From: Desulfobacterales bacterium | GTDB lineage: Bacteria > Desulfobacterota > Desulfobacteria > Desulfobacterales > JAHEIW01 | Direction of reading: 5' to 3' | DNA: 64,000 nucleotides | Assembly (NCBI GenBank): GCA_030066985.1 | Contig: JASJAN010000004.1 | Span: 124,001-188,000 of the forward strand | In this document: positions 1-64,000 of the stretch, piece by piece | Layout: each line of letters starts with the position of its first letter | Numbering within the stretch: position 1 is the first letter of the stretch | Program-made: the position numbers and the translations under genes | The notes under the pieces: model-generated | Told to the model about the DNA's origin: nothing | Database searches by the model: none | Seen by the model: only the letters and a program-made list of their open reading frames with translations

Positions 1-398
1 TCTTCTCCAGTGTGGGCGTCCAGTTCAAACCATTGATCATCTTTAGGGATATAATGATGACCCGCCAGGGTATATTCAGCGCTCTGTAATTGAAATCGCT
101 GGGGAAACAATACACTGAGCTCACCCTGTGAGCTGCGGTAGATGAGATAGACAAAACTGTTCTGATTGACACTCAAAAAAAATTTGATCTGGTCGCCAGT
201 TTTTAAAACCGTGTCTTTTGTAACAGCTTCAAATTTGGATCCATTGGCTTTTTTCAGTGCGCCGAACGCCCACTGAAATTGCAAATTTGCTTCCTGTGGT
301 GCCGAAGTCTCTTGGGCATATGAAACCGAACGACTTTCTATATACAACACACAAACAAGGGTGGCCAAGACGATACTGATAACGTGAAGCGTTCTCAT
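1..398 (-). CDS. DUF4384-type secreted protein, 3' end cut by window edge
   Basis: This open frame of 132 complete codons runs off the left edge without a stop, so only the N-terminal part is visible. It opens with ATG at 398 and a hydrophobic stretch of about 20 residues that looks like a signal peptide, followed by an Ala/Gln/Glu-rich linker. The region after residue 70 (a GDQIKFFLSVNQ segment, then VYLIYRSSQGELSVLFP and a YIPKDDQWFELD segment) matches what I know of DUF4384, a beta-rich domain found in secreted or envelope proteins, often beside caspase-like or kinase domains. The function is unknown. No neighbour on the same strand lies close enough to suggest an operon. Confidence 0.7.
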   Translation of the reverse strand, partial: MRTLHVISIVLATLVCVLYIESRSVSYAQETSAPQEANLQFQWAFGALKKANGSKFEAVTKDTVLKTGDQIKFFLSVNQNSFVYLIYRSSQGELSVLFPQRFQLQSAEYTLAGHHYIPKDDQWFELDAHTGE

Positions 399-641
399 TT
401 CGTATTCACCTGATCGATAATTGAATTAACTATTCTGGACCGACTGATCCTAACCGATAGTCAATTGTACACCAATGTTGTTTCAGGACACAGCATATAA
501 CAGAACAATACGCATTGGAAAGGTGTTACTCGCGAGTATTTTAAGAAAAGGAAATTTCCCTGTCAAAAGAAAAATGGAAAAGAGCGAATTGTTAATTTCC
601 ACTAATTTCAATCTACCGGTCTTGGGGTACTCAATGAGACA

Positions 642-2036
642 TTAAGTTTCAGGTACATGCTCGATCACGCGCACATCTTTCCAGCGGCCCTGACGGTAAC
701 GCCAATAAGAGGTGATAAAAAGGGTAAAAACAAAACCGGTGGCGCAGCTCCAGGCAAAATAGAGCCCGGCACCAAAGATGTGCACACCAATAACCAGAGG
801 CAGGATCATAACCACCACAGACAGAATGCCGATGCTTAACATGATAAAACGCGTGTCACCGGCGCCTTTGAGCACACCGATACAGACCATATAGAGGGCA
901 TCAAAAAATATATAAGCGGAGACAAATCGCAGCAGCACGGTCCCGATGTCGCTGATGGCCGCAAAGTTTTCAGACGCCGCGTCCTGGGGCCTAAAAAGCT
1001 CGAGCAGCGGCCCCGGAAACACCAGGAAAAAAACAAATAGCAGCGAGATGTAAACCAGCACGATGTGAATCGTGGCCCTGGTGGCGGCAATGGCCTCAGG
1101 GACCTGATTGCGACCCAGGGCCTGCCCCACCAGAGTGCTGGTTCCCAGCGAAAAACCCATCAACGGCATAAAGGCCAGCGAGTTAATTGAAAAGACCACA
1201 TTGGTGGCGGCCAGCTCGAGCTTGCCGATCCGTCCGACCATAAAAATAAAGAAGGTAAACGCAAAAATATCCAGACTAAACTGAATGGCACTGGGGATGC
1301 CGTAACGCATCAGACGCCCGAAAAGATTGGCATCAAAGGCGCGGTGGCTTAAGACCTTAAACACCCGATCATTTTTTTGTGTAAACACCATAAAGGCAAA
1401 GATTAAACTGACCAGCGACCAGGACATCACCGTGGCAATACCGGCACCAAAGATCCCCCATTGCGGGAAAAACCAGATGCCATTAATCAGAGCGTAGTCC
1501 AAGGGAATATTGAAAAGGGTGCCAATCAGCGTGATGACCATCACCAAACGCGTCTGGCCCCGTCCGCTAAAAAAACACGACAGGGCGGTCCCCCAAATAT
1601 AGATCCCCGATCCCAAGCACAGAACCTTGAAATAAATCGCCTCCAGCACCTGCACCTCAGGCGGGTGCCCCCCGAAAGCAAACAGCGGCTGGGCTAAATA
1701 GCTCAGACCGACCATTAAAATTGCAGAAAGAATCGAAAAATATATCCCTTGCCACAGGGCTGCGCCGACACGCTGCGATCGGCCCGATCCGACATACTGG
1801 GCCACAAAGACGTTTAGGTACTGGGCGGTACCCAAAAAAATAGAAATAAATAAAAAGGCGGCAATGCCGGCCGGAAGCGCTGCCGCAATGGCATCCAGAG
1901 AATAATTGGCCAGAAAAACCCGGTCGGTAAACTCCATGATCATGGTCGAAGACATGCTGATGACCAGCGGCAAACTGATCCGCAATACCTGCCGGTAGGG
2001 TCTATGGGGTTGGCTATGAGTGGTGCGATCGTTCAT
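642..2036 (-). CDS. MATE family efflux transporter
   Basis: This 464-residue protein is a predicted polytopic inner-membrane carrier of about 12 hydrophobic segments, the normal size for the MATE (NorM/DinF) family. These antiporters export cationic drugs or metabolites in exchange for Na+ or H+. The N-terminal half has the family-typical opening (LPLVISMSSTMIMEFTDRVF, then a Gly-rich second helix around residues 55-85). The internal two-fold repeat is visible as two blocks of six helices, the second starting near residue 235. The substrate cannot be told from sequence. It stands alone, with repeat element A1 filling the gap to the next gene. Confidence 0.9.
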   Translation of the reverse strand: MNDRTTHSQPHRPYRQVLRISLPLVISMSSTMIMEFTDRVFLANYSLDAIAAALPAGIAAFLFISIFLGTAQYLNVFVAQYVGSGRSQRVGAALWQGIYFSILSAILMVGLSYLAQPLFAFGGHPPEVQVLEAIYFKVLCLGSGIYIWGTALSCFFSGRGQTRLVMVITLIGTLFNIPLDYALINGIWFFPQWGIFGAGIATVMSWSLVSLIFAFMVFTQKNDRVFKVLSHRAFDANLFGRLMRYGIPSAIQFSLDIFAFTFFIFMVGRIGKLELAATNVVFSINSLAFMPLMGFSLGTSTLVGQALGRNQVPEAIAATRATIHIVLVYISLLFVFFLVFPGPLLELFRPQDAASENFAAISDIGTVLLRFVSAYIFFDALYMVCIGVLKGAGDTRFIMLSIGILSVVVMILPLVIGVHIFGAGLYFAWSCATGFVFTLFITSYWRYRQGRWKDVRVIEHVPET

Positions 2037-2124
2037 TTATTGTCTTTAATAAAAGTCCGAATAGGGAAAAAAGAAGCTAAGGTGTATATTCAATGGGGGA
2101 TTTTTGCAAGGGAGTAAAAATAGG

Positions 2125-2229
2125 TTCGCCGGTTGGCCGGTTTCCCGTTAGCCGGTTGCCTTATTGAGAAAGGATTTCTATCTAAATCTTTTAACAGGCT
2201 CAACGGGCAAACGGGTAACGGGCTCAACC
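2125..2229. repeat. Inverted word-repeat element A1
   Basis: The left arm (2125-2160) is built from tandem variants of GCCGGTT / CCCGTTA. The right arm (2193-2229) carries the reverse complement words (GGCTCAACGGGCAAACGGG and similar). A 32-nt AT-rich spacer separates them. The same family recurs at 4781, 8777, 30446 and 63367. Confidence 0.8.
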
Positions 2230-2308
2230 AGATAAACATTGCACACAACCAGCCCAGAGGTAAGGCGCTAGAACGAGGACGAATTGAAAATTTAAGTACC
2301 GAACAGAC

Positions 2309-4765
2309 CTACTGCCAGTCTGGTGAAAGCTTACCATCAGCCCCCTTACGATAGGGCATCCAGGTTAAACCGAAGGCCTCGAGCGTAATATTGGTGCTTT
2401 TCGGTTTGATCAAGACCTCTTCCAATTGTGCAGCAGCCGGGTCATAGCTGGCTTCTAGACTATCAATATCGCTTTGCAGGCGCTGGTCGAGTTCGGCCAT
2501 CTCCTGTTTGACCGCAGCGGCGGTTTCCTGGGCCCGGGCGACATCCATGCGCTCTTTGCGCATCCGGCCGGCGGACTTCACAGCAGTGCCGAAGCGTGTC
2601 GCGGATCGGGTGCTGACGGTTTTGCGGCCCAAAAAAGCGCCCAGAATGGCGGTCCCAAAAGAGACCATGGTTTCCATTTTTTTGGATTTGGCCTGCTCCT
2701 GTTCCCGCTGCAAAGCCTGCTCAGCCCGCATTAAGCGCCGTTGCAGCGTATCGAATTTGGAGCTGTATTTACGGCGCAGCTTTTCGACTTCCAGATCACG
2801 CTTTTCACGGGCGGCCTGATTGAGGCGGGAGAGAAAATCACTTTTCGATTCGTCAGGATGGCTGGTTAATTTGAATTGTTTCGAGCGGTATAGCGTCAGC
2901 GAACGATTTTGCCGCACCCAGCGCAACAGGTCTTTGTTCCATTTGCTGTAAGATTTGGCCTTGCGGGCTTTAGAGGGCAATTCTGCAAATCCTGCACCGG
3001 GCAAAGGCGAGACTTGAATCTCATCGGAGGCCAGCCCGATTTCTTCAGCCTGATCCCAATCCAGGGGCACGGGCCCCTCTTCAAGCATGGCAGAAACGGC
3101 AACACTCTCGGTAGAATCAGCCTTATATCTGGCAGAAGAATAATGCACATCCAGCCAGCCGGCGACTGCCGGATAATACATCAATCCCTGACCGGCTCCG
3201 GACGCAGCCAGATACATCACATTGATCTCCGGTGCGACCACCGGCGGCTCGGAAACGCCTGAAGGCGTGGCATCGCTTGCGGCTTGAGCGGCAGTTGCTG
3301 TCGGCAATGCGGTCGCCGCAGCCGCCTGCACCGGTGCGGCCACCGCTGCCTGCTGTAATTTTTGGGATGCCGTTAATTTTTTGATCTGCTCACGGGTAAG
3401 AGGGCCGCGCAGATAGGAAAGCACCCAGCGGGTTTCAAAGGTTACCGGTGCATTTTCATGAACATTGTTGAGCAAAAAGACGCGCTTGCCCAGCCCGGCC
3501 AGGACCTCTTCCATACGGCCACGATCAAATCCGGTACCGGCTGCTGCCCCCTCGAGCCCTGCCAGAACCCGCTCTTTGTCCCGCTCGGTCTGTAAACGCC
3601 CGATAAACCATGATCCGGTATTGGATAATCCCTTATAATCCAGGTCAACCGGATTTTGGGTGGAGAGGACCACACCCAGGCCAAAGGCCCGGGCCTGTTT
3701 CATCAGCGTTAACAAAGGGGCTTTTGAAGGCGGATTTTTGACCGGCGGAAAGTACCCAAAAATCTCATCCATATACAAAATCGCGCGCAGGCTGGATGTG
3801 CCGGCCTGGGTGCGCATCCAGGCAAGTATTTCATTGAGCAGCATGGAGACAAAGAACATGCGCTCGGCATCCGAAAGGTGGCTGATGGTGAAAATGGACG
3901 CTTTTGGCTTGCCGTTGTCGGTGTAAAGCATGCGGTTGATGTTCAGCGGTTCGCCTTCAAGCCAGGCTTCAAAACCGGGAGCAGCCAGCAGGTTGTTTAG
4001 GCGCATGGCAAGCTGAAATCGATCTTTGGCCGGATAAAAAGAATCCAGGTCCATGACACCAATGCGCTCGAACCCGGGAGATTGAATGGCGCGAATCAGA
4101 CCGGCCAGGTCAAGCGCGCGGGCCGCCGCCCAGGCGGATTCAAGAATATTGGATATTAAAATATGTTCACGACTGGTGATCGGGTCTGCTTCGATGCCCA
4201 GCAGCGCCAGCAGGCTGGTCGCGGTGGTCTGGATCCGCTCGCGCAGCAAATCCAGATCCTGCGCGATAGCGGGCGGTGGCGGGGCAAAGCCGCGCAGCAC
4301 GCAGACCGGCAGACCGGCGCTGCTTCCCGGTGTATAAACAGCCACGTCGGCTGCCGACTGCAAACGGGCGATCCGTTCAGGTGCCTGCCCCCAGCCGCCT
4401 ATTCCCTTGCGCCACAGCTCGGCCTGCTTGGCGGCAAACTGGTCCGGTGTTAACCCGGCATTTAACGCATCCTGCTCGTTAATCCACGGCCGGAAATCCT
4501 CTGAACGCAGCTGTGGAAAATTGAGCACCAGGTTGGTCAAATCGCCTTTGGGGTCGATGGCAATCACAGGGATATGATCGATCAACGCCTCTTCCAAAAT
4601 GGCGATGCCCAGACCGGTCTTGCCGCTGCCGGTCATACCGATGATGACCCCATGGGTGGTCAGATCTTTTGAATCATACAACAGCAGACCTTCCTGACGT
4701 TTGCGTGACGGCATATCATATTCTTTGCCCAGATAAAAAGCGCCGAGTTTTTCATATTCGCTCAT
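2309..4765 (-). CDS. HerA/FtsK-superfamily ATPase with C-terminal coiled coil
   Basis: This is an 818-residue P-loop ATPase. Walker A is GMTGSGKT at 43-50, an acidic DPKGD motif lies at 71-75, and the Walker B YMDE is at 331-334. This arrangement is that of DUF87/HerA-like hexameric motor ATPases, which pump DNA or act in defence and secretion. An Ala/Pro-rich linker lies near residues 480-510. The C-terminal third (about 620-770) is rich in Lys/Glu/Arg/Gln and probably a coiled coil, with a short hydrophobic Gly/Ala patch inside it. The start is supported by a strong GGGGGAGG ribosome site 6 nt upstream of the ATG. No NurA nuclease partner is visible. The substrate is unknown. Confidence 0.8.
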   Translation of the reverse strand: MSEYEKLGAFYLGKEYDMPSRKRQEGLLLYDSKDLTTHGVIIGMTGSGKTGLGIAILEEALIDHIPVIAIDPKGDLTNLVLNFPQLRSEDFRPWINEQDALNAGLTPDQFAAKQAELWRKGIGGWGQAPERIARLQSAADVAVYTPGSSAGLPVCVLRGFAPPPPAIAQDLDLLRERIQTTATSLLALLGIEADPITSREHILISNILESAWAAARALDLAGLIRAIQSPGFERIGVMDLDSFYPAKDRFQLAMRLNNLLAAPGFEAWLEGEPLNINRMLYTDNGKPKASIFTISHLSDAERMFFVSMLLNEILAWMRTQAGTSSLRAILYMDEIFGYFPPVKNPPSKAPLLTLMKQARAFGLGVVLSTQNPVDLDYKGLSNTGSWFIGRLQTERDKERVLAGLEGAAAGTGFDRGRMEEVLAGLGKRVFLLNNVHENAPVTFETRWVLSYLRGPLTREQIKKLTASQKLQQAAVAAPVQAAAATALPTATAAQAASDATPSGVSEPPVVAPEINVMYLAASGAGQGLMYYPAVAGWLDVHYSSARYKADSTESVAVSAMLEEGPVPLDWDQAEEIGLASDEIQVSPLPGAGFAELPSKARKAKSYSKWNKDLLRWVRQNRSLTLYRSKQFKLTSHPDESKSDFLSRLNQAAREKRDLEVEKLRRKYSSKFDTLQRRLMRAEQALQREQEQAKSKKMETMVSFGTAILGAFLGRKTVSTRSATRFGTAVKSAGRMRKERMDVARAQETAAAVKQEMAELDQRLQSDIDSLEASYDPAAAQLEEVLIKPKSTNITLEAFGLTWMPYRKGADGKLSPDWQ

Positions 4766-4780
4766 GGCAATCCTCCCCCA

Positions 4781-4885
4781 AACGGTTGCCGGTTAAGCCA
4801 GTTGAGCCCGTTAGGCCGGTTATTTTGAAAACATGACTTTTAAGACCGACCGGCTAAACGGGCTAACGGGCTCAACAGGTAAACC
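4781..4885. repeat. Inverted word-repeat element A2
   Basis: The left arm 4781-4821 (GTTGAGCCCGTTAGGCCGGT core) and right arm 4847-4885 (CGGCTAAACGGGCTAACGGG core) are imperfect reverse complements around a 25-nt AT-rich spacer. The left arm begins 16 nt before the HerA-like gene's start codon, inside its leader. Confidence 0.85.
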
Positions 4886-4934
4886 TATGAATTCACTTTT
4901 CTCTGCTGATATTGGTAGCGTATTAGATCACTTG

Positions 4935-6197
4935 TTATTGGTGTACCTTATTGTATTCAAAAAAATTATCCCAAATGGCGTCCAACTGTTGTTTAGCGCT
5001 GTCGAGGGGCACACAGCGCAGGTAATCGTTGTCAGCTGTAATTAATTTTAAGCGCTGCAATTTCTGGATGGCATCTCCGATTTCAAAATCAATATGGCAT
5101 TCCCAGCGCTCCGCCAGCCATTTTTCGATGCGTTGATCGAGCGCAGTTTTGCTCAAGGGGTCTTTGGCGGTCAGCAAAAAAAAGTAGGCCAGTACCGCTT
5201 CTTTGAATTCTTCTTCTTCGGCGGTATCAATCAGGTGGTAGAATACACCGGCGTTGTTGTCAAGATTCTTAAAATACAGATTGTCAGCCAGGGCTTTCAT
5301 AAATTTTATTTTGCGATTTTTATATTTGTTGATCTGTCTGAACAAAAAGCCTGCCAGGGTGCCCAATCCAGCACCCAGAGCAATCAGGTGCTGCTGTTTG
5401 ATTTGGACCTCTTCATCCTTAAATCCCAGCCAAAATGAGATGACCGATCCTACCAATAACAAAGAGGCGCCCAGTTTGGTTACCAAAACAATGATTCCGC
5501 TGATAGCCGCCGGGACGCCAATGATAATCTTGTCGATGGTTTTCATGCGGACGTTGCTGTTTGGAAAGAGCATTTCCAGATCGGCTTTGGGGACATTATG
5601 AAAAAGCTTGATGACCGTTGAGCCAGGTTCAAAATAAAGGTGCTTGCGCTTTTGTTTTTCAAAATAATCGGCTTCTTTGAATTTAATATAGATGGCCACA
5701 CGATCGTAATTGGTAAATTTAAATTTATTCTTCCACAGGCCGAAATACTTTACCAGTGTCTCTTCTTTGATGCTTTCGCCCCGTCGAAAAAATATCACAT
5801 CTTCGAAATCTTCAAAATCAACTTCCAAACGAATCTGAAATATCGATTCTTCTCCCAGCGCTTGCTGAAGATCTTGCCCGGTAATTTTCTCGTAATTGGC
5901 CGCCGTTAAAACAGACGTCATCTCTTCAACCAGCTGCTTTTGAAGATCTTTTTTTTCATTGGGTGAATATTTTAATACACTGCGTGTATCCGCATCGGGA
6001 TTAAAGGGCGCATAGCTGGTTTTCAATTTCTCAAGATGGCTGTAAAATTCAAAATGAAAAAGCGCTTCAAGTATTTGACAAAGCTCTCTAAAGGCTTTGA
6101 TATCTGCCTCGTCCAGCTGCGATGTGTCGATACACATATCGACGATATCAGCTTTGCGAAAAGGGATGAAACGGTTGCGGTTTATCGTATCGGGCAT
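4935..6197 (-). CDS. DUF3754 (TMEM143-like) membrane protein
   Basis: This 420-residue protein has a soluble N-terminal half and hydrophobic segments at about 222-258 and 270-288. The DUF3754 hallmark FFRRGE is at 136-141. The post-membrane region with a NLYFKNLDNNAGVFYHLID segment and a KEAVLAYFFLLT-like helix also fits the DUF3754/TMEM143 family as I know it. That family occurs in bacteria, archaea, plants and mitochondria and has no established function. The ATG has a good ribosome site (AGGGAGA, 7 nt upstream). Gene orientation and spacing allow co-transcription with the HerA-like ATPase downstream. Confidence 0.7.
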   Translation of the reverse strand: MPDTINRNRFIPFRKADIVDMCIDTSQLDEADIKAFRELCQILEALFHFEFYSHLEKLKTSYAPFNPDADTRSVLKYSPNEKKDLQKQLVEEMTSVLTAANYEKITGQDLQQALGEESIFQIRLEVDFEDFEDVIFFRRGESIKEETLVKYFGLWKNKFKFTNYDRVAIYIKFKEADYFEKQKRKHLYFEPGSTVIKLFHNVPKADLEMLFPNSNVRMKTIDKIIIGVPAAISGIIVLVTKLGASLLLVGSVISFWLGFKDEEVQIKQQHLIALGAGLGTLAGFLFRQINKYKNRKIKFMKALADNLYFKNLDNNAGVFYHLIDTAEEEEFKEAVLAYFFLLTAKDPLSKTALDQRIEKWLAERWECHIDFEIGDAIQKLQRLKLITADNDYLRCVPLDSAKQQLDAIWDNFFEYNKVHQ

Positions 6198-6213
6198 GAA
6201 GATCTCCCTGTAA

Positions 6214-6330
6214 TCATCTTCGAATCACTTCCGCTGCGTGCTCTATACTTCCTATCTGATGCCTTGGTGAAATGTCAAACGACTTGTCTGCGATAAATAT
6301 GTCACCGGTCTGAGGATTGTAAAGTCCCAT
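6214..6330 (-). CDS. Small open frame of unknown function or gene remnant
   Basis: This is a 38-codon frame from ATG 6330 (48 codons if TTG 6360 is used), ending 16 nt before the DUF3754 start on the same strand. The peptide (LYNPQTGDIFIADKSFD, then SPRHQIGSIEHAAEVIRR) has a natural amino-acid composition. I recognise no family and see no convincing ribosome site. It could be a short leader gene or the 3' remnant of a longer decayed gene. Confidence 0.25.
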   Translation of the reverse strand: MGLYNPQTGDIFIADKSFDISPRHQIGSIEHAAEVIRR

Positions 6331-6738
6331 CGCCGTTTCAAATTTAAATATTTCTTGCAACCCAAAGAAAAGATGATTAGTGACAAAAGTACTGCTCTGT
6401 TATGCGAATCGGTCTAAAATGTGACCTGGGGGATATAGCACCGTACTGCATTGGATCTGCGCCATTCCACCCATGCTTCTGTCGCCTTATATTCGAATCT
6501 CTGGTTTGATTTCAATCACCTTTTTCATTTCAGCGGATGAATAAACATCGCACATTCAGATGTTTAACCTTCTTATCGAGCCGCACCCAACCTTGTTTCG
6601 ACATATTTAGGGTCAAATGGCACGGCTTTTGATTTGCTTTAGAAGCAAATCGAACAATGGCATGTTTATCCATTTCCGGATGACCGCCGACAAGGACTCT
6701 TAGGCAACCATCCATTTTATATTGAAAGGCGGAGGTTA
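6331..6738. other. Intergenic stretch without a recognisable gene
   Basis: The stretch separates a minus-strand operon from the plus-strand DUF4332 gene and should hold promoters for both. I see only short frames broken by stops, no RNA gene and no clear repeat. A minus-strand frame of about 70 codons across 6530-6748 overlaps the next gene's start and lacks family resemblance. Confidence 0.4.
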
Positions 6739-7146
6739 ATGGCAACATACAAAATCAAGGATATTGAGGGAATTGGCCCCGCTTTCGCTGAAAAATTATC
6801 TCAGGCATCTATAAAAACAGCTGGTTCACTGCTTGATCAGGGATGTACCCCCCGGGGACGCAAACATCTGGCGGAAAAAACCGGGATCAATGAATCGACA
6901 ATCCTTAAATGGGTCAATATGGCCGATTTATTCCGGGTCAAAGGCATCGGCAGCGAGTATTCCGAGCTGCTGGAAAAATCAGGGGTTGATACCGTTAAAG
7001 AGTTGCGCAATGCTGAAAATCTGCATACCAAAATGGCGGCGGTCAACAAAGCCGGAAGAGCTCTAGTGCGGCAGCTGCCCAGCAGGTCTCAGGTCGAAAA
7101 ATGGATTCAGGAAGCCCAAAAAATGGACCCAAAGATCGCATACTAA
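6739..7146 (+). CDS. DUF4332 helix-hairpin-helix protein
   Basis: This small 135-residue cytoplasmic protein contains two helix-hairpin-helix-like units. The first is around residues 6-40 (IEGIGPAFAEKL), the second around 65-95 (VKGIGSEYSELLEKSGVDTV). This is the DUF4332 pattern, related to the non-specific DNA-binding HhH of ribosomal S13 and DNA ligase. DNA binding is therefore plausible but not proven. The start is set by an AAGGCGGAGG ribosome site just upstream of ATG 6739. It heads a plus-strand series of small proteins with the LysM and DUF937 genes. Confidence 0.75.
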   Translation: MATYKIKDIEGIGPAFAEKLSQASIKTAGSLLDQGCTPRGRKHLAEKTGINESTILKWVNMADLFRVKGIGSEYSELLEKSGVDTVKELRNAENLHTKMAAVNKAGRALVRQLPSRSQVEKWIQEAQKMDPKIAY

Positions 7147-7254
7147 GCCGGTCATACCGGATCCAGCGCAGGTCATTGCACAACCAATGATATCGGCTAT
7201 ACGGTTATTCACTTTATGAACCACTGACATCTGATAGTAAAAGGAGGTATTATC

Positions 7255-7689
7255 ATGGGATTATTTTCATTTATTAAAAACATCGGCATGGATCTATTTA
7301 AAGGCGGCGACGAAGCCGAAGAGGTCCGGGAGATGCTCACCAAAGAGTTTCCAACTCAGATAACGGATCTTAATGTTGCCTTTGATGACGGCACGGTCAA
7401 TCTGGCGGGAAGTTGTGATACCTGTGCCACACGCGAAAAGGCGGTTTTGCTTGCCGGTAATGTGAAAGGTGTTGAAAAGGTCAATGATGCGGATTTCACC
7501 GCACCACCGGCCGAGGAAGAAACCGAATTTTATGTCATCCAAAAAGGCGACAGCCTATCTAAAATAGCCAAACAATACTACGGCGATGCCATGAAATACC
7601 CGGTTATTTTCGAGGCCAATCGCGAAGTCATCAAAGATCCCGATCTTATCTATCCGGGTCAAACTGTGCGAATTCCAAAACTGACTTGA
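7255..7689 (+). CDS. lysM: BON-LysM protein, Kbp/YgaU-like
   Basis: This 144-residue protein has the same order as E. coli Kbp (YgaU). It opens with a short MGLFSFIKNIGMDLF helix. A BON domain follows at about 22-85, and a C-terminal LysM domain at about 92-143 (FYVIQKGDSLSKIAKQYYGD, NREVIKDPDLIYPGQTVRIP). Kbp is a cytoplasmic K+-binding protein; many homologues are named only LysM. There is no signal peptide, which fits Kbp rather than a cell-wall protein. A strong AAAAGGAGG ribosome site precedes ATG 7255. Confidence 0.85.
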   Translation: MGLFSFIKNIGMDLFKGGDEAEEVREMLTKEFPTQITDLNVAFDDGTVNLAGSCDTCATREKAVLLAGNVKGVEKVNDADFTAPPAEEETEFYVIQKGDSLSKIAKQYYGDAMKYPVIFEANREVIKDPDLIYPGQTVRIPKLT

Positions 7690-7790
7690 TGTTATTTCAT
7701 GGTTGATAAACTTGCATGGTGTGGCTTTTTGATAATGTCACAGGCAGAACTTGTTTGAATGCAGGTTTTAAAAAATGACCATTATAAAAG

Positions 7791-7834
7791 AAGGGGCAGG
7801 AGGAATGTGAAAGTTAAATTTGCATTCCTCCCCT
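7791..7834 (+). promoter_or_regulatory. Leader hairpin before the DUF937 gene
   Basis: GGGGCAGGAGGAATG (about 7793-7807) can pair with CATTCCTCCCC (7823-7833) around a 15-nt loop, ending 24 nt before ATG 7858. No T-run follows. It may shape the 5' leader, or protect the 3' end of the lysM transcript. Function is inferred from structure alone. Confidence 0.4.
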
Positions 7835-7857
7835 CTTAAAAGAAGGGAACCCATAAA

Positions 7858-8445
7858 ATGAACAAAATAATGGATGAATTTATGCGATCATTGGGCCCGG
7901 AGGTGTCCGATCAACTTTCGACCAATCTGGGTATTGAGAGCAATGCGGTTCAACAGATGCTGCCGCAGATCGCGCCGATGATCCTCGGTGGCTTAAAGCG
8001 CCAAAAAGATAACTATGGTGGGCAGGAGCGCGTTGATCATATATTAAACAAATATGGTAGCGCCGATGTGCTGGATAATATTGGTGATTTTTTTTCAGCC
8101 CAGGTACAGAACCCAAATGCCGACCCGCGCTTGGGCGGGTTATTGGGCGATTCGGGGATGCAGGCCACCCAGGCCCTTTCGAAACAATTCAACATAGATG
8201 GCAGCACCGCCATGAAAATCATCCCCATGCTGGCGCCCATCATATTGGGATTTTTGACCAAAACGCGCGATCAGGGCGGTGCCGGCTCTTCGGGTCTATC
8301 CGCTATTCTGGATCGCGATGGCGATGGCAGTATTCTTGATGATGTGGCTGAAATGTTTCTGCAGGGATCATCCGGGCGCTCCAGAACCGGCGGCGGCGGT
8401 CTTTTAGGCGGTTTGCTGGGTAGCTTATTGGGTCGCAGAAGATAG
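7858..8445 (+). CDS. DUF937 domain protein
   Basis: This 195-residue protein carries the repeated motif of DUF937. A QMLPQIAPMILGGLKRQ helix appears near residue 32 and is echoed by a KIIPMLAPIILGFLTK helix near 120. Between them is an acidic Asp-rich loop (ILDRDGDGSILDDVAEMF near 148-165) resembling an EF-hand-like calcium loop. The C-terminus is a Gly/Leu-rich tail ending in Arg. DUF937 proteins are widespread and uncharacterised. No signal peptide is evident. A GAAGGG ribosome site lies 10 nt upstream. Confidence 0.8.
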   Translation: MNKIMDEFMRSLGPEVSDQLSTNLGIESNAVQQMLPQIAPMILGGLKRQKDNYGGQERVDHILNKYGSADVLDNIGDFFSAQVQNPNADPRLGGLLGDSGMQATQALSKQFNIDGSTAMKIIPMLAPIILGFLTKTRDQGGAGSSGLSAILDRDGDGSILDDVAEMFLQGSSGRSRTGGGGLLGGLLGSLLGRRR

Positions 8446-8885
8446 ATAGCAGCTAACTTTTGTTCCAGACGGACCCATCAGGATGCATCGGTTTTGTGTC
8501 TTTTGTCGCTTGCGGATGGTAAGTGCCCGATATTCTGAACCCTCTGGCAGTCTGCAGTTGATGCTGTAGTGTCTGCCCTTCCGGACTGTGGTGCATGGCA
8601 GGCCGTAACCGGACCCGTGCATACCATTTCTGTTCCCACAATCACACTTTATTCCTTGCATTGATGCCCTTCTTCACTGATACAATTCAATACAATTTTT
8701 TCATATCTTTTTGAGCTAAACTCATTTACCTTAAAATGCCGGGTGTGTTATATCCATATTAATCAAACAGATTTAAGTTGGCCAGTTGAGTCCGCCACAT
8801 ACGGATTGAGCCTGTTAAGACAGAAATGACATTTTATTTATTATTTTAACAGAAAACGGGCTAACAGACAGCAGGCCTAACCCTA
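8446..8885. other. Intergenic stretch containing element A3
   Basis: Apart from repeat A3 at 8777-8883, the stretch shows two overlapping minus-strand frames (8425-8661 and 8453-8641). Neither has a recognisable family, a ribosome site, or an advantage over the other, so no gene is called. Confidence 0.4.
8777..8883. repeat. Inverted word-repeat element A3 (degenerate)
   Basis: The left arm 8777-8821 (GTTGGCCAGTTGAGTCCGCC, then GATTGAGCCTGTTAAGAC) and right arm 8848-8883 (AACGGGCTAACAGACAGCAG core) are an eroded copy of family A. The right arm ends two nt before the ATG at 8886, so the element supplies the leader of the phosphatase gene. Confidence 0.65.
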
Positions 8886-10532
8886 ATGAGGTCAATCCCG
8901 ATGAAACCCGCAGAGCACTTAAAATCTTATTTTCGTTTCTGGAAGCCATCAGTTGCCAGAAGAATCACCTTCTATTTTTTTATTTTCGGTCTGGTTGTTT
9001 TCTTTATTACCTCCGTGCTCTACATGGGCGGCACTCGCAGGCATTTTATTCGCTCCACCAGCCAACTAATCAACCATCAGTTTGAATTAATGGACTCGGC
9101 CCGAGTACCAGATTTTATATGGACGGGACTCGGCAAACCAAATCCCGAGCTGGACCAACTGTTTCAAATTCTGGCCAACCTTTCGTCCAGTTTTTACGCG
9201 GTTTCCGATATTGCGATTTATGCAAAAGAGGCAGACGATACCTTATGGTATCGCGTATTCCTGGACAACAATAAGGTGTTACACCTCAATCCGTCGCAGA
9301 GCTCGTTTGCAGAAAGGCTGGACCGCAACCTCGAGCGGCATTTTGTTAAGTCCGGCTTGATGGTGCGCACAGATGATGAACATGCGTTGTTTGTCAATGT
9401 CACCGGAGAAACTGACCGGAACACTTACTTTCTTAAAATCGGTATCAATAGTGAAAGTATCACCGGCATTATGAAAAGAGAGGCCAAGTGGATTGTTCTC
9501 ATTTTTATTATGGCATTGGTGCTCTCCCGTTTTCTTGGGTATTACTTTGCCCGCAAGATCGCTCGACCGATAGAAAACCTTTCGGAAATATCCACCAATG
9601 TGGCCAAAGGGGACCTCACCCAACTGGCGCCGGTCAAGTCCGGTGATGAAATCGGCGAGCTGTCGACCAATTTCAATAAAATGGTCGAGGGATTGCGGGA
9701 ATGGGAAAATGTCAAAAAAATCGAGTTTGAGCTGGAAAAAGGCCGTGAAATTCAACGAGAATTTTTGCCCAGTCAAATTCCGGAGCTGCCCAATTGGGAA
9801 ATCGCCACCTGTTTTTATCCGGCCGGCCAGGTGAGCGGTGATTTTTATGATGTTTTCATGCTGCCGGACGGAAATGTTGGATTGGTGATTGCCGATGTGT
9901 GCGACAAGGGTGTTGGCTCGGCCTTGTATATGGCACTGTTTCGCAGCCTTATCAGGGTCTTTGCCGCCCAGACCATCCAATGCACCGGAGCTGAATCGAC
10001 ACAGATACAATCACCCTCGGGAAACATCGAAACGGTTTCGCCAGCGGTAAATGGCCCCCTGGCCCGCCTGGGTGCGGTTGCATCCACCAATAACTATATT
10101 GCCCAAATCCATGGCCGGGAATGCATGTTTGCCACCTTGTTTTTCGGTGTGTTGAATCCTGCGACAGGCATCCTCTCATATATCAACGGCGGTCATGAAC
10201 CGCTGTTTATCATCAATGACCGCAATATTAAAAACCGGTTGAAACCTACCGGGCCGGCGGTGGGGCTGATGCCCGACATCACCTTTAAAGTCCAGGAAAT
10301 TCAGCTTGAACCGGGTGATCTTCTGGTCGGCTACACCGATGGCGTGACCGATGCATGCTCGCCGGAAGGTGAACCCTATACCCGGGACCGTTTGCAATCC
10401 CTGCTAACGCAACCTTTTAAATCCGCCACTGAAACCATCGAGGGTGTCAAATCCAATTTATTTGCTTTTATTGATATCGCCGCCCGTGGTGATGATGTCA
10501 CCATGCTGGCCGTTCAGCGGGCACTAATATAA
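8886..10532 (+). CDS. Membrane HAMP-PP2C (SpoIIE/RsbU-type) phosphatase
   Basis: This 548-residue protein is a predicted signalling serine phosphatase. TM1 is at about 27-47, an extracytoplasmic sensor region spans 50-198, and TM2 is at about 201-221. HAMP follows at 222-275, then a short coiled linker and a PP2C/SpoIIE domain from about 305 to the end. Metal-binding Asp motifs are visible (SGDFYD 317-322, IADVCDKG 335-342, GYTDGVTD further on, GDDVTMLAV at the end). Such enzymes dephosphorylate anti-sigma antagonists in partner-switching systems, but no antagonist or anti-sigma gene is nearby. ATG 8901 (codon 6) is an alternative start with AGGT upstream. Confidence 0.88.
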   Translation: MRSIPMKPAEHLKSYFRFWKPSVARRITFYFFIFGLVVFFITSVLYMGGTRRHFIRSTSQLINHQFELMDSARVPDFIWTGLGKPNPELDQLFQILANLSSSFYAVSDIAIYAKEADDTLWYRVFLDNNKVLHLNPSQSSFAERLDRNLERHFVKSGLMVRTDDEHALFVNVTGETDRNTYFLKIGINSESITGIMKREAKWIVLIFIMALVLSRFLGYYFARKIARPIENLSEISTNVAKGDLTQLAPVKSGDEIGELSTNFNKMVEGLREWENVKKIEFELEKGREIQREFLPSQIPELPNWEIATCFYPAGQVSGDFYDVFMLPDGNVGLVIADVCDKGVGSALYMALFRSLIRVFAAQTIQCTGAESTQIQSPSGNIETVSPAVNGPLARLGAVASTNNYIAQIHGRECMFATLFFGVLNPATGILSYINGGHEPLFIINDRNIKNRLKPTGPAVGLMPDITFKVQEIQLEPGDLLVGYTDGVTDACSPEGEPYTRDRLQSLLTQPFKSATETIEGVKSNLFAFIDIAARGDDVTMLAVQRALI

Positions 10533-10687
10533 ATTAAACAAGTAATATTAAATAGTTATAAAAACAAGGCATTTCCGCTTGACATATAAAAAATAGAATG
10601 TGACTTATATTTGAGGCATCGGGCAATGTGTAGACGTTATTTAGGTAGATCGGCAATCTAACCATTACGGAGGAGGATCATTTAAAC

Positions 10688-11134
10688 ATGGCAAAAAAAG
10701 CGCAAAAAAAACCTTCCAAAAAATCAAAGACAAAAGATGTTGCTAAGAAGAAAAAGGTGACGGCCAACCCGAAGAAATCAAAAGCGCCGAAAAAAAAGGC
10801 AGCTGCAACTAAGAAAAAGGCAAAAGCAACGGCTAAAAAAGCCGCACCGAAGAAAAAAGCCAAGGCTTCAGCCAAAAAAGCAGCGCCAAAGAAAAAGGCC
10901 ACAGCGCCGGCTAAAACGACAGCCGCACCAATGAAAATATCAACACCCAAATCCGCAAGCGCAGGAAAATCTTTTTCAATTACGCAATTTGCTGAAATGA
11001 CCTATCTGACCGAAAACGGTGTCAGACAATGGCTGCAGCAGGGACTGCTCAGAGGCCGGCAGGACGCCAAAGGCAAATGGCAGATAGAAGCCTCGAATCT
11101 GGAGATTCCCAATGTAAAGCGTCTTGTACGCTAG
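10688..11134 (+). CDS. Histone H1-like Lys/Ala-rich tail fused to excisionase-type HTH
   Basis: This 148-residue, highly basic protein has two parts. Residues 1 to about 95 are low-complexity Lys/Ala/Pro repeats of the type KKAAPKKKAKASAKKAAPKK, like eukaryotic H1 tails and bacterial Hc1/AlgR3-like proteins. Residues about 98-148 form a compact winged-HTH of the excisionase/MerR type (SITQFAEMTYLTENGVRQWL, then a GKWQIEASNLE wing). A nucleoid-associated role is inferred: sequence-reading HTH plus non-specific tail. The GGAGGAGG ribosome site 11 nt upstream of ATG is strong, consistent with abundant expression. Confidence 0.8.
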   Translation: MAKKAQKKPSKKSKTKDVAKKKKVTANPKKSKAPKKKAAATKKKAKATAKKAAPKKKAKASAKKAAPKKKATAPAKTTAAPMKISTPKSASAGKSFSITQFAEMTYLTENGVRQWLQQGLLRGRQDAKGKWQIEASNLEIPNVKRLVR

Positions 11135-11163
11135 ATATTGGGTATTTGGTATTGGATGTTGGA
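11133..11163. repeat. Single-arm word repeat (ATTGGGTATT type)
   Basis: Tandem variants of ATTGGGTAT / TTGGTATTGG start on the TAG stop of the upstream gene. No clear inverted partner was found before the terminator, so this may be a lone arm of the intergenic repeat class. Confidence 0.45.
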
Positions 11164-11208
11164 ATCGAACATGTGACAGCGATAAACAAAAACACACCGC
11201 AAAAATAT

Positions 11209-11255
11209 AGGGGAGAAGAGTCATAATAGAATATATGACCCCTCTCCCCTTTTTG
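11209..11255 (+). terminator. Rho-independent terminator
   Basis: AGGGGAGAAGAGTCAT (11209-11224) pairs with ATGACCCCTCTCCCCT (11235-11250) around a 10-nt loop and is followed by TTTTTG. It sits between convergent genes and mainly terminates the histone-like gene. Confidence 0.85.
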
Positions 11256-11281
11256 ATCTTATTGATTTAGCACCCCTTGGC

Positions 11282-11977
11282 TCATTTGTTTGGGCGCGTT
11301 TCATGAAAACGCCTCATCAAGGGTATGATCCAACCCGAATCCCGGGGTCGATTTTCATCGCTGCGAAAAAAATCCTTTTTGTCCGGAATTCCAGCACCCG
11401 CCGCGCGATCGATAATCTGGATGCCTTCAACGATGCCCATTTCAAAATGGGGCTGTATCCCCCAGACCGGTTGATCTTTTAATTTAAACGCCAGAATATC
11501 ACAGTCGGCTGAACGCGCAATGATCGTGGCATTTTCGACCGGAACGGTGCAGACCTCATCAAAATGGAAAACAAATCCGCGCAGGGTGCGGCCGGATTCA
11601 CCCAACAACGCATCCGGTGCTAAAATGTGAATTTCCGGCCAGCCAATTTCAGGTTTTTCCCGCTGCCGGACAGCATCCAGACCAAATAAAGATCGGGCAA
11701 TCATCTGGTGGCCAAAGCAGCTGCCCAAGATGACTTTGCCCTGGACGACGGCGTCTCTGATCAGTGCGGCTTCCGTTTGCATCCAGGTGGTATCATCCAG
11801 AACACTGGCTGTGGAGCCCGTAATCAAAATGTGGGAATAGGAATCCAATCCGTCGGGCCATTGGCCGGCTGAAACCCTAAAAAAATCAAAGGGGTACAGC
11901 AGCAACGGTTCCCAGTAGATGAGTGGCTGGTAAACATCTTCATCAATGGAGTTGTCTAAAAACAAAATGCGGCCCAC
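11282..11977 (-). CDS. Class I glutamine amidotransferase-like protein
   Basis: This 231-residue protein has the GATase1 fold of the GuaA N-domain family. The nucleophile elbow is GSCFGH with Cys87. The His177/Glu179 pair sits in QPHFEM, completing the Cys-His-Glu triad, and the ITGS oxyanion-type turn lies near 52-55. It is a stand-alone domain without a synthetase partner, like the YfeJ/gamma-glutamyl hydrolase type, so it could act on glutamine or gamma-glutamyl compounds. The start appears to be GTG at 11977. It converges on the histone-like gene and diverges from the MBL enzyme. Confidence 0.8.
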   Translation of the reverse strand: MGRILFLDNSIDEDVYQPLIYWEPLLLYPFDFFRVSAGQWPDGLDSYSHILITGSTASVLDDTTWMQTEAALIRDAVVQGKVILGSCFGHQMIARSLFGLDAVRQREKPEIGWPEIHILAPDALLGESGRTLRGFVFHFDEVCTVPVENATIIARSADCDILAFKLKDQPVWGIQPHFEMGIVEGIQIIDRAAGAGIPDKKDFFRSDENRPRDSGWIIPLMRRFHETRPNK

Positions 11978-12043
11978 AAGTCCGATCTCCGATTCAAAAT
12001 GTAAGAAGGATTCGTTTAAAGATCATAGGCGATTTGCAATATC

Positions 12044-12073
12044 TTGACAAGCACCTTATAATTTCCCTAAATT
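12044..12073 (+). promoter_or_regulatory. Possible sigma70 promoter for the MBL gene
   Basis: TTGACA (12044-12049) is followed after 18 nt by TAAATT (12068-12073), a partial -10, about 45 nt before the ATG. The -35 is perfect and the -10 weak. Confidence 0.35.
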
Positions 12074-12117
12074 CGAATTGATCCACACCACAAAAACCGG
12101 CTTCGAGGAGGCCCGTC

Positions 12118-12756
12118 ATGACACTTGTCGTCGACAATGAAACAATACAAATTGAATGTTACGCTCTGGGTGTCTTTGGAACCAATTCATTTATCGTACG
12201 CTGCCTAAAATCAGGGGACAGCGTTGTTGTTGATGCACCGGGTGATGCGCCCAAAGTGTTGGATCGATTAAAGTCCTCAAATCCGCAATATATTCTGATG
12301 ACCCACAACCACATGGATCACACCGATGCCCTGGCGGAATTAAAATCGGCTTTGAACGTTCCGATTGCGGCGCATGCCGCCGATGCTGCCAAACTGCCGG
12401 TTCCCGCGGACATGCTGCTGGCCGATGGAGAAATCATTACCATTGGACATCTGCGCTTTGCAGTCCTGCATACGCCAGGACATACACCGGGCAGCCTGTG
12501 TTTTTACACCGAGGGGTATCTGATATCCGGAGATACACTGTTTCCGGGCGGACCGGGTAAAACAGGGTTTCCGGCTGATTTCAAACAAATTGTCGCATCT
12601 TTGCAGCAGAAGATTTTTGTCCTGCCCGACGATACACAGGTATTTCCGGGCCATGGCGACCACACTTTATTAGGAAAAGAAAAGCTGGCGTTTGAGGCTT
12701 TTTCCGCCAGACCCCATGATCCTGATCTTTGCGGCGACGTTCTTTGGACTATGTAA
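12118..12756 (+). CDS. Metallo-beta-lactamase fold hydrolase, glyoxalase II-like
   Basis: This 212-residue enzyme has the full set of MBL metal ligands. THNHMDHTD gives His63, His65, Asp67 and His68; HTPGHTPGS gives His122; SGDT gives Asp139; FPGHGD gives His179. Size and motif spacing fit the small glyoxalase-II-like hydrolases (YcbL type), which cleave thioesters such as S-lactoylglutathione. The true substrate is unknown. No membrane segment is present, so it acts in the cytoplasm. A GAGGAGG ribosome site precedes the ATG. It converges on the PIG-L gene across repeat B1. Confidence 0.88.
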   Translation: MTLVVDNETIQIECYALGVFGTNSFIVRCLKSGDSVVVDAPGDAPKVLDRLKSSNPQYILMTHNHMDHTDALAELKSALNVPIAAHAADAAKLPVPADMLLADGEIITIGHLRFAVLHTPGHTPGSLCFYTEGYLISGDTLFPGGPGKTGFPADFKQIVASLQQKIFVLPDDTQVFPGHGDHTLLGKEKLAFEAFSARPHDPDLCGDVLWTM

Positions 12757-12760
12757 TAAT

Positions 12761-12844
12761 CAGGTTTCAGGTTTCAGTGTTCAGGTGTCAGCCCGTCTAA
12801 TCAACCCTGACACCTGATCCGCCTGCGGCGGAACACCTGAAACC
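12761..12844. repeat. Inverted word-repeat element B1
   Basis: The left arm 12761-12795 is built from CAGGTTTCAGGTTTCAGTG and CAGGTGTCAG words. The right arm 12806-12844 is the inverse (CTGACACCTGAT ... ACACCTGAAACC) and is interrupted by the palindrome TCCGCCTGCGGCGGA (12818-12832). It lies between convergent stop codons. Confidence 0.85.
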
Positions 12845-12850
12845 ATTATT

Positions 12851-13543
12851 TCACCAGCTGATCTCTTCACGGTGAAAAGCTTCGGCCAGATCAAAATCTT
12901 CACCTTCGGCCAAATCACTGCAGCGCTGTCGCAACCAGTCTTCGAGATCTGACGCCTTAGACTGCACCTGACTTTTATGACACCTTAACGCCTGCAGCTT
13001 AAGGTCAAAGGTATCGGTGATGTTGGATACATAGTTAATATCTTCCGAAGCCCAAAACAGCATTTCCTTGACTTTGTGGGGCAGCAGACCTTCTTCGAGC
13101 AAATCCGGATATGCCAGATGGTCCCTAGCATATGGGAAAACCGCATCAATGGTGACCTGGCCGGCGATGCGATGGTCCCGGTGCCAGATATAGCGGCGGT
13201 ATGGGTCGGCGGTGACGACCGTATGAGGCCGGTACAAACGAATCATGCGTACAATTTGTTTTCGAAACTCCGGTGTATCTTCAAGACCCTGATCCGGGTT
13301 TCCGAGAAAAACGACCTCCCTCACACCCAGTATTTCAGCCGCCGCCTGCTGCTCCTTTTGCCGGATTTCGGCCAGCGCGTCTGGTTTTAAATCGGGGTCA
13401 CTGGTTCCTTTGTTTCCGTTGGTACACACCACATAAACCACCTGCTTGGCCCGCTGGGTCCAGCGGGCCACCGTCCCGGCGACCCCGAATTCAGCATCGT
13501 CCGGGTGGGGGGTTACGACAACAACATCAGCTGGCTCTGTCAC
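12851..13543 (-). CDS. PIG-L (LmbE/BshB-like) zinc deacetylase
   Basis: This 230-residue protein carries the PIG-L N-terminal motif TPHPDDAE (His13, Asp15, Asp16) and the distal WHRDH (His121, His124) that completes the zinc site. Family members deacetylate GlcNAc-linked substrates, including MshB and BshB in mycothiol and bacillithiol synthesis and GlcNAc-PI in eukaryotes. The substrate here is unknown. The start is GTG 13543 with GGAGG 6 nt upstream. It diverges from a two-domain GNAT whose closest named analogue is MshD, a pairing worth noting. Confidence 0.87.
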   Translation of the reverse strand: MTEPADVVVVTPHPDDAEFGVAGTVARWTQRAKQVVYVVCTNGNKGTSDPDLKPDALAEIRQKEQQAAAEILGVREVVFLGNPDQGLEDTPEFRKQIVRMIRLYRPHTVVTADPYRRYIWHRDHRIAGQVTIDAVFPYARDHLAYPDLLEEGLLPHKVKEMLFWASEDINYVSNITDTFDLKLQALRCHKSQVQSKASDLEDWLRQRCSDLAEGEDFDLAEAFHREEISW

Positions 13544-13748
13544 ATTAAACCTCCGTATTTAAGATCACTGGATAATGATATCGACTTGGACATTGGTCAA
13601 ATTGCCTTATGGATTTTAAAGGTTATGTTATCATTTAGCCCTAAAAGTTTAATTTAAAGCGGTTTTAAGGGTTTAGCAAGTTCATCCCTGCATCGATGCC
13701 GGGTTGGCAGATTGATAACAAAACAAGTTCTCAATAGGGTTTCACATA

Positions 13749-14681
13749 ATGCCCAACAATAGGTTAATAGTACGTCATTTTTCAGATGTTGATTTTAACC
13801 GATATGTACACCTGCATGTCGAGTCCGAGCGACTGGCGCCTGAGGGACGCTTTGTATCTGCCCGAACGCTGTCAGATGAGCTGGAGCATCCCAAATTTGA
13901 ACCGCAAAGGGATTTGTGGGTTGCCGACTTAAAGGGGGTTCTCGTTGGTTGTCTGAGCATTTTTCGTGAGCCTGAAATCGGACGCGCTTTGCTCGCGGGA
14001 TGCGTTCATCCGCATCACCGGCGCAAAAAAATTGCATCAACATTGCTGATCAAGGCCTTTGAGCAAATCAAAGCAGCCGGTATCAAATCCGCTCAGATCT
14101 GCATCGGAGAATCCAATACAGGCGCAAAACACATGCTCGCACAACTTGGATTTACCTTTATCCGTTATTTTGTTGAAATGAGACTGGCCATCAACCGTCT
14201 TCAGCTGCCGGCCATCCGACAGGACGACATTACCAGCCGTCAATTGGCGCCAGGAGAAGCATCCCTTCTCGCTCAAATTCAAAACCGTTGTTTTGCCGGT
14301 AGTTGGGGGTTTAATCCGAATACCGAAGAAGAGATAGCCTATCGCTTGAATATGCAGGGTCGTTCCCCGCAGGATGTGATCCTCACATATTGTGGTAAGC
14401 ATCCGATTGGTTACTGCTGGACGCTTATCAACAGCGAAGAAAATAAACGCAGTAAAAAAAACAAAGGCCTGATTCATATGTTGGGAGTGGATCCGGACTT
14501 TCGCCGGCAGGATATGGGTAAAGCGATATTGGTCAACGGGTTAGCAGACCTCAAAGCCAAAGGTGTTGACGTTGTTGAACTGACAGTAGACAGCGAAAAC
14601 TCGGCCGCACACTCTCTTTATGAATCGGTGGGCTTTGAGATGGTTGCTAAATTGGAGTGGTATGAAAAGAGGATCAATTGA
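13749..14681 (+). CDS. Tandem-domain GNAT N-acetyltransferase
   Basis: This 310-residue protein has two GNAT folds. The N-terminal one (about 5-150) has an acetyl-CoA loop in VHPHHRRKKIASTLL. The C-terminal one (about 160-305) has VDPDFRRQDMGKAILVNGL and the typical NSAAHSLYESVGFE end. This double architecture resembles mycothiol synthase MshD, although many tandem GNATs are unrelated in function. Both acetyl-CoA loops look intact. It is divergently transcribed from the PIG-L deacetylase with a 205-nt shared upstream region, and its stop nearly touches the convergent kinase gene (2 nt apart). Confidence 0.82.
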   Translation: MPNNRLIVRHFSDVDFNRYVHLHVESERLAPEGRFVSARTLSDELEHPKFEPQRDLWVADLKGVLVGCLSIFREPEIGRALLAGCVHPHHRRKKIASTLLIKAFEQIKAAGIKSAQICIGESNTGAKHMLAQLGFTFIRYFVEMRLAINRLQLPAIRQDDITSRQLAPGEASLLAQIQNRCFAGSWGFNPNTEEEIAYRLNMQGRSPQDVILTYCGKHPIGYCWTLINSEENKRSKKNKGLIHMLGVDPDFRRQDMGKAILVNGLADLKAKGVDVVELTVDSENSAAHSLYESVGFEMVAKLEWYEKRIN

Positions 14682-14683
14682 AC

Positions 14684-17600
14684 TTAATGGATCACTGTCG
14701 ACATATCGCTGGATTTGGTTTTTTCCAGAACGTCTCTGATGGTCGTCGCCAGGTCCTGAATGACAAGCGGCTTCATTAAAAATGCGCTAATGCCAACTTG
14801 CTCAGCGCGGTTGGCCAGGCTTTCATCGCTGTAGCCGCTGCAGATGATGACCGGTATGTCAGCGCGGATCTTGATAACCTCATCTGCCAATTGATCACCG
14901 GTCATATCCGGCATGGTCATATCGGTTATCACCAAATCAAAATCATCAGAAGCACTTTGAAACAATTTTAGTGCCTCAATACTGCTGGTGCAAGTTTCAA
15001 CCCTGTAACCCAAACGCTCAAGTGATTTTTTTCCGATTTCGGCCAATGCGCGTTCATCGTCAACAAATAAGATTCGTTCATCTCCAACCGGAATCATCTG
15101 AGGGGCATCCGATTCGGGTTTTACTTCTTTAGCTTCGGTGGGAATATAAACGGTAAACACCGTTCCTTTGCCCTGCTCGCTGTCAACGGTAACAGCACCA
15201 CCGTAGCTTTTTAAAATACCATGCACAACCGCCAGACCCAATCCGGTTCCCTTGTCTTTTTCTTTGGTCGTGAAATAGGGCTCAAAAATTCTTTCCGCAA
15301 CTTCGGGTGCCATGCCGCTACCTGTGTCGGCGACCACCAGCGTCAAATACTTACCAGCATTTAATTCAAGATGCTCGGCTTTCTGGGCGCTCAGATGGAT
15401 ATTTTCAACCTTAACATCCAGCACGCCACCCGTTTCGCTCATGGCATGGTAGGCATTGGTGCACAGGTTCATGATAATCTGATGGATTTCAGTGGCATCG
15501 GCCTCGATAACCCCGGCTGCGGGGTCAATATATTGCCGAATTTGAATCGTCGCTGGCAACGATGCGTTGAGCATTTTAATGGCTTCTTTGATTATCGGAT
15601 CTATTTTGAGTGGCTTTCGATCCTGATCTGACTGGCGACTGAAGGCCAAAATCTGCTTGACGACTTCTTTGGCGCGCTGGCTGGCTTTGTATATTTCGTT
15701 TAAATTATACTTGGCGTCGGTTTCTTTGACGATGTCTAGCATGGACAATTCCGTATAGCCCATAATAGCTGAAAGAATATTATTAAAGTCGTGGGCTATG
15801 CCGCCGGCCAGGGTCCCGATGGCTTCCATCTTTTGGGCCTGGCGCAGGTAGGCCTCCGATTTTAAGCGCTCATTTTCCAACTCTTTAAGCTTTGTGATAT
15901 CCGTGGCAACCTGCAGGCGCACATAGCGCCCGTCAATCCATTTGATGGCCCGATCATAATTAATATACCATTTGCCGGTAAGGGGATTCTTGCCTTCCCA
16001 AACAATTGCACCTGTCGGATTGCCCTGCTTATCCAGCAGTCTCGCATTTGTGCAGTGCTCACAGGGCTGGTTATCAGCACGGAACACCTGGTAGCAGAGT
16101 TGTCCAACCAGATTGTCTCCGAAATTGTCCTGCATGTGCTTGTTCATGAAAATAATTTCATGGGTGTGCATGTCGGCGGCATAAATGGTTGCATCAATGC
16201 TGTCTAAAACCGTACGAAAGGTTTTGCGGGAATTATCTAATATTTTTTCAGTCTGGATGCGCTCTTGAAGCTCCTGCTGTATCTTGGCATGCAGGTGGGC
16301 ATTGTCTAAGGCAACGGATGTGAGCTCGGCAAAGCGTGTTAGGACCGTAATTTCATTATCACCGAACTGCTTTTGTGGGTCAAAAGAGCAAAGACCGATG
16401 ACACCGATGGTTTCATCGCCTGATTTCAGGGGTACGCCCAAATCGGCTGTCATATTATCGAATTTGGCGTCGCGGTGCCTGCCGGTCCAGTGGTGGTAAT
16501 CGTCGACTTTTAATGGTTGGCCGGATTGCCACACTTTTCCGGATAACCCTTCACCGGGTCGCAGGCGAAATCCCAGCCATTGTTCGAATCGACCAGTGCC
16601 CACCTTGATGACGAGCTCATCCGTTTCAGGATCGTGTAAAAAGATGTAACCCTCGACTGTTCCTACCAGTTTACCGGCACGATCAACAATCGCTTTGAGC
16701 AATTCTTCGATGTTCAGGCGCTTGATCAATCCAAGGGTGGTCTCATGCAGCGCCATCAAATATGCATTGTGCTGCTTGAGGGAATCTTCCGCTTTTCTTT
16801 TTTCGGTCACATCGCGCACGATGGCCTGAATAACCTGGTTTTCACCCATTTGAAATAAACCCGATGATACTTCAGCCAGAAAAAGGTCACCATTTTTTCT
16901 GACAAACTCAATTTCAAAATCGATTTGTTGGCTAACCGTGAATTGATGATAGGCCTCCATGGATTTCAGAAGCGCTTCGGCGGGGTGTAAATCGGACATT
17001 TTTTGCTGCAATAACTCGGCTTTCGTGTAACCGAATTGCTCCACGGCCTTTTGGTTGGCATCTAAAATCCGACCCTCCATGTCGTGGATAAAGATGGCAT
17101 CACTGGAATATTGAAAAAGGCGACGGTATTTATTTTCCCCGATACGTATGACGCTTTCAGCTTGCTTGCGGGATTCAACCGCTTGTTGCAGCTTTTCATG
17201 CTGGGCAACCAGGGCTTTGGTTTTCGAGACAATTTTTGTGTGGGAAAATAAGGCCGTAAACAAAAAGAGAAAAAACAGAAAAATAGCAACCACAACGGCC
17301 CGTTTGAATAACTTGGCAGAGCTGCTTTGATTGTTGTCGCTAAACCATTGATCCAAGGATTGATAATAAATTGAGCTGTTGTTGCTTTTTAGTTTTCGCA
17401 GGTGATGGTCTAAAGCATCCAGCAGGTTTTTATTTTTTCCGATCGGTGCCGCGTAAAATAATTTTTGGGGACTTAAGACGATGGGGCTTTTTTTAATGTT
17501 AAATTGATCTTCAAATCGAAAACCGTAAACATGATTGACCAATCCGGCCTGACAGCGACCCAATTCCACCAATTTAAGGACATCGGCATAGGCATTGGCT

Positions 17601-18082
17601 TCAATGAATCGGCATTGGATGCCAAATTGTTCCATTAACTGCTTAAGACCATCAAAATAGATGTCATCGTGTAAGACAGCGACCTTTTGGTTTTTGAGGT
17701 CAACAATCGATTCAATGGTTGAGTGTTGATCAACATAGAGCTGTCCCCAGTTGCTGATCACGCTTTCATAGGAATAGTCAAATACTTTCGCCCCGGATTC
17801 GGTTAAGGCCACCGCAGCGAGCAAATCGATTTGGCCGCTTCTGAGTTTTTCAAGACTTTCAAGGCGTGATCCGGGCACATATTCAATGACCCAGCTTTCC
17901 TTTTGAGCGACGTTTTCAAGAATATCAATGAAAAGACCGTAAACACTGCCATCATCCTTAAATCCGCTCAGGGGAATATTTTGATACACACCAACTTTAA
18001 TCCGGGTTTCCGCCAGCGGCGCAGACGGCAAAATCAAGATTGTAAAGCATAAAAGTGCTAATATTTTTAAATATTTGACCAT
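14684..18082 (-). CDS. Hybrid sensor kinase: SBP3-TM-PAS-GAF-PAS-HisKA-HATPase-REC
   Basis: This 1132-residue membrane sensor has a signal-anchor N-terminus and a periplasmic type-3 solute-binding domain at about 25-250. TM is at about 262-281. A PAS (316-430), GAF (453-600) and second PAS (618-732, with Cys pairs in CEHC) follow. The phospho-acceptor is His764 in IAHDFNN, then come the HATPase (about 860-985) and a C-terminal receiver (about 1003-1120, TDMTMPD acceptor Asp). The binding domain suggests that an amino-acid-like or other small ligand is sensed outside. No DNA-binding output is attached, so it must relay elsewhere. It lies upstream of no obvious target and shares strand with the following signalling operon. 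Confidence 0.9.
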
Positions 18083-18351
18083 ATGGCGACGATTGAACTG
18101 AATTAAACAATAATATGCTTAAATCATAACAAATTTATGCCGTTTTGGCTAATTTTTGCACTTTAAAAAATAGAGGCGACAGGTTATCTGAAGTGTACGG
18201 TTTGTGCAGGATGGGAGATTAAGTAAAAACTAGGATTTGAAAATTATAAAAACAATGATGGGGCGATTAAAAAATGTTAAACAGAATATAGTACTGGTCA
18301 TATTGAATTTCAGAGGTTAAAGACAGTTTTTTTATATATCAATTAATTGCT

Positions 18352-19485
18352 TTAGTTTTCATCACGCCATATCTCCAAAATGGTCAAATCGTCACTAGCA
18401 CTTGAATTCCCCCGCCAATTGGATAAGAATTCCAATAATCCCTTGCCCCAGGGAGGGCCCTTTGCATCCTTTATAAAACCAACCAGACGCTCATTGCCAA
18501 AAAGTTCATTATCTTCATTTTCGGCTTCAATAACGCCATCGGTGAAAAGGAGGATCGACTCTCCGCGAGAGAGCAAAATTTCTTTTTTCTCGTAAGGTGC
18601 ATCCTGCGTGACACCCATTGAAATCCCGTTTATGGGAGGCAAATTTCGTATATGATTTTTGGCGATCCACAACGGCGGTATATGTCCACCTATTGATAAT
18701 TGCATATTTCCGCTCTGGGGCCAATACCGCACAAGGACAATTGTGGCAAAGAAACCTTCTTCAGAAGCTAGATTGTAGGTGCTGTTGTTGACGACTTGCA
18801 AAAGGGCGTCGATTTCGTATTGATTTCTTGCTTCACTGCGGATTTTAGTCGACAATGCTGCCATAACCAGAGCAGCAGGAACGCCTTTATCAGAGACATC
18901 AGCGACATATGCCAATAAGCTGCCATCCGGTAACGGTATTACATCGTATAGATCTCCGCTGACATAGGCGGCAGGAATTGCAGCAGCCCAAATATGGCTG
19001 CCACCGTCTAAATCCGGAATATCCGGCCAGAATAGCGATTGAATCTTGGTTGCCGTCTTCAGTTGACCCTGCAGCTGAGCCGACTGCTCGATGACGGTGT
19101 CATGCAGTAGCTTGATGCGCAACATCGACTTTACTCTGGCAACCAAAGCAGCATGATTGACGGGTTTGGTTAGATACTCGTCAGCACCAGCCTCAAGACC
19201 GGCGACGACGTCTTTTGAATCAGTTTTGGCCGTCACGATGATGATGGGCATAAACGGTAATGAGGACTCCGCTCTGAGATGCCGGCAAACCTCAATGCCA
19301 TCCATCTTGGGCATCATGATGTCCAGCAGAATCAGATCCGGCAAACGTTCTTTTGCCATGGCCAACCCTTCTTGGCCGTCTGATGCTGTAATGATTTCGT
19401 AATTGTTTGCAGCAAGACGCATCTCGAAAATTTCCAGGTTAGCGGGATTATCATCAACGATGAGGATCAGTGGAGGCGTTCGCAT
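18352..19485 (-). CDS. Response regulator with PP2C (RsbU-type) output
   Basis: This 377-residue protein has an N-terminal receiver (1-125, acceptor Asp55 in LLDIMMPKMDG) joined by a helical linker to a PP2C/SpoIIE phosphatase domain (about 165-375, with SGDLYD, YVADVSDKG and FTDGVIEAEN motifs). Phosphorylation of the receiver is expected to switch phosphatase activity. That activity in turn usually controls an anti-sigma antagonist or a similar partner. It is the last gene of the binding protein/kinase/receiver operon, 22 nt after the single-receiver gene. GAGG lies just upstream of ATG 19485. Confidence 0.9.
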   Translation of the reverse strand: MRTPPLILIVDDNPANLEIFEMRLAANNYEIITASDGQEGLAMAKERLPDLILLDIMMPKMDGIEVCRHLRAESSLPFMPIIIVTAKTDSKDVVAGLEAGADEYLTKPVNHAALVARVKSMLRIKLLHDTVIEQSAQLQGQLKTATKIQSLFWPDIPDLDGGSHIWAAAIPAAYVSGDLYDVIPLPDGSLLAYVADVSDKGVPAALVMAALSTKIRSEARNQYEIDALLQVVNNSTYNLASEEGFFATIVLVRYWPQSGNMQLSIGGHIPPLWIAKNHIRNLPPINGISMGVTQDAPYEKKEILLSRGESILLFTDGVIEAENEDNELFGNERLVGFIKDAKGPPWGKGLLEFLSNWRGNSSASDDLTILEIWRDEN

Positions 19486-19507
19486 GATAACCTCTTGAAA
19501 AAATTAG

Positions 19508-19873
19508 CTAGGGTATGAATTCACGAATTTTCGCCAAAAGAGCCCGCGGGCTGTAAGGTTTAGAGACATATGCATCGCAGCCGGCCTCGTATGCTTTGAC
19601 ATCATCTCCGCTCAGGGCATATGAGGTGACAGCAATGATCGGGATAGCACTCAGCTTAGGATTGGCCTTGATTCGGCGAGTCGCTTCGTAGCCGTCAAAA
19701 TCAGGCAATTGAATATCCATCAAAACCAAAGCTGGAAGATGGGTTTCAGCCACCGTGACACCCTCTTGACCGGTTAGCGCTTCGATTATCTCATAACCGG
19801 CGCTTGTGAGAAGATCCCGTATGATCCGCCGGTTGTCTTCCTGGTCTTCAACGACTAAAATCAGCTGACTCAT
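19508..19873 (-). CDS. Single-domain response regulator (DivK/CheY-like)
   Basis: This 121-residue stand-alone receiver has the acidic pair ED at 9-10, acceptor Asp53 in LMDIQLPDFDG, a conserved Thr/Ser in VTSYA and Lys in SKPYSP. There is no output domain, so it likely passes the signal by protein contact or acts as a phosphate shuttle between the kinase and the receiver-PP2C protein. Its ATG overlaps the stop of the kinase gene by 4 nt (ATGA), indicating translational coupling. Confidence 0.92.
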   Translation of the reverse strand: MSQLILVVEDQEDNRRIIRDLLTSAGYEIIEALTGQEGVTVAETHLPALVLMDIQLPDFDGYEATRRIKANPKLSAIPIIAVTSYALSGDDVKAYEAGCDAYVSKPYSPRALLAKIREFIP

Positions 19874-21921
19874 GGTTGTTTCCTTTGCTTTTCGACTCGA
19901 ATCGGCAAGGTGAACCGAAAAGTCGAACCTTTCCCAGGTGTTGACTCCACCCAGATGCGGCCGCCATGCATATCAATTATTTTTTTTGAAATAGAGAGAC
20001 CCAGACCGGTTCCGCCTTTTTTGCGTGTACTGGATCCGTTGGCTTGCTGGAATTCATCAAAGATCTTCTGTTGGTCGGATTCCGTCACTCCAGGACCCGT
20101 ATCATGCACAGAGACGCAAAACGTTTCGTTAGAAACAGTCACTTCCACTTTAACCTCTCCCTCATCGGTAAATTTGATCGCGTTGCCGACCAGGTTTAAC
20201 ATCACCTGAGCAATGCGTTGCTCGTCTGCTTTGCCGATCTTTAGATCTTTGGGCACTTCGACTTTCAATTTGAGATCCTTTTCCGCTGCTAATGCTTCAA
20301 CAGAAGTAGACACCGTTTGAACCACCTCTTCCATTGAATATTCATTGAGCGAAAGGGTAAGCTGGCCGGCTTCGATTTTAGAAAGATCCAGAACATCATT
20401 GATGAGATTGAGGAGATGGCGGCCATTTTTTTCGAGGCGTTCAAGAACATCCTGAATTTTTACCGGTACAGCACCGTAAATGTTGTCCAGAATCAGCTCT
20501 GTATAACCCAAAATGGCATTTAATGGTGTTCTCAATTCATGGCTCATGTTGGCAAGGAACTCGGACTTATGCTGGTTGGCGCTCTCGAGCTCGTGCCCTT
20601 TCTCTTCGATCTCGCGGAAGAGACGGGCGTTATGAATGGCAAGCACAGACTGAGAGGCAAATGTTTGAAGCAGGTCGAGCACCGGCGCGGGAAATTCGCC
20701 GGCCGCCTTGCGCCGAACGACCAATCCACCAATAAGACGGTCTTCGCGCAACAACGGCAATGCCAGCAAAGCCCGATAACCTGACTGTTGAACATAAGAA
20801 AGGGGGTAGTTGGGCACGTCTGCAAGATCCGGAATCTGAGCCGGGGTTCGCTTGACAGCAGCCTGACCGATAACCGTCTGGTCTCCCACACGCAATCTCG
20901 ACTCGCGCAGCGCTTCAATAAGATCGGCATGAGCGCCATAGTTTATGCTCGGCACAAAAACACCCTCCGCTTCGTCGAACTCGTAGATTGTCCCGGCATC
21001 TGTCTTTGAGAGCTGCACCGCATGGCGAACGATGCTTGTTAAGACCGTTTCCAGATCAAGGATTGAGCTGACGGCCTGGCTAACCTCCCCCAGGGCTTTG
21101 AGCTCTTCCACTGACTGCGCCAGCTCGCGGGTACGCAATTTGACTTTATGCTCCAGGGTGCGGCTGTAATCCTCCAGTTTGTCCTTGCTCTCTTGAAGCT
21201 CTGCAAATAACTGCTTAATCGATCCACGCATGACATCCAGATGCTGCGCCAATACGCCAATCTCATCACTGCTGCTTTTATCAACGAATGTGTCCAAATC
21301 GCCCCTGGCGATCATTGAAGCTGATTCCTGCAATTTTAGTAAGGGGGATGAGATGTACCGTCTCGTGATAAAGATGGATGTGAGCCAGATTGTGGCAATG
21401 ATGAGAATTAACAGGGCAATTGTGCTGTAAATTTGAATCAGCACCTGTTTTTTTACGTTTTCGCGTGACATCACGATTAAAATCTTACTAATGACACTGT
21501 CTTTAAAGTAGATTTTAGATGATTTGGCGATCAGATCAGCATCTTTGAACGATTGCGGTGCTGCCCCCGACTGATCCTTCTTAAGTTGAAACCCAGTGCG
21601 ATTTTTCTCGGTAATCAGCTGATCTTTCCAAGATATCTTAATATGAACAATGGATTCATCTAAAAATAAGGCGTCAACAAAATCATTTACGACCAGGTAG
21701 TCCATGTTCCATAATGGCGTTGGCAGACTATTCTGGGCGAACATGATGGCGTTGTCTAGCCGCTTTTGCATTTCGTTATCAATTCTGCTGATATCAACAA
21801 TGATAACAACCGCAGCAAAAGCAATCAGCAATAAGGTAAGTATGCTGATCAGGGTATAACTAAAACGACGGCTGATGCTGTTGACTTTAGGAGAGGTTTC
21901 AGACGAAGCAGCTTTTTGCAT
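19870..21921 (-). CDS. Sensor histidine kinase: TM-periplasmic-TM-HAMP-GAF-HisKA-HATPase
   Basis: This 683-residue kinase has TM1 at about 22-43, a periplasmic region of about 120 residues, and TM2 at about 164-187. HAMP is at 188-242, followed by a coiled coil, a GAF domain (about 280-435) and an H-box SHELRTP with His461. The HATPase (about 555-675) carries N, G1 and G2 boxes (NLVGNAIKF, DTGPGV, GGTGLGLSI). It is encoded directly after a periplasmic solute-binding protein, which is therefore the best candidate for its ligand-presenting partner. It overlaps the downstream receiver gene. Confidence 0.92.
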   Translation of the reverse strand: MQKAASSETSPKVNSISRRFSYTLISILTLLLIAFAAVVIIVDISRIDNEMQKRLDNAIMFAQNSLPTPLWNMDYLVVNDFVDALFLDESIVHIKISWKDQLITEKNRTGFQLKKDQSGAAPQSFKDADLIAKSSKIYFKDSVISKILIVMSRENVKKQVLIQIYSTIALLILIIATIWLTSIFITRRYISSPLLKLQESASMIARGDLDTFVDKSSSDEIGVLAQHLDVMRGSIKQLFAELQESKDKLEDYSRTLEHKVKLRTRELAQSVEELKALGEVSQAVSSILDLETVLTSIVRHAVQLSKTDAGTIYEFDEAEGVFVPSINYGAHADLIEALRESRLRVGDQTVIGQAAVKRTPAQIPDLADVPNYPLSYVQQSGYRALLALPLLREDRLIGGLVVRRKAAGEFPAPVLDLLQTFASQSVLAIHNARLFREIEEKGHELESANQHKSEFLANMSHELRTPLNAILGYTELILDNIYGAVPVKIQDVLERLEKNGRHLLNLINDVLDLSKIEAGQLTLSLNEYSMEEVVQTVSTSVEALAAEKDLKLKVEVPKDLKIGKADEQRIAQVMLNLVGNAIKFTDEGEVKVEVTVSNETFCVSVHDTGPGVTESDQQKIFDEFQQANGSSTRKKGGTGLGLSISKKIIDMHGGRIWVESTPGKGSTFRFTLPIRVEKQRKQP

Positions 21922-21993
21922 GGACTCAATCCTTTATGACATGTTCCGTACGTTGTTTAAAGGCGATGTCTGGATGAGAGCAATCGGCGTATT

Positions 21994-22758
21994 TTAGTCC
22001 TTAATTTCGGGAAATGGATCATCCTCTAATTTGAAGTTCCATTTTTTTTGAATTTGCTTGACGGTGCCATCCGCTACCATTTCATCAAAAGCGGCCTTCC
22101 ATCTTTGAACAATCGAATTCGATGTCTTTTTTGAAAAAGCGATCATAAGATCAATTTCGCGTAGATGATAGACCTCCTCAAAAGCGGTGTGGTCAACCCC
22201 GGCCAAATCACAAACGGTTCTGAGACCCGGTATTTTATAGGCCCATAAATCTATACGACCCAATGCAAGCTTCTTGGCATTAAATTGTTCATCTGAGACA
22301 GGCTCAAGATTTGTAAATCCTTGACTTTGGAGTAGGCGCCCCCTGGTATCGTCTCGAAGTGTGCCGATGCGTTTGACCTTTTTTGCGTCTTCCAGATCTT
22401 TAATTTTGATTCCCGAATCCTTTTTGGCGACAAGAATATCTCTTTTCGTGGCTAGCGGTCCAACCCATTTAAATTTATCATGACGCACTTTGGTATACGT
22501 CATTCCGAATAATATAACGTTTTTGTCTTCAAGGGCCATTTTGTAAGCCCTTGCCCATGGGTACACCTGGATTTCCTCCTCTGACCCAACTCTTCTCTGT
22601 ATTTCTCGTACAATTTCCACAGAAGGACCAACCAGGACCCCATTATCCACATAGTTCAAAGGGGGTAAATTTTCCGTTAAAATCGTTAAATCAGCTGAAA
22701 GCACAGGTTGACCTACAAGCAGAAGTATTGAGGCTGCGAGCAGAAGCAGTTTTTTCAT
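21994..22758 (-). CDS. Periplasmic type-3 solute-binding protein
   Basis: This 254-residue protein has a clear signal peptide (MKKLLLLAASILLLVGQPVLS) and a single SBP_bac_3 domain of the amino-acid-binding type (LPPLNYVDNGVLVGPSVEI start, mid-domain VKRIGTLRDDT, late DLMIAFSKKT). No permease or ATPase genes are nearby. A transport role is therefore less likely than a sensory one, presenting a ligand to the histidine kinase encoded 72 nt downstream in the same orientation. Confidence 0.87.
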   Translation of the reverse strand: MKKLLLLAASILLLVGQPVLSADLTILTENLPPLNYVDNGVLVGPSVEIVREIQRRVGSEEEIQVYPWARAYKMALEDKNVILFGMTYTKVRHDKFKWVGPLATKRDILVAKKDSGIKIKDLEDAKKVKRIGTLRDDTRGRLLQSQGFTNLEPVSDEQFNAKKLALGRIDLWAYKIPGLRTVCDLAGVDHTAFEEVYHLREIDLMIAFSKKTSNSIVQRWKAAFDEMVADGTVKQIQKKWNFKLEDDPFPEIKD

Positions 22759-23028
22759 GAGAGATCTCCTTTCCTCATTTACGGATTAAAGACCTGAATA
22801 CGTTATCAAAATTGTTGAACGAATTAAGGGGATTCTTTGCTCAGGATGCGACTCAGAGCAGGCTGTGCTTCTGAATAAGATCTGGAAAGAGTTTGTGGGA
22901 TCAGGGCGATTTCACAATTCCGATCTGGAAATGCATTCAATATGAAAATAGTTATTAAATAGGGTCAACAAAGTCAATAAAACTTGTTATCCATCTTTGC
23001 AAGCACCGGTGCTGACAGCAGGAAAAAA

Positions 23029-23946
23029 TTATACTTCCGGCAATTTTTTGCGGATAAATCGAATTCCTTTTAATACTTCTGATGCCGGTATACCAGGTTT
23101 TATCTCCAATATCCTGAGGGTCTCGGCCTCAAGAAACGGTTTTAGCGTCATAATATCAATTTCACCGGTACCCGGGGGGATGTGATCATCAAGACCGTTA
23201 GCATCATGAAGATGGACGCCGATAAGCCGATTTGCATAATTTTGCAACAACGCATTTCTAGGAATTAATCCCAGGGCCTCATTGGCATGCGCATGACCGG
23301 TGTCGTGCCAGTAGCCAATCGGGGCACCTTTTAGGGTATCAAAGATAAGTTTAAAATCATCAAGTCCGGGCAGCTCATGATAATGATACCGGTTTTCCAG
23401 CCCCAGCATCAGCCCCTGCTTTTCTGCTAAGGGTGCTAAATGCTCCAAACTGAACAATAAATTATCCAAGTAGGCTTGTTTTTGATTATCCCGCTCTTTT
23501 ACTTTTTTGCGAATAAAGATTTGTGCTTCCTCTGAAAGGAGCTGATTCGAATTAAAGTATTGATAAAGCTTGTGCAGTTCATGATTCATTTCGACTAATC
23601 CGCAATGCAAAACGACTGCTTCGGCCCCGACCTCGGCTGCATATTGGATTGTTTTGGATGTGTAGTGAATGGCTTTTTGCCGTTCCTCTGTATCAGAACT
23701 GGATAGCAGAAACAGATCCCCGCTGCCTCTGACATTGCCACATACAGAGGGAATCGGAAAATAATTGTGAACACTGACGACTTTCAGCCCCGATTGTTTA
23801 AGTGGCCCCTTTAGCTGAAGAAACATGGCTTCCGACATTCGATAGCTAAGCTCGATTTCGCTAATACCAAGATTTTTAAAGGCTGCGATCAATTCTGCTA
23901 CTGTTGCAGTTTTATCTGACAGCCAGGATGTTGAAAGCGCCAGCAT
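23029..23946 (-). CDS. TIM-barrel sugar-phosphate isomerase/epimerase-like protein
   Basis: This 305-residue protein belongs to the AP endonuclease family 2 / xylose isomerase-like TIM barrels. Metal-ligand type motifs are visible in order: HCGLVE, GLENRYHYHE, YWHDTGHAH, GVHLHDANGLDDH and a terminal LEIKPG. Members isomerise or epimerise sugars and inositols or cleave abasic DNA. The 305-residue length and lack of DNA-binding loops favour the sugar branch. The substrate is unknown. It diverges from the UroD-like gene. Confidence 0.8.
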   Translation of the reverse strand: MLALSTSWLSDKTATVAELIAAFKNLGISEIELSYRMSEAMFLQLKGPLKQSGLKVVSVHNYFPIPSVCGNVRGSGDLFLLSSSDTEERQKAIHYTSKTIQYAAEVGAEAVVLHCGLVEMNHELHKLYQYFNSNQLLSEEAQIFIRKKVKERDNQKQAYLDNLLFSLEHLAPLAEKQGLMLGLENRYHYHELPGLDDFKLIFDTLKGAPIGYWHDTGHAHANEALGLIPRNALLQNYANRLIGVHLHDANGLDDHIPPGTGEIDIMTLKPFLEAETLRILEIKPGIPASEVLKGIRFIRKKLPEV

Positions 23947-24111
23947 CCCCCAAATCCTTTCTGTTTTGCTAATTGACTATCTTCTAACCATGGAATTGCA
24001 GTCTGTCAAAATGGTTTTGTTGACTCTAAACAGCGAATTTTTTATATTTGACCATTTGCTGATTTCTGCATAGTCGTTTAGCAAAACCGTATCAAATTGT
24101 TGCTACCTAAT

Positions 24112-25116
24112 ATGTCGCACCCAGACACAAGAGAAACAATGCCCAGCCGCGAGCGCTTCAGGGAAACCATGTGTTATGGCGCACCTGATCGCGTCCCGTA
24201 TTTTGAAGAGGGTATCCGCAAAGATGTCTTGAAGGCCTGGCGCAAACAGGGTCTGGCCCGTGGTTCCGATCTGGCCAAACTGTTTCCTTCTGATGAGCGG
24301 GAACGTATTGAAGTAGATCTGGAGCCCCGGCCCAAAGTCGGATTCAAAGGCCATTCGCTTGCCGATCCGGAGGAATTCAAGCGCCGCCTGGATCCTGCCG
24401 ATAAAAAGCGACTTCCCACTCGATGGTCCCGGCGAGTGCGCGCCTGGCGATCCAGAGACCATGTGCTGATGCTGTATGTGCACCGTGGTTTTTTTCTGAC
24501 CATGGGTGTGCAGGATTGGCATTCGTTTAGGGATGCCATGATCATGCTGGTAGAGCAGCCCGATCAGGTCCACGAGCACCTGCAAATTCAGGGCGATTTT
24601 GCGGCCCGCTTAACCGATCGTATCCTGCAGGAGGTGGACGTTGATGCCATTGTATTCAGCGAACCCATCGGCGGGAATGACCGCCCCTTGATTTCGCCGA
24701 AGATGTATGAAGAGTTTGTCCTGAAAAGCTATGAACCGATTTTGGAAGTGCTCCACCAACACCGGGTCGCCACCATCTGTTTCCAGACCTTTGCCAATTC
24801 CCGTATTTTAATTCCACTTATCCTTAAATGGGGATTTAACTGCCTGTGGGCTTGCGAGGTCAATATTGAAGCCATGGATTACCGCCGCCTGAGAAAAGAA
24901 TTTGGTCGCGATTTGCGTTTGATCGGCGGCATTGATCTGGATGCGTTGCGCAAAGATAAGGCCGCCATCCGGCAGGAAATCGAGGAAAAGGTTCCCCCGT
25001 TGATAGAAGACGGTGGCTACATCCCGCTGGCCGACGGCCGCGTGCGCGCAGATGTGCCGTTTGAAAATTATGTGTATTATCGTAAGATGTTGGAGGAAGT
25101 CACCCAACAGCCATAA
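24112..25116 (+). CDS. Uroporphyrinogen decarboxylase family (MtaA/UroD-like) protein
   Basis: This protein of about 334 residues has the UroD TIM-barrel pattern (RERFRETMCYGAPDRVPYFE start, DVDAIVFSEPIGGND mid, LRLIGGIDLDALR and DGGYIPLADGRVR late). In anaerobes this branch usually comprises corrinoid methyltransferases or demethylation-linked proteins rather than haem enzymes. The strand that holds the zinc-binding HxC motif in MtaA does not show it clearly (TICFQTFANS), so methyl transfer to CoM is not supported. Possible starts are TTG 24097, ATG 24112 and ATG 24139; none has a good ribosome site. The domain pattern begins just after the last. Confidence 0.8.
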   Translation: MSHPDTRETMPSRERFRETMCYGAPDRVPYFEEGIRKDVLKAWRKQGLARGSDLAKLFPSDERERIEVDLEPRPKVGFKGHSLADPEEFKRRLDPADKKRLPTRWSRRVRAWRSRDHVLMLYVHRGFFLTMGVQDWHSFRDAMIMLVEQPDQVHEHLQIQGDFAARLTDRILQEVDVDAIVFSEPIGGNDRPLISPKMYEEFVLKSYEPILEVLHQHRVATICFQTFANSRILIPLILKWGFNCLWACEVNIEAMDYRRLRKEFGRDLRLIGGIDLDALRKDKAAIRQEIEEKVPPLIEDGGYIPLADGRVRADVPFENYVYYRKMLEEVTQQP

Positions 25117-25229
25117 AGCACCAGATCAATCAAGGCTGATGGGCTTTCCATCCAGTATATTGTTCATCATTTACCGCATAACCCCTTCGACTGATTTCAG
25201 TCGTTGCTTTTACCGTTGACCCGCAATCG

Positions 25230-25460
25230 TCACTTGACTTTGATTTTGGTCATTCGCTTTTTCTTTTTAGGCGCTTTTTCTTTTTCAAGGCTGTCAATTC
25301 TTTCATCCAGCAAGGCGCGCATGGCTTTTAAAAACTCAATACGGGATTGGGTCATGTGCTTAACAAAACCCGATTTTTTCCCCAACACATTTTCAAGGTC
25401 CATAAAAAATTTGCCAACAGGGCAAATCGCCATCTGGGGTTCACTCTTTTTGGCTGCCAT
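25230..25460 (-). CDS. Small basic protein of unknown function, coupled to ArsA-type gene
   Basis: This 76-residue protein starts at ATG 25460, where AAGGAG lies 6 nt upstream inside the end of the ArsA-type gene; the two genes overlap by 20 nt. The central part (ICPVGKFFMDLENVLGKKSG) is followed by a predicted amphipathic helix and a Lys-rich tail (KAPKKKKRM). I recognise no named family. Tight overlap implies translational coupling and a linked role with the ATPase. Confidence 0.65.
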   Translation of the reverse strand: MAAKKSEPQMAICPVGKFFMDLENVLGKKSGFVKHMTQSRIEFLKAMRALLDERIDSLEKEKAPKKKKRMTKIKVK

Positions 25461-26646
25461 CTTCTGCTCCTTCAAAGCATATGTCCAAGACCCGGCCCTT
25501 TAGCTTAGCGATAACCTGCTCTTTTGACGCCACCTGTCTTGGAAGTAGAATGTTTCGTTTATAACCACCGATCCGAATGATGAGTTCATCAGAAAATTTG
25601 TTCAACTCGACATCTTTTTTCATTAGAAAGGGCAGTTTTACTTTCAGATGATAGTTGCCGTTTTCTTTGACCAGTTGATAAGGCTCATCTTTATAAAATC
25701 GCTTCAGCGGGTTCTTCTTGCCGTATAATTGGTGCGCCAGTTTCTTCAGTTTGGCATAGCCTAAAATCTCACCCTGAAATAGATCGACTGATAAAATGGG
25801 TACCGGGCTAAAAATATCCTCAGCGGTCTGGCGGTGCTGCTGTTGATCTTTGATCCAGCTTTTAAAATAAGATTCAGTGATTTGCTCGGGCAAAATGCGG
25901 TTCATAATGATCGCGTCAATGCTCATTTTATACAAGCAAAAATACATAAAAGCCCGCTGGGTCTCCTTGAGAACCACTTTTTCAGGGTTGGTGATCAAGC
26001 GCACTGTGGTTATTTCGGGATCCGTTAAAATCTGATCAACCCCTTTTAAGCGCTCGAACAGCTCTTCAAGCGCTTTAAAGTAATCGTCATCGGGCAGGGG
26101 TACATCGGTGAATCTTTTAGCTACCGGTCCGACATATTTGGCGAGTGTTCTTTCCAATCTAAAAATTTTTTGCATATACCATTCCAGGGTAGCCGGTATG
26201 CTGATAAACCGCAGTGATTCCCCGGTGGGCGCACAATCCAGCAGGATCACATCATATTTTTCCCGCTGCACATATTGATTGATATACAACAGTAAGCTGA
26301 CTTCTTCCATTCCGGGCAAAATGGCCAGCTCTTCTGCCAAAACTTCATCCAGTCCGGTGGTGTTGAATAAACTGGAAAGATAACGATGAATATCACGCCA
26401 GTATCGTGTGATTTCCTCCTGGATATCGATTTCCTGGATGTAGAGGTTGGGATTGATTTGAACGGGCCGGCCTTTGTTTTGATCGAGCAGATTTTTTTCA
26501 AGATCAAAGATATCGCCTAAGCTATGGGCGACGTCCAAAGACATGATTACGGTCTTTTTGCCCATTTCCGCTGCCCGGATACCTGTGGCGGCTGCTATTG
26601 AGGTTTTACCGGTTCCGCCTTTGCCGGCAAAAAAGATAATTCGCAC
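25441..26646 (-). CDS. ArsA/GET3-type ATPase with C-terminal HSP20-like domain
   Basis: This 401-residue ATPase has a deviant P-loop GKGGTGKT near the N-terminus, switch I MSLDVAHSLGD and switch II VILLDCAPTGESLR, as in ArsA/GET3. The last 80 residues (KLPFLMKKDVELNKFSDELI) match the HSP20-like domain appended to many bacterial ArsA proteins. There is no arsB or arsR nearby, so arsenite pumping is unlikely. Protein targeting or metal-independent chaperoning is possible. GTG 26646 has AAGGAG 7 nt upstream and is preferred to TTG 26652, which is too close to it. Confidence 0.87.
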   Translation of the reverse strand: MRIIFFAGKGGTGKTSIAAATGIRAAEMGKKTVIMSLDVAHSLGDIFDLEKNLLDQNKGRPVQINPNLYIQEIDIQEEITRYWRDIHRYLSSLFNTTGLDEVLAEELAILPGMEEVSLLLYINQYVQREKYDVILLDCAPTGESLRFISIPATLEWYMQKIFRLERTLAKYVGPVAKRFTDVPLPDDDYFKALEELFERLKGVDQILTDPEITTVRLITNPEKVVLKETQRAFMYFCLYKMSIDAIIMNRILPEQITESYFKSWIKDQQQHRQTAEDIFSPVPILSVDLFQGEILGYAKLKKLAHQLYGKKNPLKRFYKDEPYQLVKENGNYHLKVKLPFLMKKDVELNKFSDELIIRIGGYKRNILLPRQVASKEQVIAKLKGRVLDICFEGAEDGSQKE

Positions 26647-26831
26647 AGGCAAACTCCTTTTTTATTATCTGACTGCGAGCGAGCGCTCACTTATGATGGA
26701 TTCAGCTTCGGGTAATGCTTGAATTCAATAAACTGCCTATGGTATTGAAATTTTTGTCAGACCATTACTGGGCTCTGCATTTATACTCATAAGCATGAAC
26801 AGCTGCGATTTCACCTATAAAGGAGAAAATT

Positions 26832-28001
26832 ATGCCGATAGCAGATCAGATGGTTAAAATGGTCGAGGGGATGGAAATGGTCAAAAAGATGTTCGAAGAA
26901 GGTGCCCGGCTCAAAGCCGAGCATGGAGCGGACAAGGTTTTTGACTTTTCACTGGGCAATCCGGACGTGCCGCCACCGCCGGAATTTAAAAAAGTGCTCA
27001 GAGAGCTGGTCGGTGATGAATCCCTCGGACACGGCTATACACCTAATACCGGTTATCCCCATGTTCGGCAGGCGGTGGCTGATTATCTTAGCGGTATACA
27101 TGATGTCAGCCTAACCCCGGATTTAATCGTCATGACCGTCGGTGCCGCCGGTGCTTTAAATGATGCCCTCAATGCGGTCATCAACCCCGGCGAAGAAATT
27201 TTGGTGCCGGCCCCTTATTTTATAGGCTACGACCACTATGCCTACGTTGCCAAAGCAACCATAAAAACCGTCCCCACCGACAGCAATTTTCATCTGGATA
27301 CGGCTGCCATCGCAGCATCCATAACCGATAAGACCCGGGTGATGCTGCTCAACTCACCCAATAATCCCACCGGAGCTGTCTATTCGGCTGAGGAGCTGTC
27401 CAAACTGGGCCGGGTGCTGGACGATGCCAGTCAAAAATTCGGCCGGCGCATTTATCTGGTGGCCGATGAGCCCTATCGCAAAATCGCCTATGATGTGGAA
27501 GTGCCTTCGATATTTCAAGCCTATGCCCATTCGATTATCGTGACCTCCTATTCCAAGGAGCTGTCTTTGGCCGGGGAGCGCATCGGTTTTCTGGCCGTTA
27601 ATCCGCAAGCTGAAGACGCCGGGTTGGTAGCCAGCGCCGCGGCGGTGATCAATACCATGCTGTGTGTTAACGCCCCCAGCCTACTGCAGCATGCAGTCGC
27701 CCAGTTGCAGGGAGTCACGGTTGATGTCTCCATTTATCATCGACGGCGGGATTTACTGTGCCAGGGCCTTTCTGAAATCGGTTACGAATTTCATGTACCC
27801 GAAGGCGCATTTTACCTGTTTCCCAAAAGCCCGCTGCCCGATGATGTCAAATTCACCGGTATTTTAAAGGAGGAGCTCATCCTAGCAGTGCCGGGTGTCG
27901 GCTTTGGCGGGCCAGGCTACTTTCGGCTGTCCTATGCTGTTCCGGATTCAGTGATTACCGGATCTATGGCGGGATTTAAAAACGCACTGCAAAAGTTCTG
28001 A
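26832..28001 (+). CDS. Class I/II PLP-dependent aminotransferase
   Basis: This 389-residue fold-type I aminotransferase has all key motifs: GNPD near 42-45, NSPNNPTG at 174-181, ADEPYRK near 211-217 and the PLP lysine K242 in SYSKELSLAGER. A C-terminal Arg in GYFRLSYA would bind the substrate carboxylate. It resembles AspC/AlaA-like enzymes of anaerobes; the amino donor cannot be fixed from sequence. AAAGGAG lies upstream of the ATG. A cNMP-binding protein gene follows 78 nt downstream on the same strand. Confidence 0.88.
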   Translation: MPIADQMVKMVEGMEMVKKMFEEGARLKAEHGADKVFDFSLGNPDVPPPPEFKKVLRELVGDESLGHGYTPNTGYPHVRQAVADYLSGIHDVSLTPDLIVMTVGAAGALNDALNAVINPGEEILVPAPYFIGYDHYAYVAKATIKTVPTDSNFHLDTAAIAASITDKTRVMLLNSPNNPTGAVYSAEELSKLGRVLDDASQKFGRRIYLVADEPYRKIAYDVEVPSIFQAYAHSIIVTSYSKELSLAGERIGFLAVNPQAEDAGLVASAAAVINTMLCVNAPSLLQHAVAQLQGVTVDVSIYHRRRDLLCQGLSEIGYEFHVPEGAFYLFPKSPLPDDVKFTGILKEELILAVPGVGFGGPGYFRLSYAVPDSVITGSMAGFKNALQKF

Positions 28002-28009
28002 ATCCAAAC

Positions 28010-28033
28010 TTCCATCCGATCAAACGGATGGAA
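28010..28033 (+). other. Intercistronic hairpin
   Basis: TTCCATCCG (28010-28018) pairs with CGGATGGAA (28025-28033) around ATCAAA. With no T-run it is not a typical terminator; it may stabilise the upstream mRNA or attenuate the downstream gene. Confidence 0.5.
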
Positions 28034-28079
28034 CCTGTCAATGGCACCATTTTTTCAAGCTGTAAAAAGGAATAACACC

Positions 28080-28499
28080 ATGTATATTAAGATGTCTGAT
28101 TTTTTTATGGGAATGGGCCGGGATTTTACCATGGAGGTTATGGATGTTGCCGAAAAATGTTCCCAGCATGAAAAAGATATACTGTTTCAGGAAGGCGATC
28201 CGGCCAGACATTTTTATGTGCTTCTCAAAGGGCGGATAAAGCTCAGTCTGGGCGACAGAGGGCCGACGGTATATATAGTTCAGCAGCCGGGGGAAATCAT
28301 CGGCTGGTCGGGTCTAATCGGCAGAGATACCTATTCCGCCAGCGGCGAATGCGTGCAAGAAACAAACTTGCTCAAATTTGACCGCGATGTGTTTCTTGAA
28401 ATTCTCAAAAAATATCCCCAGAACGAGGCCCTGCTGTTTAAGCGCCTGGCGGAGATGCTGGGCAATCGTCTGCTCGAACTGTATCCCACAATATCTTGA
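28080..28499 (+). CDS. Cyclic-nucleotide-binding domain protein without HTH
   Basis: This 139-residue single-domain protein has a Crp/Fnr-type cupin (LFQEGDPARHFYVLLKGRIK, then VQQPGEIIGWSGL and a phosphate-cassette-like region). The chain stops after the long dimer helix, so the DNA-binding HTH of true Crp is absent. It probably acts as a ligand-responsive partner of another protein. ATG 28080 with AAAAAGG 9 nt upstream is preferred to the ATG at 28041, which lacks a site. It is adjacent to and downstream of the aminotransferase. Confidence 0.82.
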   Translation: MYIKMSDFFMGMGRDFTMEVMDVAEKCSQHEKDILFQEGDPARHFYVLLKGRIKLSLGDRGPTVYIVQQPGEIIGWSGLIGRDTYSASGECVQETNLLKFDRDVFLEILKKYPQNEALLFKRLAEMLGNRLLELYPTIS

Positions 28500-28559
28500 A
28501 GGCTCGTAAGTGTCCCGCTAAAGTTGCGTCCCGCAAGTAATTTAACAAGCCGTTTTTGG

Positions 28560-28712
28560 GGTGTCAGGTGTCGGGTTTCAGGTGTCAGGTAGTAGGTCTT
28601 CGGTTACTAAATTCGGACGTTTGTTACTCCGTAGCTATTACAGACGAAATGCTTTTTTGCTATCCGTTGTCATCTCGGTTTCTGCTGACACCTGAAACCT
28701 GACACCTGAAAC
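28560..28712. repeat. Inverted word-repeat element B2
   Basis: The left arm 28560-28590 (GTGTCAGGTGTCGGGTTTCA core) and right arm 28684-28712 (CTGACACCTGAAACCTGACA core) are near-perfect reverse complements 93 nt apart. The phrase is the same as in B1. It lies between convergent genes. Confidence 0.9.
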
Positions 28713-28793
28713 CATAAACATTGTGTTATTTATAGAACTCCACTGAATTAAAAATACCACATGACTTTGGTAATATTATTAGGCGACATAACG

Positions 28794-28997
28794 CTAACAA
28801 TTTGAGCACATCTTGGATCCCCCAACCCCCGGTGGCAGGTTGCCGCCCAATTTATCATCGTGACCAACCGAAAAGGTTGACATCAGTTTTTTCACGGCTC
28901 CCTGACAAAGGGGACATTTCACCTGATCATTAGCGCTCATCACCAGCTTATCAAATTTATGGCTGCAGTGCTCGCAGTTATATTCGTAAATCGGCAT
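28794..28997 (-). CDS. FmdB family zinc ribbon protein
   Basis: This 67-residue protein begins MPIYEYNCEHC and carries two CxxC knuckles (Cys8/Cys11 and CPLC), the signature of the FmdB/YHS-like regulatory zinc ribbon. It ends with CSNC, giving an additional Cys pair. Family members were first noted beside formamidase and are presumed regulators or small metal-binding adaptors; the role is unknown. GAGGAT lies before the ATG. Confidence 0.88.
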   Translation of the reverse strand: MPIYEYNCEHCSHKFDKLVMSANDQVKCPLCQGAVKKLMSTFSVGHDDKLGGNLPPGVGGSKMCSNC

Positions 28998-29151
28998 GGT
29001 TCTTATCCTCCATATTTACAGATATTTAATGTAAAGATAAGCCCGGTTAGGCATACCCGCAAGTCATAAAGAAATTATAATGATCTGTTTGACAAATGAA
29101 TCGAACTGTGAAAGATGCAGAGTTTAATTCAAAATAAAGGAGATTCTTAGC

Positions 29152-30441
29152 ATGTATGTAAAGGAGATCAATGAAATCGAAAAACTGATCCAGAAACAGG
29201 CCCAATGGCGCAATCGATGCATCAACCTAATTGCCAGTGAAAATATCGTCAGCGAGCGTGTTCGCGCTCAGGCCGGATCCGATTTTGCGCACCGCTATGC
29301 CGAAGGCCACCCGGGCGAACGCTATTACCGGGGCACGTCTTATATCGACGAGATCGAAAATCAGTTGACCACCAATTTAAAAATCCTTTTTGCATGCAGT
29401 CACGCTGAAGTCAGACCCATTAGCGGCACCAATGCCAACGAGGCGGTTTTCAGTCGCTTTGTCAATCCCGGTGATGTCGTAATGGTGAACTCCACACCGG
29501 CTGGTGGCCATATCAGTCATCATCGAGAGGGCTCACTTGGAAAGTTCACTAAAAATATTATTGACATTCCCCTAACTGCGGACGGGTACCATCTTGACCT
29601 TGAAAAAACAATATACCTGATCGAAAAAGCCAGACCCAAAATTATTGTCCTGGGCAAGAGCCTGTTTTTGTTTCCAGAGCCTGTGCAGGAGCTTTATGAA
29701 GCTTGCCAGCATAATGGTACGCGGATTATGTATGATGCGGCCCATGTGCTGGGTCTTATTGCCGGCAAACAATTTCAGCGGCCCTTGAGAGAGGGCGCCT
29801 TTCTGATGACCGCCAGCACTCATAAAACCTATTATGGCAGCCAGCGCGGTCTGATCCTAAGCAATATGGAAGATGAAGAATGGCGTAAAATTGATAGAGG
29901 TGCCTTCCCCGGGTCATCCAGTAATCACCACCTGGATACACTGGCCCAAATGGCCATCAGCACCTATGAAATGATGGAATTTGGTGAACAATACGCTGTG
30001 GATACCATTAAAAATGCCAAAGCGCTGGCAGCTGCCCTGGATCGCTTTGGTTTTGATGTTCAGGCCAAGGAATTCGGGTATACCGAAAGTCATCAGGTGG
30101 CAGTGAATGTGCGCGAATTTCGCGGAGGTGAACGGGTATCAAAAAACCTGGAAATTAATGATATTATTATCAATATGAATATGCTTCCCCATGAGCCTCT
30201 TAAGGCGCATGACCATCCGGACGGCATTCGAATCGGTGTTCAGGAAATGACCCGCTTCGGCATGGGTGTGGCGGAAATGGAACGCATTGCCGAATTGATG
30301 AAGGAATGCATTATGGATCGCAAGCCGGTTAAGGAAGAGGTAAACCGTTTCCGATCTGAATACCGGCGCGTTAAGTACAGCTATGATAAGCCCCAGCCCA
30401 AGCAACTGAAGGTATTAGAAGGTAAGCGCTTAGAAAATTAA
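29152..30441 (+). CDS. glyA: Serine hydroxymethyltransferase-like PLP enzyme (divergent GlyA)
   Basis: This 429-residue protein aligns over its length with SHMT: INLIASENIVS, RYYRGTSYID, SGTNANEAVF, YDAAHVLGLIAG and the PLP lysine K225 in TASTHKTYYGSQRG. Canonical GlyA has THKTLRGPRGG here, so the active-site loop is divergent and closer to the archaeal or promiscuous branch. The likely reaction is Ser + folate/pterin to Gly, or a related aldol cleavage. It could serve the glycine made by the glyoxylate operon at 35-41 kb, but is not linked to it. AAAGGAG lies 8 nt upstream. Confidence 0.78.
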   Translation: MYVKEINEIEKLIQKQAQWRNRCINLIASENIVSERVRAQAGSDFAHRYAEGHPGERYYRGTSYIDEIENQLTTNLKILFACSHAEVRPISGTNANEAVFSRFVNPGDVVMVNSTPAGGHISHHREGSLGKFTKNIIDIPLTADGYHLDLEKTIYLIEKARPKIIVLGKSLFLFPEPVQELYEACQHNGTRIMYDAAHVLGLIAGKQFQRPLREGAFLMTASTHKTYYGSQRGLILSNMEDEEWRKIDRGAFPGSSSNHHLDTLAQMAISTYEMMEFGEQYAVDTIKNAKALAAALDRFGFDVQAKEFGYTESHQVAVNVREFRGGERVSKNLEINDIIINMNMLPHEPLKAHDHPDGIRIGVQEMTRFGMGVAEMERIAELMKECIMDRKPVKEEVNRFRSEYRRVKYSYDKPQPKQLKVLEGKRLEN

Positions 30442-30445
30442 TAAG

Positions 30446-30572
30446 GGTTGAGCCCGTTACCCGTTGGCCCGTTTGCCCGAAAAAATAAAATCAGACATTC
30501 TTCCGATAGAAACCGGCTCAACGGGCAAAATCCCGTTTCACGAGGACCTTCGGCTGGCAACCGGCAAACCTG
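30446..30572. repeat. Inverted word-repeat element A4
   Basis: The left arm 30446-30479 (GGTTGAGCCCGTTACCCGTT core) starts 5 nt after the glyA-like stop. The right region 30511-30572 includes CGGCTCAACGGGCAAAATCC and the extension CGTTTCACGAGGACCTTCGG. The whole 127-bp unit, including the spacer word ATCAGACATT, matches the reverse complement of A5 at 63367-63496. Confidence 0.9.
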
Positions 30573-30581
30573 AATACAAAC

Positions 30582-30618
30582 AAAAAAGGCAGATCCTTAG
30601 TTGGCTCTGCCTTTTTTT
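30582..30618 (+). terminator. Rho-independent terminator
   Basis: AAAAAAGGCAGATCC (30582-30596) pairs with GGCTCTGCCTTTTTT, followed by T residues. It terminates the glyA-like transcript beyond element A4. Confidence 0.85.
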
Positions 30619-30971
30619 CTCATGGCTCCCTGAATGCCGTTGTTCTCGTGCGTGGTCATTCGCCTAAGTAGTTTGAAGCCCGCAGGGGAAGATGCACGCA
30701 CATTCGAGAGACCAAGAAGATCGTTATCGTTTTTTCTATATAACTATACAAATAGCATGCCAGAATCGATAAAAACCGGCAAAAAGTAGTATATTAATAA
30801 TAAAATCAATATTTTAAGATAATATTGGGATTCGATCAGAAAGGTGGTTATGACTTTTAGTTCACATCTGTTTATGGAAATGTTTACATATTTGCCAATT
30901 ATTTGACATATCCCCGGTTTGAAAAGCGCGGTTTGCCCCAAATTGAGGCGCATGGTCTATTTAAGAAAGGG

Positions 30972-31009
30972 AAAAAAAGAAAAGGGCGTGCCGCAGCCGC
31001 CCTTTTCTT
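30972..31009 (-). terminator. Rho-independent terminator for the PA2779-type gene
   Basis: On the minus strand, AAGAAAAGGGCG (31009-30998) pairs with CGCCCTTTTCTT (30988-30977), followed by a T-run. It lies 36 nt past the stop codon at 31045. Confidence 0.8.
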
Positions 31010-31044
31010 GCGGATCCTGTGTTATGGCTATCTTTAAATTTGTA

Positions 31045-31452
31045 TTATTTTACAAATGGAAAAATATCGGTGTATCCGGCAATATCTGTCGCTAACAGGA
31101 CCAGAAAAACAATGAGCAGCGCAATCAAAAGCAATGTGAAAAAACCCGTGCCACCGGCGGGAAGCTCCTGCAATTGATCGGCTGCCCGGGTCGCCTCTTC
31201 ATCTGTAAGGCTGTCAATACGGTTTTTAGCCTCCTGGGGATCAACACCCTGTGATAGCAACATGTTTTTCACATCTTCACGCGCCAGAATGCTTTGAAGA
31301 TAGTCACGGGCTTCTTGAGCGCGCTGGATATCAATGGCCGCCTCGGTCCCAACCATGGCCGCCATAGCGGATTGCAACGGGCCGGAGAGCATTAGCATGA
31401 AAATAGCCATAAAACATCCGATCGGTTTAACACTGGAGCGAAAGTGCTTCAT
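31045..31452 (-). CDS. PA2779 family membrane protein
   Basis: This 135-residue envelope protein has an N-terminal hydrophobic segment (about 12-32) and a helical middle part with the pattern LAREDVKNMLLSQGVDPQEA. A second TM segment is at about 102-123. This layout matches the PA2779 family. Members normally sit beside a PA2778-type cysteine peptidase; none is visible here, so this copy is an orphan. The function is unknown. GGAGGAG lies just upstream of the ATG. Confidence 0.8.
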   Translation of the reverse strand: MKHFRSSVKPIGCFMAIFMLMLSGPLQSAMAAMVGTEAAIDIQRAQEARDYLQSILAREDVKNMLLSQGVDPQEAKNRIDSLTDEEATRAADQLQELPAGGTGFFTLLLIALLIVFLVLLATDIAGYTDIFPFVK

Positions 31453-31621
31453 AATGGGTCTCCTCCTTAATGGCTAAGGGACAACTGTGAAGCCCTTATA
31501 TTCAATCTAAAAGTGGTTGTCAAATCTATTGCTACAGAAACTATGCGACTATCCGATCTGCGCCTTTTCTGCTATACCCGTTTTATGTTATAAACCGGCG
31601 CATAACCACTCCAAATCAAAA

Positions 31622-32653
31622 ATGCTTATGATGAAAGCCCTATCGATCACCTTCATCTTTTTGGTTTTAACTTTGCCAGCCGGCAGCTGCTGTTATGCTG
31701 ATACGGGTGCTGCTAGTCTGCATGCCGGATTAAATTTAAAGGTCCCTTCATCAACTGCGAATACGCTAAATATTGATAGTGGAACGCAAGCGGCAAAGAA
31801 TGGCTCGGTGCGCTGGTTTAACAGGCAGCGCGATACCGAGCTAAAAGGGGTGGCACTGATTATTCATGGCCTCAACTGTCGCCCGGATAAAATGAAAGCC
31901 ATTATCGACGTATTAAACACCAGCGGAATCGATTGTTTGAATCTGTCGTTGCGCGGTCACGGCATCAATTTTGCGCCGATTGATAATAAAAGTCCGGATG
32001 AGGCCCGCATGGTTGCATTCAAATCGGTATCATACCCGCTGTGGAAGACCGAAGCGTATAACGCCTATCAGATGGCGAAGAAAAGAAGCATATTATACGG
32101 GGAACCCATGTTTTTAATTGGCTTTTCGATGGGCGGGCTGCTGGGCATCGATATGATGGCATCAAACCCAAATGTAAAATTTGACAAAATGGTGCTGCTA
32201 GCCCCGGCAATAGCTATGCTGCAGAGAAATTATCTGATACAAGTTTTTTCGCCTTTTCCGAGTCTCGTTATACCCAGCGTCGGGCATAAATCCTATCTCG
32301 CCAATGACGGCACGCCCATGGCGGCTTACAATGCGCTGTTTGACATGCATGCCCATTTTGAAGATCATCTGGATCCCCAAAAAATAAATATCCCCTCCAT
32401 CGTCTTTATCGATGCAGAGGATGAACTGGTTTCATATGCCAGTATGCAGGAAATGGTCCAGAAACATGATCTTGATCAATGGACGGTTCATCCAGTTACA
32501 AAAGATAAGACCGCAACCGAGGTCGACATGCACCACCTCATTATTGATGCGGTTTCCGTCGGCAGTCATATGTGGCAGGAAATGGTGGACGCTATCATTG
32601 TCCATCTTTCAAGCGAACAACCCAAATTTAATCAAGAAAATCAGCCAGATTGA
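31622..32653 (+). CDS. Secreted alpha/beta hydrolase (lysophospholipase-like)
   Basis: This enzyme of about 343 residues opens with a signal peptide (MMKALSITFIFLVLTLPAG). The alpha/beta hydrolase core has an HG oxyanion motif (IIHGLNCRP), nucleophile elbow GFSMGG, acid Asp in FIDAEDELV and a late HHL histidine. A longer reading from TTG 31517 has no signal peptide at its start and is not preferred. The substrate is unknown, with esters or lipids most likely. It diverges from the PA2779-type gene and converges on the S49 peptidase. Confidence 0.8.
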   Translation: MLMMKALSITFIFLVLTLPAGSCCYADTGAASLHAGLNLKVPSSTANTLNIDSGTQAAKNGSVRWFNRQRDTELKGVALIIHGLNCRPDKMKAIIDVLNTSGIDCLNLSLRGHGINFAPIDNKSPDEARMVAFKSVSYPLWKTEAYNAYQMAKKRSILYGEPMFLIGFSMGGLLGIDMMASNPNVKFDKMVLLAPAIAMLQRNYLIQVFSPFPSLVIPSVGHKSYLANDGTPMAAYNALFDMHAHFEDHLDPQKINIPSIVFIDAEDELVSYASMQEMVQKHDLDQWTVHPVTKDKTATEVDMHHLIIDAVSVGSHMWQEMVDAIIVHLSSEQPKFNQENQPD

Positions 32654-32681
32654 AAAAGGTGTTCAGCGGTTTTGAACTGAA

Positions 32682-33668
32682 TTAATCTCCCATCGCGCCG
32701 GGCTGCCACAGGTAATAAAAGCCCGCCTGATAGGATGTCAGGGATTCAGGGAGATCAAGGGATACGATTGACATGCCCTGGCCTTCATAACGTGAGGTAG
32801 ATGTATTGTACAGGTTGTCGTCCGGAAATTCGGTGCGGCGATAAACGACCACTTTGGCATTTTCCGGCAGTTCAGCCAGACGTTTGGCCTCGTGGACCGC
32901 GTCCGGGAGATAGCCTACCCGGTCAATCAGACCCAGCTTCAAAGCATCATCGGCTAAGAAAATACGGGCTGTCGATATCTGTTCTAAGTGCTGGGAATCG
33001 ATCCGGCGATGCGCATCAATCAGATCTAAAAATCGTTCTCCCAAGCGATCAATCAGGTTTTGAACAATTTGTATTTCTTCCTCGGTCGCCTGCCGAAAAG
33101 GCGACCCCATATCTTTGTTTCTTCCCGTTTTGCGCACCTCAACCCCAATGCCGATTTTATTCATCAGCCCGGCCACATCCGGTCGTAAAAAGACAACGCC
33201 CACTGAACCGGTCACCGTTGTTGGATGCGCCAGAATATAATCAGCGGGAAGCGATATGTAATAGCCGCCCGAGGCGGCGACATTCATCATCGCGACCACT
33301 ACTTTTGCCCCAGTCTTTTGTTTGAAAGCGACAATTTCATGGTACAAGATGTCACTGGCGGTAGCCGACCCTCCGGGTGAATTGATCTTCAAAAGCAGGG
33401 CTTTGATTTCCGGGTCTTTTTCGGCTTTGCGCAGGTGCGATACCACTTCTTGCAGCATGCTTGGCCGCGTCGTCACAATTCGCCGCCGGGGCGCATCGGA
33501 TATCGTGCCTCTGATATGAATGACGAGCACTTTACCTGTGGCAGTGCCCTCCAAGGTGTATTCCTGCAGGGGATCAGCAGCGCTGGAAAAAAGCCTTATC
33601 TTAGCCCCCTGGCAGCCGAGAAATAGCAGCACCGCCATAGCCGCAAACAAGACGATAAGTTTTCGCAT
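32682..33668 (-). CDS. sppA: S49 family signal peptide peptidase (SppA-like)
   Basis: This 328-residue protein starts at ATG 33668, which has AAGGAA upstream and a following signal sequence with a lipobox-like LFLGC (Cys19). The longer frame to 33785 is rejected for this reason. The peptidase domain shows INSPGGSA near 95-102, nucleophile Ser133 in VAASGGYY and Lys185, 52 residues later. That spacing fits the Ser/Lys dyad of short (single-domain) SppA enzymes. It would degrade leftover signal peptides or membrane proteins. It is divergent from the MFS gene. Confidence 0.88.
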   Translation of the reverse strand: MRKLIVLFAAMAVLLFLGCQGAKIRLFSSAADPLQEYTLEGTATGKVLVIHIRGTISDAPRRRIVTTRPSMLQEVVSHLRKAEKDPEIKALLLKINSPGGSATASDILYHEIVAFKQKTGAKVVVAMMNVAASGGYYISLPADYILAHPTTVTGSVGVVFLRPDVAGLMNKIGIGVEVRKTGRNKDMGSPFRQATEEEIQIVQNLIDRLGERFLDLIDAHRRIDSQHLEQISTARIFLADDALKLGLIDRVGYLPDAVHEAKRLAELPENAKVVVYRRTEFPDDNLYNTSTSRYEGQGMSIVSLDLPESLTSYQAGFYYLWQPGAMGD

Positions 33669-33863
33669 TTTATTTTCCTTAAAATTGGTTTTTACCAGCA
33701 AAAGATAGGGAAACACGAACAAGCTGTCAAGAAATTGCAGGGATCTAATATCGCCCCTGACCTGTAAGACTAAAGTGCTTGACAAAATAGCGAGGCCCCA
33801 TGATAACCCAAAGGCTTGCGTACCGTATAATAAGTTGAATTGCCAGAACTCAAGAAATCAACC

Positions 33864-35102
33864 ATGTCTCGACGCTGGATCATATTTATACTGGCCACAT
33901 CCCATTTTTTCCTGTCCCAGTTTTACCGGACATCAAACGCGGTGATTGCCCCGGAGCTGATCCGGGACCTATCCCTGAACACAGAGGAACTGGGATTATT
34001 GTCGGCTTCATTTTTTTATGGGTTTGCCTTAACGCAAATTCCGATCAGCGTGCTTCTGGATAAAGTGGGCCCCAGATGGATGATGACGGTTCTCTCTTTA
34101 ATGGGTGTGGTGGGCGCCGTATTGTTTTCCATTGCCGATTCTTTGGGCTTTGGCTTAATTGGGCGGGTCCTGCTGGGGGTCGGCATGGCCTGCAATTTAA
34201 TGGGCACATTTAAACTGTTAACCGAATGGTTTGAACCCCTGGTATTTGCCACCTTAACAGGCCTGGTGGCTTCAATTGGAACGTTTGGCAACATGGTTGC
34301 CGCTACGCCGCTGGTCGTACTGGTAGATCAATTCGGGTGGCGCCTCAGCTTCCAGCTGATTGCCGGAATTAATTTAATCTTAACATTGACACTATTTTTG
34401 GTCGTGCGCGATCGGCCTGAACACTCCTCAAGTCACACGGTAAGCAGCGCAGCAGCGATCAGTCTGGCTCAGGCGTTTTCCAATCTGGCCCTGCTCCTAA
34501 AAAACAAAAGCTACTGGATCATCTCATACGCCACGTTGGTTCGCTACGGGACCTTTGCCGCTTTTCAGGCGTTGTGGGCCGGGCCGTTTTTGATCGAAGT
34601 CATGGGCTATTCAGCCATCCGAACGGGTAACCTGATATTGCTGATGAATGTGGGCCTGATTATTGGAAGTCCATTATGGGGAGCGCTGTCGGACAGGGTA
34701 TTCAAATCGCGCAAAGGACTAATTGTTTTTTGCCTGCTGATGATGGCAGCTATTTCACTGGCACTGACGACCTTTTCTGCAAAAACCGGGCTGTTATTGA
34801 TAGCGACCGTTTTCTTTATGTTTGGGCTGGCGGCATCCGGCGGAATGTTGATGTATCCGCATATCAAAGACCTGATGCCGCAGGAAATGGCAGGGGCCGC
34901 CATGACCGGCATTAATTTTTTTAACATGCTGGGCCCGGCGATTTTTTTGCAAGGGTTGGGGACTTTAATGCAGCATCTGTACCCGGATGCCTCGCGCGGC
35001 CCGGCGGCCTTCGATGCGTCGTTTTTGTTATGCCTTGTTTGTCTGGTAAGTGTGACAATACTTTACGTTTTCACAAGGGAAAAAAATAAGGGCCATTCAT
35101 AA
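33864..35102 (+). CDS. Major facilitator superfamily transporter
   Basis: This is a 412-residue, 12-TM MFS carrier. The motif A-like loop LLDKVGPRWMM lies between TM2 and TM3, and its partner SDRVFKSRKG lies in the second half. The N-terminal YRTSNAVIAPELIRDL pattern resembles the NarK/oxalate-formate/hexuronate branches, but the substrate is not clear. ATG 33864 is preferred; TTG 33840 adds eight unsupported residues. It stands between the divergent sppA and the convergent DHDPS-like gene. Confidence 0.87.
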   Translation: MSRRWIIFILATSHFFLSQFYRTSNAVIAPELIRDLSLNTEELGLLSASFFYGFALTQIPISVLLDKVGPRWMMTVLSLMGVVGAVLFSIADSLGFGLIGRVLLGVGMACNLMGTFKLLTEWFEPLVFATLTGLVASIGTFGNMVAATPLVVLVDQFGWRLSFQLIAGINLILTLTLFLVVRDRPEHSSSHTVSSAAAISLAQAFSNLALLLKNKSYWIISYATLVRYGTFAAFQALWAGPFLIEVMGYSAIRTGNLILLMNVGLIIGSPLWGALSDRVFKSRKGLIVFCLLMMAAISLALTTFSAKTGLLLIATVFFMFGLAASGGMLMYPHIKDLMPQEMAGAAMTGINFFNMLGPAIFLQGLGTLMQHLYPDASRGPAAFDASFLLCLVCLVSVTILYVFTREKNKGHS

Positions 35103-35150
35103 AGCTATTACAGTGGACGCTCTGTCTTCTTTGGGGCCAAAGGTGGCACT

Positions 35151-36050
35151 TCAATTAAGCAAATCCGCTTTTTTTAAAATGGCCTTAATTTCTGATTTTT
35201 CGCTTTTTGAGGAAGGCAGCAAGGGCAAGCGGGGATCGCCGCCGAAATAGCCCAGCATATCCATAGCCTTCTTTAACCCCGGCACACCATAGACGGCAGT
35301 CACCGCCTGGTTAACCGGCAGCATTTTAAGCTGCAACTGTCGGGCGGCATCCAAATCGCCGGCCTTTACCAGATCCAAGATGGCCACGCACTGTTGCGGA
35401 GCGACATTGGCCAGGGCGTTAATGCCCCCCACACAGCCGATAGTCAGACCGCTGAATAATACACCGGCCGTTCCCACCAGCACATTAAACTCTTTGGCGG
35501 CTGCATTTATGATCTCCCCCAGTTGAATGACATTGCCGGAGCTATCCTTTAGACCAATGATATTGGGGTGCTCGGAGAGGTGGGCAACCAAATTGGCTGC
35601 CAAATTTATGTGGGTGAATTTGGGGACATTGTATAATAAGATCGGGATCGGCGATTGATCCGCTACGGCTGTATAATGTTTGACCAGGGCGGCTTCGTTC
35701 ATTCGACCGCCATAATAGTGGGGTGAGATCACCAGGGCGGCATGGGCTCCCAGTTTGGCACAGTCTTCAGTGAGCCTTAGTGTCTCAAAGGTGGATTCGC
35801 AGCCCGTCCCGGCGATAATCCCCATCTTATCTCCAGCCGATTGAACGACGGTATCGACAACCGCTCGCTTTTCCTCTTCAGAGAGGGCCACATATTCACC
35901 ATTTGACCCCAATACCACAAACCCCTTCAAACCGGTCGCGTTCCAGCGTTCGATATTGTCTGCCAGCTTGTCATAAGCCACTTTTTCATTGATAAAAGGC
36001 GTCGGAATCGGGGGAAAGATGCCGTTCAAGTCAATCTGGGTCATTTTCAT
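35151..36050 (-). CDS. DHDPS/NAL family class I aldolase
   Basis: This 299-residue (beta/alpha)8 aldolase has GSNGEY (48-53), Tyr140 in LLYNVP and the Schiff-base Lys168 in GLKDSSGN. These are the hallmarks of dihydrodipicolinate synthase/N-acetylneuraminate lyase enzymes, which use pyruvate. It is last in a minus-strand run after a glyoxylate-forming oxidase and a glyoxylate aminotransferase. A 4-hydroxy-2-oxoglutarate aldolase-type activity (glyoxylate + pyruvate) is therefore a reasonable inference. True DapA cannot be excluded. Confidence 0.85.
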   Translation of the reverse strand: MKMTQIDLNGIFPPIPTPFINEKVAYDKLADNIERWNATGLKGFVVLGSNGEYVALSEEEKRAVVDTVVQSAGDKMGIIAGTGCESTFETLRLTEDCAKLGAHAALVISPHYYGGRMNEAALVKHYTAVADQSPIPILLYNVPKFTHINLAANLVAHLSEHPNIIGLKDSSGNVIQLGEIINAAAKEFNVLVGTAGVLFSGLTIGCVGGINALANVAPQQCVAILDLVKAGDLDAARQLQLKMLPVNQAVTAVYGVPGLKKAMDMLGYFGGDPRLPLLPSSKSEKSEIKAILKKADLLN

Positions 36051-36081
36051 ATCCTTTTAATTTATTTTGACAGGATCAACC

Positions 36082-36152
36082 GGCCGGTTGCTGGTCTCTG
36101 GCTGCTGGCTGTCAGTACCGGTCATTGGCTCTTCGCCAGTAGCCAGCGGCCG
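36082..36152. repeat. Inverted word-repeat element C
   Basis: The left arm 36082-36111 (GGTTGCTGGTCTCTGGCTGC core, tandem CTGG words) and right arm 36134-36152 (CGCCAGTAGCCAGCGGCCG) are inverted. It fills the gap between the aldolase and GlcF genes of one operon. Confidence 0.7.
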
Positions 36153-36178
36153 AAGTATTGAACCTCTGAACCAGAAAA

Positions 36179-37420
36179 TTACTGAACAATCTCTGAAATA
36201 TGACAGACTTTGATGTTAAGACCGTGTTTGCGCACACCATATGACAGGTGCATGATACAGGCCGGGCATGAGGTGACCAACAGGTCCGCACCGCTTTCTT
36301 TCACATTGTTCATCTTGCGTTCCAGTACCTGCTGGGACAGCTCATAATGCGCAAACGCATAAGAGCCAGCACCGCCGCAGCACCAGTCTGCTTCAGGTAG
36401 CGGCCGGTATTCAACGCCCGGCAGACGATTCAAAATTTCACCGGGCTCGGCTGCAAGCCCCTGTCCCCGCGTCGCGTGACAGGGATGATGATAGGTCACG
36501 CTGACGCCGGTGTTTGACGTGGTGGCTGTCACTTCGTTTACATGAATCAATTCTACCATATCTTTTACGCGGGCGGCGACCGCTATCGCCCTGTCATGTT
36601 CCCCTAAGGTTTCGCGAAAAAGCCGGTGATAACTTTTCAAAAAAGAAGCACAGCTGGAGCAGTCCGTGACAACGACATCGAAATTTTGCTCGCTGAGAAT
36701 CGGCAGGTTCCGGCGGGCCAGCTTGCGCGCCGCTTTCAGATCACCGTACGACCAGGCGGGCAGGCCGCAGCAACCATTGTCCAGAACATGCACTGATTTG
36801 CCGATCTTTTTCAACAGCCGCAGGGTCGCCCGGCCGGCCGCCTGACTGATAATATCAACACCGCAACCGACAAAATAGCCAATGCGCAGGGATTGGCCGC
36901 TACCGCTGTGGGCTCTGGTTTTGATTTTATCCCGCAACGGTCGTGTGGGAAATCGCGCGACAATCTCATTGGCATGCTCAAAATCACGCCCGAAAATTTT
37001 TAATAATCCCAGGGCCTGCGCCAGATCCGCCACACGGGTATTTTTTCCGAGCGCCACTGCACGCGCAGCCAGATGCAGTCGTCGCGGATATGGCAACAGA
37101 TGGTCAAAGAGCAGACGATGAATCGATTTGCGACCCACTTTTTGCAGATACTGCGCCCGGGCCTTGATGATCAATTCAGAAGTGGGGATTGCGGGAAAAC
37201 AGTTGGCTGTGCAGGCGCCGCAGAGCAAACAATCAAAAAGGGGAGCCTCGATGTCCGGGCTCCACTCTAAACGGTCCTCGATAATGGCTCGCAAAAGCGC
37301 CAGCCGTCCGCGCGCAACGCCGGTCTCGTGGCCGGTGGAGCGGAATATCGGGCAGGCCACCTGACAGAACCCGCAGCGGTTACAATGCGATATCTCGTCG
37401 TAATGTTCGGAAATGGTCAT
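36179..37420 (-). CDS. glcF: Glycolate/lactate oxidase iron-sulfur subunit (GlcF-like)
   Basis: This 413-residue protein has two ferredoxin-type 4Fe-4S motifs near the N-terminus (CNRCGFCQVAC at 13-23 and CLLCGACTANC at 64-74) and two CCG (DUF224) domains (GCCGLPAW and WCCGGAGSY). This is the GlcF/LutA/HdrD layout. It would accept electrons from the GlcDE flavoprotein encoded just upstream and pass them to the membrane quinone or another carrier. ATG 37420 is preferred to TTG 37441. Confidence 0.9.
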   Translation of the reverse strand: MTISEHYDEISHCNRCGFCQVACPIFRSTGHETGVARGRLALLRAIIEDRLEWSPDIEAPLFDCLLCGACTANCFPAIPTSELIIKARAQYLQKVGRKSIHRLLFDHLLPYPRRLHLAARAVALGKNTRVADLAQALGLLKIFGRDFEHANEIVARFPTRPLRDKIKTRAHSGSGQSLRIGYFVGCGVDIISQAAGRATLRLLKKIGKSVHVLDNGCCGLPAWSYGDLKAARKLARRNLPILSEQNFDVVVTDCSSCASFLKSYHRLFRETLGEHDRAIAVAARVKDMVELIHVNEVTATTSNTGVSVTYHHPCHATRGQGLAAEPGEILNRLPGVEYRPLPEADWCCGGAGSYAFAHYELSQQVLERKMNNVKESGADLLVTSCPACIMHLSYGVRKHGLNIKVCHISEIVQ

Positions 37421-37446
37421 GATATATTTTCTTAAATACAAAAACC

Positions 37447-37525
37447 AGAAGCTATCTCAAAAATAGTAGATCACGTCCAAGGGTCCGCCTCCGGCGGATT
37501 AGATGCATTTTTGAGATTGCTTCTA
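37447..37525. repeat. Inverted repeat element G1
   Basis: AGAAGCTATCTCAAAAATAG (37447-) pairs with TGCATTTTTGAGATTGCTTC (to 37523) around the palindrome TCCGCCTCCGGCGGA (37484-37498). On the minus strand the element begins on the TAG stop of the GlcDE gene. It is a close relative of G2 (53793-53945). Confidence 0.85.
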
Positions 37526-40126
37526 AACTTTTCCCGGCAAACGACCAGGTGAAAATACATGCTGCGGGTCCAGGGCGGCCTTGATACGGTGCATCACCTT
37601 CCATTGCGGCCGATCGACTCCGAAAACATCGTTATGCGTTTTGAAATCAGCGGACGCTTTTTCCATGACCACATGCCCGCCCAGTCGATCGCCGAGGCCC
37701 CACAGCTGAGCCCACAGAGCATTGGACAGGTTTTCAAAGCCGGCCAAGATGCGGCCGCAGCCGACATCTAAGAATAATTTGGCGTCCGGCACCTGTTTAT
37801 CCAGCACCTGAACAAACCCGATCGTCTGGTCAAGGGGAAGGTCAGCCCGCAGAATGAAAGCTGCCTGTGACAGCTCTGCATAGACATTTTTGAAAATGCC
37901 ATCCTGAACATAATAATCTTGTTCCGGGTTTTGGGTCAAACCGGCCTTATCACATAATATATGTGTTCTTTTAATTTGCTCGGTAACGGTTTTATCAAAC
38001 CCCTCAAATCCGAACGCCAATTTGTAGCGTCGGCGGGTGTCTTCATCCGCCTGCCCATTTGCCGGCCGCATGACAACAAAAACCGGTATGAGTTGAGATG
38101 TGATCACCTGCGACGCAAGAGCTGCGCAGGCCGATAAGGATCCTTCTACCGTTATGGCGCTGCAGCGCTCGGGTATGGTCATTGTACGACAGGTCACTTC
38201 GGTAATCAGGCCCAGGGTCCCGGCAGAACCGATCATCAAACGCGTCATATCATAGCCGGCGACATTTTTGACAACCTTACCGCCGGCTGAAATTGTCAGA
38301 CCGCTGCCGTTTAAAAAGTGTAGGCCCAAAACAAGATCCCGCGGAGCACCGTAGTGCATGCGTTCGGGCCCGCAGGCGGCCAGCGCCATTACACCGCCAA
38401 TAGAATGATCTTGTAGCGCGAAAGAGGGCCGCAGGGGCAGCCACTGGTGTTGCTCTGCAAGTTGCCGTTGGAGAACATCAAGGCCGACGCCGGCCCCTAC
38501 CGATACAAACTGATTGTAAGGGTCAAACTCAAAAATCCTATCAAGCACAGCGCTATTTAAACGGTCACAGTCACCAATGGGCACGTTGCCAAAATGCGGA
38601 AACGTACCGCAGCCGGTGGGTATCAAGGCCTTTCCCCTGGCAGCTGTACTTTGAATCGTCTCGCTCAGTTCCTTTTCAGCCGCACTCTGATAGTCTGTGC
38701 TGACAATCGGCGATCGCAAAGAAGTTTTATGGGTGCTTTCTTCTGAAGGGGATAGCGGAATGACTTTACCGGGATTTAACAGTCTATCCGAATCAAAGGC
38801 TTGCTGTACGCCCCTTTGGGCAATGAAATCCAATTCTGAAAAAACCAGACGCATGGCATCAATTTTTTCAAGACCAACGCCATGCTCACCGGAAATGGTG
38901 CCCCCCAGTTCGACACAGGCCTGCATGATTTCCCAGCCCGCTTTTTTCACCCGTTTGAGCTGATCGGCATCCCTGGAATCGAAAAATATCAATGGATGCA
39001 GATTGCCGTCTCCGGCATGAAACACATTGCCATGCTTAAAATCGTATTTAGCAACGATCTGCGCCACCCGCGCCAGCGCCTCGGGCAATTTGGTTCGCGG
39101 CACCGTGCAATCGTTGACCAGATAATTGGGGGCCAGACGCGCCACCGCACCGAATGCGCCGCGCCGGCCTTCCCAGAGGCGATTGCGCTGGGCGTCATCT
39201 TTGGCCTCACGAATCTCACGGCAATGATTTTGACGACACAGCTCGCTGATTTGAGCGACCTGGTCCTTAAGGCCGACAGAAAGCCCTTCGACTTCTACGA
39301 TCAGCACCGCCGCTGCATCCCGCGGATAGCCGCAGGCATAACTGTCTTCGACCGCATTGATGATCGGGGCATCCATCATTTCAAGCGTAGTGGGTAAAAT
39401 TCCGGCCGAAATAATATCCGATACCGATTCAGCCGCATCGCCAATATCATCATAGACAACGAGCAGAGTGATAATTTTTTCAGGCAGCGGTAGGATGCGC
39501 GCCGTGACTTCAGTTACGATTCCCATGGTGCCCTCACTGCCGATCAGGGTGCCGCGAAGGTCATATCCCGGCGGGTCATAAGCGCAACCGCCGACGTGAA
39601 TCATCTCACCATTGGAAAGAACAACGTCCAAACCCATGATGTGGTTAGTGGTCACACCATATTTTAAGCAGCGGGGGCCACCGGAATTTTCACCGACATT
39701 GCCGCCCAGGGTCGCCACTTTCTGACTGGCGGGATCGGGTGCATAGAAAAAGCCCAAGGGTGCCAAGGCGTTCTGAAGCTCTAGGTTGGTAACACCGGGT
39801 TGTATCACCGCACAGCGACGTTGCGGTGAAATGTCGATGATCCTATTTAAGCGCGACAGACAGATGACCACACCGCCGGATATCAATACGGTGCCACCCG
39901 AAAGATTGGTGCCAAACCCGCGCGGCACAAATGGAACCCCGGCGTCACGGGTTACTTTGACGACCCGGGCCACCTCATGGGTGTCGGCCGGAAAAACAAC
40001 CACACCGGGCTGCCCTTTAGCCAGCGAGGCATCATAGGAATACAATTCGGTTTCTGCCCGTGACACAGAAACCTGGGCCTCGCCGACGATTTGCCGAAGG
40101 CTGGATATGAATTCATCATTCAGCAT
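37523..40126 (-). CDS. glcD: GlcD-GlcE fused FAD-linked glycolate/lactate dehydrogenase
   Basis: This 867-residue flavoprotein contains two vanillyl-alcohol-oxidase-type FAD modules in one chain. The first (about 1-465) is GlcD-like, with PRGFGTNLSGGTV near 68-80 and the C-terminal GTISGEHGVGLEK. The second (about 485-867) is GlcE-like, with VGAGVGLDVLQRQLAE and a MIGSAGTLGLITEV segment. In E. coli these are separate subunits working with GlcF, whose gene follows here. The complex should oxidise glycolate, D-lactate or another 2-hydroxyacid. The short second Cys-poor half is normal for GlcE. Confidence 0.9.
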   Translation of the reverse strand: MLNDEFISSLRQIVGEAQVSVSRAETELYSYDASLAKGQPGVVVFPADTHEVARVVKVTRDAGVPFVPRGFGTNLSGGTVLISGGVVICLSRLNRIIDISPQRRCAVIQPGVTNLELQNALAPLGFFYAPDPASQKVATLGGNVGENSGGPRCLKYGVTTNHIMGLDVVLSNGEMIHVGGCAYDPPGYDLRGTLIGSEGTMGIVTEVTARILPLPEKIITLLVVYDDIGDAAESVSDIISAGILPTTLEMMDAPIINAVEDSYACGYPRDAAAVLIVEVEGLSVGLKDQVAQISELCRQNHCREIREAKDDAQRNRLWEGRRGAFGAVARLAPNYLVNDCTVPRTKLPEALARVAQIVAKYDFKHGNVFHAGDGNLHPLIFFDSRDADQLKRVKKAGWEIMQACVELGGTISGEHGVGLEKIDAMRLVFSELDFIAQRGVQQAFDSDRLLNPGKVIPLSPSEESTHKTSLRSPIVSTDYQSAAEKELSETIQSTAARGKALIPTGCGTFPHFGNVPIGDCDRLNSAVLDRIFEFDPYNQFVSVGAGVGLDVLQRQLAEQHQWLPLRPSFALQDHSIGGVMALAACGPERMHYGAPRDLVLGLHFLNGSGLTISAGGKVVKNVAGYDMTRLMIGSAGTLGLITEVTCRTMTIPERCSAITVEGSLSACAALASQVITSQLIPVFVVMRPANGQADEDTRRRYKLAFGFEGFDKTVTEQIKRTHILCDKAGLTQNPEQDYYVQDGIFKNVYAELSQAAFILRADLPLDQTIGFVQVLDKQVPDAKLFLDVGCGRILAGFENLSNALWAQLWGLGDRLGGHVVMEKASADFKTHNDVFGVDRPQWKVMHRIKAALDPQHVFSPGRLPGKV

Positions 40127-40142
40127 TTATCGACCTTGAGTG

Positions 40143-40265
40143 TGAAGTGACTAAAGTGATCTAAAGTGACTAAAGTTAAAAAATTCTGTCGTATTTTAAA
40201 AGATGGAGCAACGCGAGAACTTAGCTTTAGTCATTTCGAACTTTAGTTCAATTTAGTTCACTTTC
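40143..40265. repeat. Inverted word-repeat element D
   Basis: The left arm 40143-40177 (tandem CTAAAGTGA/TCTAAAGTGAC words) and right arm 40225-40265 (CTTTAGTCATTTCGAACTTT core) are inverted 47 nt apart. It occupies almost the whole gap between the aminotransferase and GlcDE genes of the operon. Confidence 0.85.
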
Positions 40266-40279
40266 CGATTCAAACTCAA

Positions 40280-41455
40280 TCAAGCATTCAGCAGGGACAT
40301 GGCAGCCTCGGAACCTGCGGCCAGATCGGTTTTGCAATCCTGCACCGCCAGCGCCCGGCTGATAGCCGTCAGGAAAAAGAGGACATTTTCTGCTGATGAA
40401 GAATATCCCATTAATCCCACGCGCCAGACCTGGCCGGCCAACGCTCCCAGACCTGCCCCGATCTCAAGATTGAAGGTTTCTAACAAATAAGTGCGCACCC
40501 TGGCTTCATCAACCCCTTCAGGCACGCGCATTGTATTCAGGGTCGGCAGGCGGTGCTCGGGTTTGACCAGCATATCAAGACCCATTGCCTCGACACCGGC
40601 AACCAGTGCCCGATGGTTCTTATAGTGACGTTCAAAACGATCCTGTAGGCCCTCTTCTTCGATCAGCAAAAGGGCTTCCAAAAGCGCATAGTTTAGCGTG
40701 CTGGAGCTGGTATGGTGATACACCCGGGGGGAAGATCCCCAGTATTTGTCCAGCAGGGTGATATCCAGATACCAGCTGCGGATCGGATGCTTACGGTTGT
40801 GGGCCGCCTCGATGGCGCGATCGCTGAACGTCACCGGTGCCAGCCCCGGCGGAGCGCCGATGCATTTCTGAGAGCAGCTGTAAGCGGCATCCAACCCCCA
40901 TTCATCGGTTTTGATTTCGAGACCGCCTAAGGAGGTCACCGTATCGAGCATGATCATGACATCATTTTCCTTTGCCAATCGCACGATATCATCCATTGGC
41001 TGCTGTACCCCGGTAGACGTCTCAGCATGAACAAGCGCAATAATTTTAAACCCTTTATCTTTAAAGGCATCTTCAACCTGTTGTGGATCCGTTGGTCGGC
41101 CCCATTCACCTTCAATGACCGTTACGTCAGCCTCCTGGCGCTCGGCCATTTGGCGCAATCGATCTCCAAAATAGCCGTGTACACAGACCAGAACCGGATC
41201 TTCCGGCTCTATCAGGTTGGCCACGCAGGCCTCCATGCCCGATGTGCCGGTGCCCGGGGTGGCATGGGTCAGGCGGTTTTGCGTCTGGAAAACCTGACGC
41301 AGAAGGTCACCGATCTGGTCAAGCGCTTTAAAATAGGCCGGGTCCATGTGTCCGATGACCGGCGATGTCAGCGCCCGGTAAACCCTTGGATGAATATCCA
41401 AAGGACCGGGGCCCATAAGCTTTCTCAGCGGCGCTTCGGTTGATTGTGATGCCAT
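40280..41455 (-). CDS. Alanine/serine-glyoxylate aminotransferase
   Basis: This 391-residue fold-type I PLP enzyme of the AGXT/SgaA/PucG class V group opens with LMGPGPLDIHPRVYRAL. It has GTGTSGMEA near 68-76, LDTVTSLGG near 170-178 and the PLP lysine K197 in CSQKCIGAPPGLAP. It converts glyoxylate to glycine using alanine or serine as donor. ATG 41455 has AAGGAG 7 nt upstream; the longer frame to 41533 is not supported. It is the first gene of the glycolate operon, so glycolate to glyoxylate to glycine is a coherent path. Confidence 0.88.
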   Translation of the reverse strand: MASQSTEAPLRKLMGPGPLDIHPRVYRALTSPVIGHMDPAYFKALDQIGDLLRQVFQTQNRLTHATPGTGTSGMEACVANLIEPEDPVLVCVHGYFGDRLRQMAERQEADVTVIEGEWGRPTDPQQVEDAFKDKGFKIIALVHAETSTGVQQPMDDIVRLAKENDVMIMLDTVTSLGGLEIKTDEWGLDAAYSCSQKCIGAPPGLAPVTFSDRAIEAAHNRKHPIRSWYLDITLLDKYWGSSPRVYHHTSSSTLNYALLEALLLIEEEGLQDRFERHYKNHRALVAGVEAMGLDMLVKPEHRLPTLNTMRVPEGVDEARVRTYLLETFNLEIGAGLGALAGQVWRVGLMGYSSSAENVLFFLTAISRALAVQDCKTDLAAGSEAAMSLLNA

Positions 41456-42024
41456 AGTCAACTCCTTATGTTCAAACGGATTTAAAATTGTGGAAAGGAT
41501 CTGAACAACTGCGATGACGAATCGTTCGGGCAAACCTTATCAGCAAATCGCCAGTTGATGCCGGCGATATGAGGCGAGTATAAAGAGATGCGACAACACT
41601 GTCAATAAAGAGCACCACTCAACTGTCATGTTCCACAAATATATACAAAATCTTGGTATATTTTTAAAACATTATGTTGTTTTTGCATGAGAAAAATTCC
41701 AAATCACAAAATCACAAATATCAAATGGTTCGACAAGCCGTTCGACAGGCTCACGGTCCTGAGCAGAGTCGAAGGACTCACCACCCTGAGCAAAGTCGAA
41801 GGGCAAATCGCAATGACCAGAATTCAAAATTTCAAATGTTTTGGTAAATGAAAACTTGAGATTTGGGATTTATTTGGCCTGCGACGAGTTCAGGCCAAGT
41901 CGTAATTTGGTGCTTGGAAATTGGGATTTTTATTTGGTATAAGATCGATGAGGGTTTCATAAAAGACGCACACAGGGTACATCGCTATAATCATAAATCG
42001 ATTTTTAAAACAGGTTTTTTAGCC
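41456..42024. other. Divergent intergenic region dominated by element E
   Basis: This 569-bp region separates the glycolate operon from the B12-activation-type gene and must hold both promoters. Apart from composite repeat E (41696-41937) I see no gene or RNA. The frame reading into the plus-strand gene from 41863 runs through the repeat and is not coding. Confidence 0.5.
41696..41937. repeat. Composite nested repeat E
   Basis: The outer words CCAAATCACAAAATCACAAA (41699-) are inverted against ATTTGGGATTT and TTGGAAATTGGGATTTTTAT (to 41937). Nested inside (41727-41803) is a second element made of TTCGACAGGCTCAC and CCTGAGCAGAGTCGAAGG words, itself inverted and partly duplicated. A third short inverted pair (TGGCCTGCGACGAGTTCAGGCCA) lies in the right arm. 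Confidence 0.85.
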
Positions 42025-42702
42025 ATGGAAATATTAGAAAAAATACCGGTCAAGATCGCCCCCAAAAAGGTCGCTAAAATTCTGCGTCTGGATTCCGACA
42101 GGGACGCTCAGCTCGTCCAACAGCTGATCGCCATGGCCCAGACCCATATTGCACCCAGGGCGGCGTATAAGCTTTGTTATATTGATGAAAAAATGGATGA
42201 TGCCGTCATCGTTGAGGGCCTGCATTTTAAAAGCAAGGTGTTGCGCAAAAACTTAGATCCCGTTGAGCGCCTGTTTGCGTATGTGGTGACGCTTGGGCCC
42301 GGTCTGGAAGAGGAGATCCAAAAGTTAGATGACCCCTTGGAAAAATATTATCTGGATATCATCGGCAATGTGGCGTTAAACGGGGTTCGCAAAAATCTGC
42401 AGGAACACCTGTGCAAACAGTTTGGCCTGGAGAAAATTTCCTTTATGAGCCCGGGATCGCTGCAGGAATGGCCCATTGAAGAACAAGGCCAACTTTTTCG
42501 CCTGCTCACAGATGTAGAAGACGCCATTGGCGTCCGTCTGACGCCGTCCTTTTTAATGATCCCGACAAAGTCTATTTCCGGGATTTATTTTCAGACCGAA
42601 GTTTCCTTTTTCAACTGCCAGCTGTGCCAGCGCGGAAAATGCCCGGGCAGAAAAGCACGCTATGATGAAAAACTGGCCCAAGACTACGGAATAAAGGAAT
42701 AA
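42025..42702 (+). CDS. Vitamin B12-dependent methionine synthase activation-type protein
   Basis: This 225-residue stand-alone protein is related to the C-terminal reactivation domain of MetH. The family core SPGSLQEWPIEEQGQLFRLL is near 142-161 and SISGIYFQTE near 183-192. It ends with a CxxCxxxxCPGR cluster (Cys198, Cys201, Cys206) not present in E. coli MetH but common in anaerobe paralogues, where it may bind a cluster. It probably reactivates a corrinoid methyltransferase. ATG 42025 is chosen; upstream reading enters the repeat. Confidence 0.83.
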   Translation: MEILEKIPVKIAPKKVAKILRLDSDRDAQLVQQLIAMAQTHIAPRAAYKLCYIDEKMDDAVIVEGLHFKSKVLRKNLDPVERLFAYVVTLGPGLEEEIQKLDDPLEKYYLDIIGNVALNGVRKNLQEHLCKQFGLEKISFMSPGSLQEWPIEEQGQLFRLLTDVEDAIGVRLTPSFLMIPTKSISGIYFQTEVSFFNCQLCQRGKCPGRKARYDEKLAQDYGIKE

Positions 42703-42727
42703 ATTCAGGTAGGATTATCGATTTTCG

Positions 42728-42992
42728 TTCACCGCAGAGACGCAGAGATCGCAGAGTTAAGTTTCATTTAGTTTTCCGTTGAGAGGACGGAAAACTAAAA
42801 AAGCTCTCTTAGCCTATTTTTGGACAAGCTTCTAATTCTAAGTATTTATTGATCATAAGCTATTTTACCCCATAAAACCGACTTTATTTCAAAAGCTATT
42901 TGACGCAGGCAGATTGTTTGGTCTGATTTTCCCTCTCAGGAAATCAGACCAAGAAAAAATATTCTCTGCAATCTCTGCGTCTTTGCGGTGAA
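42728..42992. repeat. Inverted word-repeat element F with internal hairpins
   Basis: The left arm TTCACCGCAGAGACGCAGAG (42728-42756) and right arm CTCTGCGTCTTTGCGGTGAA (to 42992) are inverted about 205 nt apart. Inside are two strong hairpins: TAGTTTTCCGT/ACGGAAAACTA (42769-42797) and GGTCTGATTT/AAATCAGACC (42920-42950). It lies between convergent genes. Confidence 0.9.
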
Positions 42993-42999
42993 GGTTATG

Positions 43000-45900
43000 T
43001 TATTGCGAGGCGGGCTGTTTCAGGCGGGACAGACGTTCTTTGGCAAAATCGTATTCCAGCCAGGTATCCATAAAAGAGCCCAGAGCCTCCCGGTAGTGTT
43101 TGATGGCCTTTTGTTTGTCGCCGGCCCCTTCAGCCCAGAGCCCGACAGCCGTGTGAGCGGTCAATAGGTTTTCGGGGCTCTCACCGGCCTGCTCGAGCAG
43201 CGATCTTTCGGTCAGATTACCCAATAGATAATCGCTGATGATCAGATACCACGGGTCCATGGTTCGGGCCGTAAATGCTTCAAGACTTGAGCGGGCTTCA
43301 TCGGCCTGGCCCTGTTTGTTTAAAATCCCGGCCTGTAGAATTCCCAGACTCATGCGATCTGCGTTTTGACGACCGCCGCTATCTAAAAAAGTACGGATGT
43401 ATTCAAGTGCTTTATCCCAATCTCCATCGGCGGCGCTGTAAAAGGCCAAGGCCACGAAAACCTTACGATTGTCCGGGTATATTTCCGATATTTTGGCAAG
43501 CACTTCCCGTTTTTCCTTGATCGCGACACTCTGATCGATAAATTTGGCCATCAATAGGGGCAATTCAGCTTTAATCTTAGCGTCTTTTTCCAGCTTTTCC
43601 GCGACGCTTTTGTTAAACGTCTCAATGTCCTTGTTATAGGTCTTCCATTGCGCTTTGGTTTTGAGTGCCTTGCGGCGACGTTTTTGCAGCTGCTCCAGCT
43701 TGGCGCGCACCACAAAAAACTCCCAGGCGTCCGTATCGGCGGTCAACACCGCTTCTCTGAGCAGCTTTTCAGCGCCTTCCCAATCCTGTCGCTCAACCCG
43801 GATCAGGCTGATGGCATAATACAGCCAGCTTTTTTCAGCATCTGTGTGCCAGCTATCCAGGGCTGACACTTCATCGATTAAGTCCTCTAAAACCCGGACC
43901 AGATGCCCCTGGAATTCAGCCGGTGAGCGCCAATCCAAAGCCAACAGCTGCTCACGATAAGGACTGTTGGCACCTTCACCGGCTAGCCAGTCAATTAAAA
44001 ACTGCATCAGTCGGGCTTCTGGATTGGCAGGATCCATGGAAAGGGTTTTTGAAAAAAGCTTGGCAGCACCCTTGTTATCCCCGGTGCAATAATGCATCAT
44101 GCCGGCCGCCATGATCATTTCCGGCTGCGGGTTGCCCTTGAGTTCTTCATCGGCGAGCGTCTGGGCCTCGGCCCACAAGCCTTCAGAGGCCTTTTTCTTG
44201 ATTTCTTCAAGTGTTTTTTCGATTGAAAAATCAAGCTCACCATTCCACTTGGCCTGACCGGCCTTTAATTCTTCAAGAAACTGGGCGGCATTGGTAATGG
44301 GTAAAACCATGCCCAGATCCCAGCGAGGCGTTGCGGCCTGCATCATCCCTTGAGCCACATCCATAGCAACACCGGCAGCAATGCCAATCACCTTGCCGCG
44401 CTCATCGATGAACGGCCCCCCACTGTTGCCGCCATACAGAGAGGTATCAACCTGGATCACATTTTCGAAAGACCGGCGCACATTGCCGCCGGTAACACTG
44501 GCGTTGACGGCCTCATCCTGGGTTCGGCTGCCCAGGGGAAACCCGATGGTAATCAGTCGCGAGAGCTTGGGAACACTTTTAGAATCCAGTTTTATGTCCA
44601 ACGGCAGCGGTTCCATCCCTTGCGGCACCTGATCAATCTTTATGACGGCAAAATCATCCTTGAGCGGTGAGGTAATCACCTGACGGGTTTGAACCGGTGG
44701 CTTGGGTACACCGGCGATAGACAGGCGGGGTTCGGATTCGGTGCTAAACGCATTCTCGATAAAATAAACGTCGGTCAGATCCGGGCTTTCGATCACGCGC
44801 GAGACGCGGTTAAAGGCCCGCGCGCCTTCAAACCATAGATAGATACGGTATTTTAGTTCCGGTATCTTATCAACCGCGGTAAAATGCTGAACAGTGGCCA
44901 GAAGGGTGGTGTCTTCCAACCAGGGGCACACCACGTGACGGCTGGTCAGCATATAGCCGTCGCTGTCCACCAAAAAAGCCGTCCCCTCAGCCATATTGCG
45001 GTACATCTGCTCATTTTCGATTTCCAGCCAGTACTCTACCAGGATAAAACCGACTGCTGGTGAATATTGATTGGCATAATCCTCCAGACGGTTTTCAAAT
45101 CCGGTCTTGCGTTGGCTAAGCTGATACCAGGCCATAAATCCGGCCATCGATAATATGATGATTAACACCGCCAAAATGCTGATGCGATTCTGAAGCCCTT
45201 TGATAGTCAACCTGCGGGCAACAGCTGCCGGTGACGGCACAGGCTCGGGCTTTTCATCAACAGGCTTTTCTTTGATGCGTGCAAGGGATATGGCCACCTC
45301 GGCCATGGACCGCGGGCGGATGTCCGGATCATCGGCCAGCATGACTTTCAGCAGGACTTTGGCGGCCTCCGGCAAATTGAGCTCGTCGACTTTGACCAGA
45401 TAATCAGTTGTATCCAGATCCGCAGACAGCATCTCGACGAAAATTTTTCCCAACGACCAGATATCGCTTCTGAAATCAAGGGGGCGGTGGTTGACAATAT
45501 CCGGGTGGACGTTCAGCAATTTTTTGAGCATGGGCCCGGGCCGGTCATTTTTGGGATCAAAAAACCGTGAAAGTTTGTAGTCAACCTTGACCTCAAGCTG
45601 TCCGCTTTCAGCGCGCACCAGCATAATATCGTTTAAAATCAGATGCGGTATGACGTAACCCTCCTGGTGCAATACGGTCAGGATGGAAGCCATCTGAAAA
45701 AACAGATCTAAAGCTATCTGACGATCCTGCAGCCGCCCGGAAGTCAACAAGGCACCCCAGCTTTCTGAGTCAATCCATTCGCTAATGCGGTACCACAGCC
45801 CGTCGGTAGATTTTCGAATGGCGTAATGGCGCACAAATCCTTTATCGGGCAGTTTTTTGAGACGTTCCAGCTCCTGGGTAAGTCTGGCGGCCACTTTTTC

Positions 45901-46119
45901 ATCGACCCCCGCCTGGGGCGTAAACAGGCGGATCATCACCATCTCACCGGTTCGTTCCCGGATGGCCCGGCACAGAAAGCTGGAATGACCTTCGTGTAGA
46001 ATATCGACGATACGGTAATCGTCGATGTATTTGCGGCCCTCGCCGATTTCATTGCCGCACGACGGGCAAAGCGTAATTTCTTCGGCGACTGGCTGGTCAC
46101 ATTGGGGGCAAAGTCTCAT
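43000..46119 (-). CDS. Zinc ribbon-pseudokinase-TM-trypsin-TPR protein
   Basis: This 1039-residue protein has five modules: a zinc ribbon (CPQC 4-7, CPSC 18-21), a Ser/Thr kinase fold (about 34-280), a TM helix (about 312-334), a trypsin/HtrA-like protease (about 365-620) and TPR-type helices (about 640-1030). The kinase lacks catalytic residues: VAIK Lys is Arg64, HRD is IPH (157-159), the KPxN segment is ILND and DFG is DYK (180-182). The protease triad looks intact (His395 in TSRHVV, Asp489 in DDFAVIKI, Ser566 in GGNSGGP). A cytoplasmic pseudokinase would control or anchor an extracytoplasmic protease. The start is ATG 46119. Confidence 0.87.
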   Translation of the reverse strand: MRLCPQCDQPVAEEITLCPSCGNEIGEGRKYIDDYRIVDILHEGHSSFLCRAIRERTGEMVMIRLFTPQAGVDEKVAARLTQELERLKKLPDKGFVRHYAIRKSTDGLWYRISEWIDSESWGALLTSGRLQDRQIALDLFFQMASILTVLHQEGYVIPHLILNDIMLVRAESGQLEVKVDYKLSRFFDPKNDRPGPMLKKLLNVHPDIVNHRPLDFRSDIWSLGKIFVEMLSADLDTTDYLVKVDELNLPEAAKVLLKVMLADDPDIRPRSMAEVAISLARIKEKPVDEKPEPVPSPAAVARRLTIKGLQNRISILAVLIIILSMAGFMAWYQLSQRKTGFENRLEDYANQYSPAVGFILVEYWLEIENEQMYRNMAEGTAFLVDSDGYMLTSRHVVCPWLEDTTLLATVQHFTAVDKIPELKYRIYLWFEGARAFNRVSRVIESPDLTDVYFIENAFSTESEPRLSIAGVPKPPVQTRQVITSPLKDDFAVIKIDQVPQGMEPLPLDIKLDSKSVPKLSRLITIGFPLGSRTQDEAVNASVTGGNVRRSFENVIQVDTSLYGGNSGGPFIDERGKVIGIAAGVAMDVAQGMMQAATPRWDLGMVLPITNAAQFLEELKAGQAKWNGELDFSIEKTLEEIKKKASEGLWAEAQTLADEELKGNPQPEMIMAAGMMHYCTGDNKGAAKLFSKTLSMDPANPEARLMQFLIDWLAGEGANSPYREQLLALDWRSPAEFQGHLVRVLEDLIDEVSALDSWHTDAEKSWLYYAISLIRVERQDWEGAEKLLREAVLTADTDAWEFFVVRAKLEQLQKRRRKALKTKAQWKTYNKDIETFNKSVAEKLEKDAKIKAELPLLMAKFIDQSVAIKEKREVLAKISEIYPDNRKVFVALAFYSAADGDWDKALEYIRTFLDSGGRQNADRMSLGILQAGILNKQGQADEARSSLEAFTARTMDPWYLIISDYLLGNLTERSLLEQAGESPENLLTAHTAVGLWAEGAGDKQKAIKHYREALGSFMDTWLEYDFAKERLSRLKQPASQ

Positions 46120-46421
46120 TTATTCCATGCAAGATTAAGGTTGTATCGTATTATGATCTGCAGGCCATAGTACGCAAAAAACGACCCGGCGAAAAAAGAT
46201 GCCGCCTGTTTAAAGCTCTACTTTCATTTAAAAGCAGGAGTCAAGCTCCAGGATGGATAACCTTCGGAGCCGAATATGTTAGGGCAATATATCAAACGGA
46301 AGCATTTCGTTTCTGGACAAAAATTTATTGATGAAATATTTCCAAACTTTTCAATAAATTATATCTAACCAAATGCTAAATGTCAATCAAGGCCTTAGAC
46401 CGATTTGGCCGCCACATGAAT
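46120..46421. other. Intergenic stretch, leader of the pseudokinase gene
   Basis: An AT-rich 302-bp stretch between minus-strand genes. I see no gene, RNA or repeat; it presumably carries the promoter of the pseudokinase-protease gene. Confidence 0.5.
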
Positions 46422-47543
46422 TCAACGGGACAACAAACGCCCCGGCAGCGAAAGCAAAAAAGTGTATAATGGCGACAGCTTGCGCCAAAATAGGATGGGA
46501 TGCAACAAATAAGAAGGGCTATGGTGGTAGATTTTTTTTACGATGCTTTTTAGATCATCGCCACCAAGTAATTTGACAATAGCCGGATTTTGACTACCCA
46601 GCATGTTGACCAATTTTTCGTAACCCTCGTTGGATAATTTTTCAAACAGGTATCTGTTGATATGGGAAACTTCTATGGGTTTGAGCATAGCCGATTGCCA
46701 GCGCAGGTCATAGTCATCGTTTTGGATGATACTTTGGGCTGCGTGGTATCCGGATCTGAAAGCGTACATCAAGCCAAAACCAGACAGGCCATCCTGAAAG
46801 CCGCCTGCCTCGCCGACATAATAGCGGCCATCAATTCTGGCGCTCTTTAAGAAATTCAAGCTCAAGGGGGCGGCAAAGCGATGCGCAATGGTTGAAATTT
46901 TAACATTAAATATTTCTTCAAAGCGTTTAATGCTCCGATCCAAACGCAGCTCATGATCTGTTCTTTCGATTGGATTGATGACCACCAGCTGCCCGATTTT
47001 ATCCGCTACTGTAATATAAGTATACATTTTATGCGACAGCCGGTCATCATACAAAACGATAACAGAATCCGGGTGATCAAATGGGAAAGAAATGCCGGTC
47101 ATCATAAAGTTGGGTTTATGTTTTCCAATGGCAACGATCGTCGCATCATTGACGGTGAGCGTTGACTTAAACGTGATGGGGATATGGGCATCGATCACCT
47201 GTTTTTGAAGAGCACGGTCAATAGCGCCTTCCATCGGCCCTCTTTTTAAAAAATACATCAGGGGTTCAGAAGATTTCTTTAGGCACCTTTTTAAGGAGGG
47301 GCTTATAAATTCAAGAGAATACCAGGGTTTTACATAAAAGTTGCCGGTGATGTTAAATTTTTTCAATGCCGCTAAGGCATCTTCTTCGAAAATCCAGTTT
47401 TCCATTAATTGAAAATCACCTGTCGATTTACCGCAAAATTCTTTGCGCTCGTGTACTTCGACATCAATTCCCGCCTGTTTCAAATTAATGGCGGCTGTCA
47501 AACCGGCGATACCACCGCCTAAGATTTTAACTGGTTGCATCAT
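46422..47543 (-). CDS. Geranylgeranyl reductase-like flavoprotein, copy 1
   Basis: This 373-residue FAD-dependent oxidoreductase has an N-terminal dinucleotide fold (ILGGGIAGLTAAINL, then VEVHERKEFCGKSTGDF) and a second FAD motif YYVGEAGGFQDGLSGFGLMYA near 240-260. This is the geranylgeranyl reductase/halogenase-like branch that saturates isoprenoid chains. The substrate-binding C-terminal part is short and ends in a hydrophobic, membrane-facing region. It lies 47 nt after a longer paralogue on the same strand, suggesting sequential or heteromeric action. Confidence 0.78.
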   Translation of the reverse strand: MMQPVKILGGGIAGLTAAINLKQAGIDVEVHERKEFCGKSTGDFQLMENWIFEEDALAALKKFNITGNFYVKPWYSLEFISPSLKRCLKKSSEPLMYFLKRGPMEGAIDRALQKQVIDAHIPITFKSTLTVNDATIVAIGKHKPNFMMTGISFPFDHPDSVIVLYDDRLSHKMYTYITVADKIGQLVVINPIERTDHELRLDRSIKRFEEIFNVKISTIAHRFAAPLSLNFLKSARIDGRYYVGEAGGFQDGLSGFGLMYAFRSGYHAAQSIIQNDDYDLRWQSAMLKPIEVSHINRYLFEKLSNEGYEKLVNMLGSQNPAIVKLLGGDDLKSIVKKIYHHSPSYLLHPILFWRKLSPLYTFLLSLPGRLLSR

Positions 47544-47590
47544 ATAAAAATCGATAACAATTTGAGGTTAACCCAATGACTGCTAAATAC

Positions 47591-48817
47591 TTATTTAAAA
47601 AAAGTATTAACAATACCTTTTAATGAAAAAATATCCTGCGGATTTTTGGTTTCGGCAATCATACCGGCCAGCATTTCTTGCGCATAGGTGCTGGTACCGA
47701 ATCGGCCAATGATAAAATTGTTAAGCCAGGGCCGGGACAGCCGTTTTTCAGCCATCCGATAACCGCGATAGCGGGGCTTTAACTTTGATTTCACATTTTG
47801 GCTGTACTGGTTGAGCTTGCTGAGGTCCTCTGATGCCAATGCGGCGCTGACGGCCGCAGCCGCCATTTGACTGGATTCTATGGCTTTGCCGATCCCCTCA
47901 CCTAAGTAGGGTAAGGTCGTTCCAATGGTTTCGCCCACTGCGACGACCGGCCCGTTGACATAAGGGTGTGCACCTTCAAAATCACATCTCAAAGCAGCCG
48001 CTTGCAAAGCTGTTCTGTGATCACTCTGGCGCATTAATTCCCTGGCCAGCGGAAAGGCATCCACAAACTTATAAAACGCTTTTTTTAAATTGATGTTGCC
48101 TTTCTGAACATAATGCAATCTTATTCCACACCCCACATTGTATTCATTATCTTTTAAGGGAAAAATCCAGCCATAGCCCGGAACAATAGATTTATCATAG
48201 GAAACAATTAATCGATCGATTGGGTACGTTGAACGAACATAGCATCTGAGCGCTACAGCGCTGGGCCGTTTCTGGACTGACCACTTCAAATGACGAAACA
48301 GACGGACATTCACTCCGGTTGCCAACATTCCAATACGTGCCCGATATCGTCGATCACTTCCCTGGATGGTAAAAGTTACGCCACCATCCGATTCAGTGGC
48401 CAGCCAATTTGCTTCACCAAAAGCAAAAACAGCACCCCGCTCAACAGCATTTTGGGCAATGATCGTATCTAATATACTTCGCTTAATGGTTAAAAATTCA
48501 CCGGGTATATCAACTTTGTTTCTGGACGGGCTAAATATTGAGCAAGTACTCTCCTGGTGACTGTGCGACCGAATCTTTCTGCCAATGCCTATAGCATCTA
48601 AACAACGTAAAGAATCAGGCAGCAAACCGTCGCCGCATACTTTTTCGCGTGGAAATTTTTTGCGATCCAAAAGCAAAACCTTATAATGTGCTGCTGCAAG
48701 GTGGCAGGCCGCAGTTGCGCCCGCCGGCCCAGCACCGATGATGACTACGTCCCAGAGCTGATCCGGTATAGATTGGATATCGGATTGCCAATTTACTTTT
48801 TCGTCTAACGCATGCAT
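47591..48817 (-). CDS. Geranylgeranyl reductase-like flavoprotein, copy 2
   Basis: This 408-residue FAD enzyme has the standard GGR pattern: IIGAGPAGATAACHL, the LLLDRKKFPREKVCGDGLLP motif that follows it in this family, and VAVGETIGTTLPYLGEGIGK as the second FAD motif. Family members reduce geranylgeranyl chains in archaeal lipids, chlorophyll and menaquinone. In this context a modified quinone or lipid is a plausible target, without proof. It follows a polytopic membrane protein gene on the same strand. Confidence 0.85.
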   Translation of the reverse strand: MHALDEKVNWQSDIQSIPDQLWDVVIIGAGPAGATAACHLAAAHYKVLLLDRKKFPREKVCGDGLLPDSLRCLDAIGIGRKIRSHSHQESTCSIFSPSRNKVDIPGEFLTIKRSILDTIIAQNAVERGAVFAFGEANWLATESDGGVTFTIQGSDRRYRARIGMLATGVNVRLFRHLKWSVQKRPSAVALRCYVRSTYPIDRLIVSYDKSIVPGYGWIFPLKDNEYNVGCGIRLHYVQKGNINLKKAFYKFVDAFPLARELMRQSDHRTALQAAALRCDFEGAHPYVNGPVVAVGETIGTTLPYLGEGIGKAIESSQMAAAAVSAALASEDLSKLNQYSQNVKSKLKPRYRGYRMAEKRLSRPWLNNFIIGRFGTSTYAQEMLAGMIAETKNPQDIFSLKGIVNTFFK

Positions 48818-48970
48818 TTGGAACGGTTAAGTATTGTTTTTAGGCGAGATCAAGACTAAGACCGAATATTAAACAATGGGCAGGGTTATGTAAACAGATT
48901 TAAAGATTTTCTATAGAAAGAAAAAGGCATCAAAGCCTGTTTCGATGAGGCAAAGCATATGCCTGTCACC

Positions 48971-49936
48971 CTATGGCCGCCAACTGATCACCGAATTCAG
49001 GTCAATCATGTAGAAGGCATAAAGAAAGAAAATTAAAACCGTTAAACCCGGCAACAATAACCGTAGGGATTTCGGAAAAAAAGCGAGGTAGGTGGTGTAT
49101 TTCCAGGCGTGTCTTTTTCGGATAAGTGAAACCGTATTCAGCATGACATAACATTCCACTGCAAAGGGCGGGAATCCCAGAAAACCCAGGATAGGCATTT
49201 CAAAGACCTTTAACCAGCCCACATAGGGAATGGTATAAACCCATTTCGTGATCGACCAGAAATTCCAAAATTCCCACAGCAGACCGCAAATGGCCCCGGC
49301 AACCAGTAAAAGGTAAAACGTCCGCAGGCTCCCCTGCTCCCATTCGCGCATCAAGGAACGCGCGCCAAAACGATGATTTAAAGGCTCAAGCAGAAAAATG
49401 AATGCCCCCCAAATCAAAGGGAAATAGTATTGGGGCCAGAGCAGCGGCAGCAGTAAAAAAGCAAGGCCAATAATGATAAAAGGCTTATACCAGCGGGTTG
49501 ATGGCGAAATGGCCGGCACACGCGAATTTTTGTACAAACCATAGGCTTCCAGCAGCTCTTTGGTTTCAAAGATGGCCGGCAATACGGTCGCAAAGCAAAT
49601 GGCATAGGCTATCCAGCGAAAAACAGAATTTACCGGCACCATGATGTAGTGCCAGTTGTTTAAAACAACGTTGAGCAACTCAAATACAAGCCAGAACGCA
49701 ATGGACAATGGCAATAGCTGAAAAAATTTTTTGCGGTGATGAGTCAGTAAAGAAGATCCCTTGCGAAGATAGACCAGCCCGTCAACCGTCAGGATGTATG
49801 GCCACCACATCAAAAGGTACAGCTGGTGTTTGCCTCCGTTTAAATTCAGGAGCATTAAAAGATGCGCAAGCACCAAAAGTGCCAGACTGATCCAGGCATA
49901 AACCGGAAATCGATAGGTGTCAGACAAACCGTTCAT
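48971..49936 (-). CDS. Polytopic membrane protein of unknown function
   Basis: This 321-residue protein has about eight or nine predicted TM helices. Conserved-looking aromatic motifs are FELLNVVLNNWHY (about 83-95) and LLWEFWNFWSITKWVYTIPY, followed by a FEMPILGFLGFPPFAVE helix. I recall similar uncharacterised proteins near isoprenoid and carotenoid genes, and the many Trp/Phe-rich membrane motifs resemble lycopene-cyclase-like folds, but I cannot name it. It is first in a run with two geranylgeranyl-reductase-like genes, which suggests a shared lipid or quinone pathway. Confidence 0.65.
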   Translation of the reverse strand: MNGLSDTYRFPVYAWISLALLVLAHLLMLLNLNGGKHQLYLLMWWPYILTVDGLVYLRKGSSLLTHHRKKFFQLLPLSIAFWLVFELLNVVLNNWHYIMVPVNSVFRWIAYAICFATVLPAIFETKELLEAYGLYKNSRVPAISPSTRWYKPFIIIGLAFLLLPLLWPQYYFPLIWGAFIFLLEPLNHRFGARSLMREWEQGSLRTFYLLLVAGAICGLLWEFWNFWSITKWVYTIPYVGWLKVFEMPILGFLGFPPFAVECYVMLNTVSLIRKRHAWKYTTYLAFFPKSLRLLLPGLTVLIFFLYAFYMIDLNSVISWRP

Positions 49937-50291
49937 CAGCAGCAGAATTCAAAATGAGATGTGAACACGTAATTTAAGATGATCTTTTCTAAGTCTTGTT
50001 TTCGAGTAAAATCCGAATTCGATTCTAAATTATACTCAGTCAGAGGTTCTATAATATCAAACTCAAAAGATCTTTATTCAAGTGAACGGTGATGCAAGGA
50101 ATTATGCAGATTTAACACTAATAATAATCTTTTTTCATTACCACAAGGTGGCAAATTGTCAACCAAAAAAGCCGATAAATAAGGACAGTTCGCCTTTGCA
50201 AATTCGGCCGATTGTGGAATTGACAGCCTTGCCTCATCGTAGTAACGGTAAAAAATCAAGAAATAAAAATTTGCAAAATGGATTTAATCGT
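49937..50291. other. Intergenic stretch upstream of a decayed gene
   Basis: 355 bp of AT-rich sequence between the divergent membrane-protein gene and a pseudogene. No intact frame with family resemblance, RNA or repeat is seen; it may be part of the same deletion-scarred locus. Confidence 0.4.
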
Positions 50292-50732
50292 ATGGGATTG
50301 ATAAATTTTTTCCGACATTATTATACGGCCTTGCGGTGCAGTCATTTAAGCAAAGATCGTCTCTCTGAAGTTCAGAAGCGACGCTTTCGCCGTCTGTTGC
50401 GCCATGCGGTTCAATAATCAAAATTTTATCAGGAACTGTATAGCGGAATAGATATCGACAATTGCCAACTCGGCGATTTGCCCGGTTATTCTGGCCCTGT
50501 GCTTTTTTTTGTCAGTCTTTTTATGCTTTATAAATGGCATATAAAAAGCGACCTGTATTTTTACTTTCTAGCTTTCACTCTGGGGCCTATCGCAGAACTG
50601 TCGGCCATTTACATCGGCGTTTGGAAGTATTCGAAATCATATTTTATAATTCCAGTCTGGTTGCCATTTGCCTGAGGGATTGCGATGTTAACTATAAAAA
50701 AGCTATCTGAAACACTACTGGGAAAAAAATAG
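50292..50732 (+). pseudogene. Fused remnant: CapK/PaaK-like N-terminus joined to membrane-protein C-terminus
   Basis: One reading frame of 146 codons contains two internal stops. Codons 1-66 resemble the N-terminus of CapK/phenylacetate-CoA ligase-like adenylating proteins (SEVQKRRFRRLLRHAVQ, stop TAA, then SKFYQELYSGIDIDNCQLGD). Without changing frame it runs into a polytopic-membrane C-terminus (FYFLAFTLGPIAELSAIYIG, IPVWLPFA). A TGA follows where Trp is expected before GIAMLTIKKL. The simplest reading is a deletion that fused two former genes, followed by point decay. It lies upstream of tryptophanase and near the isoprenoid-type genes. Confidence 0.7.
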
Positions 50733-50905
50733 TTTTCCCATGGTTCGCTGTCTTCCATTCGCGTGGTATTTGATGAGATCCATTTGTTATGGCGGATGTC
50801 TTTTAATTTCTTCTTTCCTGTCCGGATTCTTGACACCCAGTCAAGGTCGCTTTATCCTTCACTTTACACCTTGATTTGCAATTATAAAATTCCGTGGAGA
50901 AGATA

Positions 50906-52279
50906 ATGAAAATCATCATCGAGCCGTTTAAAATTAAAAGTGTCGAGCCGCTGCGCTTTACCAGCCGTGAGGAGCGCGAGGCCATCTTAAAGAAAGCCGG
51001 ATACAATCTGTTCGGCATCCAGGCCGAGGATGTGTTGATCGATCTGCTGACCGACAGCGGCACGGCGGCCATGAGTGCCCACCAGTGGGGCGGTATGATC
51101 GAAGGTGATGAGGCCTATGCAGGTTCCAGAAGCTTTTCACGGCTTGAGCAAACCGTCAGGGATCTGACCGGCTTCCGGCACATCATCCCCACCCACCAGG
51201 GACGCGCAGCCGAAAAAATCCTGTTCAGCATCGTCGGCGGACAGGACAAAATTGTCCCCAATAACACCCATTTTGACACCACCCGCGCCAATGTGGAGAT
51301 GAGCGAGGCAGAAGCCCTTGATCTGCCGATCGCTGACGGGCTTGATCCGAACTTGGTCGCTGATTTTAAGGGCAATATGGACCTCGACGCCCTGGAATCC
51401 CTGCTGCAAAGAGAGGGTCCGGAACGCATTCCGCTGGTGATGCTGACCGTCACCAATAACGCCAATGCCGGCCAACCGGTTTCGATGGAAAATATTCGTC
51501 AAACCGCCGAAATCTGTCGCGCCCATGGCATCCCCTTTTTCCTGGATGCTTGCCGCTTTGCCGAAAATGCTTATTTCATCAAACTCAGAGAGCCCGGTTA
51601 TGCGAACAAAACCGCCCGGGAAATTGCCCGGGAGATGTTTTCGTACGCGGATGGCTGCACTATGAGCGGCAAAAAAGACGGCCTGGTCAATATGGGCGGT
51701 TTTCTGGCGGTCAACGATGATCAGCTGGCCGGCCGGGCCCGCAACATTCTGATTGTCACCGAGGGCTTTCCCACCTATGGCGGGTTGGCCGGTCACGACC
51801 TGGAGGCCTTTGCACGCGGGCTGGACGAGGTGTTAGAAGAAGACTATCTTAAATATCGAATTCGGTCGGTTGCCTATCTGGGTGAACATATAGCGGCGCT
51901 CGGTGCCCCGATTTTTCAGCCACCCGGCGGACACGCCATTTATATCGATGCCGGGGCATTTTTAGCGCATATCCCGCCGCATCAATACCCGGGCCAGGCC
52001 CTGGCCTGCGAGCTCTATCTGGTTGGTGGCATCCGCTCCTGTGAAATCGGCAGCGTGATGTTTGGCAAAACCGACCCGAAAAGCGGCGAATTCAAAGCAG
52101 CCCCCCTGGAAATGGTGCGCCTGGCGATCCCCCGCAGGGTGTATACAAAAAGCCAAATCGATTATGTGGTCGAGTGCATTGAATCAGTTTTTGAAAAAAG
52201 GGATGAGATCAAAGGCATGCGCATCACTTACGAGCCCCCCATACTTAGGCACTTCACAGCCCAATTCGAACCTTTGTAG
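50906..52279 (+). CDS. tnaA: Tryptophanase (beta-eliminating lyase)
   Basis: This 457-residue PLP enzyme has the lysine K257 in SGKKD. It is full length for the tryptophanase/tyrosine phenol-lyase family. Diagnostic positions favour tryptophanase. Ile381 (RSCEIG) replaces the Arg381 required by tyrosine phenol-lyase, His449 (LRHFTA) matches the tryptophanase His rather than the TPL Phe, and FDTTR replaces FTTTR. The reaction is Trp to indole, pyruvate and ammonia. There is no tnaC leader or tnaB permease next to it. ATG 50906 has GGAG 7 nt upstream. Confidence 0.87.
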   Translation: MKIIIEPFKIKSVEPLRFTSREEREAILKKAGYNLFGIQAEDVLIDLLTDSGTAAMSAHQWGGMIEGDEAYAGSRSFSRLEQTVRDLTGFRHIIPTHQGRAAEKILFSIVGGQDKIVPNNTHFDTTRANVEMSEAEALDLPIADGLDPNLVADFKGNMDLDALESLLQREGPERIPLVMLTVTNNANAGQPVSMENIRQTAEICRAHGIPFFLDACRFAENAYFIKLREPGYANKTAREIAREMFSYADGCTMSGKKDGLVNMGGFLAVNDDQLAGRARNILIVTEGFPTYGGLAGHDLEAFARGLDEVLEEDYLKYRIRSVAYLGEHIAALGAPIFQPPGGHAIYIDAGAFLAHIPPHQYPGQALACELYLVGGIRSCEIGSVMFGKTDPKSGEFKAAPLEMVRLAIPRRVYTKSQIDYVVECIESVFEKRDEIKGMRITYEPPILRHFTAQFEPL

Positions 52280-52285
52280 AATAGT

Positions 52286-52470
52286 TCTTTGACAGGATTT
52301 ACAGGATTTCAAAGATTTTCTTTTCGGCTTTCCGGAAGAAAGCCGAAAAACTCAATCGCCTTCGGCGAAAAAACAATCCCATAAAATTGAAGTTCTCTCA
52401 AAAATATACTTTTCTGTCAGTTAACTTGCTGAGAAAAAATAATCCCGTAAAATCCTGTAAATCCTGTCAA
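52286..52470. repeat. Inverted word-repeat element L with internal hairpins
   Basis: The left arm TTTGACAGGATTTACAGGAT (from 52288) and right arm AATCCTGTAAATCCTGTCAA (52451-52470) are inverted about 145 nt apart. Internal hairpins: TTTTCGGCTTTC/GAAAGCCGAAAA (52321-52349) and CGCCTTCGGCG. The design matches element F. It lies between convergent tnaA and HDAC genes. Confidence 0.9.
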
Positions 52471-52478
52471 AAAAATAA

Positions 52479-53381
52479 TCAGGACTTCTGAAATTCAGCG
52501 GCGATGCAGACGGTATTGAAATGAATGTCTACGGTGTCTTTGATGTTGGGGGCATAGCCGCCGGCCATGGTAACAGCTACCGGCAGTCCGGCGTCCCGGC
52601 AATACCGCAACACCAGTCGATCCCGTTCTGCCAGACCCTCTTTGCTCACATCCAGGCGCCCGAAACGGTCTTCGGTAAAAGGATCTGCCCCGGCCAGGTA
52701 GATGACCGCATCGGCTTTGGCCTCTTTTAAGGACGCCCTTATGCCGTTGTCCAAAGCATCCAGATACACCCGATCATCAGTCCCATCATCCAGGGCAATA
52801 TCCAGGTCACTTTTTTCTTTGCGGAAGGGAAAATTGTTTTTTCCATGGATCGAAAAGGTAAAAACATTCGGGTCCTTCTGCAGCAGCGCTGCAGTGCCGT
52901 TACCCTGGTGTACATCGCAATCTAGAATGAGCACACGCTTGATATGGGTATCCGCCTGAAGCGCTCTCACCGCAATGGCGCTATCATTGAACACACAATA
53001 CCCCTGGCCCCGGTCTTTGAAGGCATGGTGGGTCCCGCCGCCCAGATGAACTGCAACACCATCATCAAGGGCTGCAAAACAAGCGTCAACAGTGGCCCCG
53101 GCCGATCGCCTGGCGCGCTCAACGAGCTCTTGCGACCAGGGCAGCCCGATACGCCGGGTCTCTTTGGCGGTCAACTGGCCTTGCTGCAACCGCTGCAGGT
53201 ATTCCGGATCGTGAGAGCGGCAGATTTCAATATCGGTTGCCGCGTGGGGGACACATAATTGCTGGGGAGAGAATCGGTTGGAATTTTCAATTCGTTTACG
53301 CAGGAGGGCATACTTGCCGATCGGAAAAGTATGATTCTCCGCCAGGGGAATGGTAAATGAATCCGTATAAAAAATTTTCAA
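52479..53381 (-). CDS. Histone deacetylase-superfamily deacetylase
   Basis: This 300-residue arginase-fold amidohydrolase has the class II-like bacterial HDAC pattern. It shows a GGGTHHA His pair (118-119), zinc ligands Asp156 and His158 in DCDVHQGNG and Asp233 in AGADPF, and a GGY near the end for the catalytic region. Bacterial members act on acetylated small molecules (acetoin-utilisation AcuC, acetylpolyamines) or proteins. It begins 15 nt after the candidate selenoprotein gene on the same strand and is likely co-transcribed. Confidence 0.87.
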   Translation of the reverse strand: MKIFYTDSFTIPLAENHTFPIGKYALLRKRIENSNRFSPQQLCVPHAATDIEICRSHDPEYLQRLQQGQLTAKETRRIGLPWSQELVERARRSAGATVDACFAALDDGVAVHLGGGTHHAFKDRGQGYCVFNDSAIAVRALQADTHIKRVLILDCDVHQGNGTAALLQKDPNVFTFSIHGKNNFPFRKEKSDLDIALDDGTDDRVYLDALDNGIRASLKEAKADAVIYLAGADPFTEDRFGRLDVSKEGLAERDRLVLRYCRDAGLPVAVTMAGGYAPNIKDTVDIHFNTVCIAAEFQKS

Positions 53382-53396
53382 ACGTTGAATCCAATC

Positions 53397-53717
53397 CTAT
53401 TCTTCATCGGGCGGCAGGATGCCACGATATGTACCGGCGTTTTGCAGGGCGGATTTCATCTCATCGATGCTGATACGTTGCGGATCGTAAGAGACTGTAT
53501 TGGTTTCCTTAAACCACAGCTTGTTTTGCTGAATACCGCTTTCCACCTGTTTGACACCATCGAGCCCATCCAGGGCTGCTTTGCCGACATCGTATCAGCT
53601 CACGTGGAATACGACTTGCGCATCCGCCGCGGGCTGCTCGTCAGAGGCAACTGTCATCGCTGCAAACAAAAGCATCAAAATTAACACATTCAAAGGGAAT
53701 CTTATGAATTTTTTCAT
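53397..53717 (-). CDS. Candidate selenoprotein: HMA-like domain with in-frame TGA (Sec41)
   Basis: This 106-residue frame runs from ATG 53717 (AAGGTGG 8 nt upstream) to TAG 53397, with one internal TGA at codon 41 (53597-53595). Residues 1-24 form a signal/anchor helix. Reading TGA as selenocysteine gives VVFHVSU then YDVGKAALDGLDGVKQVE and a regular C-terminal half (NTVSYDPQRISIDEMKSALQ). This fits the beta-alpha-beta heavy-metal-associated (MerP/CopZ) fold with Sec where the metal Cys lies. The RNA after TGA can form AGCCC-(UGGAU)-GGGCU, loop 22 nt past the UGA with G in loop position 2, as bacterial SECIS requires. A plain pseudogene remains possible. Confidence 0.7.
53563..53577 (-). promoter_or_regulatory. 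Putative bacterial SECIS hairpin
   Basis: On the minus strand AGCCC (53577-53573) pairs with GGGCT (53567-53563) over a 5-nt loop TGGAT. The loop begins 22 nt after the TGA at 53595, within the usual 16-37 nt window. The stem is short (5 bp). Confidence 0.5.
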
Positions 53718-53792
53718 CTTTAGGTCCACCTTATTTATACAATTAGCTGCGAAACACAAACCCTTAGTCAATACCGAGAAATTTTAATATTT

Positions 53793-53945
53793 GAAGCTGC
53801 CTTAAAAATAGCAGCTCACGTTCAAGGGCAAGGCGAAAGCCGATTCAAAAGTGGAGTCCGCCTCCGGCGGATTAGTATTCGAGCATTTTGAATTGGTTTT
53901 TAACGCAGCCCTTGGGCGTGAGATGCATTTTTAAGGCAGCTTCTA
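53793..53945. repeat. Inverted repeat element G2
   Basis: GAAGCTGCCTTAAAAATAGC (53793-) pairs with TGCATTTTTAAGGCAGCTTC (to 53943). Inner pairs (TCACGTTCAAGGGC with GCCCTTGGGCGTGA, and GATTCAAAA with TTTTGAATT) flank the palindrome TCCGCCTCCGGCGGA (53857-53871). On the minus strand it starts on the TAG stop of the ABC ATPase gene, as G1 does at GlcDE. Confidence 0.9.
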
Positions 53946-55184
53946 GATGTTGCACTGAAATTGCGCAATAGGCGCCTTCTTAAATTCCGCAAACTCCATA
54001 ATAGAAGCCAGCTCAACATTATCACCGCCGCGGGCCATTCCAGCAGTAACCAGAAAGTCAAAGCAGCGCATCTCAGGGTTAACCTCCCTGGCTGCCCTTT
54101 CGATGCTTAGCAATCCGTTTTGTTTAAAATCCCGCGTAAAGTTAGCCAGGATTCCTTCGGCTTCATCCAGATCGGAAAACGGCAAAACAGTGCTGAATTG
54201 ATTGACACGGCGGCGGGCAGAAAACCCGCCGACCAGACCAAAATGTTTATTGATGTATTCGCCCATTTTGCGGATGCCGACCTGGGTGGCGGTGTGCCCC
54301 AGGTTATCGATCATGCGATCCAGATCCTCCAGGGTAAAGACAACAACAATGTAATGTCTATGCCCGTTATTGCGGGCCAGATCGGTTTGATAGCGCACCT
54401 TAAATTGGCGCCTGGAATGCATACCGGTTAATTCATCCTGCAAATTTTCGATGCTGTCGATGATCTCATCGTAAAAGGGATGCTGGAATTCCTCAAAGGC
54501 TTCAGGGGTGCCCTGAAAAACTATTTTTTTGCCATAAAGGGCCAATATGTGATCGGAAATGAAAAATACATCCGGAATATCGTGACTGATTAAAACCGCC
54601 GTAAAACCATATTTTCTTTTGTATTCGGCGATCATACCCAGGATTGCATTCCGGCGAATGGGGTCCTGGCCGGTGGTCAATTCGTCGAACAAAACGATTT
54701 TCGGATCGGTTACCATAGCCCGGGCCAGCGCGGTTCGTTTTTGCATCCCGCCCGAGAGCTCGGATGGGTATCTGTGAGCCACTTCAATGAGCTCGGTTTG
54801 CTCCAGACGGGCCATTATCCGGTCATGAATTTGCTTTTTGGTGAGTCGGTTGAATTTTCTCAACGGCATGGCCACATTTTCATAAACCGTTTTAGAGTCA
54901 AAAAGCGCGTTGCTCTGAAACATGTAGCTGCACTGCGATAAATAGTCATTCCATTTTTTACGCGACATTTTTTCGATGGGCTGGCCTCGAAAAAGCACAC
55001 TACCCTCTTCCGGTTTCAGCAGACCGATGATGTGCTTGAGTAGGACACTTTTACCCTCGCCGCTTTTCCCGATGATGGTGGTCACATCACCTTCAGATAT
55101 GGTTAAGTTGACGCCATCCAGGATGGTGCGCTGGCCAAATCGTTTGGTAACATTTTTAAATTCTATTATAGGAGGGCTCATCAT
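53943..55184 (-). CDS. MlaF-like ABC ATPase fused to degenerate GGDEF domain
   Basis: This 413-residue protein begins with a complete ABC ATPase of the MlaF/Ttg2A lipid-transport type: Walker A GKSGEGKS 39-46, signature LSGGM 143-147, Walker B LFDE 165-168, H-loop SHD near 200. A GGDEF-fold domain (about 249-353) is joined directly, recognisable by DELTGMHSRRQF and the DxLDRMIDNLGH helix. The GGDEF signature itself is replaced by RVNQF (326-330), so cyclase activity is not expected. Phospholipid-transport ATPase controlled by a pseudo-GGDEF is the inference. No mlaE or mlaD is adjacent. ATG 55184 is preferred to 55208. Confidence 0.85.
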   Translation of the reverse strand: MMSPPIIEFKNVTKRFGQRTILDGVNLTISEGDVTTIIGKSGEGKSVLLKHIIGLLKPEEGSVLFRGQPIEKMSRKKWNDYLSQCSYMFQSNALFDSKTVYENVAMPLRKFNRLTKKQIHDRIMARLEQTELIEVAHRYPSELSGGMQKRTALARAMVTDPKIVLFDELTTGQDPIRRNAILGMIAEYKRKYGFTAVLISHDIPDVFFISDHILALYGKKIVFQGTPEAFEEFQHPFYDEIIDSIENLQDELTGMHSRRQFKVRYQTDLARNNGHRHYIVVVFTLEDLDRMIDNLGHTATQVGIRKMGEYINKHFGLVGGFSARRRVNQFSTVLPFSDLDEAEGILANFTRDFKQNGLLSIERAAREVNPEMRCFDFLVTAGMARGGDNVELASIMEFAEFKKAPIAQFQCNI

Positions 55185-55593
55185 GGCACCCTGTATACAG
55201 CCGATCAATTATCAACGTATGCCATCTGATCACATATCACCATCGTTTGTGTCTAACACAGTGCAACTTCTGTCGGCTCTAGGGCAACACTTCGGGCGGG
55301 ACTTAACGATCACATGGGTGGGGTATCGCTTCATGAGGGCAGGCGACATTCCCCAAAATGGTTACCAACGTCCCGGTAATGAGAAGGGCATCCCAGGGAT
55401 TACACAATAATTTCTTTGCTGAATAATTGACAAACAGGTCAAAGGACCTGGAACGGTTTAATACCAATACCCTTTATAATATCCTAATCATAAAATGGAA
55501 TCATGCAAGGCGGGAAATGAGGATAAAGCGGTAAATAGCAGGCGCTGGCAATAAAAAGCAAATAGTTATCTATACCCATGCGGTGGTGACCGT
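55185..55593. other. Intergenic stretch, nothing recognised
   Basis: 409 bp between two minus-strand genes, containing no supported gene, RNA or word-repeat. It should hold the promoter of the ABC-GGDEF gene. Confidence 0.5.
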
Positions 55594-56280
55594 TCACGGT
55601 TGCGCGCTCAGCCAGTTCAAGGCGGCTTTCAATATCTGCGCGTAGGTATCATCCTGGGATATCGGATGGTTTTTGGGTACCCGAAAAGAATGATCACCCC
55701 CCTCAATGATTTCTAAGTGCCAGTGCGCTTTCAGGCGATCCAGCACCGAATCGAGACGCTCCAGATCACACAGGGCATCACGCGTGCCGGCCAAAAAAAG
55801 CATCGGGACCTTTATCTGGTATAGGTGGGCGTCCCGTAATTGGTCCTTTTTTCCGGGGGCATGCAGCGGATATCCCAGAAAAATCAGCTGGCTTACCGGA
55901 AGCAGATCTTCGGCCACCATCTGGGAAGCGACGCGTCCGCCCATGGATTTTCCGCAGGCAACAATACTTTGCGGGCTAAATTCGGGATGGGTATTCAAAA
56001 AATGATATACACGTTGCCAGGTTTGAACCAGTTTGGCTTGGGAATCGGGAGATTTTTTTCCTTTTTCCTTGTAAAGAAAATTAAACCGCAGCGTCAGATA
56101 TCCCGCCTGCACAAGTTCCCGGGATACATATTTAATCAGTGGATTATGCATGTCATTGGCGGCACCGTGAGCAAAAATAACACCCCTGGTTTTTTGGCGC
56201 TCAAAATTCTCGGGTACCGAAAGGATCCCTGAGACGCTCTCGGTTTCTCCCACCGGGATCGACACATTTTGGGTGATCAT
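55594..56280 (-). CDS. Alpha/beta hydrolase, KANSL3/TEX30-like
   Basis: This 228-residue cytoplasmic alpha/beta hydrolase has FAHGAANDM (oxyanion region), nucleophile elbow CGKSMGG, acid region AGTRDALC and terminal GGDHSFRV histidine. This is the dienelactone-hydrolase-like KANL3/Tex30 family, whose substrate is unknown. ATG 56280 has GGAG 8 nt upstream; the longer frame (to 56445) adds 55 residues without support. Confidence 0.83.
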   Translation of the reverse strand: MITQNVSIPVGETESVSGILSVPENFERQKTRGVIFAHGAANDMHNPLIKYVSRELVQAGYLTLRFNFLYKEKGKKSPDSQAKLVQTWQRVYHFLNTHPEFSPQSIVACGKSMGGRVASQMVAEDLLPVSQLIFLGYPLHAPGKKDQLRDAHLYQIKVPMLFLAGTRDALCDLERLDSVLDRLKAHWHLEIIEGGDHSFRVPKNHPISQDDTYAQILKAALNWLSAQP

Positions 56281-56532
56281 TTTGTTGACTCCGTTTTTAA
56301 ATTTTTCAATACTTTTTTGAGCCAGTAGTGAATTGGCGCCATATTTCTGTAATGCGCAAACACTTAGGCAACGATGGCTGCGGAATAAAATTGTTTTGAA
56401 AAAAGCTGAAATTCGATCATAACCACCTCCCATTGGCAACCACACTATCGAATCGATATAATGCCGCTTGTTGAGAATTATTCTGTGTCTAACAATGCTT
56501 GGGCCTGAGAGTCAAGTGCAATGGTGCAGGGC

Positions 56533-56561
56533 TTGACAAACAGATCGTTTCCATCAACAAT
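56533..56561 (+). promoter_or_regulatory. Possible sigma70 promoter for the radical SAM gene
   Basis: TTGACA (56533-56538) and AACAAT (56556-56561) are separated by 17 nt, about 75 nt before the start. The -10 matches four of six consensus bases. Confidence 0.4.
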
Positions 56562-56636
56562 GCAGTGTCTCGCAGCCCGGAGCGCCAACTGTTTTGATTC
56601 AATCACCTTCTATGGAATATTTCGAAAGGATTATTT

Positions 56637-57629
56637 TTGTCTGAATTTAAAATCAATCGATTGATATCCGGCGGATTGATTACCAACTACTTTTGCACAT
56701 CGCGCTGCAAGCATTGCCTGTATAATTGCAGCCCGGCCTGGGAAAAGGATTATATGACGCCGCAGGTCGCCGAAGAAAACCTGCGGTCCATCAAGCAGCT
56801 GGGATGTACGGCAGTGCACATCGGCGGCGGGGAACCCCTTTTAAGACCCGAAAAGCTGGCAACGATTCTCGAAGTGGCAGCTGCCGTCGGTGTTGACGTC
56901 GATTATGTCGAAACCAATTCGTCCTGGTTTAAGGATGAGGACTCGGCAGCGGCCATGCTGTCGCACCTGCATCAAAAGGGCCTGCAGACGCTGCTGGTAT
57001 CCATCAGCCCATTTCATAACGAATATATTCCATTGGCGAAGATGAAAGGCGTTGTGGATGCCGCCCGCAAAACCGGTATCAGCATATTCCCATGGGTATC
57101 AGACTTTTTAGGGGACCTTTCCCAGTTGGACGGCAGCGGCACCCACTCGCTGGCAGAATATGAAGCTTTGTTCGGCGAAAAATATATGAAAAATCTGCCG
57201 CAACGCTACTGGATCCACCTGGGCGGCCGGGCATTAAAAACGTTTAGACCCTTTTTTGCGGAAAAATCTGCGGAACAAATCCTAAATGAGAATGCCGGAG
57301 GTTGTGCGGGAGAGCTGACAAACACGGGGCATTTTCACCTGGATCTTTTTGGCAATTACATTCCCGGACTTTGTGCCGGTCTTTCCATCAGAAGAGAGGA
57401 CTTAGGCCAGCCGATTGGGGCCGATACATATCCGGTTTTATCGACCTTGTTTGCAAAAGGCATCCGGGGTATTTATAAAATGGCCGAAGAGACCTTTGAT
57501 TTCACACCCGCAAACCCTCGTTACATCAATAAATGCGATCTGTGCACAGAAATTCGAACCCTATTCGTCCAACACAATTTCGGCGGCCCCTACGAACTCA
57601 ACCCCAAAGAATTCTACACCAATCCCTGA
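56637..57629 (+). CDS. Radical SAM protein
   Basis: This 330-residue protein has the radical SAM cluster motif CTSRCKHC (Cys20, Cys24, Cys27) and the GGGEPLL SAM-binding glycine motif near 65. Further Cys residues (GGCAGEL, GLCAG, NKCDLC near the C-terminus) could bind a second cluster, as in SPASM-like proteins. The product is unknown; a peptide or small-molecule modification is possible, but no precursor peptide is evident. The start is TTG 56637 with AAAGGA 6 nt upstream. Confidence 0.85.
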   Translation: MSEFKINRLISGGLITNYFCTSRCKHCLYNCSPAWEKDYMTPQVAEENLRSIKQLGCTAVHIGGGEPLLRPEKLATILEVAAAVGVDVDYVETNSSWFKDEDSAAAMLSHLHQKGLQTLLVSISPFHNEYIPLAKMKGVVDAARKTGISIFPWVSDFLGDLSQLDGSGTHSLAEYEALFGEKYMKNLPQRYWIHLGGRALKTFRPFFAEKSAEQILNENAGGCAGELTNTGHFHLDLFGNYIPGLCAGLSIRREDLGQPIGADTYPVLSTLFAKGIRGIYKMAEETFDFTPANPRYINKCDLCTEIRTLFVQHNFGGPYELNPKEFYTNP

Positions 57630-57834
57630 TGTGCTTTAATCAAGCAACCCATCAAAATTAATTCGCTAAATACATCTGACCGCAAAAGGATATTTGGAAT
57701 TGTTAAATTAGCACCCAGAATTAAGAAATTTTTTTGATGAGCCCCGCTTATAAAAAGCTCTAAAGAAAGAGGCAATAAGAACCATTTTGAGAATGGTATT
57801 GAAAAAATTTCGTTGTAATAAATAAATGAGGTAG

Positions 57835-57931
57835 TTTTTCGCTGAGCAAGGCCGCACAAGAATCTTAGCCCTCGACGTACTAATAGTACTTCGAGGGCTA
57901 AGATGTGCGGAGAACACCGCTCAGCGAAAAA
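57835..57931. repeat. 97-bp imperfect hairpin H
   Basis: TTTTTCGCTGAGC (57835-57847) pairs with GCTCAGCGAAAAA (57919-57931). The inner CTTAGCCCTCGA pairs with TCGAGGGCTAAG around GTACTAATAGTAC, and a GCCGCAC/GTGCGG step lies between. Ends are T- and A-rich on either strand, so it could also act as a bidirectional terminator of the convergent genes. Confidence 0.85.
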
Positions 57932-57939
57932 ATAACCAT

Positions 57940-58800
57940 TTAGTTATTGCAACGAACGGATTCCCAGCCAAGTATGGCCAGCTTCCTGGCCTTCCCGCCG
58001 CCGTAATTTCCAAAATCCGCAGTTTTGCGAATCACCCGATGACAGGGGATCACAAACGGTATCGGATTACTTCCGACGGCATTGCCGACGGCACGTGACG
58101 CTTTGGGCATCCCGATGTAGGCGGCTACATCTTCATAAGAGACCACCGCCCCCATGGGTATCCGGACGAGCGCCTCCCAGACTTTGATTTGAAAATTCGT
58201 GCCGTTTAAAACCAGATGCAGAGGTGTTGTGTTTTGTTCGGCCAGGGGATTGAATACCCGATCAACAATATGCCGGGTTGTATTCGGTTTTTCAGTTAAA
58301 GTTGCATTTTTCCACCTGGATTTCAAACCTGACAGAGCTGCCTGCCGATTTTGATTTTGGACAAAATTCAAACCGCAGATACCCCTGTCGGTGGTTGCCA
58401 GCAAACATTCGCCGAACGGGGTGGCATGATATCCGTATGCGATTTCAAGACCCTTGCCCTTGGCCTTGTACTCTCCGGGGGTGACGGCTTCACAGGTAAC
58501 AAATAAATCGTGTAGGCGGCCCGGGCTGGTCAGGCCGGCTTCATAGGTAACGTCTAACAGGTTAATCGACTTTTCCAGCAAGATTTTGGCGTGCTCTTTA
58601 GTCAAATATTGCAGAAACCGTTTGGGGCTGATTCCCACCCAGCGGCTGAAAAGCCGCTGAAAATGGTATTCGCTCATGTGAATCTTTTTGGCAATTTCTT
58701 CCAAACCCGGTTGGGAGTGAAAATTGTCGATCAAAAATGTGATGGCTTTTTCGATGCGCTCATAGTCAATGGCAGCCTGGGAAAATGTTTCAGCGGTCAT
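57940..58800 (-). CDS. ogt: AraC HTH fused to O6-methylguanine-DNA methyltransferase (Ada-like)
   Basis: This 286-residue fusion has an AraC-type double HTH at about 14-110 (LEEIAKKIHMSEYHFQRLFS), then an MGMT domain at about 125-286 with the acceptor Cys253 in IPCHRV and the Asn/Arg pattern SRAVGNAVG before it. The N-terminal methyl-phosphotriester zinc domain of true Ada is missing. The protein should repair O6-methylguanine, and the HTH may regulate repair genes or itself. It converges on the radical SAM gene across hairpin H. Confidence 0.9.
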   Translation of the reverse strand: MTAETFSQAAIDYERIEKAITFLIDNFHSQPGLEEIAKKIHMSEYHFQRLFSRWVGISPKRFLQYLTKEHAKILLEKSINLLDVTYEAGLTSPGRLHDLFVTCEAVTPGEYKAKGKGLEIAYGYHATPFGECLLATTDRGICGLNFVQNQNRQAALSGLKSRWKNATLTEKPNTTRHIVDRVFNPLAEQNTTPLHLVLNGTNFQIKVWEALVRIPMGAVVSYEDVAAYIGMPKASRAVGNAVGSNPIPFVIPCHRVIRKTADFGNYGGGKARKLAILGWESVRCNN

Positions 58801-59489
58801 GTTTGTCCCCCTTTTTTTAGCCTAAAATAGTCCATATGCAGTGCATCTGCCACCCGATTCTTGCGGTTTTTCACCTTTCGGTTGGCCCAAGACAAAAGCG
58901 CCAACAATCTCAAATATCTGGTCATGGTGTTGCTGCCGGATTAATTATCTACATATCGCTTATCAGAAAATGACATGCCCGGTTCTCAGGCCTGCAGCAT
59001 CGGAGATATAGATCGATAACTCAGGATAAAGAAGCTGAGCACACCCATGGATATGGCAGCGAAATTTAAAAAAACATCTGATTTTTGAGCCGAAAAAGCG
59101 TAAATTTGGACACGCGCTGTATCTCCTTGTGGGTTTTGATGGCTGGGCCGAAGATTTAGCCTAACAGATTGAAAACCATATTCTTTTAATGCAAAACGCC
59201 CAAATCACAACCATTATGTATGGCATCTGTTACCTAATTTTCATTCATTTGTTACACACTAATTTTTAAATTGCAACAACCGTCATTTTAATAAGGCTCT
59301 GTTATTTATATAAATATATGATATTGGGGTTTTTGCATACTTTTTGCAGATTTAGAACTTGATCATAACATTGCAGACAATGAAACAGATGCTGCCGTGG
59401 GTCGCAAGGTCAATTTCTCCATCACATGTCGGATGCTGGTTAAATCTCGTAAATTTTTCAAGGCGTTAAGAAAGTAAGGTGAGCACCAT
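58801..59489. other. Long intergenic stretch without a recognised feature
   Basis: 689 bp between divergent genes, AT-rich towards the PilZ gene. I see no open frame with family resemblance, no tRNA-like fold and no word-repeat. It may hide a small RNA, which cannot be judged by eye. Confidence 0.4.
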
Positions 59490-60083
59490 ATGATTTCCGC
59501 ACTGCAACGGTCCACTAAATTAGGAAAAGATTTCACTGCAAAATCTGCTGGCGATCGAAAGATGAAGGATTATGAAATCATCGCTCAATTGTACTATTTA
59601 ATAAAAAATCTGTCTGAGGAGCAGAAAAAGGATCTTTTCAAGCAATTTCTTAACGGGAACATGACCAACTTTTTGTTAAAAGCAGCCATCGATATGTCAT
59701 CCGAGCAGCAGTTTATATTTATGAAACATCTGGAAGAAATGCAGCCCCAAGCCGAGCAGCCAGACCGCAGGGCAAGCGCCAGAAAGGATTGCCTGATAAA
59801 CGTCCATTTTAAAATTCGAGGGCAAAAATTTCGCAGCTATATTCTGGACATCAGCAAATCCGGCGCCTTTATTGAAACCAGCGACCGGTTTTCCAGCGGT
59901 TTAAAAATGCTGCTTCGGTTCTCATCTCCCGAAAACCGCCAAGCATTAAATCTTATCGGTGAAATCGTCTGGGCTGATTCCCGCGGTGTTGGTGTGAAGT
60001 TTATCCATCTCACAGGCGATCAAATCCGCGTATTGAAATCTTTTACCGAAAAAACTGACGAGGTTTTGGAGATCACTAGTTAA
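59490..60083 (+). CDS. PilZ domain protein
   Basis: This 197-residue protein has an alpha-helical N-terminal half (about 25-85, with a LSEEQKKDLFKQFL helix) and a C-terminal PilZ domain (about 92-190). The c-di-GMP-binding motifs are present: RRASARKD (Arg-rich start) and DISKSGAFIE (D/NxSxxG). It should bind cyclic di-GMP and act through the helical part on a partner. No cyclase or phosphodiesterase is adjacent. TAAGGTGAG precedes ATG 59490. Confidence 0.88.
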   Translation: MISALQRSTKLGKDFTAKSAGDRKMKDYEIIAQLYYLIKNLSEEQKKDLFKQFLNGNMTNFLLKAAIDMSSEQQFIFMKHLEEMQPQAEQPDRRASARKDCLINVHFKIRGQKFRSYILDISKSGAFIETSDRFSSGLKMLLRFSSPENRQALNLIGEIVWADSRGVGVKFIHLTGDQIRVLKSFTEKTDEVLEITS

Positions 60084-60093
60084 CACGGAAGTT

Positions 60094-60168
60094 AAATAGT
60101 CAAATAGTTGATTCGTTAAATGGTTGGAATCCTCTGACCAATTGATGTTTAGATTAATTGACTATTTT
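60094..60168. repeat. Inverted word-repeat element I
   Basis: AAATAGTCAAATAGTTGATTC (60094-) and TTAGATTAATTGACTATTTT (to 60168) are inverted, with inner GGTTGG/CCAATT words. It lies between the convergent PilZ and recX stops and overlaps the recX stop. Confidence 0.7.
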
Positions 60169-60650
60169 ACATAGTTTCGAATCACAGAAGGGTGGAATCC
60201 ACGCGAGTACAGAAAGCGATATATCTTATCGCTTCTTTTTTTTGGATCGGGTTCGCGCGCAAACGTCTTCTTTTTCTTTTCTAAAATCCGGCTGGCGTGT
60301 ACATATTCATCAACTCCGGGGTATTCCGCCGAAAGAATCCTATCGATTGCGTCACCCCTTAAACGTTTCCTTTTTAACGCCAGTCGAATATAGCGTTTGC
60401 CGAAACACTTGCGTTTAAGCTGTAAAATATAAAGCCGGGCGGTTTTTTGGTCATCGATATAATTGAAACGCTCGCACTTTTCTATCACCCCATTGATAAC
60501 GTCGCTCGCAAATCCCCGTTGCTGCAGTTTCCGTTTTAATTCGTATTGCGAATGGTCGCGATACGTTAAAATTCGAACCGCGGTATTCATCGCCTGCTGG
60601 TCATTCTTCTTATCAGGAGACGTAAGGCTCTGTATTCTGTCATCTGTCAT
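60162..60650 (-). CDS. recX: RecX family regulatory protein
   Basis: This 162-residue protein has three tandem three-helix RecX motifs (RILTYRDHSQYELKRKLQQ, the YIDDQKTARLYILQLKRKC block, and KIYRFLYSRGFHPSVIRNYV). RecX modulates RecA filaments; recA is not in the window. ATG 60650 lies inside repeat J and has no ribosome site. ATG 60590 (codon 21), just before the conserved AVRIL, is an alternative. The C-terminal stop overlaps repeat I. Confidence 0.85.
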   Translation of the reverse strand: MTDDRIQSLTSPDKKNDQQAMNTAVRILTYRDHSQYELKRKLQQRGFASDVINGVIEKCERFNYIDDQKTARLYILQLKRKCFGKRYIRLALKRKRLRGDAIDRILSAEYPGVDEYVHASRILEKKKKTFAREPDPKKRSDKIYRFLYSRGFHPSVIRNYVK

Positions 60651-60780
60651 CTGTCTTCTAATCTCTGCTTGCCGCGCCGACTTGTGGGGTCGTAGCCCTC
60701 AGGGCGGAGCCCCAAGCTCGTTAGAGCGAAGACGGGTCATCTGTTTTCCGCCCTCTGTCCTCTGACTTCTGTCCTCTGTC
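60630..60780. repeat. Word-repeat element J (direct orientation)
   Basis: TCTGTCATCTGTCATCTGTC (about 60637-60656) and CCTCTGTCCTCTGACTTCTG (about 60752-60771) repeat CTGTC/CTCTG words in the same orientation. This differs from the inverted layout elsewhere. The recX start codon and first codons lie in the left arm. Confidence 0.75.
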
Positions 60781-60781
60781 T

Positions 60782-61618
60782 TTAATCCGGCAGCCAGGGC
60801 CCTTTAACCTGGTAGCCATCGGCAAGAAGCAAACGGCTCATTCCCTTTAGATGCGGTGCCCCCAGGAAAGCAACGACATCCCCCTGGGCCAACTCCGCTT
60901 GCATCCTTTTAAAAAACACTTCATCGCGACGATCAATAATGGTGTGATGCCGGCTTGGAAAGCGGATACCGGAAAGTCGCAGTTTTTCCAGATCACCCTT
61001 CAAATAGGACTTGACGTAATCATTGGCCAGTGTTTCCCAATGATCCGTCTGCTTGAGAAAATACATGATTTTCTCGTGTGAAATATTTTTCAACACCGTT
61101 ATTTGTTCTTCAATGCTTTCAAGAAACACGACCTGTTTGCCCAACTCTTGCGCCACATTGTATCCTTCCATATCGACCGAATATTTCCAGCCATTGCGCC
61201 GCAAGTAGGTGGACCACAGCGTAAAAAACGCCAGCCAAGGATGCATGCCTTTCACCAAATCGTAAACGGTCTCTCTGAGGCTGTCTTTACAATAATGAAC
61301 AAATTGAGTTGAATTTCTCAGCCGACAAACTGGTATCAAGGCACCGGTGATGCCGGCAATGGTTTGATCATCCAGCTCATCAAAGAGATGATAGGACGAT
61401 TCCGGATCTATACCAGCTTGCCTGACCCGGGCCATGTTATCCTCATCCAGCGGGCCTTCAAAAATGGCCACCCGAGCATCTTGCAGACAGCGGCGCAGCG
61501 AATCTCGAAAGCTATAGGGAAAGAAATGGGCGGTGCCGACAAGCTGAGAGCTGTTGCCGTTTTTTTGTACCTGCCAGATCATTTTAAGCTTTTTTTGTTT
61601 TGATTTAATTGAAAACAT
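60782..61618 (-). CDS. TraB/GumN family protein
   Basis: This 278-residue protein has the two family landmarks, GTAHFFP near the N-terminus (about 28-34) and GAPHLKGMSRLL near the C-terminus. They mirror the GxxH motifs of the TraB/TIKI metalloprotease-like fold. TraB members inhibit pheromone signalling or degrade Wnt, and bacterial roles are mostly unknown. There is no signal peptide. It is encoded 18 nt after the FemAB-like gene on the same strand. Confidence 0.8.
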   Translation of the reverse strand: MFSIKSKQKKLKMIWQVQKNGNSSQLVGTAHFFPYSFRDSLRRCLQDARVAIFEGPLDEDNMARVRQAGIDPESSYHLFDELDDQTIAGITGALIPVCRLRNSTQFVHYCKDSLRETVYDLVKGMHPWLAFFTLWSTYLRRNGWKYSVDMEGYNVAQELGKQVVFLESIEEQITVLKNISHEKIMYFLKQTDHWETLANDYVKSYLKGDLEKLRLSGIRFPSRHHTIIDRRDEVFFKRMQAELAQGDVVAFLGAPHLKGMSRLLLADGYQVKGPWLPD

Positions 61619-61636
61619 ATGATCCCATCAGCGCGC

Positions 61637-62515
61637 TTAACGCGTTTTCCCCAAATCGCGCAAGATATTCAAAAAGGACATTTTTTTTGCTTTCAGCTCA
61701 CCCATTTCATATCGGCGGGAGGGCATTGCGCCCCACTTTTCCTTAAAACGACGAATACCGGCGTTTACTCCCAGTCCAAGATGAATGTATGGCTTCTGAT
61801 ATTCCAGGCTCAGCTTAATCAGCTCAAAACATAAAAGATCCGATGCCCCCACAACATAATTTTTCTTGGAATGGCACCCGATAATGTAATTGGAAAATTT
61901 GCTGGCTTCAAGGTCAACCACATAAAAGGCGCTCAACCGATGGTCTTTATTCCATGCATTTAGCACAAAGGCCTTATCCGCCGCGGCCACAAAATCCGGC
62001 ATTTTAAACAACAGCCGCTCCACGCGCTTTGACAACTGTTTGCGCTCGGCAAATTCCTGCATCAGATCATAATGGTCGCGCTGCATGCGCGGTGATAATT
62101 CCACCCGTAAACTCTCAAGCGCTTTTCTCAGATTGCGTTTTACCGGGCTGCGGATCGTTGGCGCTTGGGTCTCCAGCGTATAGTAAACATCGCTTTGGTG
62201 TTCGCGGCAGTTGACAGCCAGGGACGACGGCATTTGCGGTGCAACCAGCGAAATGAATTCGGGACGGAATGTTTCTTTTACTTTGGATAAAATATTTTTT
62301 AATGCTTCACTGGTAAAATTATCTTCCAGGGGGTAGCCGATCAGGATGAGCCAGTTTGCTTTGAGGCATATAAAAAAATCATCCATTAGAAACGGCTCCC
62401 CGCCGGATACAAAGGTCATCAACTGTACGCAATGCTCCGGTACATAGGCCCGGTTCAAAATATAGGCTTCTTCCTCAGCGCTAAGCATATCATTACTCAG
62501 ATTAAAATGGGCCAC
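61637..62515 (-). CDS. FemAB/GNAT-like N-acyltransferase
   Basis: This 292-residue protein belongs to the FemAB-like/GNAT_6 (BioF2-like) acyltransferases. The C-terminal half has the acyl-CoA fold: LSAFYVVDLEASKFSNYIIG, then GASDLLCFELIKLSLEYQK and the end motif LGLGVNAGIRRFKEKWG. The acceptor is unknown; peptidoglycan or exopolysaccharide linkage is typical of the family. It is likely co-transcribed with the TraB-like gene. Confidence 0.7.
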   Translation of the reverse strand: MAHFNLSNDMLSAEEEAYILNRAYVPEHCVQLMTFVSGGEPFLMDDFFICLKANWLILIGYPLEDNFTSEALKNILSKVKETFRPEFISLVAPQMPSSLAVNCREHQSDVYYTLETQAPTIRSPVKRNLRKALESLRVELSPRMQRDHYDLMQEFAERKQLSKRVERLLFKMPDFVAAADKAFVLNAWNKDHRLSAFYVVDLEASKFSNYIIGCHSKKNYVVGASDLLCFELIKLSLEYQKPYIHLGLGVNAGIRRFKEKWGAMPSRRYEMGELKAKKMSFLNILRDLGKTR

Positions 62516-62566
62516 AGCACCACACAGGCAAGCCCGGACCTTCCAAACACATTCTCAATATGAACA

Positions 62567-62602
62567 GATTTTTTTCTGTGTTCTCTGTGTGCTCCGTGGT
62601 TA
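62567..62602. repeat. Single-arm word repeat K
   Basis: TTTCTGTGTTCTCTGTGTGC followed by TCCGTGGTTATG is one arm of the CTGTG/CTCTGTG word type. No inverted partner lies in this 84-bp gap. It abuts the class II aldolase stop (62600). Confidence 0.5.
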
Positions 62603-63250
62603 TGTTTTCCGCATTTTATAAATCAGATCGATAGCGTCTTTGGGCAGAGTGGTTATCTTTTTTTCGGTGGTTAAGGCATAAAAATAAATCTGGGCCACTT
62701 TTTCCAACAGCTCTGCATTTTTCCAGGCTTGGTCCAGGTCTTTTCCCAAGCTCAAGGCACCATGGTTTTGCAGTATATAGCAATAGCAATCGTTGTCTAG
62801 TTTGTGGACAACATTTTGGGCCAGCTCCGTACTTCCGGAAATGGCATAAGGAACCACATCCACCTCAGCACCGATCTCAAATGTGATTTCATCAAACAGG
62901 GCCGGTATCGGTTTATTGATTATCGACAATATACCAGCAAAGACCGGATGGGAATGAATGACGGCCTGGATATCGGGTCGGTTTCGATAAACGCTGAGGT
63001 GCATCGTTGCTTCAATCGATGGTGTCAGATGTCCTTCAATGGATTTGAATTGGTCATCAACCACACAAATGTCATCCGACGTCATTTCCTGGTAGGGGCG
63101 GCGGGACGGGGTTATCGCCATCATACAATCAGTGTTAAGTTTGACCGAAATGTTGCCCCCGCTGCCCCTGATACATCCGAAATAGCCATGTTCAGAGAGC
63201 CAGCGGGCACATTCAACGATGGCCTGTTTGTGTTTATCAAATTGACCCAT
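62600..63250 (-). CDS. Class II aldolase (L-fuculose-phosphate aldolase-like)
   Basis: This 216-residue zinc aldolase has GGNISVK near residue 30, the metal motif VIHSHPVFAG with two His, and a distal LQNHGALSLG His. This is the FucA/AraD pattern. It would cleave a ketose 1-phosphate to DHAP or glycolaldehyde-type products. ATG 63250 has GGAG 8 nt upstream; the longer frame is not supported. It is divergent from lsrF. Confidence 0.86.
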   Translation of the reverse strand: MGQFDKHKQAIVECARWLSEHGYFGCIRGSGGNISVKLNTDCMMAITPSRRPYQEMTSDDICVVDDQFKSIEGHLTPSIEATMHLSVYRNRPDIQAVIHSHPVFAGILSIINKPIPALFDEITFEIGAEVDVVPYAISGSTELAQNVVHKLDNDCYCYILQNHGALSLGKDLDQAWKNAELLEKVAQIYFYALTTEKKITTLPKDAIDLIYKMRKT

Positions 63251-63366
63251 GGCTTGCTCCGTTGTGTGCTTTTTACATTTAATACCATATGCAGCGATTA
63301 TTAATAAATGGTTTTTCTTGACCCTGTACCCCAACCTGAGATAATGCCCGTAAAGATATCACCTAT

Positions 63367-63496
63367 CAGGTTTGCCCGTTTGCCCGGCCGAAGGTCCTCG
63401 TGAAACGGGATTGAGCCCGTTGTGCCGGTTAAAAAAGGATAATGTCTGATTCAATATTTACGGGCCAACGGGTTAACGGGCTAACCGGCTCAACCC
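63367..63496. repeat. Inverted word-repeat element A5
   Basis: The left region 63367-63430 (TTTGCCCGTTTGCCCGGCCG, then CGAAGGTCCTCGTGAAACGG) and right arm 63461-63496 (GGGTTAACGGGCTAACCGGC core) enclose a 30-nt spacer with AATGTCTGAT. The unit is the reverse-complement copy of A4. It sits between divergent genes, 27 nt before lsrF. Confidence 0.9.
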
Positions 63497-63522
63497 ATCA
63501 ATATAGCGAAAGGAGCAATAGA

Positions 63523-64000
63523 ATGCCTGATGTGGAAGAAATGAAAGAAGGAAAAAAATATTTTACTGATATTCCGCAGCAAACAGAAGGGTTCTTTTTG
63601 AAAGGATCCAATGCGCTGGACTGGGGGATGAAAAACAGGCTGGCCCGCATTTTCAACCCCGAATCCGGTCGCACGGTCATGCTGGCCATCGATCACGGAT
63701 ATTTTCAGGGTCCCACCACAGGACTTGAGCGGGTTGACGTCAATATTCTTCCGATTGTGCCCTACGCGGACACCTTGATGCTCACCCGCGGTATTCTCAG
63801 AAGCATTGTCCCGCCAGCCATTACCAAACCGATTGTGCTGCGGGTATCGGGCGGCACCAGCATCCTCAAAGAGCTGTCAAATGAAGAGATCGCCGTAGAT
63901 ATTGAGGAATCCATTCGTCTGAATGTTTGTGCCATGGCCGTCCAGGTATTCATCGGGGGTGAATACGAAAGGCAATCGATTATCAACATGACCAAGATGG
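63523..64000 (+). CDS. lsrF: Autoinducer-2 aldolase LsrF, 3' end cut by window edge
   Basis: The first 159 codons match E. coli LsrF closely: [52 protein letters not shown] and a [12 protein letters not shown] segment. LsrF is a class I aldolase-fold thiolase (3-hydroxy-5-phosphonooxypentane-2,4-dione thiolase) acting at the end of AI-2 breakdown. In lineages without lsrACDB it may have another role. AAAGGAG lies 7 nt upstream of the ATG. The frame is open at the window end. Confidence 0.92.

Follow-up and report, generated by a model that had tools for sequence, protein, structure and literature searches.

A very probable selenoprotein gene of a Desulfobacterales bacterium, encoding a predicted ferredoxin-like domain with a single selenocysteine

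Selenoprotein finders lean on Cys-bearing homologues. The described proteins that come closest to the locus presented here are metal-binding (HMA) domains of the MerP, CopZ and CopA type and methionine sulfoxide reductases of the MsrA type. Among the latter, CoMsrA of Clostridium oremlandii has one selenocysteine (Sec) and no Cys, is reduced by glutaredoxin and counts His137 and Tyr140 among its active-site residues (PMC4333827). Of the NCBIfam (seleno)protein families, NF041115 (UxxU metal-binding) and NF041383 (VPGUxxT thioredoxin-like, type 2) are relevant, the second being OS_HP5 in a 2026 review (PMC13188914) whose table of 119 families holds no entry that can be equated with the family described below. 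Table 2 of the 2008 GOS survey has a row for a selenoprotein named "Mercuric transport protein MerP" that counts two sequences and 0 Cys homologues (PMC2398784), and 34 putative selenoproteins have been reported for a marine deltaproteobacterium (PMC8318568).

The window, a stretch of 64,000 nucleotides (G000:C4:124001-188000), belongs to a 5.07-Mb genome that is 97.8% complete. On its minus strand, a first-pass annotation had proposed a frame with its own signal segment, interrupted only by TGA at codon 41 and closed by TAG, and translation of that strand agrees with it:

53397..53717, minus strand: predicted selenoprotein CDS of 106 aa with a TAG end and one internal TGA read as Sec (homologues, codon census)
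53595..53597, minus strand: TGA codon 41, predicted selenocysteine (conserved in distinct strong homologues)
53646..53717, minus strand: signal-like hydrophobic N-terminal segment, about residues 1-24

The proposed signal segment corresponds to a hydrophobic stretch with a predicted helix at residues 6-23, and hydrophobic leaders are also present in homologues. The ribosome site, previously called strong, does exist, but the sequence AAGGTGGA upstream of the ATG is a partial match rather than a textbook one. A promoter and terminator scan found none, and an Rfam scan of the window gave 0 matches. A lone frame split by TGA is weak evidence, because the window holds 13 frames in which an in-frame TGA is preceded by an ATG 35 or more codons away and followed by at least 60 open codons. 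The commonness of such frames also speaks for a reading in which UGA acts as a true stop, with a pseudogene remnant or a separate ORF downstream of it. What raises this frame above chance is its conservation, with TGA present in 16 of 18 match rows and in all 53 distinct strong homologues that reach across the codon.

These rows come from a search of 96 genomes, our own included, with TGA read as Cys and E <= 0.01, in which 15 genomes (again counting our own) matched the window protein. The two rows lacking TGA (L022 and L023, E 0.006 and 0.008) are weak and were judged unrelated. A close homologue was found in two of the three other genomes of the same genus, and none was found by this search in the third, which is 79% complete. 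For the codon census, loci were rescored with TGA masked as X, so that TGA was neutral to the score, and matches above 40 bits were called strong; all 53 distinct strong matches that cover the column carry TGA there and none carries a Cys codon. Outside this count stand one strong fragment that ends short of the column, 6 weak matches that do not cover it and 14 weak matches bearing Cys codons. The latter are 13 MsrA sequences, with the motif FAGGCFW, and one HMA domain, in which the second Cys of GMSCANC falls at the Sec column. The first-pass annotation had suggested looking for homologues with Cys at this position; these exist, but only as distant relatives that belong to other families, and the close family is therefore Sec-only among the matches examined. 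A 52-row alignment, from which L065 was left out for want of a start call, was chosen by a motif that itself contains TGA, and for this reason the TGA count is taken as 53 and not 52. Across its rows, F37, V39, L49, G54, E71, V75, Y77 and L91 are invariant, as is U41, which was selected for, and Cys occurs in 0 of the 52 family cores.

Just 3' of the UGA, the coding sequence contains a putative SECIS element:

53561..53579, minus strand: putative SECIS hairpin inside the CDS (constant CTG loop codon, paired 6-bp stem, more pair types than shuffles)
53563..53577, minus strand: hairpin core, stem 53563-53567 / 53573-53577, loop UGGAU at 53568-53572

The hairpin had been described beforehand as a 5-bp stem with the loop UGGAU, and it is exactly so, the closing U-U of the window sequence leaving this shorter stem and larger loop. 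A G lies in the apical loop, the stem begins 17 nt after the UGA, and 22 nt separate UGA and loop. The hairpin is common to the family genes, where it is built around GCCCUGGAxGGGC downstream of the UGA. Its loop codon, Leu49, is CTG in 52/52 genes compared to 149/429 (35%) of the other Leu codons of the same genes, and Ala48 is GCC in 44/47 compared to 187/482, with binomial probabilities of 1e-24 and 3e-15, respectively, figures that ignore relatedness. Counted from the first base of UGA, a 6-bp stem whose 3-nt loop is centred 27 nt downstream shows 94% pairing, and the next best stem centre within the 60-nt stretch reaches 59%. When eight stem pairs were compared with shuffles, 84% of cells paired against 80.5 +/- 0.8 (0/1000 reaching the observed value), extra pair types numbered 15 against 9.6 +/- 1.2 (0/1000), and cells changed on both sides numbered 17 against 7.9 +/- 2.3 (7/1000). 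Controls with slid partners paired in 31-59% of cells and gave 4-9 extra types; the slide of -1 had 23 cells changed on both sides, more than the 17 of the true stem, though with far less pairing. The mean hairpin energy was -10.1 kcal/mol, as opposed to -5.0 +/- 0.3 kcal/mol under synonymous randomisation. Taken at the level of sequence, these comparisons support the view that the hairpin behaves as a SECIS.

The genes for Sec synthesis and insertion, for which a search in the same genome had been advised, were all found: tRNA-Sec (selC; 75.2 bits, cut-off 47, anticodon TCA), selA (614 bits, cut-off 268), selB (376, cut-off 242) and selD (356, cut-off 125), the last itself with one in-frame TGA. 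Across genomes, tRNA-Sec exceeds its cut-off in 31 of the 42 with a strong family match and in 19 of 20 chosen genomes without the family, a comparison by which co-occurrence says little; in the 11 remaining strong-match genomes (68-93% complete) no tRNA-Sec over the cut-off was found, also when it was searched for alone. UGA still terminates in these bacteria, because TGA is the final stop of 15 of the 52 family genes, including the paralogue L026 of our own genome. This, together with the presence of tRNA-Sec, rules out UGA as a general sense codon. An assembly error was ruled out by the same TGA in many separately assembled genomes, and a chance frame or pseudogene by the codon census and the conservation of the SECIS. 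The true-stop reading has against it the same census, a conserved protein downstream of the TGA, the conserved hairpin and a full Sec machinery, and we regard it as highly improbable. From sequence comparison, it is nearly certain that 53397-53717 is a selenoprotein gene with UGA codon 41 decoded as Sec. The original proposal, a selenoprotein of HMA-like fold that gene finders would truncate, is thus upheld by codon and SECIS conservation, by the Sec machinery and by the fold predicted below; annotation stops such genes at residue 40.

A profile scan of genome contigs, with a peptide pattern that excluded the Sec site, gave 41 loci from 48 stretches, mostly in bins of Desulfobacterales or Deltaproteobacteria, including the Olavius-associated Delta 1, 3 and 4 bacteria, with further loci in SAR324, Nitrospiraceae and Thermodesulfovibrionia bins. 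A single-sequence scan of genome contigs returned 35 pattern matches and no relative, and a plasmid search returned 2 weak matches, both annotated as P-type ATPases. Among 389 genomes of the class, at least 80 have a match at E <= 0.001, at least 42 of them a strong one (E <= 1.4e-9); two of the 42 (G330 and G385) have only fragments that miss the TGA site, and the remaining class-wide matches are weak, many lying in frames of 360-420 residues. Dozens of Desulfobacterota-type genomes carry the family, which also occurs in SAR324 and Nitrospirota-type bins. Our own genome has a second copy with its own TGA, counted among the 16 rows above (C17:48597-48833, within L135, G000:C17:43500-54500). 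This copy is divergent, with the motif FxVAUFDVSEEVLDGLKG, as seen also in L025/L066, and a similar-looking protein of 190 aa lies upstream of the divergent copy in two genomes (L066_1 and L135 4312-4884).

The product is small; behind the leader comes a domain of about 75 residues that has no Cys and carries its one Sec where helix 1 begins:

53400..53621, minus strand: predicted ferredoxin-like (HMA/MsrA-like) domain, residues 33-106 (AlphaFold2, with matches to MerP 1osd and MsrA 4lwj)

AlphaFold2, run on the 52-row alignment, gave a pLDDT of 84.9 overall and higher values in the core, where means of ten-residue blocks are 93-98 for residues 31-100 except for 85 at 61-70. After the leader helix, the predicted elements are E33-39, H42-49, E55-64, E69-77, H84-94 and E97-101. 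With Foldseek, nothing scored below E 0.001, and among the top rows MerP/HMA and MsrA were mixed with other ferredoxin-like folds. With VIA-align, the predicted model matched MerP (1osd) best, together with HMA domains of Cu-ATPases, at Z 10.6 for 1osd (rmsd 1.6, 66 residues aligned). Whole-sequence profile comparison with PDB sequences was led by HMA domains (E 6e-4, compared to 0.48 for MsrA), and one-to-one hhalign against 24 local HMA segments gave E 8e-10 over 45 columns. NF041115 matches 15 of the 16 members scanned at E <= 0.01. All these matches favour the main rival to the function that we prefer, namely a periplasmic soft-metal carrier or scavenger of the MerP/CopZ kind, in which a lone selenolate, perhaps in a dimer, would capture Hg, Cu or Ag. 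Such a carrier is made less probable by the lack of CxxC and of any other Cys, by the omission of the metal loop from the hhalign match and by the loop before Sec, which we take to be shorter than that of MerP. The TGA had been placed at a metal-binding Cys; it does fall at the second Cys position of CxxC, but the domain has no other Cys, and the metal site is putative at best given this lack and a spacing equal to that of MsrA.

This spacing is measured from strand 1 to Sec and is marked by a Phe at -4 relative to the nucleophile, as it is in FAGGC. The Sec-type MsrA 4lwj is a near fold match (Z 8.6, residues 31..105 aligned to 6..99), and U41 would sit at or near residue 16 of 4lwj, the catalytic position, if the model alignment is ungapped there. 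One-to-one profile comparison with MsrA gave E 5e-8 over 54 columns, the catalytic Cys among them, and the HMM alignment to the 13 MsrA sequences sets Sec on that Cys, the aligned structure ranges agreeing. The Phe, the near fold match and this alignment speak for a minimal methionine sulfoxide reductase, or a domain derived from MsrA, whose Sec would itself reduce Met-O in exported proteins, a sub-case whose odds overlap with those of the wider redox reading. Here GCFW is absent, the family having FxVxUYDV-type sequence where MsrA has FAGGCFW, the C-terminal half that holds His137 and Tyr140 in CoMsrA is missing by length, and PF01625 (MsrA) has no match in the window protein and matches 3 of 16 members, the best at E 0.0053; we consider it unlikely, in spite of the adjacent MsrA/B genes described below. 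The invariant Glu71 was rejected as proof of MsrA kinship, as HMA domains can have a Glu equally far from Y[DN]P. On the model and the profile matches, the mature domain is probably of an HMA/MsrA-type ferredoxin-like kind that is filed in neither family, nearest to the HMA domains of MerP and CopA and next to the MsrA core.

Two same-strand neighbours flank the gene, as had been claimed, and HMM matches agree with their assignment:

52479..53381, minus strand: histone-deacetylase-family protein, downstream, 15 bp after the selenoprotein stop (PF00850, 3e-57)
53943..55208, minus strand: MlaF-like ABC ATPase with a weak GGDEF-like C-terminus, upstream (PF00005, 2.5e-33; PF00990, 3e-8)

The ATPase matches the MlaF model at 2e-61, below the cut-off of that model, and its fusion to a GGDEF-like domain is an unusual pairing. 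An operon with these neighbours had been considered possible. Their order is kept in the same genus, the deacetylase gene following the homologue in both same-genus genomes that have one (L010/L011 frames; L027/L028 contigs) and the ATPase gene preceding it in the single one where the contig extends far enough, but elsewhere the neighbours are often Msr or two-component genes. A dispersed palindromic repeat separates the ATPase and selenoprotein genes. The element (53793-53943) has 17-nt perfect inverted ends 117 nt apart, and the 161-base stretch that was compared with the genome gives, with 40 of 161 candidates scored, at least 45 match rows at no fewer than about 40 places in its own genome, with copies about 76-95% identical; by sequence it looks like a dispersed repeat of the MITE/REP type.

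The wider neighbourhood was compared over 41 loci (344,103 bases; some loci share a genome), with neighbours clustered by BLAST linkage and only cluster representatives named by HMM. A gene of the MsrA/MsrB cluster lies on the same strand within 400 bp at 16 of 41 loci, and a molybdopterin oxidoreductase (PF00174) is adjacent on the same strand at 6; one or the other is found at 21 loci, with both at one locus. Genes of the two-component cluster occur within 5 kb at 23 loci, and at least one of these three kinds of neighbour is present at 28. If genomes carry one to three MsrA genes each, as the matches recorded here suggest, a stretch of 344 kb should contain well under one. Most of the MsrA/B linkage comes from a single group of the tree that has weak support, the molybdopterin genes are scattered over the tree, and the window gene adjoins neither an MsrA nor a two-component gene. 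The molybdopterin neighbour was tried as MsrP-like and rejected; SorA/SoxC models fit better and no NCBIfam cut-off was reached. Between the kinase and selenoprotein genes of two loci lies a gene for a protein of 222-225 aa whose start is signal-like (L030_6, L030:4165-4839; L039_2, L039:2076-2741); of these proteins, the one that was checked has no Pfam match.

For the metal carrier, the Msr and two-component neighbours would make up a regulon of metal or oxidative envelope stress. Against it, five neighbour clusters are found in at least 4 loci, of which the four named by HMM include no metal transporter, the fifth being judged by eye. In view of the HMA-like fold, and despite the loop and the missing thiols, we hold a metal role as a tentative alternative. 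We favour a periplasmic redox role, since the lone Sec without a resolving thiol resembles CoMsrA and the neighbours include Msr and sensor genes. In the explanation that we favour, UGA codon 41 is very probably decoded by tRNA-Sec and SelB under the direction of the conserved hairpin, the product would be exported behind its signal-like leader, and the periplasmic selenolate would serve as a one-selenium redox centre in oxidative repair of the envelope. The Sec protein may itself reduce a sulfoxide or oxidant; alternatively, it may pass electrons to or from a neighbouring methionine sulfoxide reductase or molybdenum oxidoreductase. A partner thiol would then resolve the selenenic acid or Se-S intermediate, as it does in one-Sec MsrA. 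Taken as a whole, this explanation seems to us reasonably probable, the redox-repair role being in itself an evenly balanced call and any particular redox partner a less certain one. A further-reaching version, for now speculative, would have a Sec-obligate family with no Cys version act as a dedicated periplasmic selenol partner of methionine-sulfoxide or molybdenum-dependent repair enzymes under envelope two-component control; if true, it would be the equivalent of thioredoxin/DsbD, built on a ferredoxin fold, for the repair of proteins outside the cytoplasm. In either form, the redox reading, like the metal reading, offers a testable link between selenium and the ways in which anaerobes repair oxidative damage or defend themselves against metals outside the cytoplasm.

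The claim that the family is uncatalogued holds for Pfam, for NCBIfam 20.0 and for the table of the 2026 review, with a caveat for the "MerP" row of 2008. The window protein reaches no cut-off in Pfam or NCBIfam 20.0, and 15 other members, scanned by E-value, gave weak matches only. The family would add an entry to the catalogue, and its distinct strong homologues all have TGA wherever they extend over the site. The 2008 row is MerP-like by name and could be compared by its description only, the table giving no motif; it could be the same family as the window protein. With NF041115, the family shares a related small domain of the metal-binding type with Sec in a loop, but NF041115 has two Sec as UxxU where the window protein has one, and the latter, at 24.7 bits, stays below the cut-off of 95. 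NF041383 matches both the window family and MsrA proteins with its second half; it differs in being longer (287 positions) and in having its Sec motif, VPGU, in another part, and the window protein scores 26.5 bits against a cut-off of 275, over profile positions 138-205 only. Five frames of 273-327 residues, each with one in-frame TGA (L126, L128, L131, L133 and L134), match the second half of this model as well; since a motif scan found no F.GG[CU][FY]W in them, they are not ordinary MsrA, and by their sequence they may be another selenoprotein family. The thioredoxin half of NF041383 has a match in our own genome too, at G000:C73:3655-4080 (L123), where positions 1-141 score 207 bits, below the cut-off of 275, and the match contains a TAA.

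The HMA domains of MerP, CopZ and CopA share with the family the beta-alpha-beta-beta-alpha-beta ferredoxin-like domain, and Sec aligns with the second Cys of their CxxC; the family differs in having Sec only, with neither thiol nor, in the alignment, the GMxCxxC metal loop. The window protein has no Pfam HMA match and scores 12.9 bits against 92.55 for MerP and 20.7 against 91 for CopZ in NCBIfam. Compared to MsrA, it is about half as long, lacks GCFW and the helical domain and stays below the MsrA cut-offs. With CoMsrA, of which 4lwj is the U16C form, the window family has in common the core fold, the nucleophile column and its spacing, and a single Sec without Cys.
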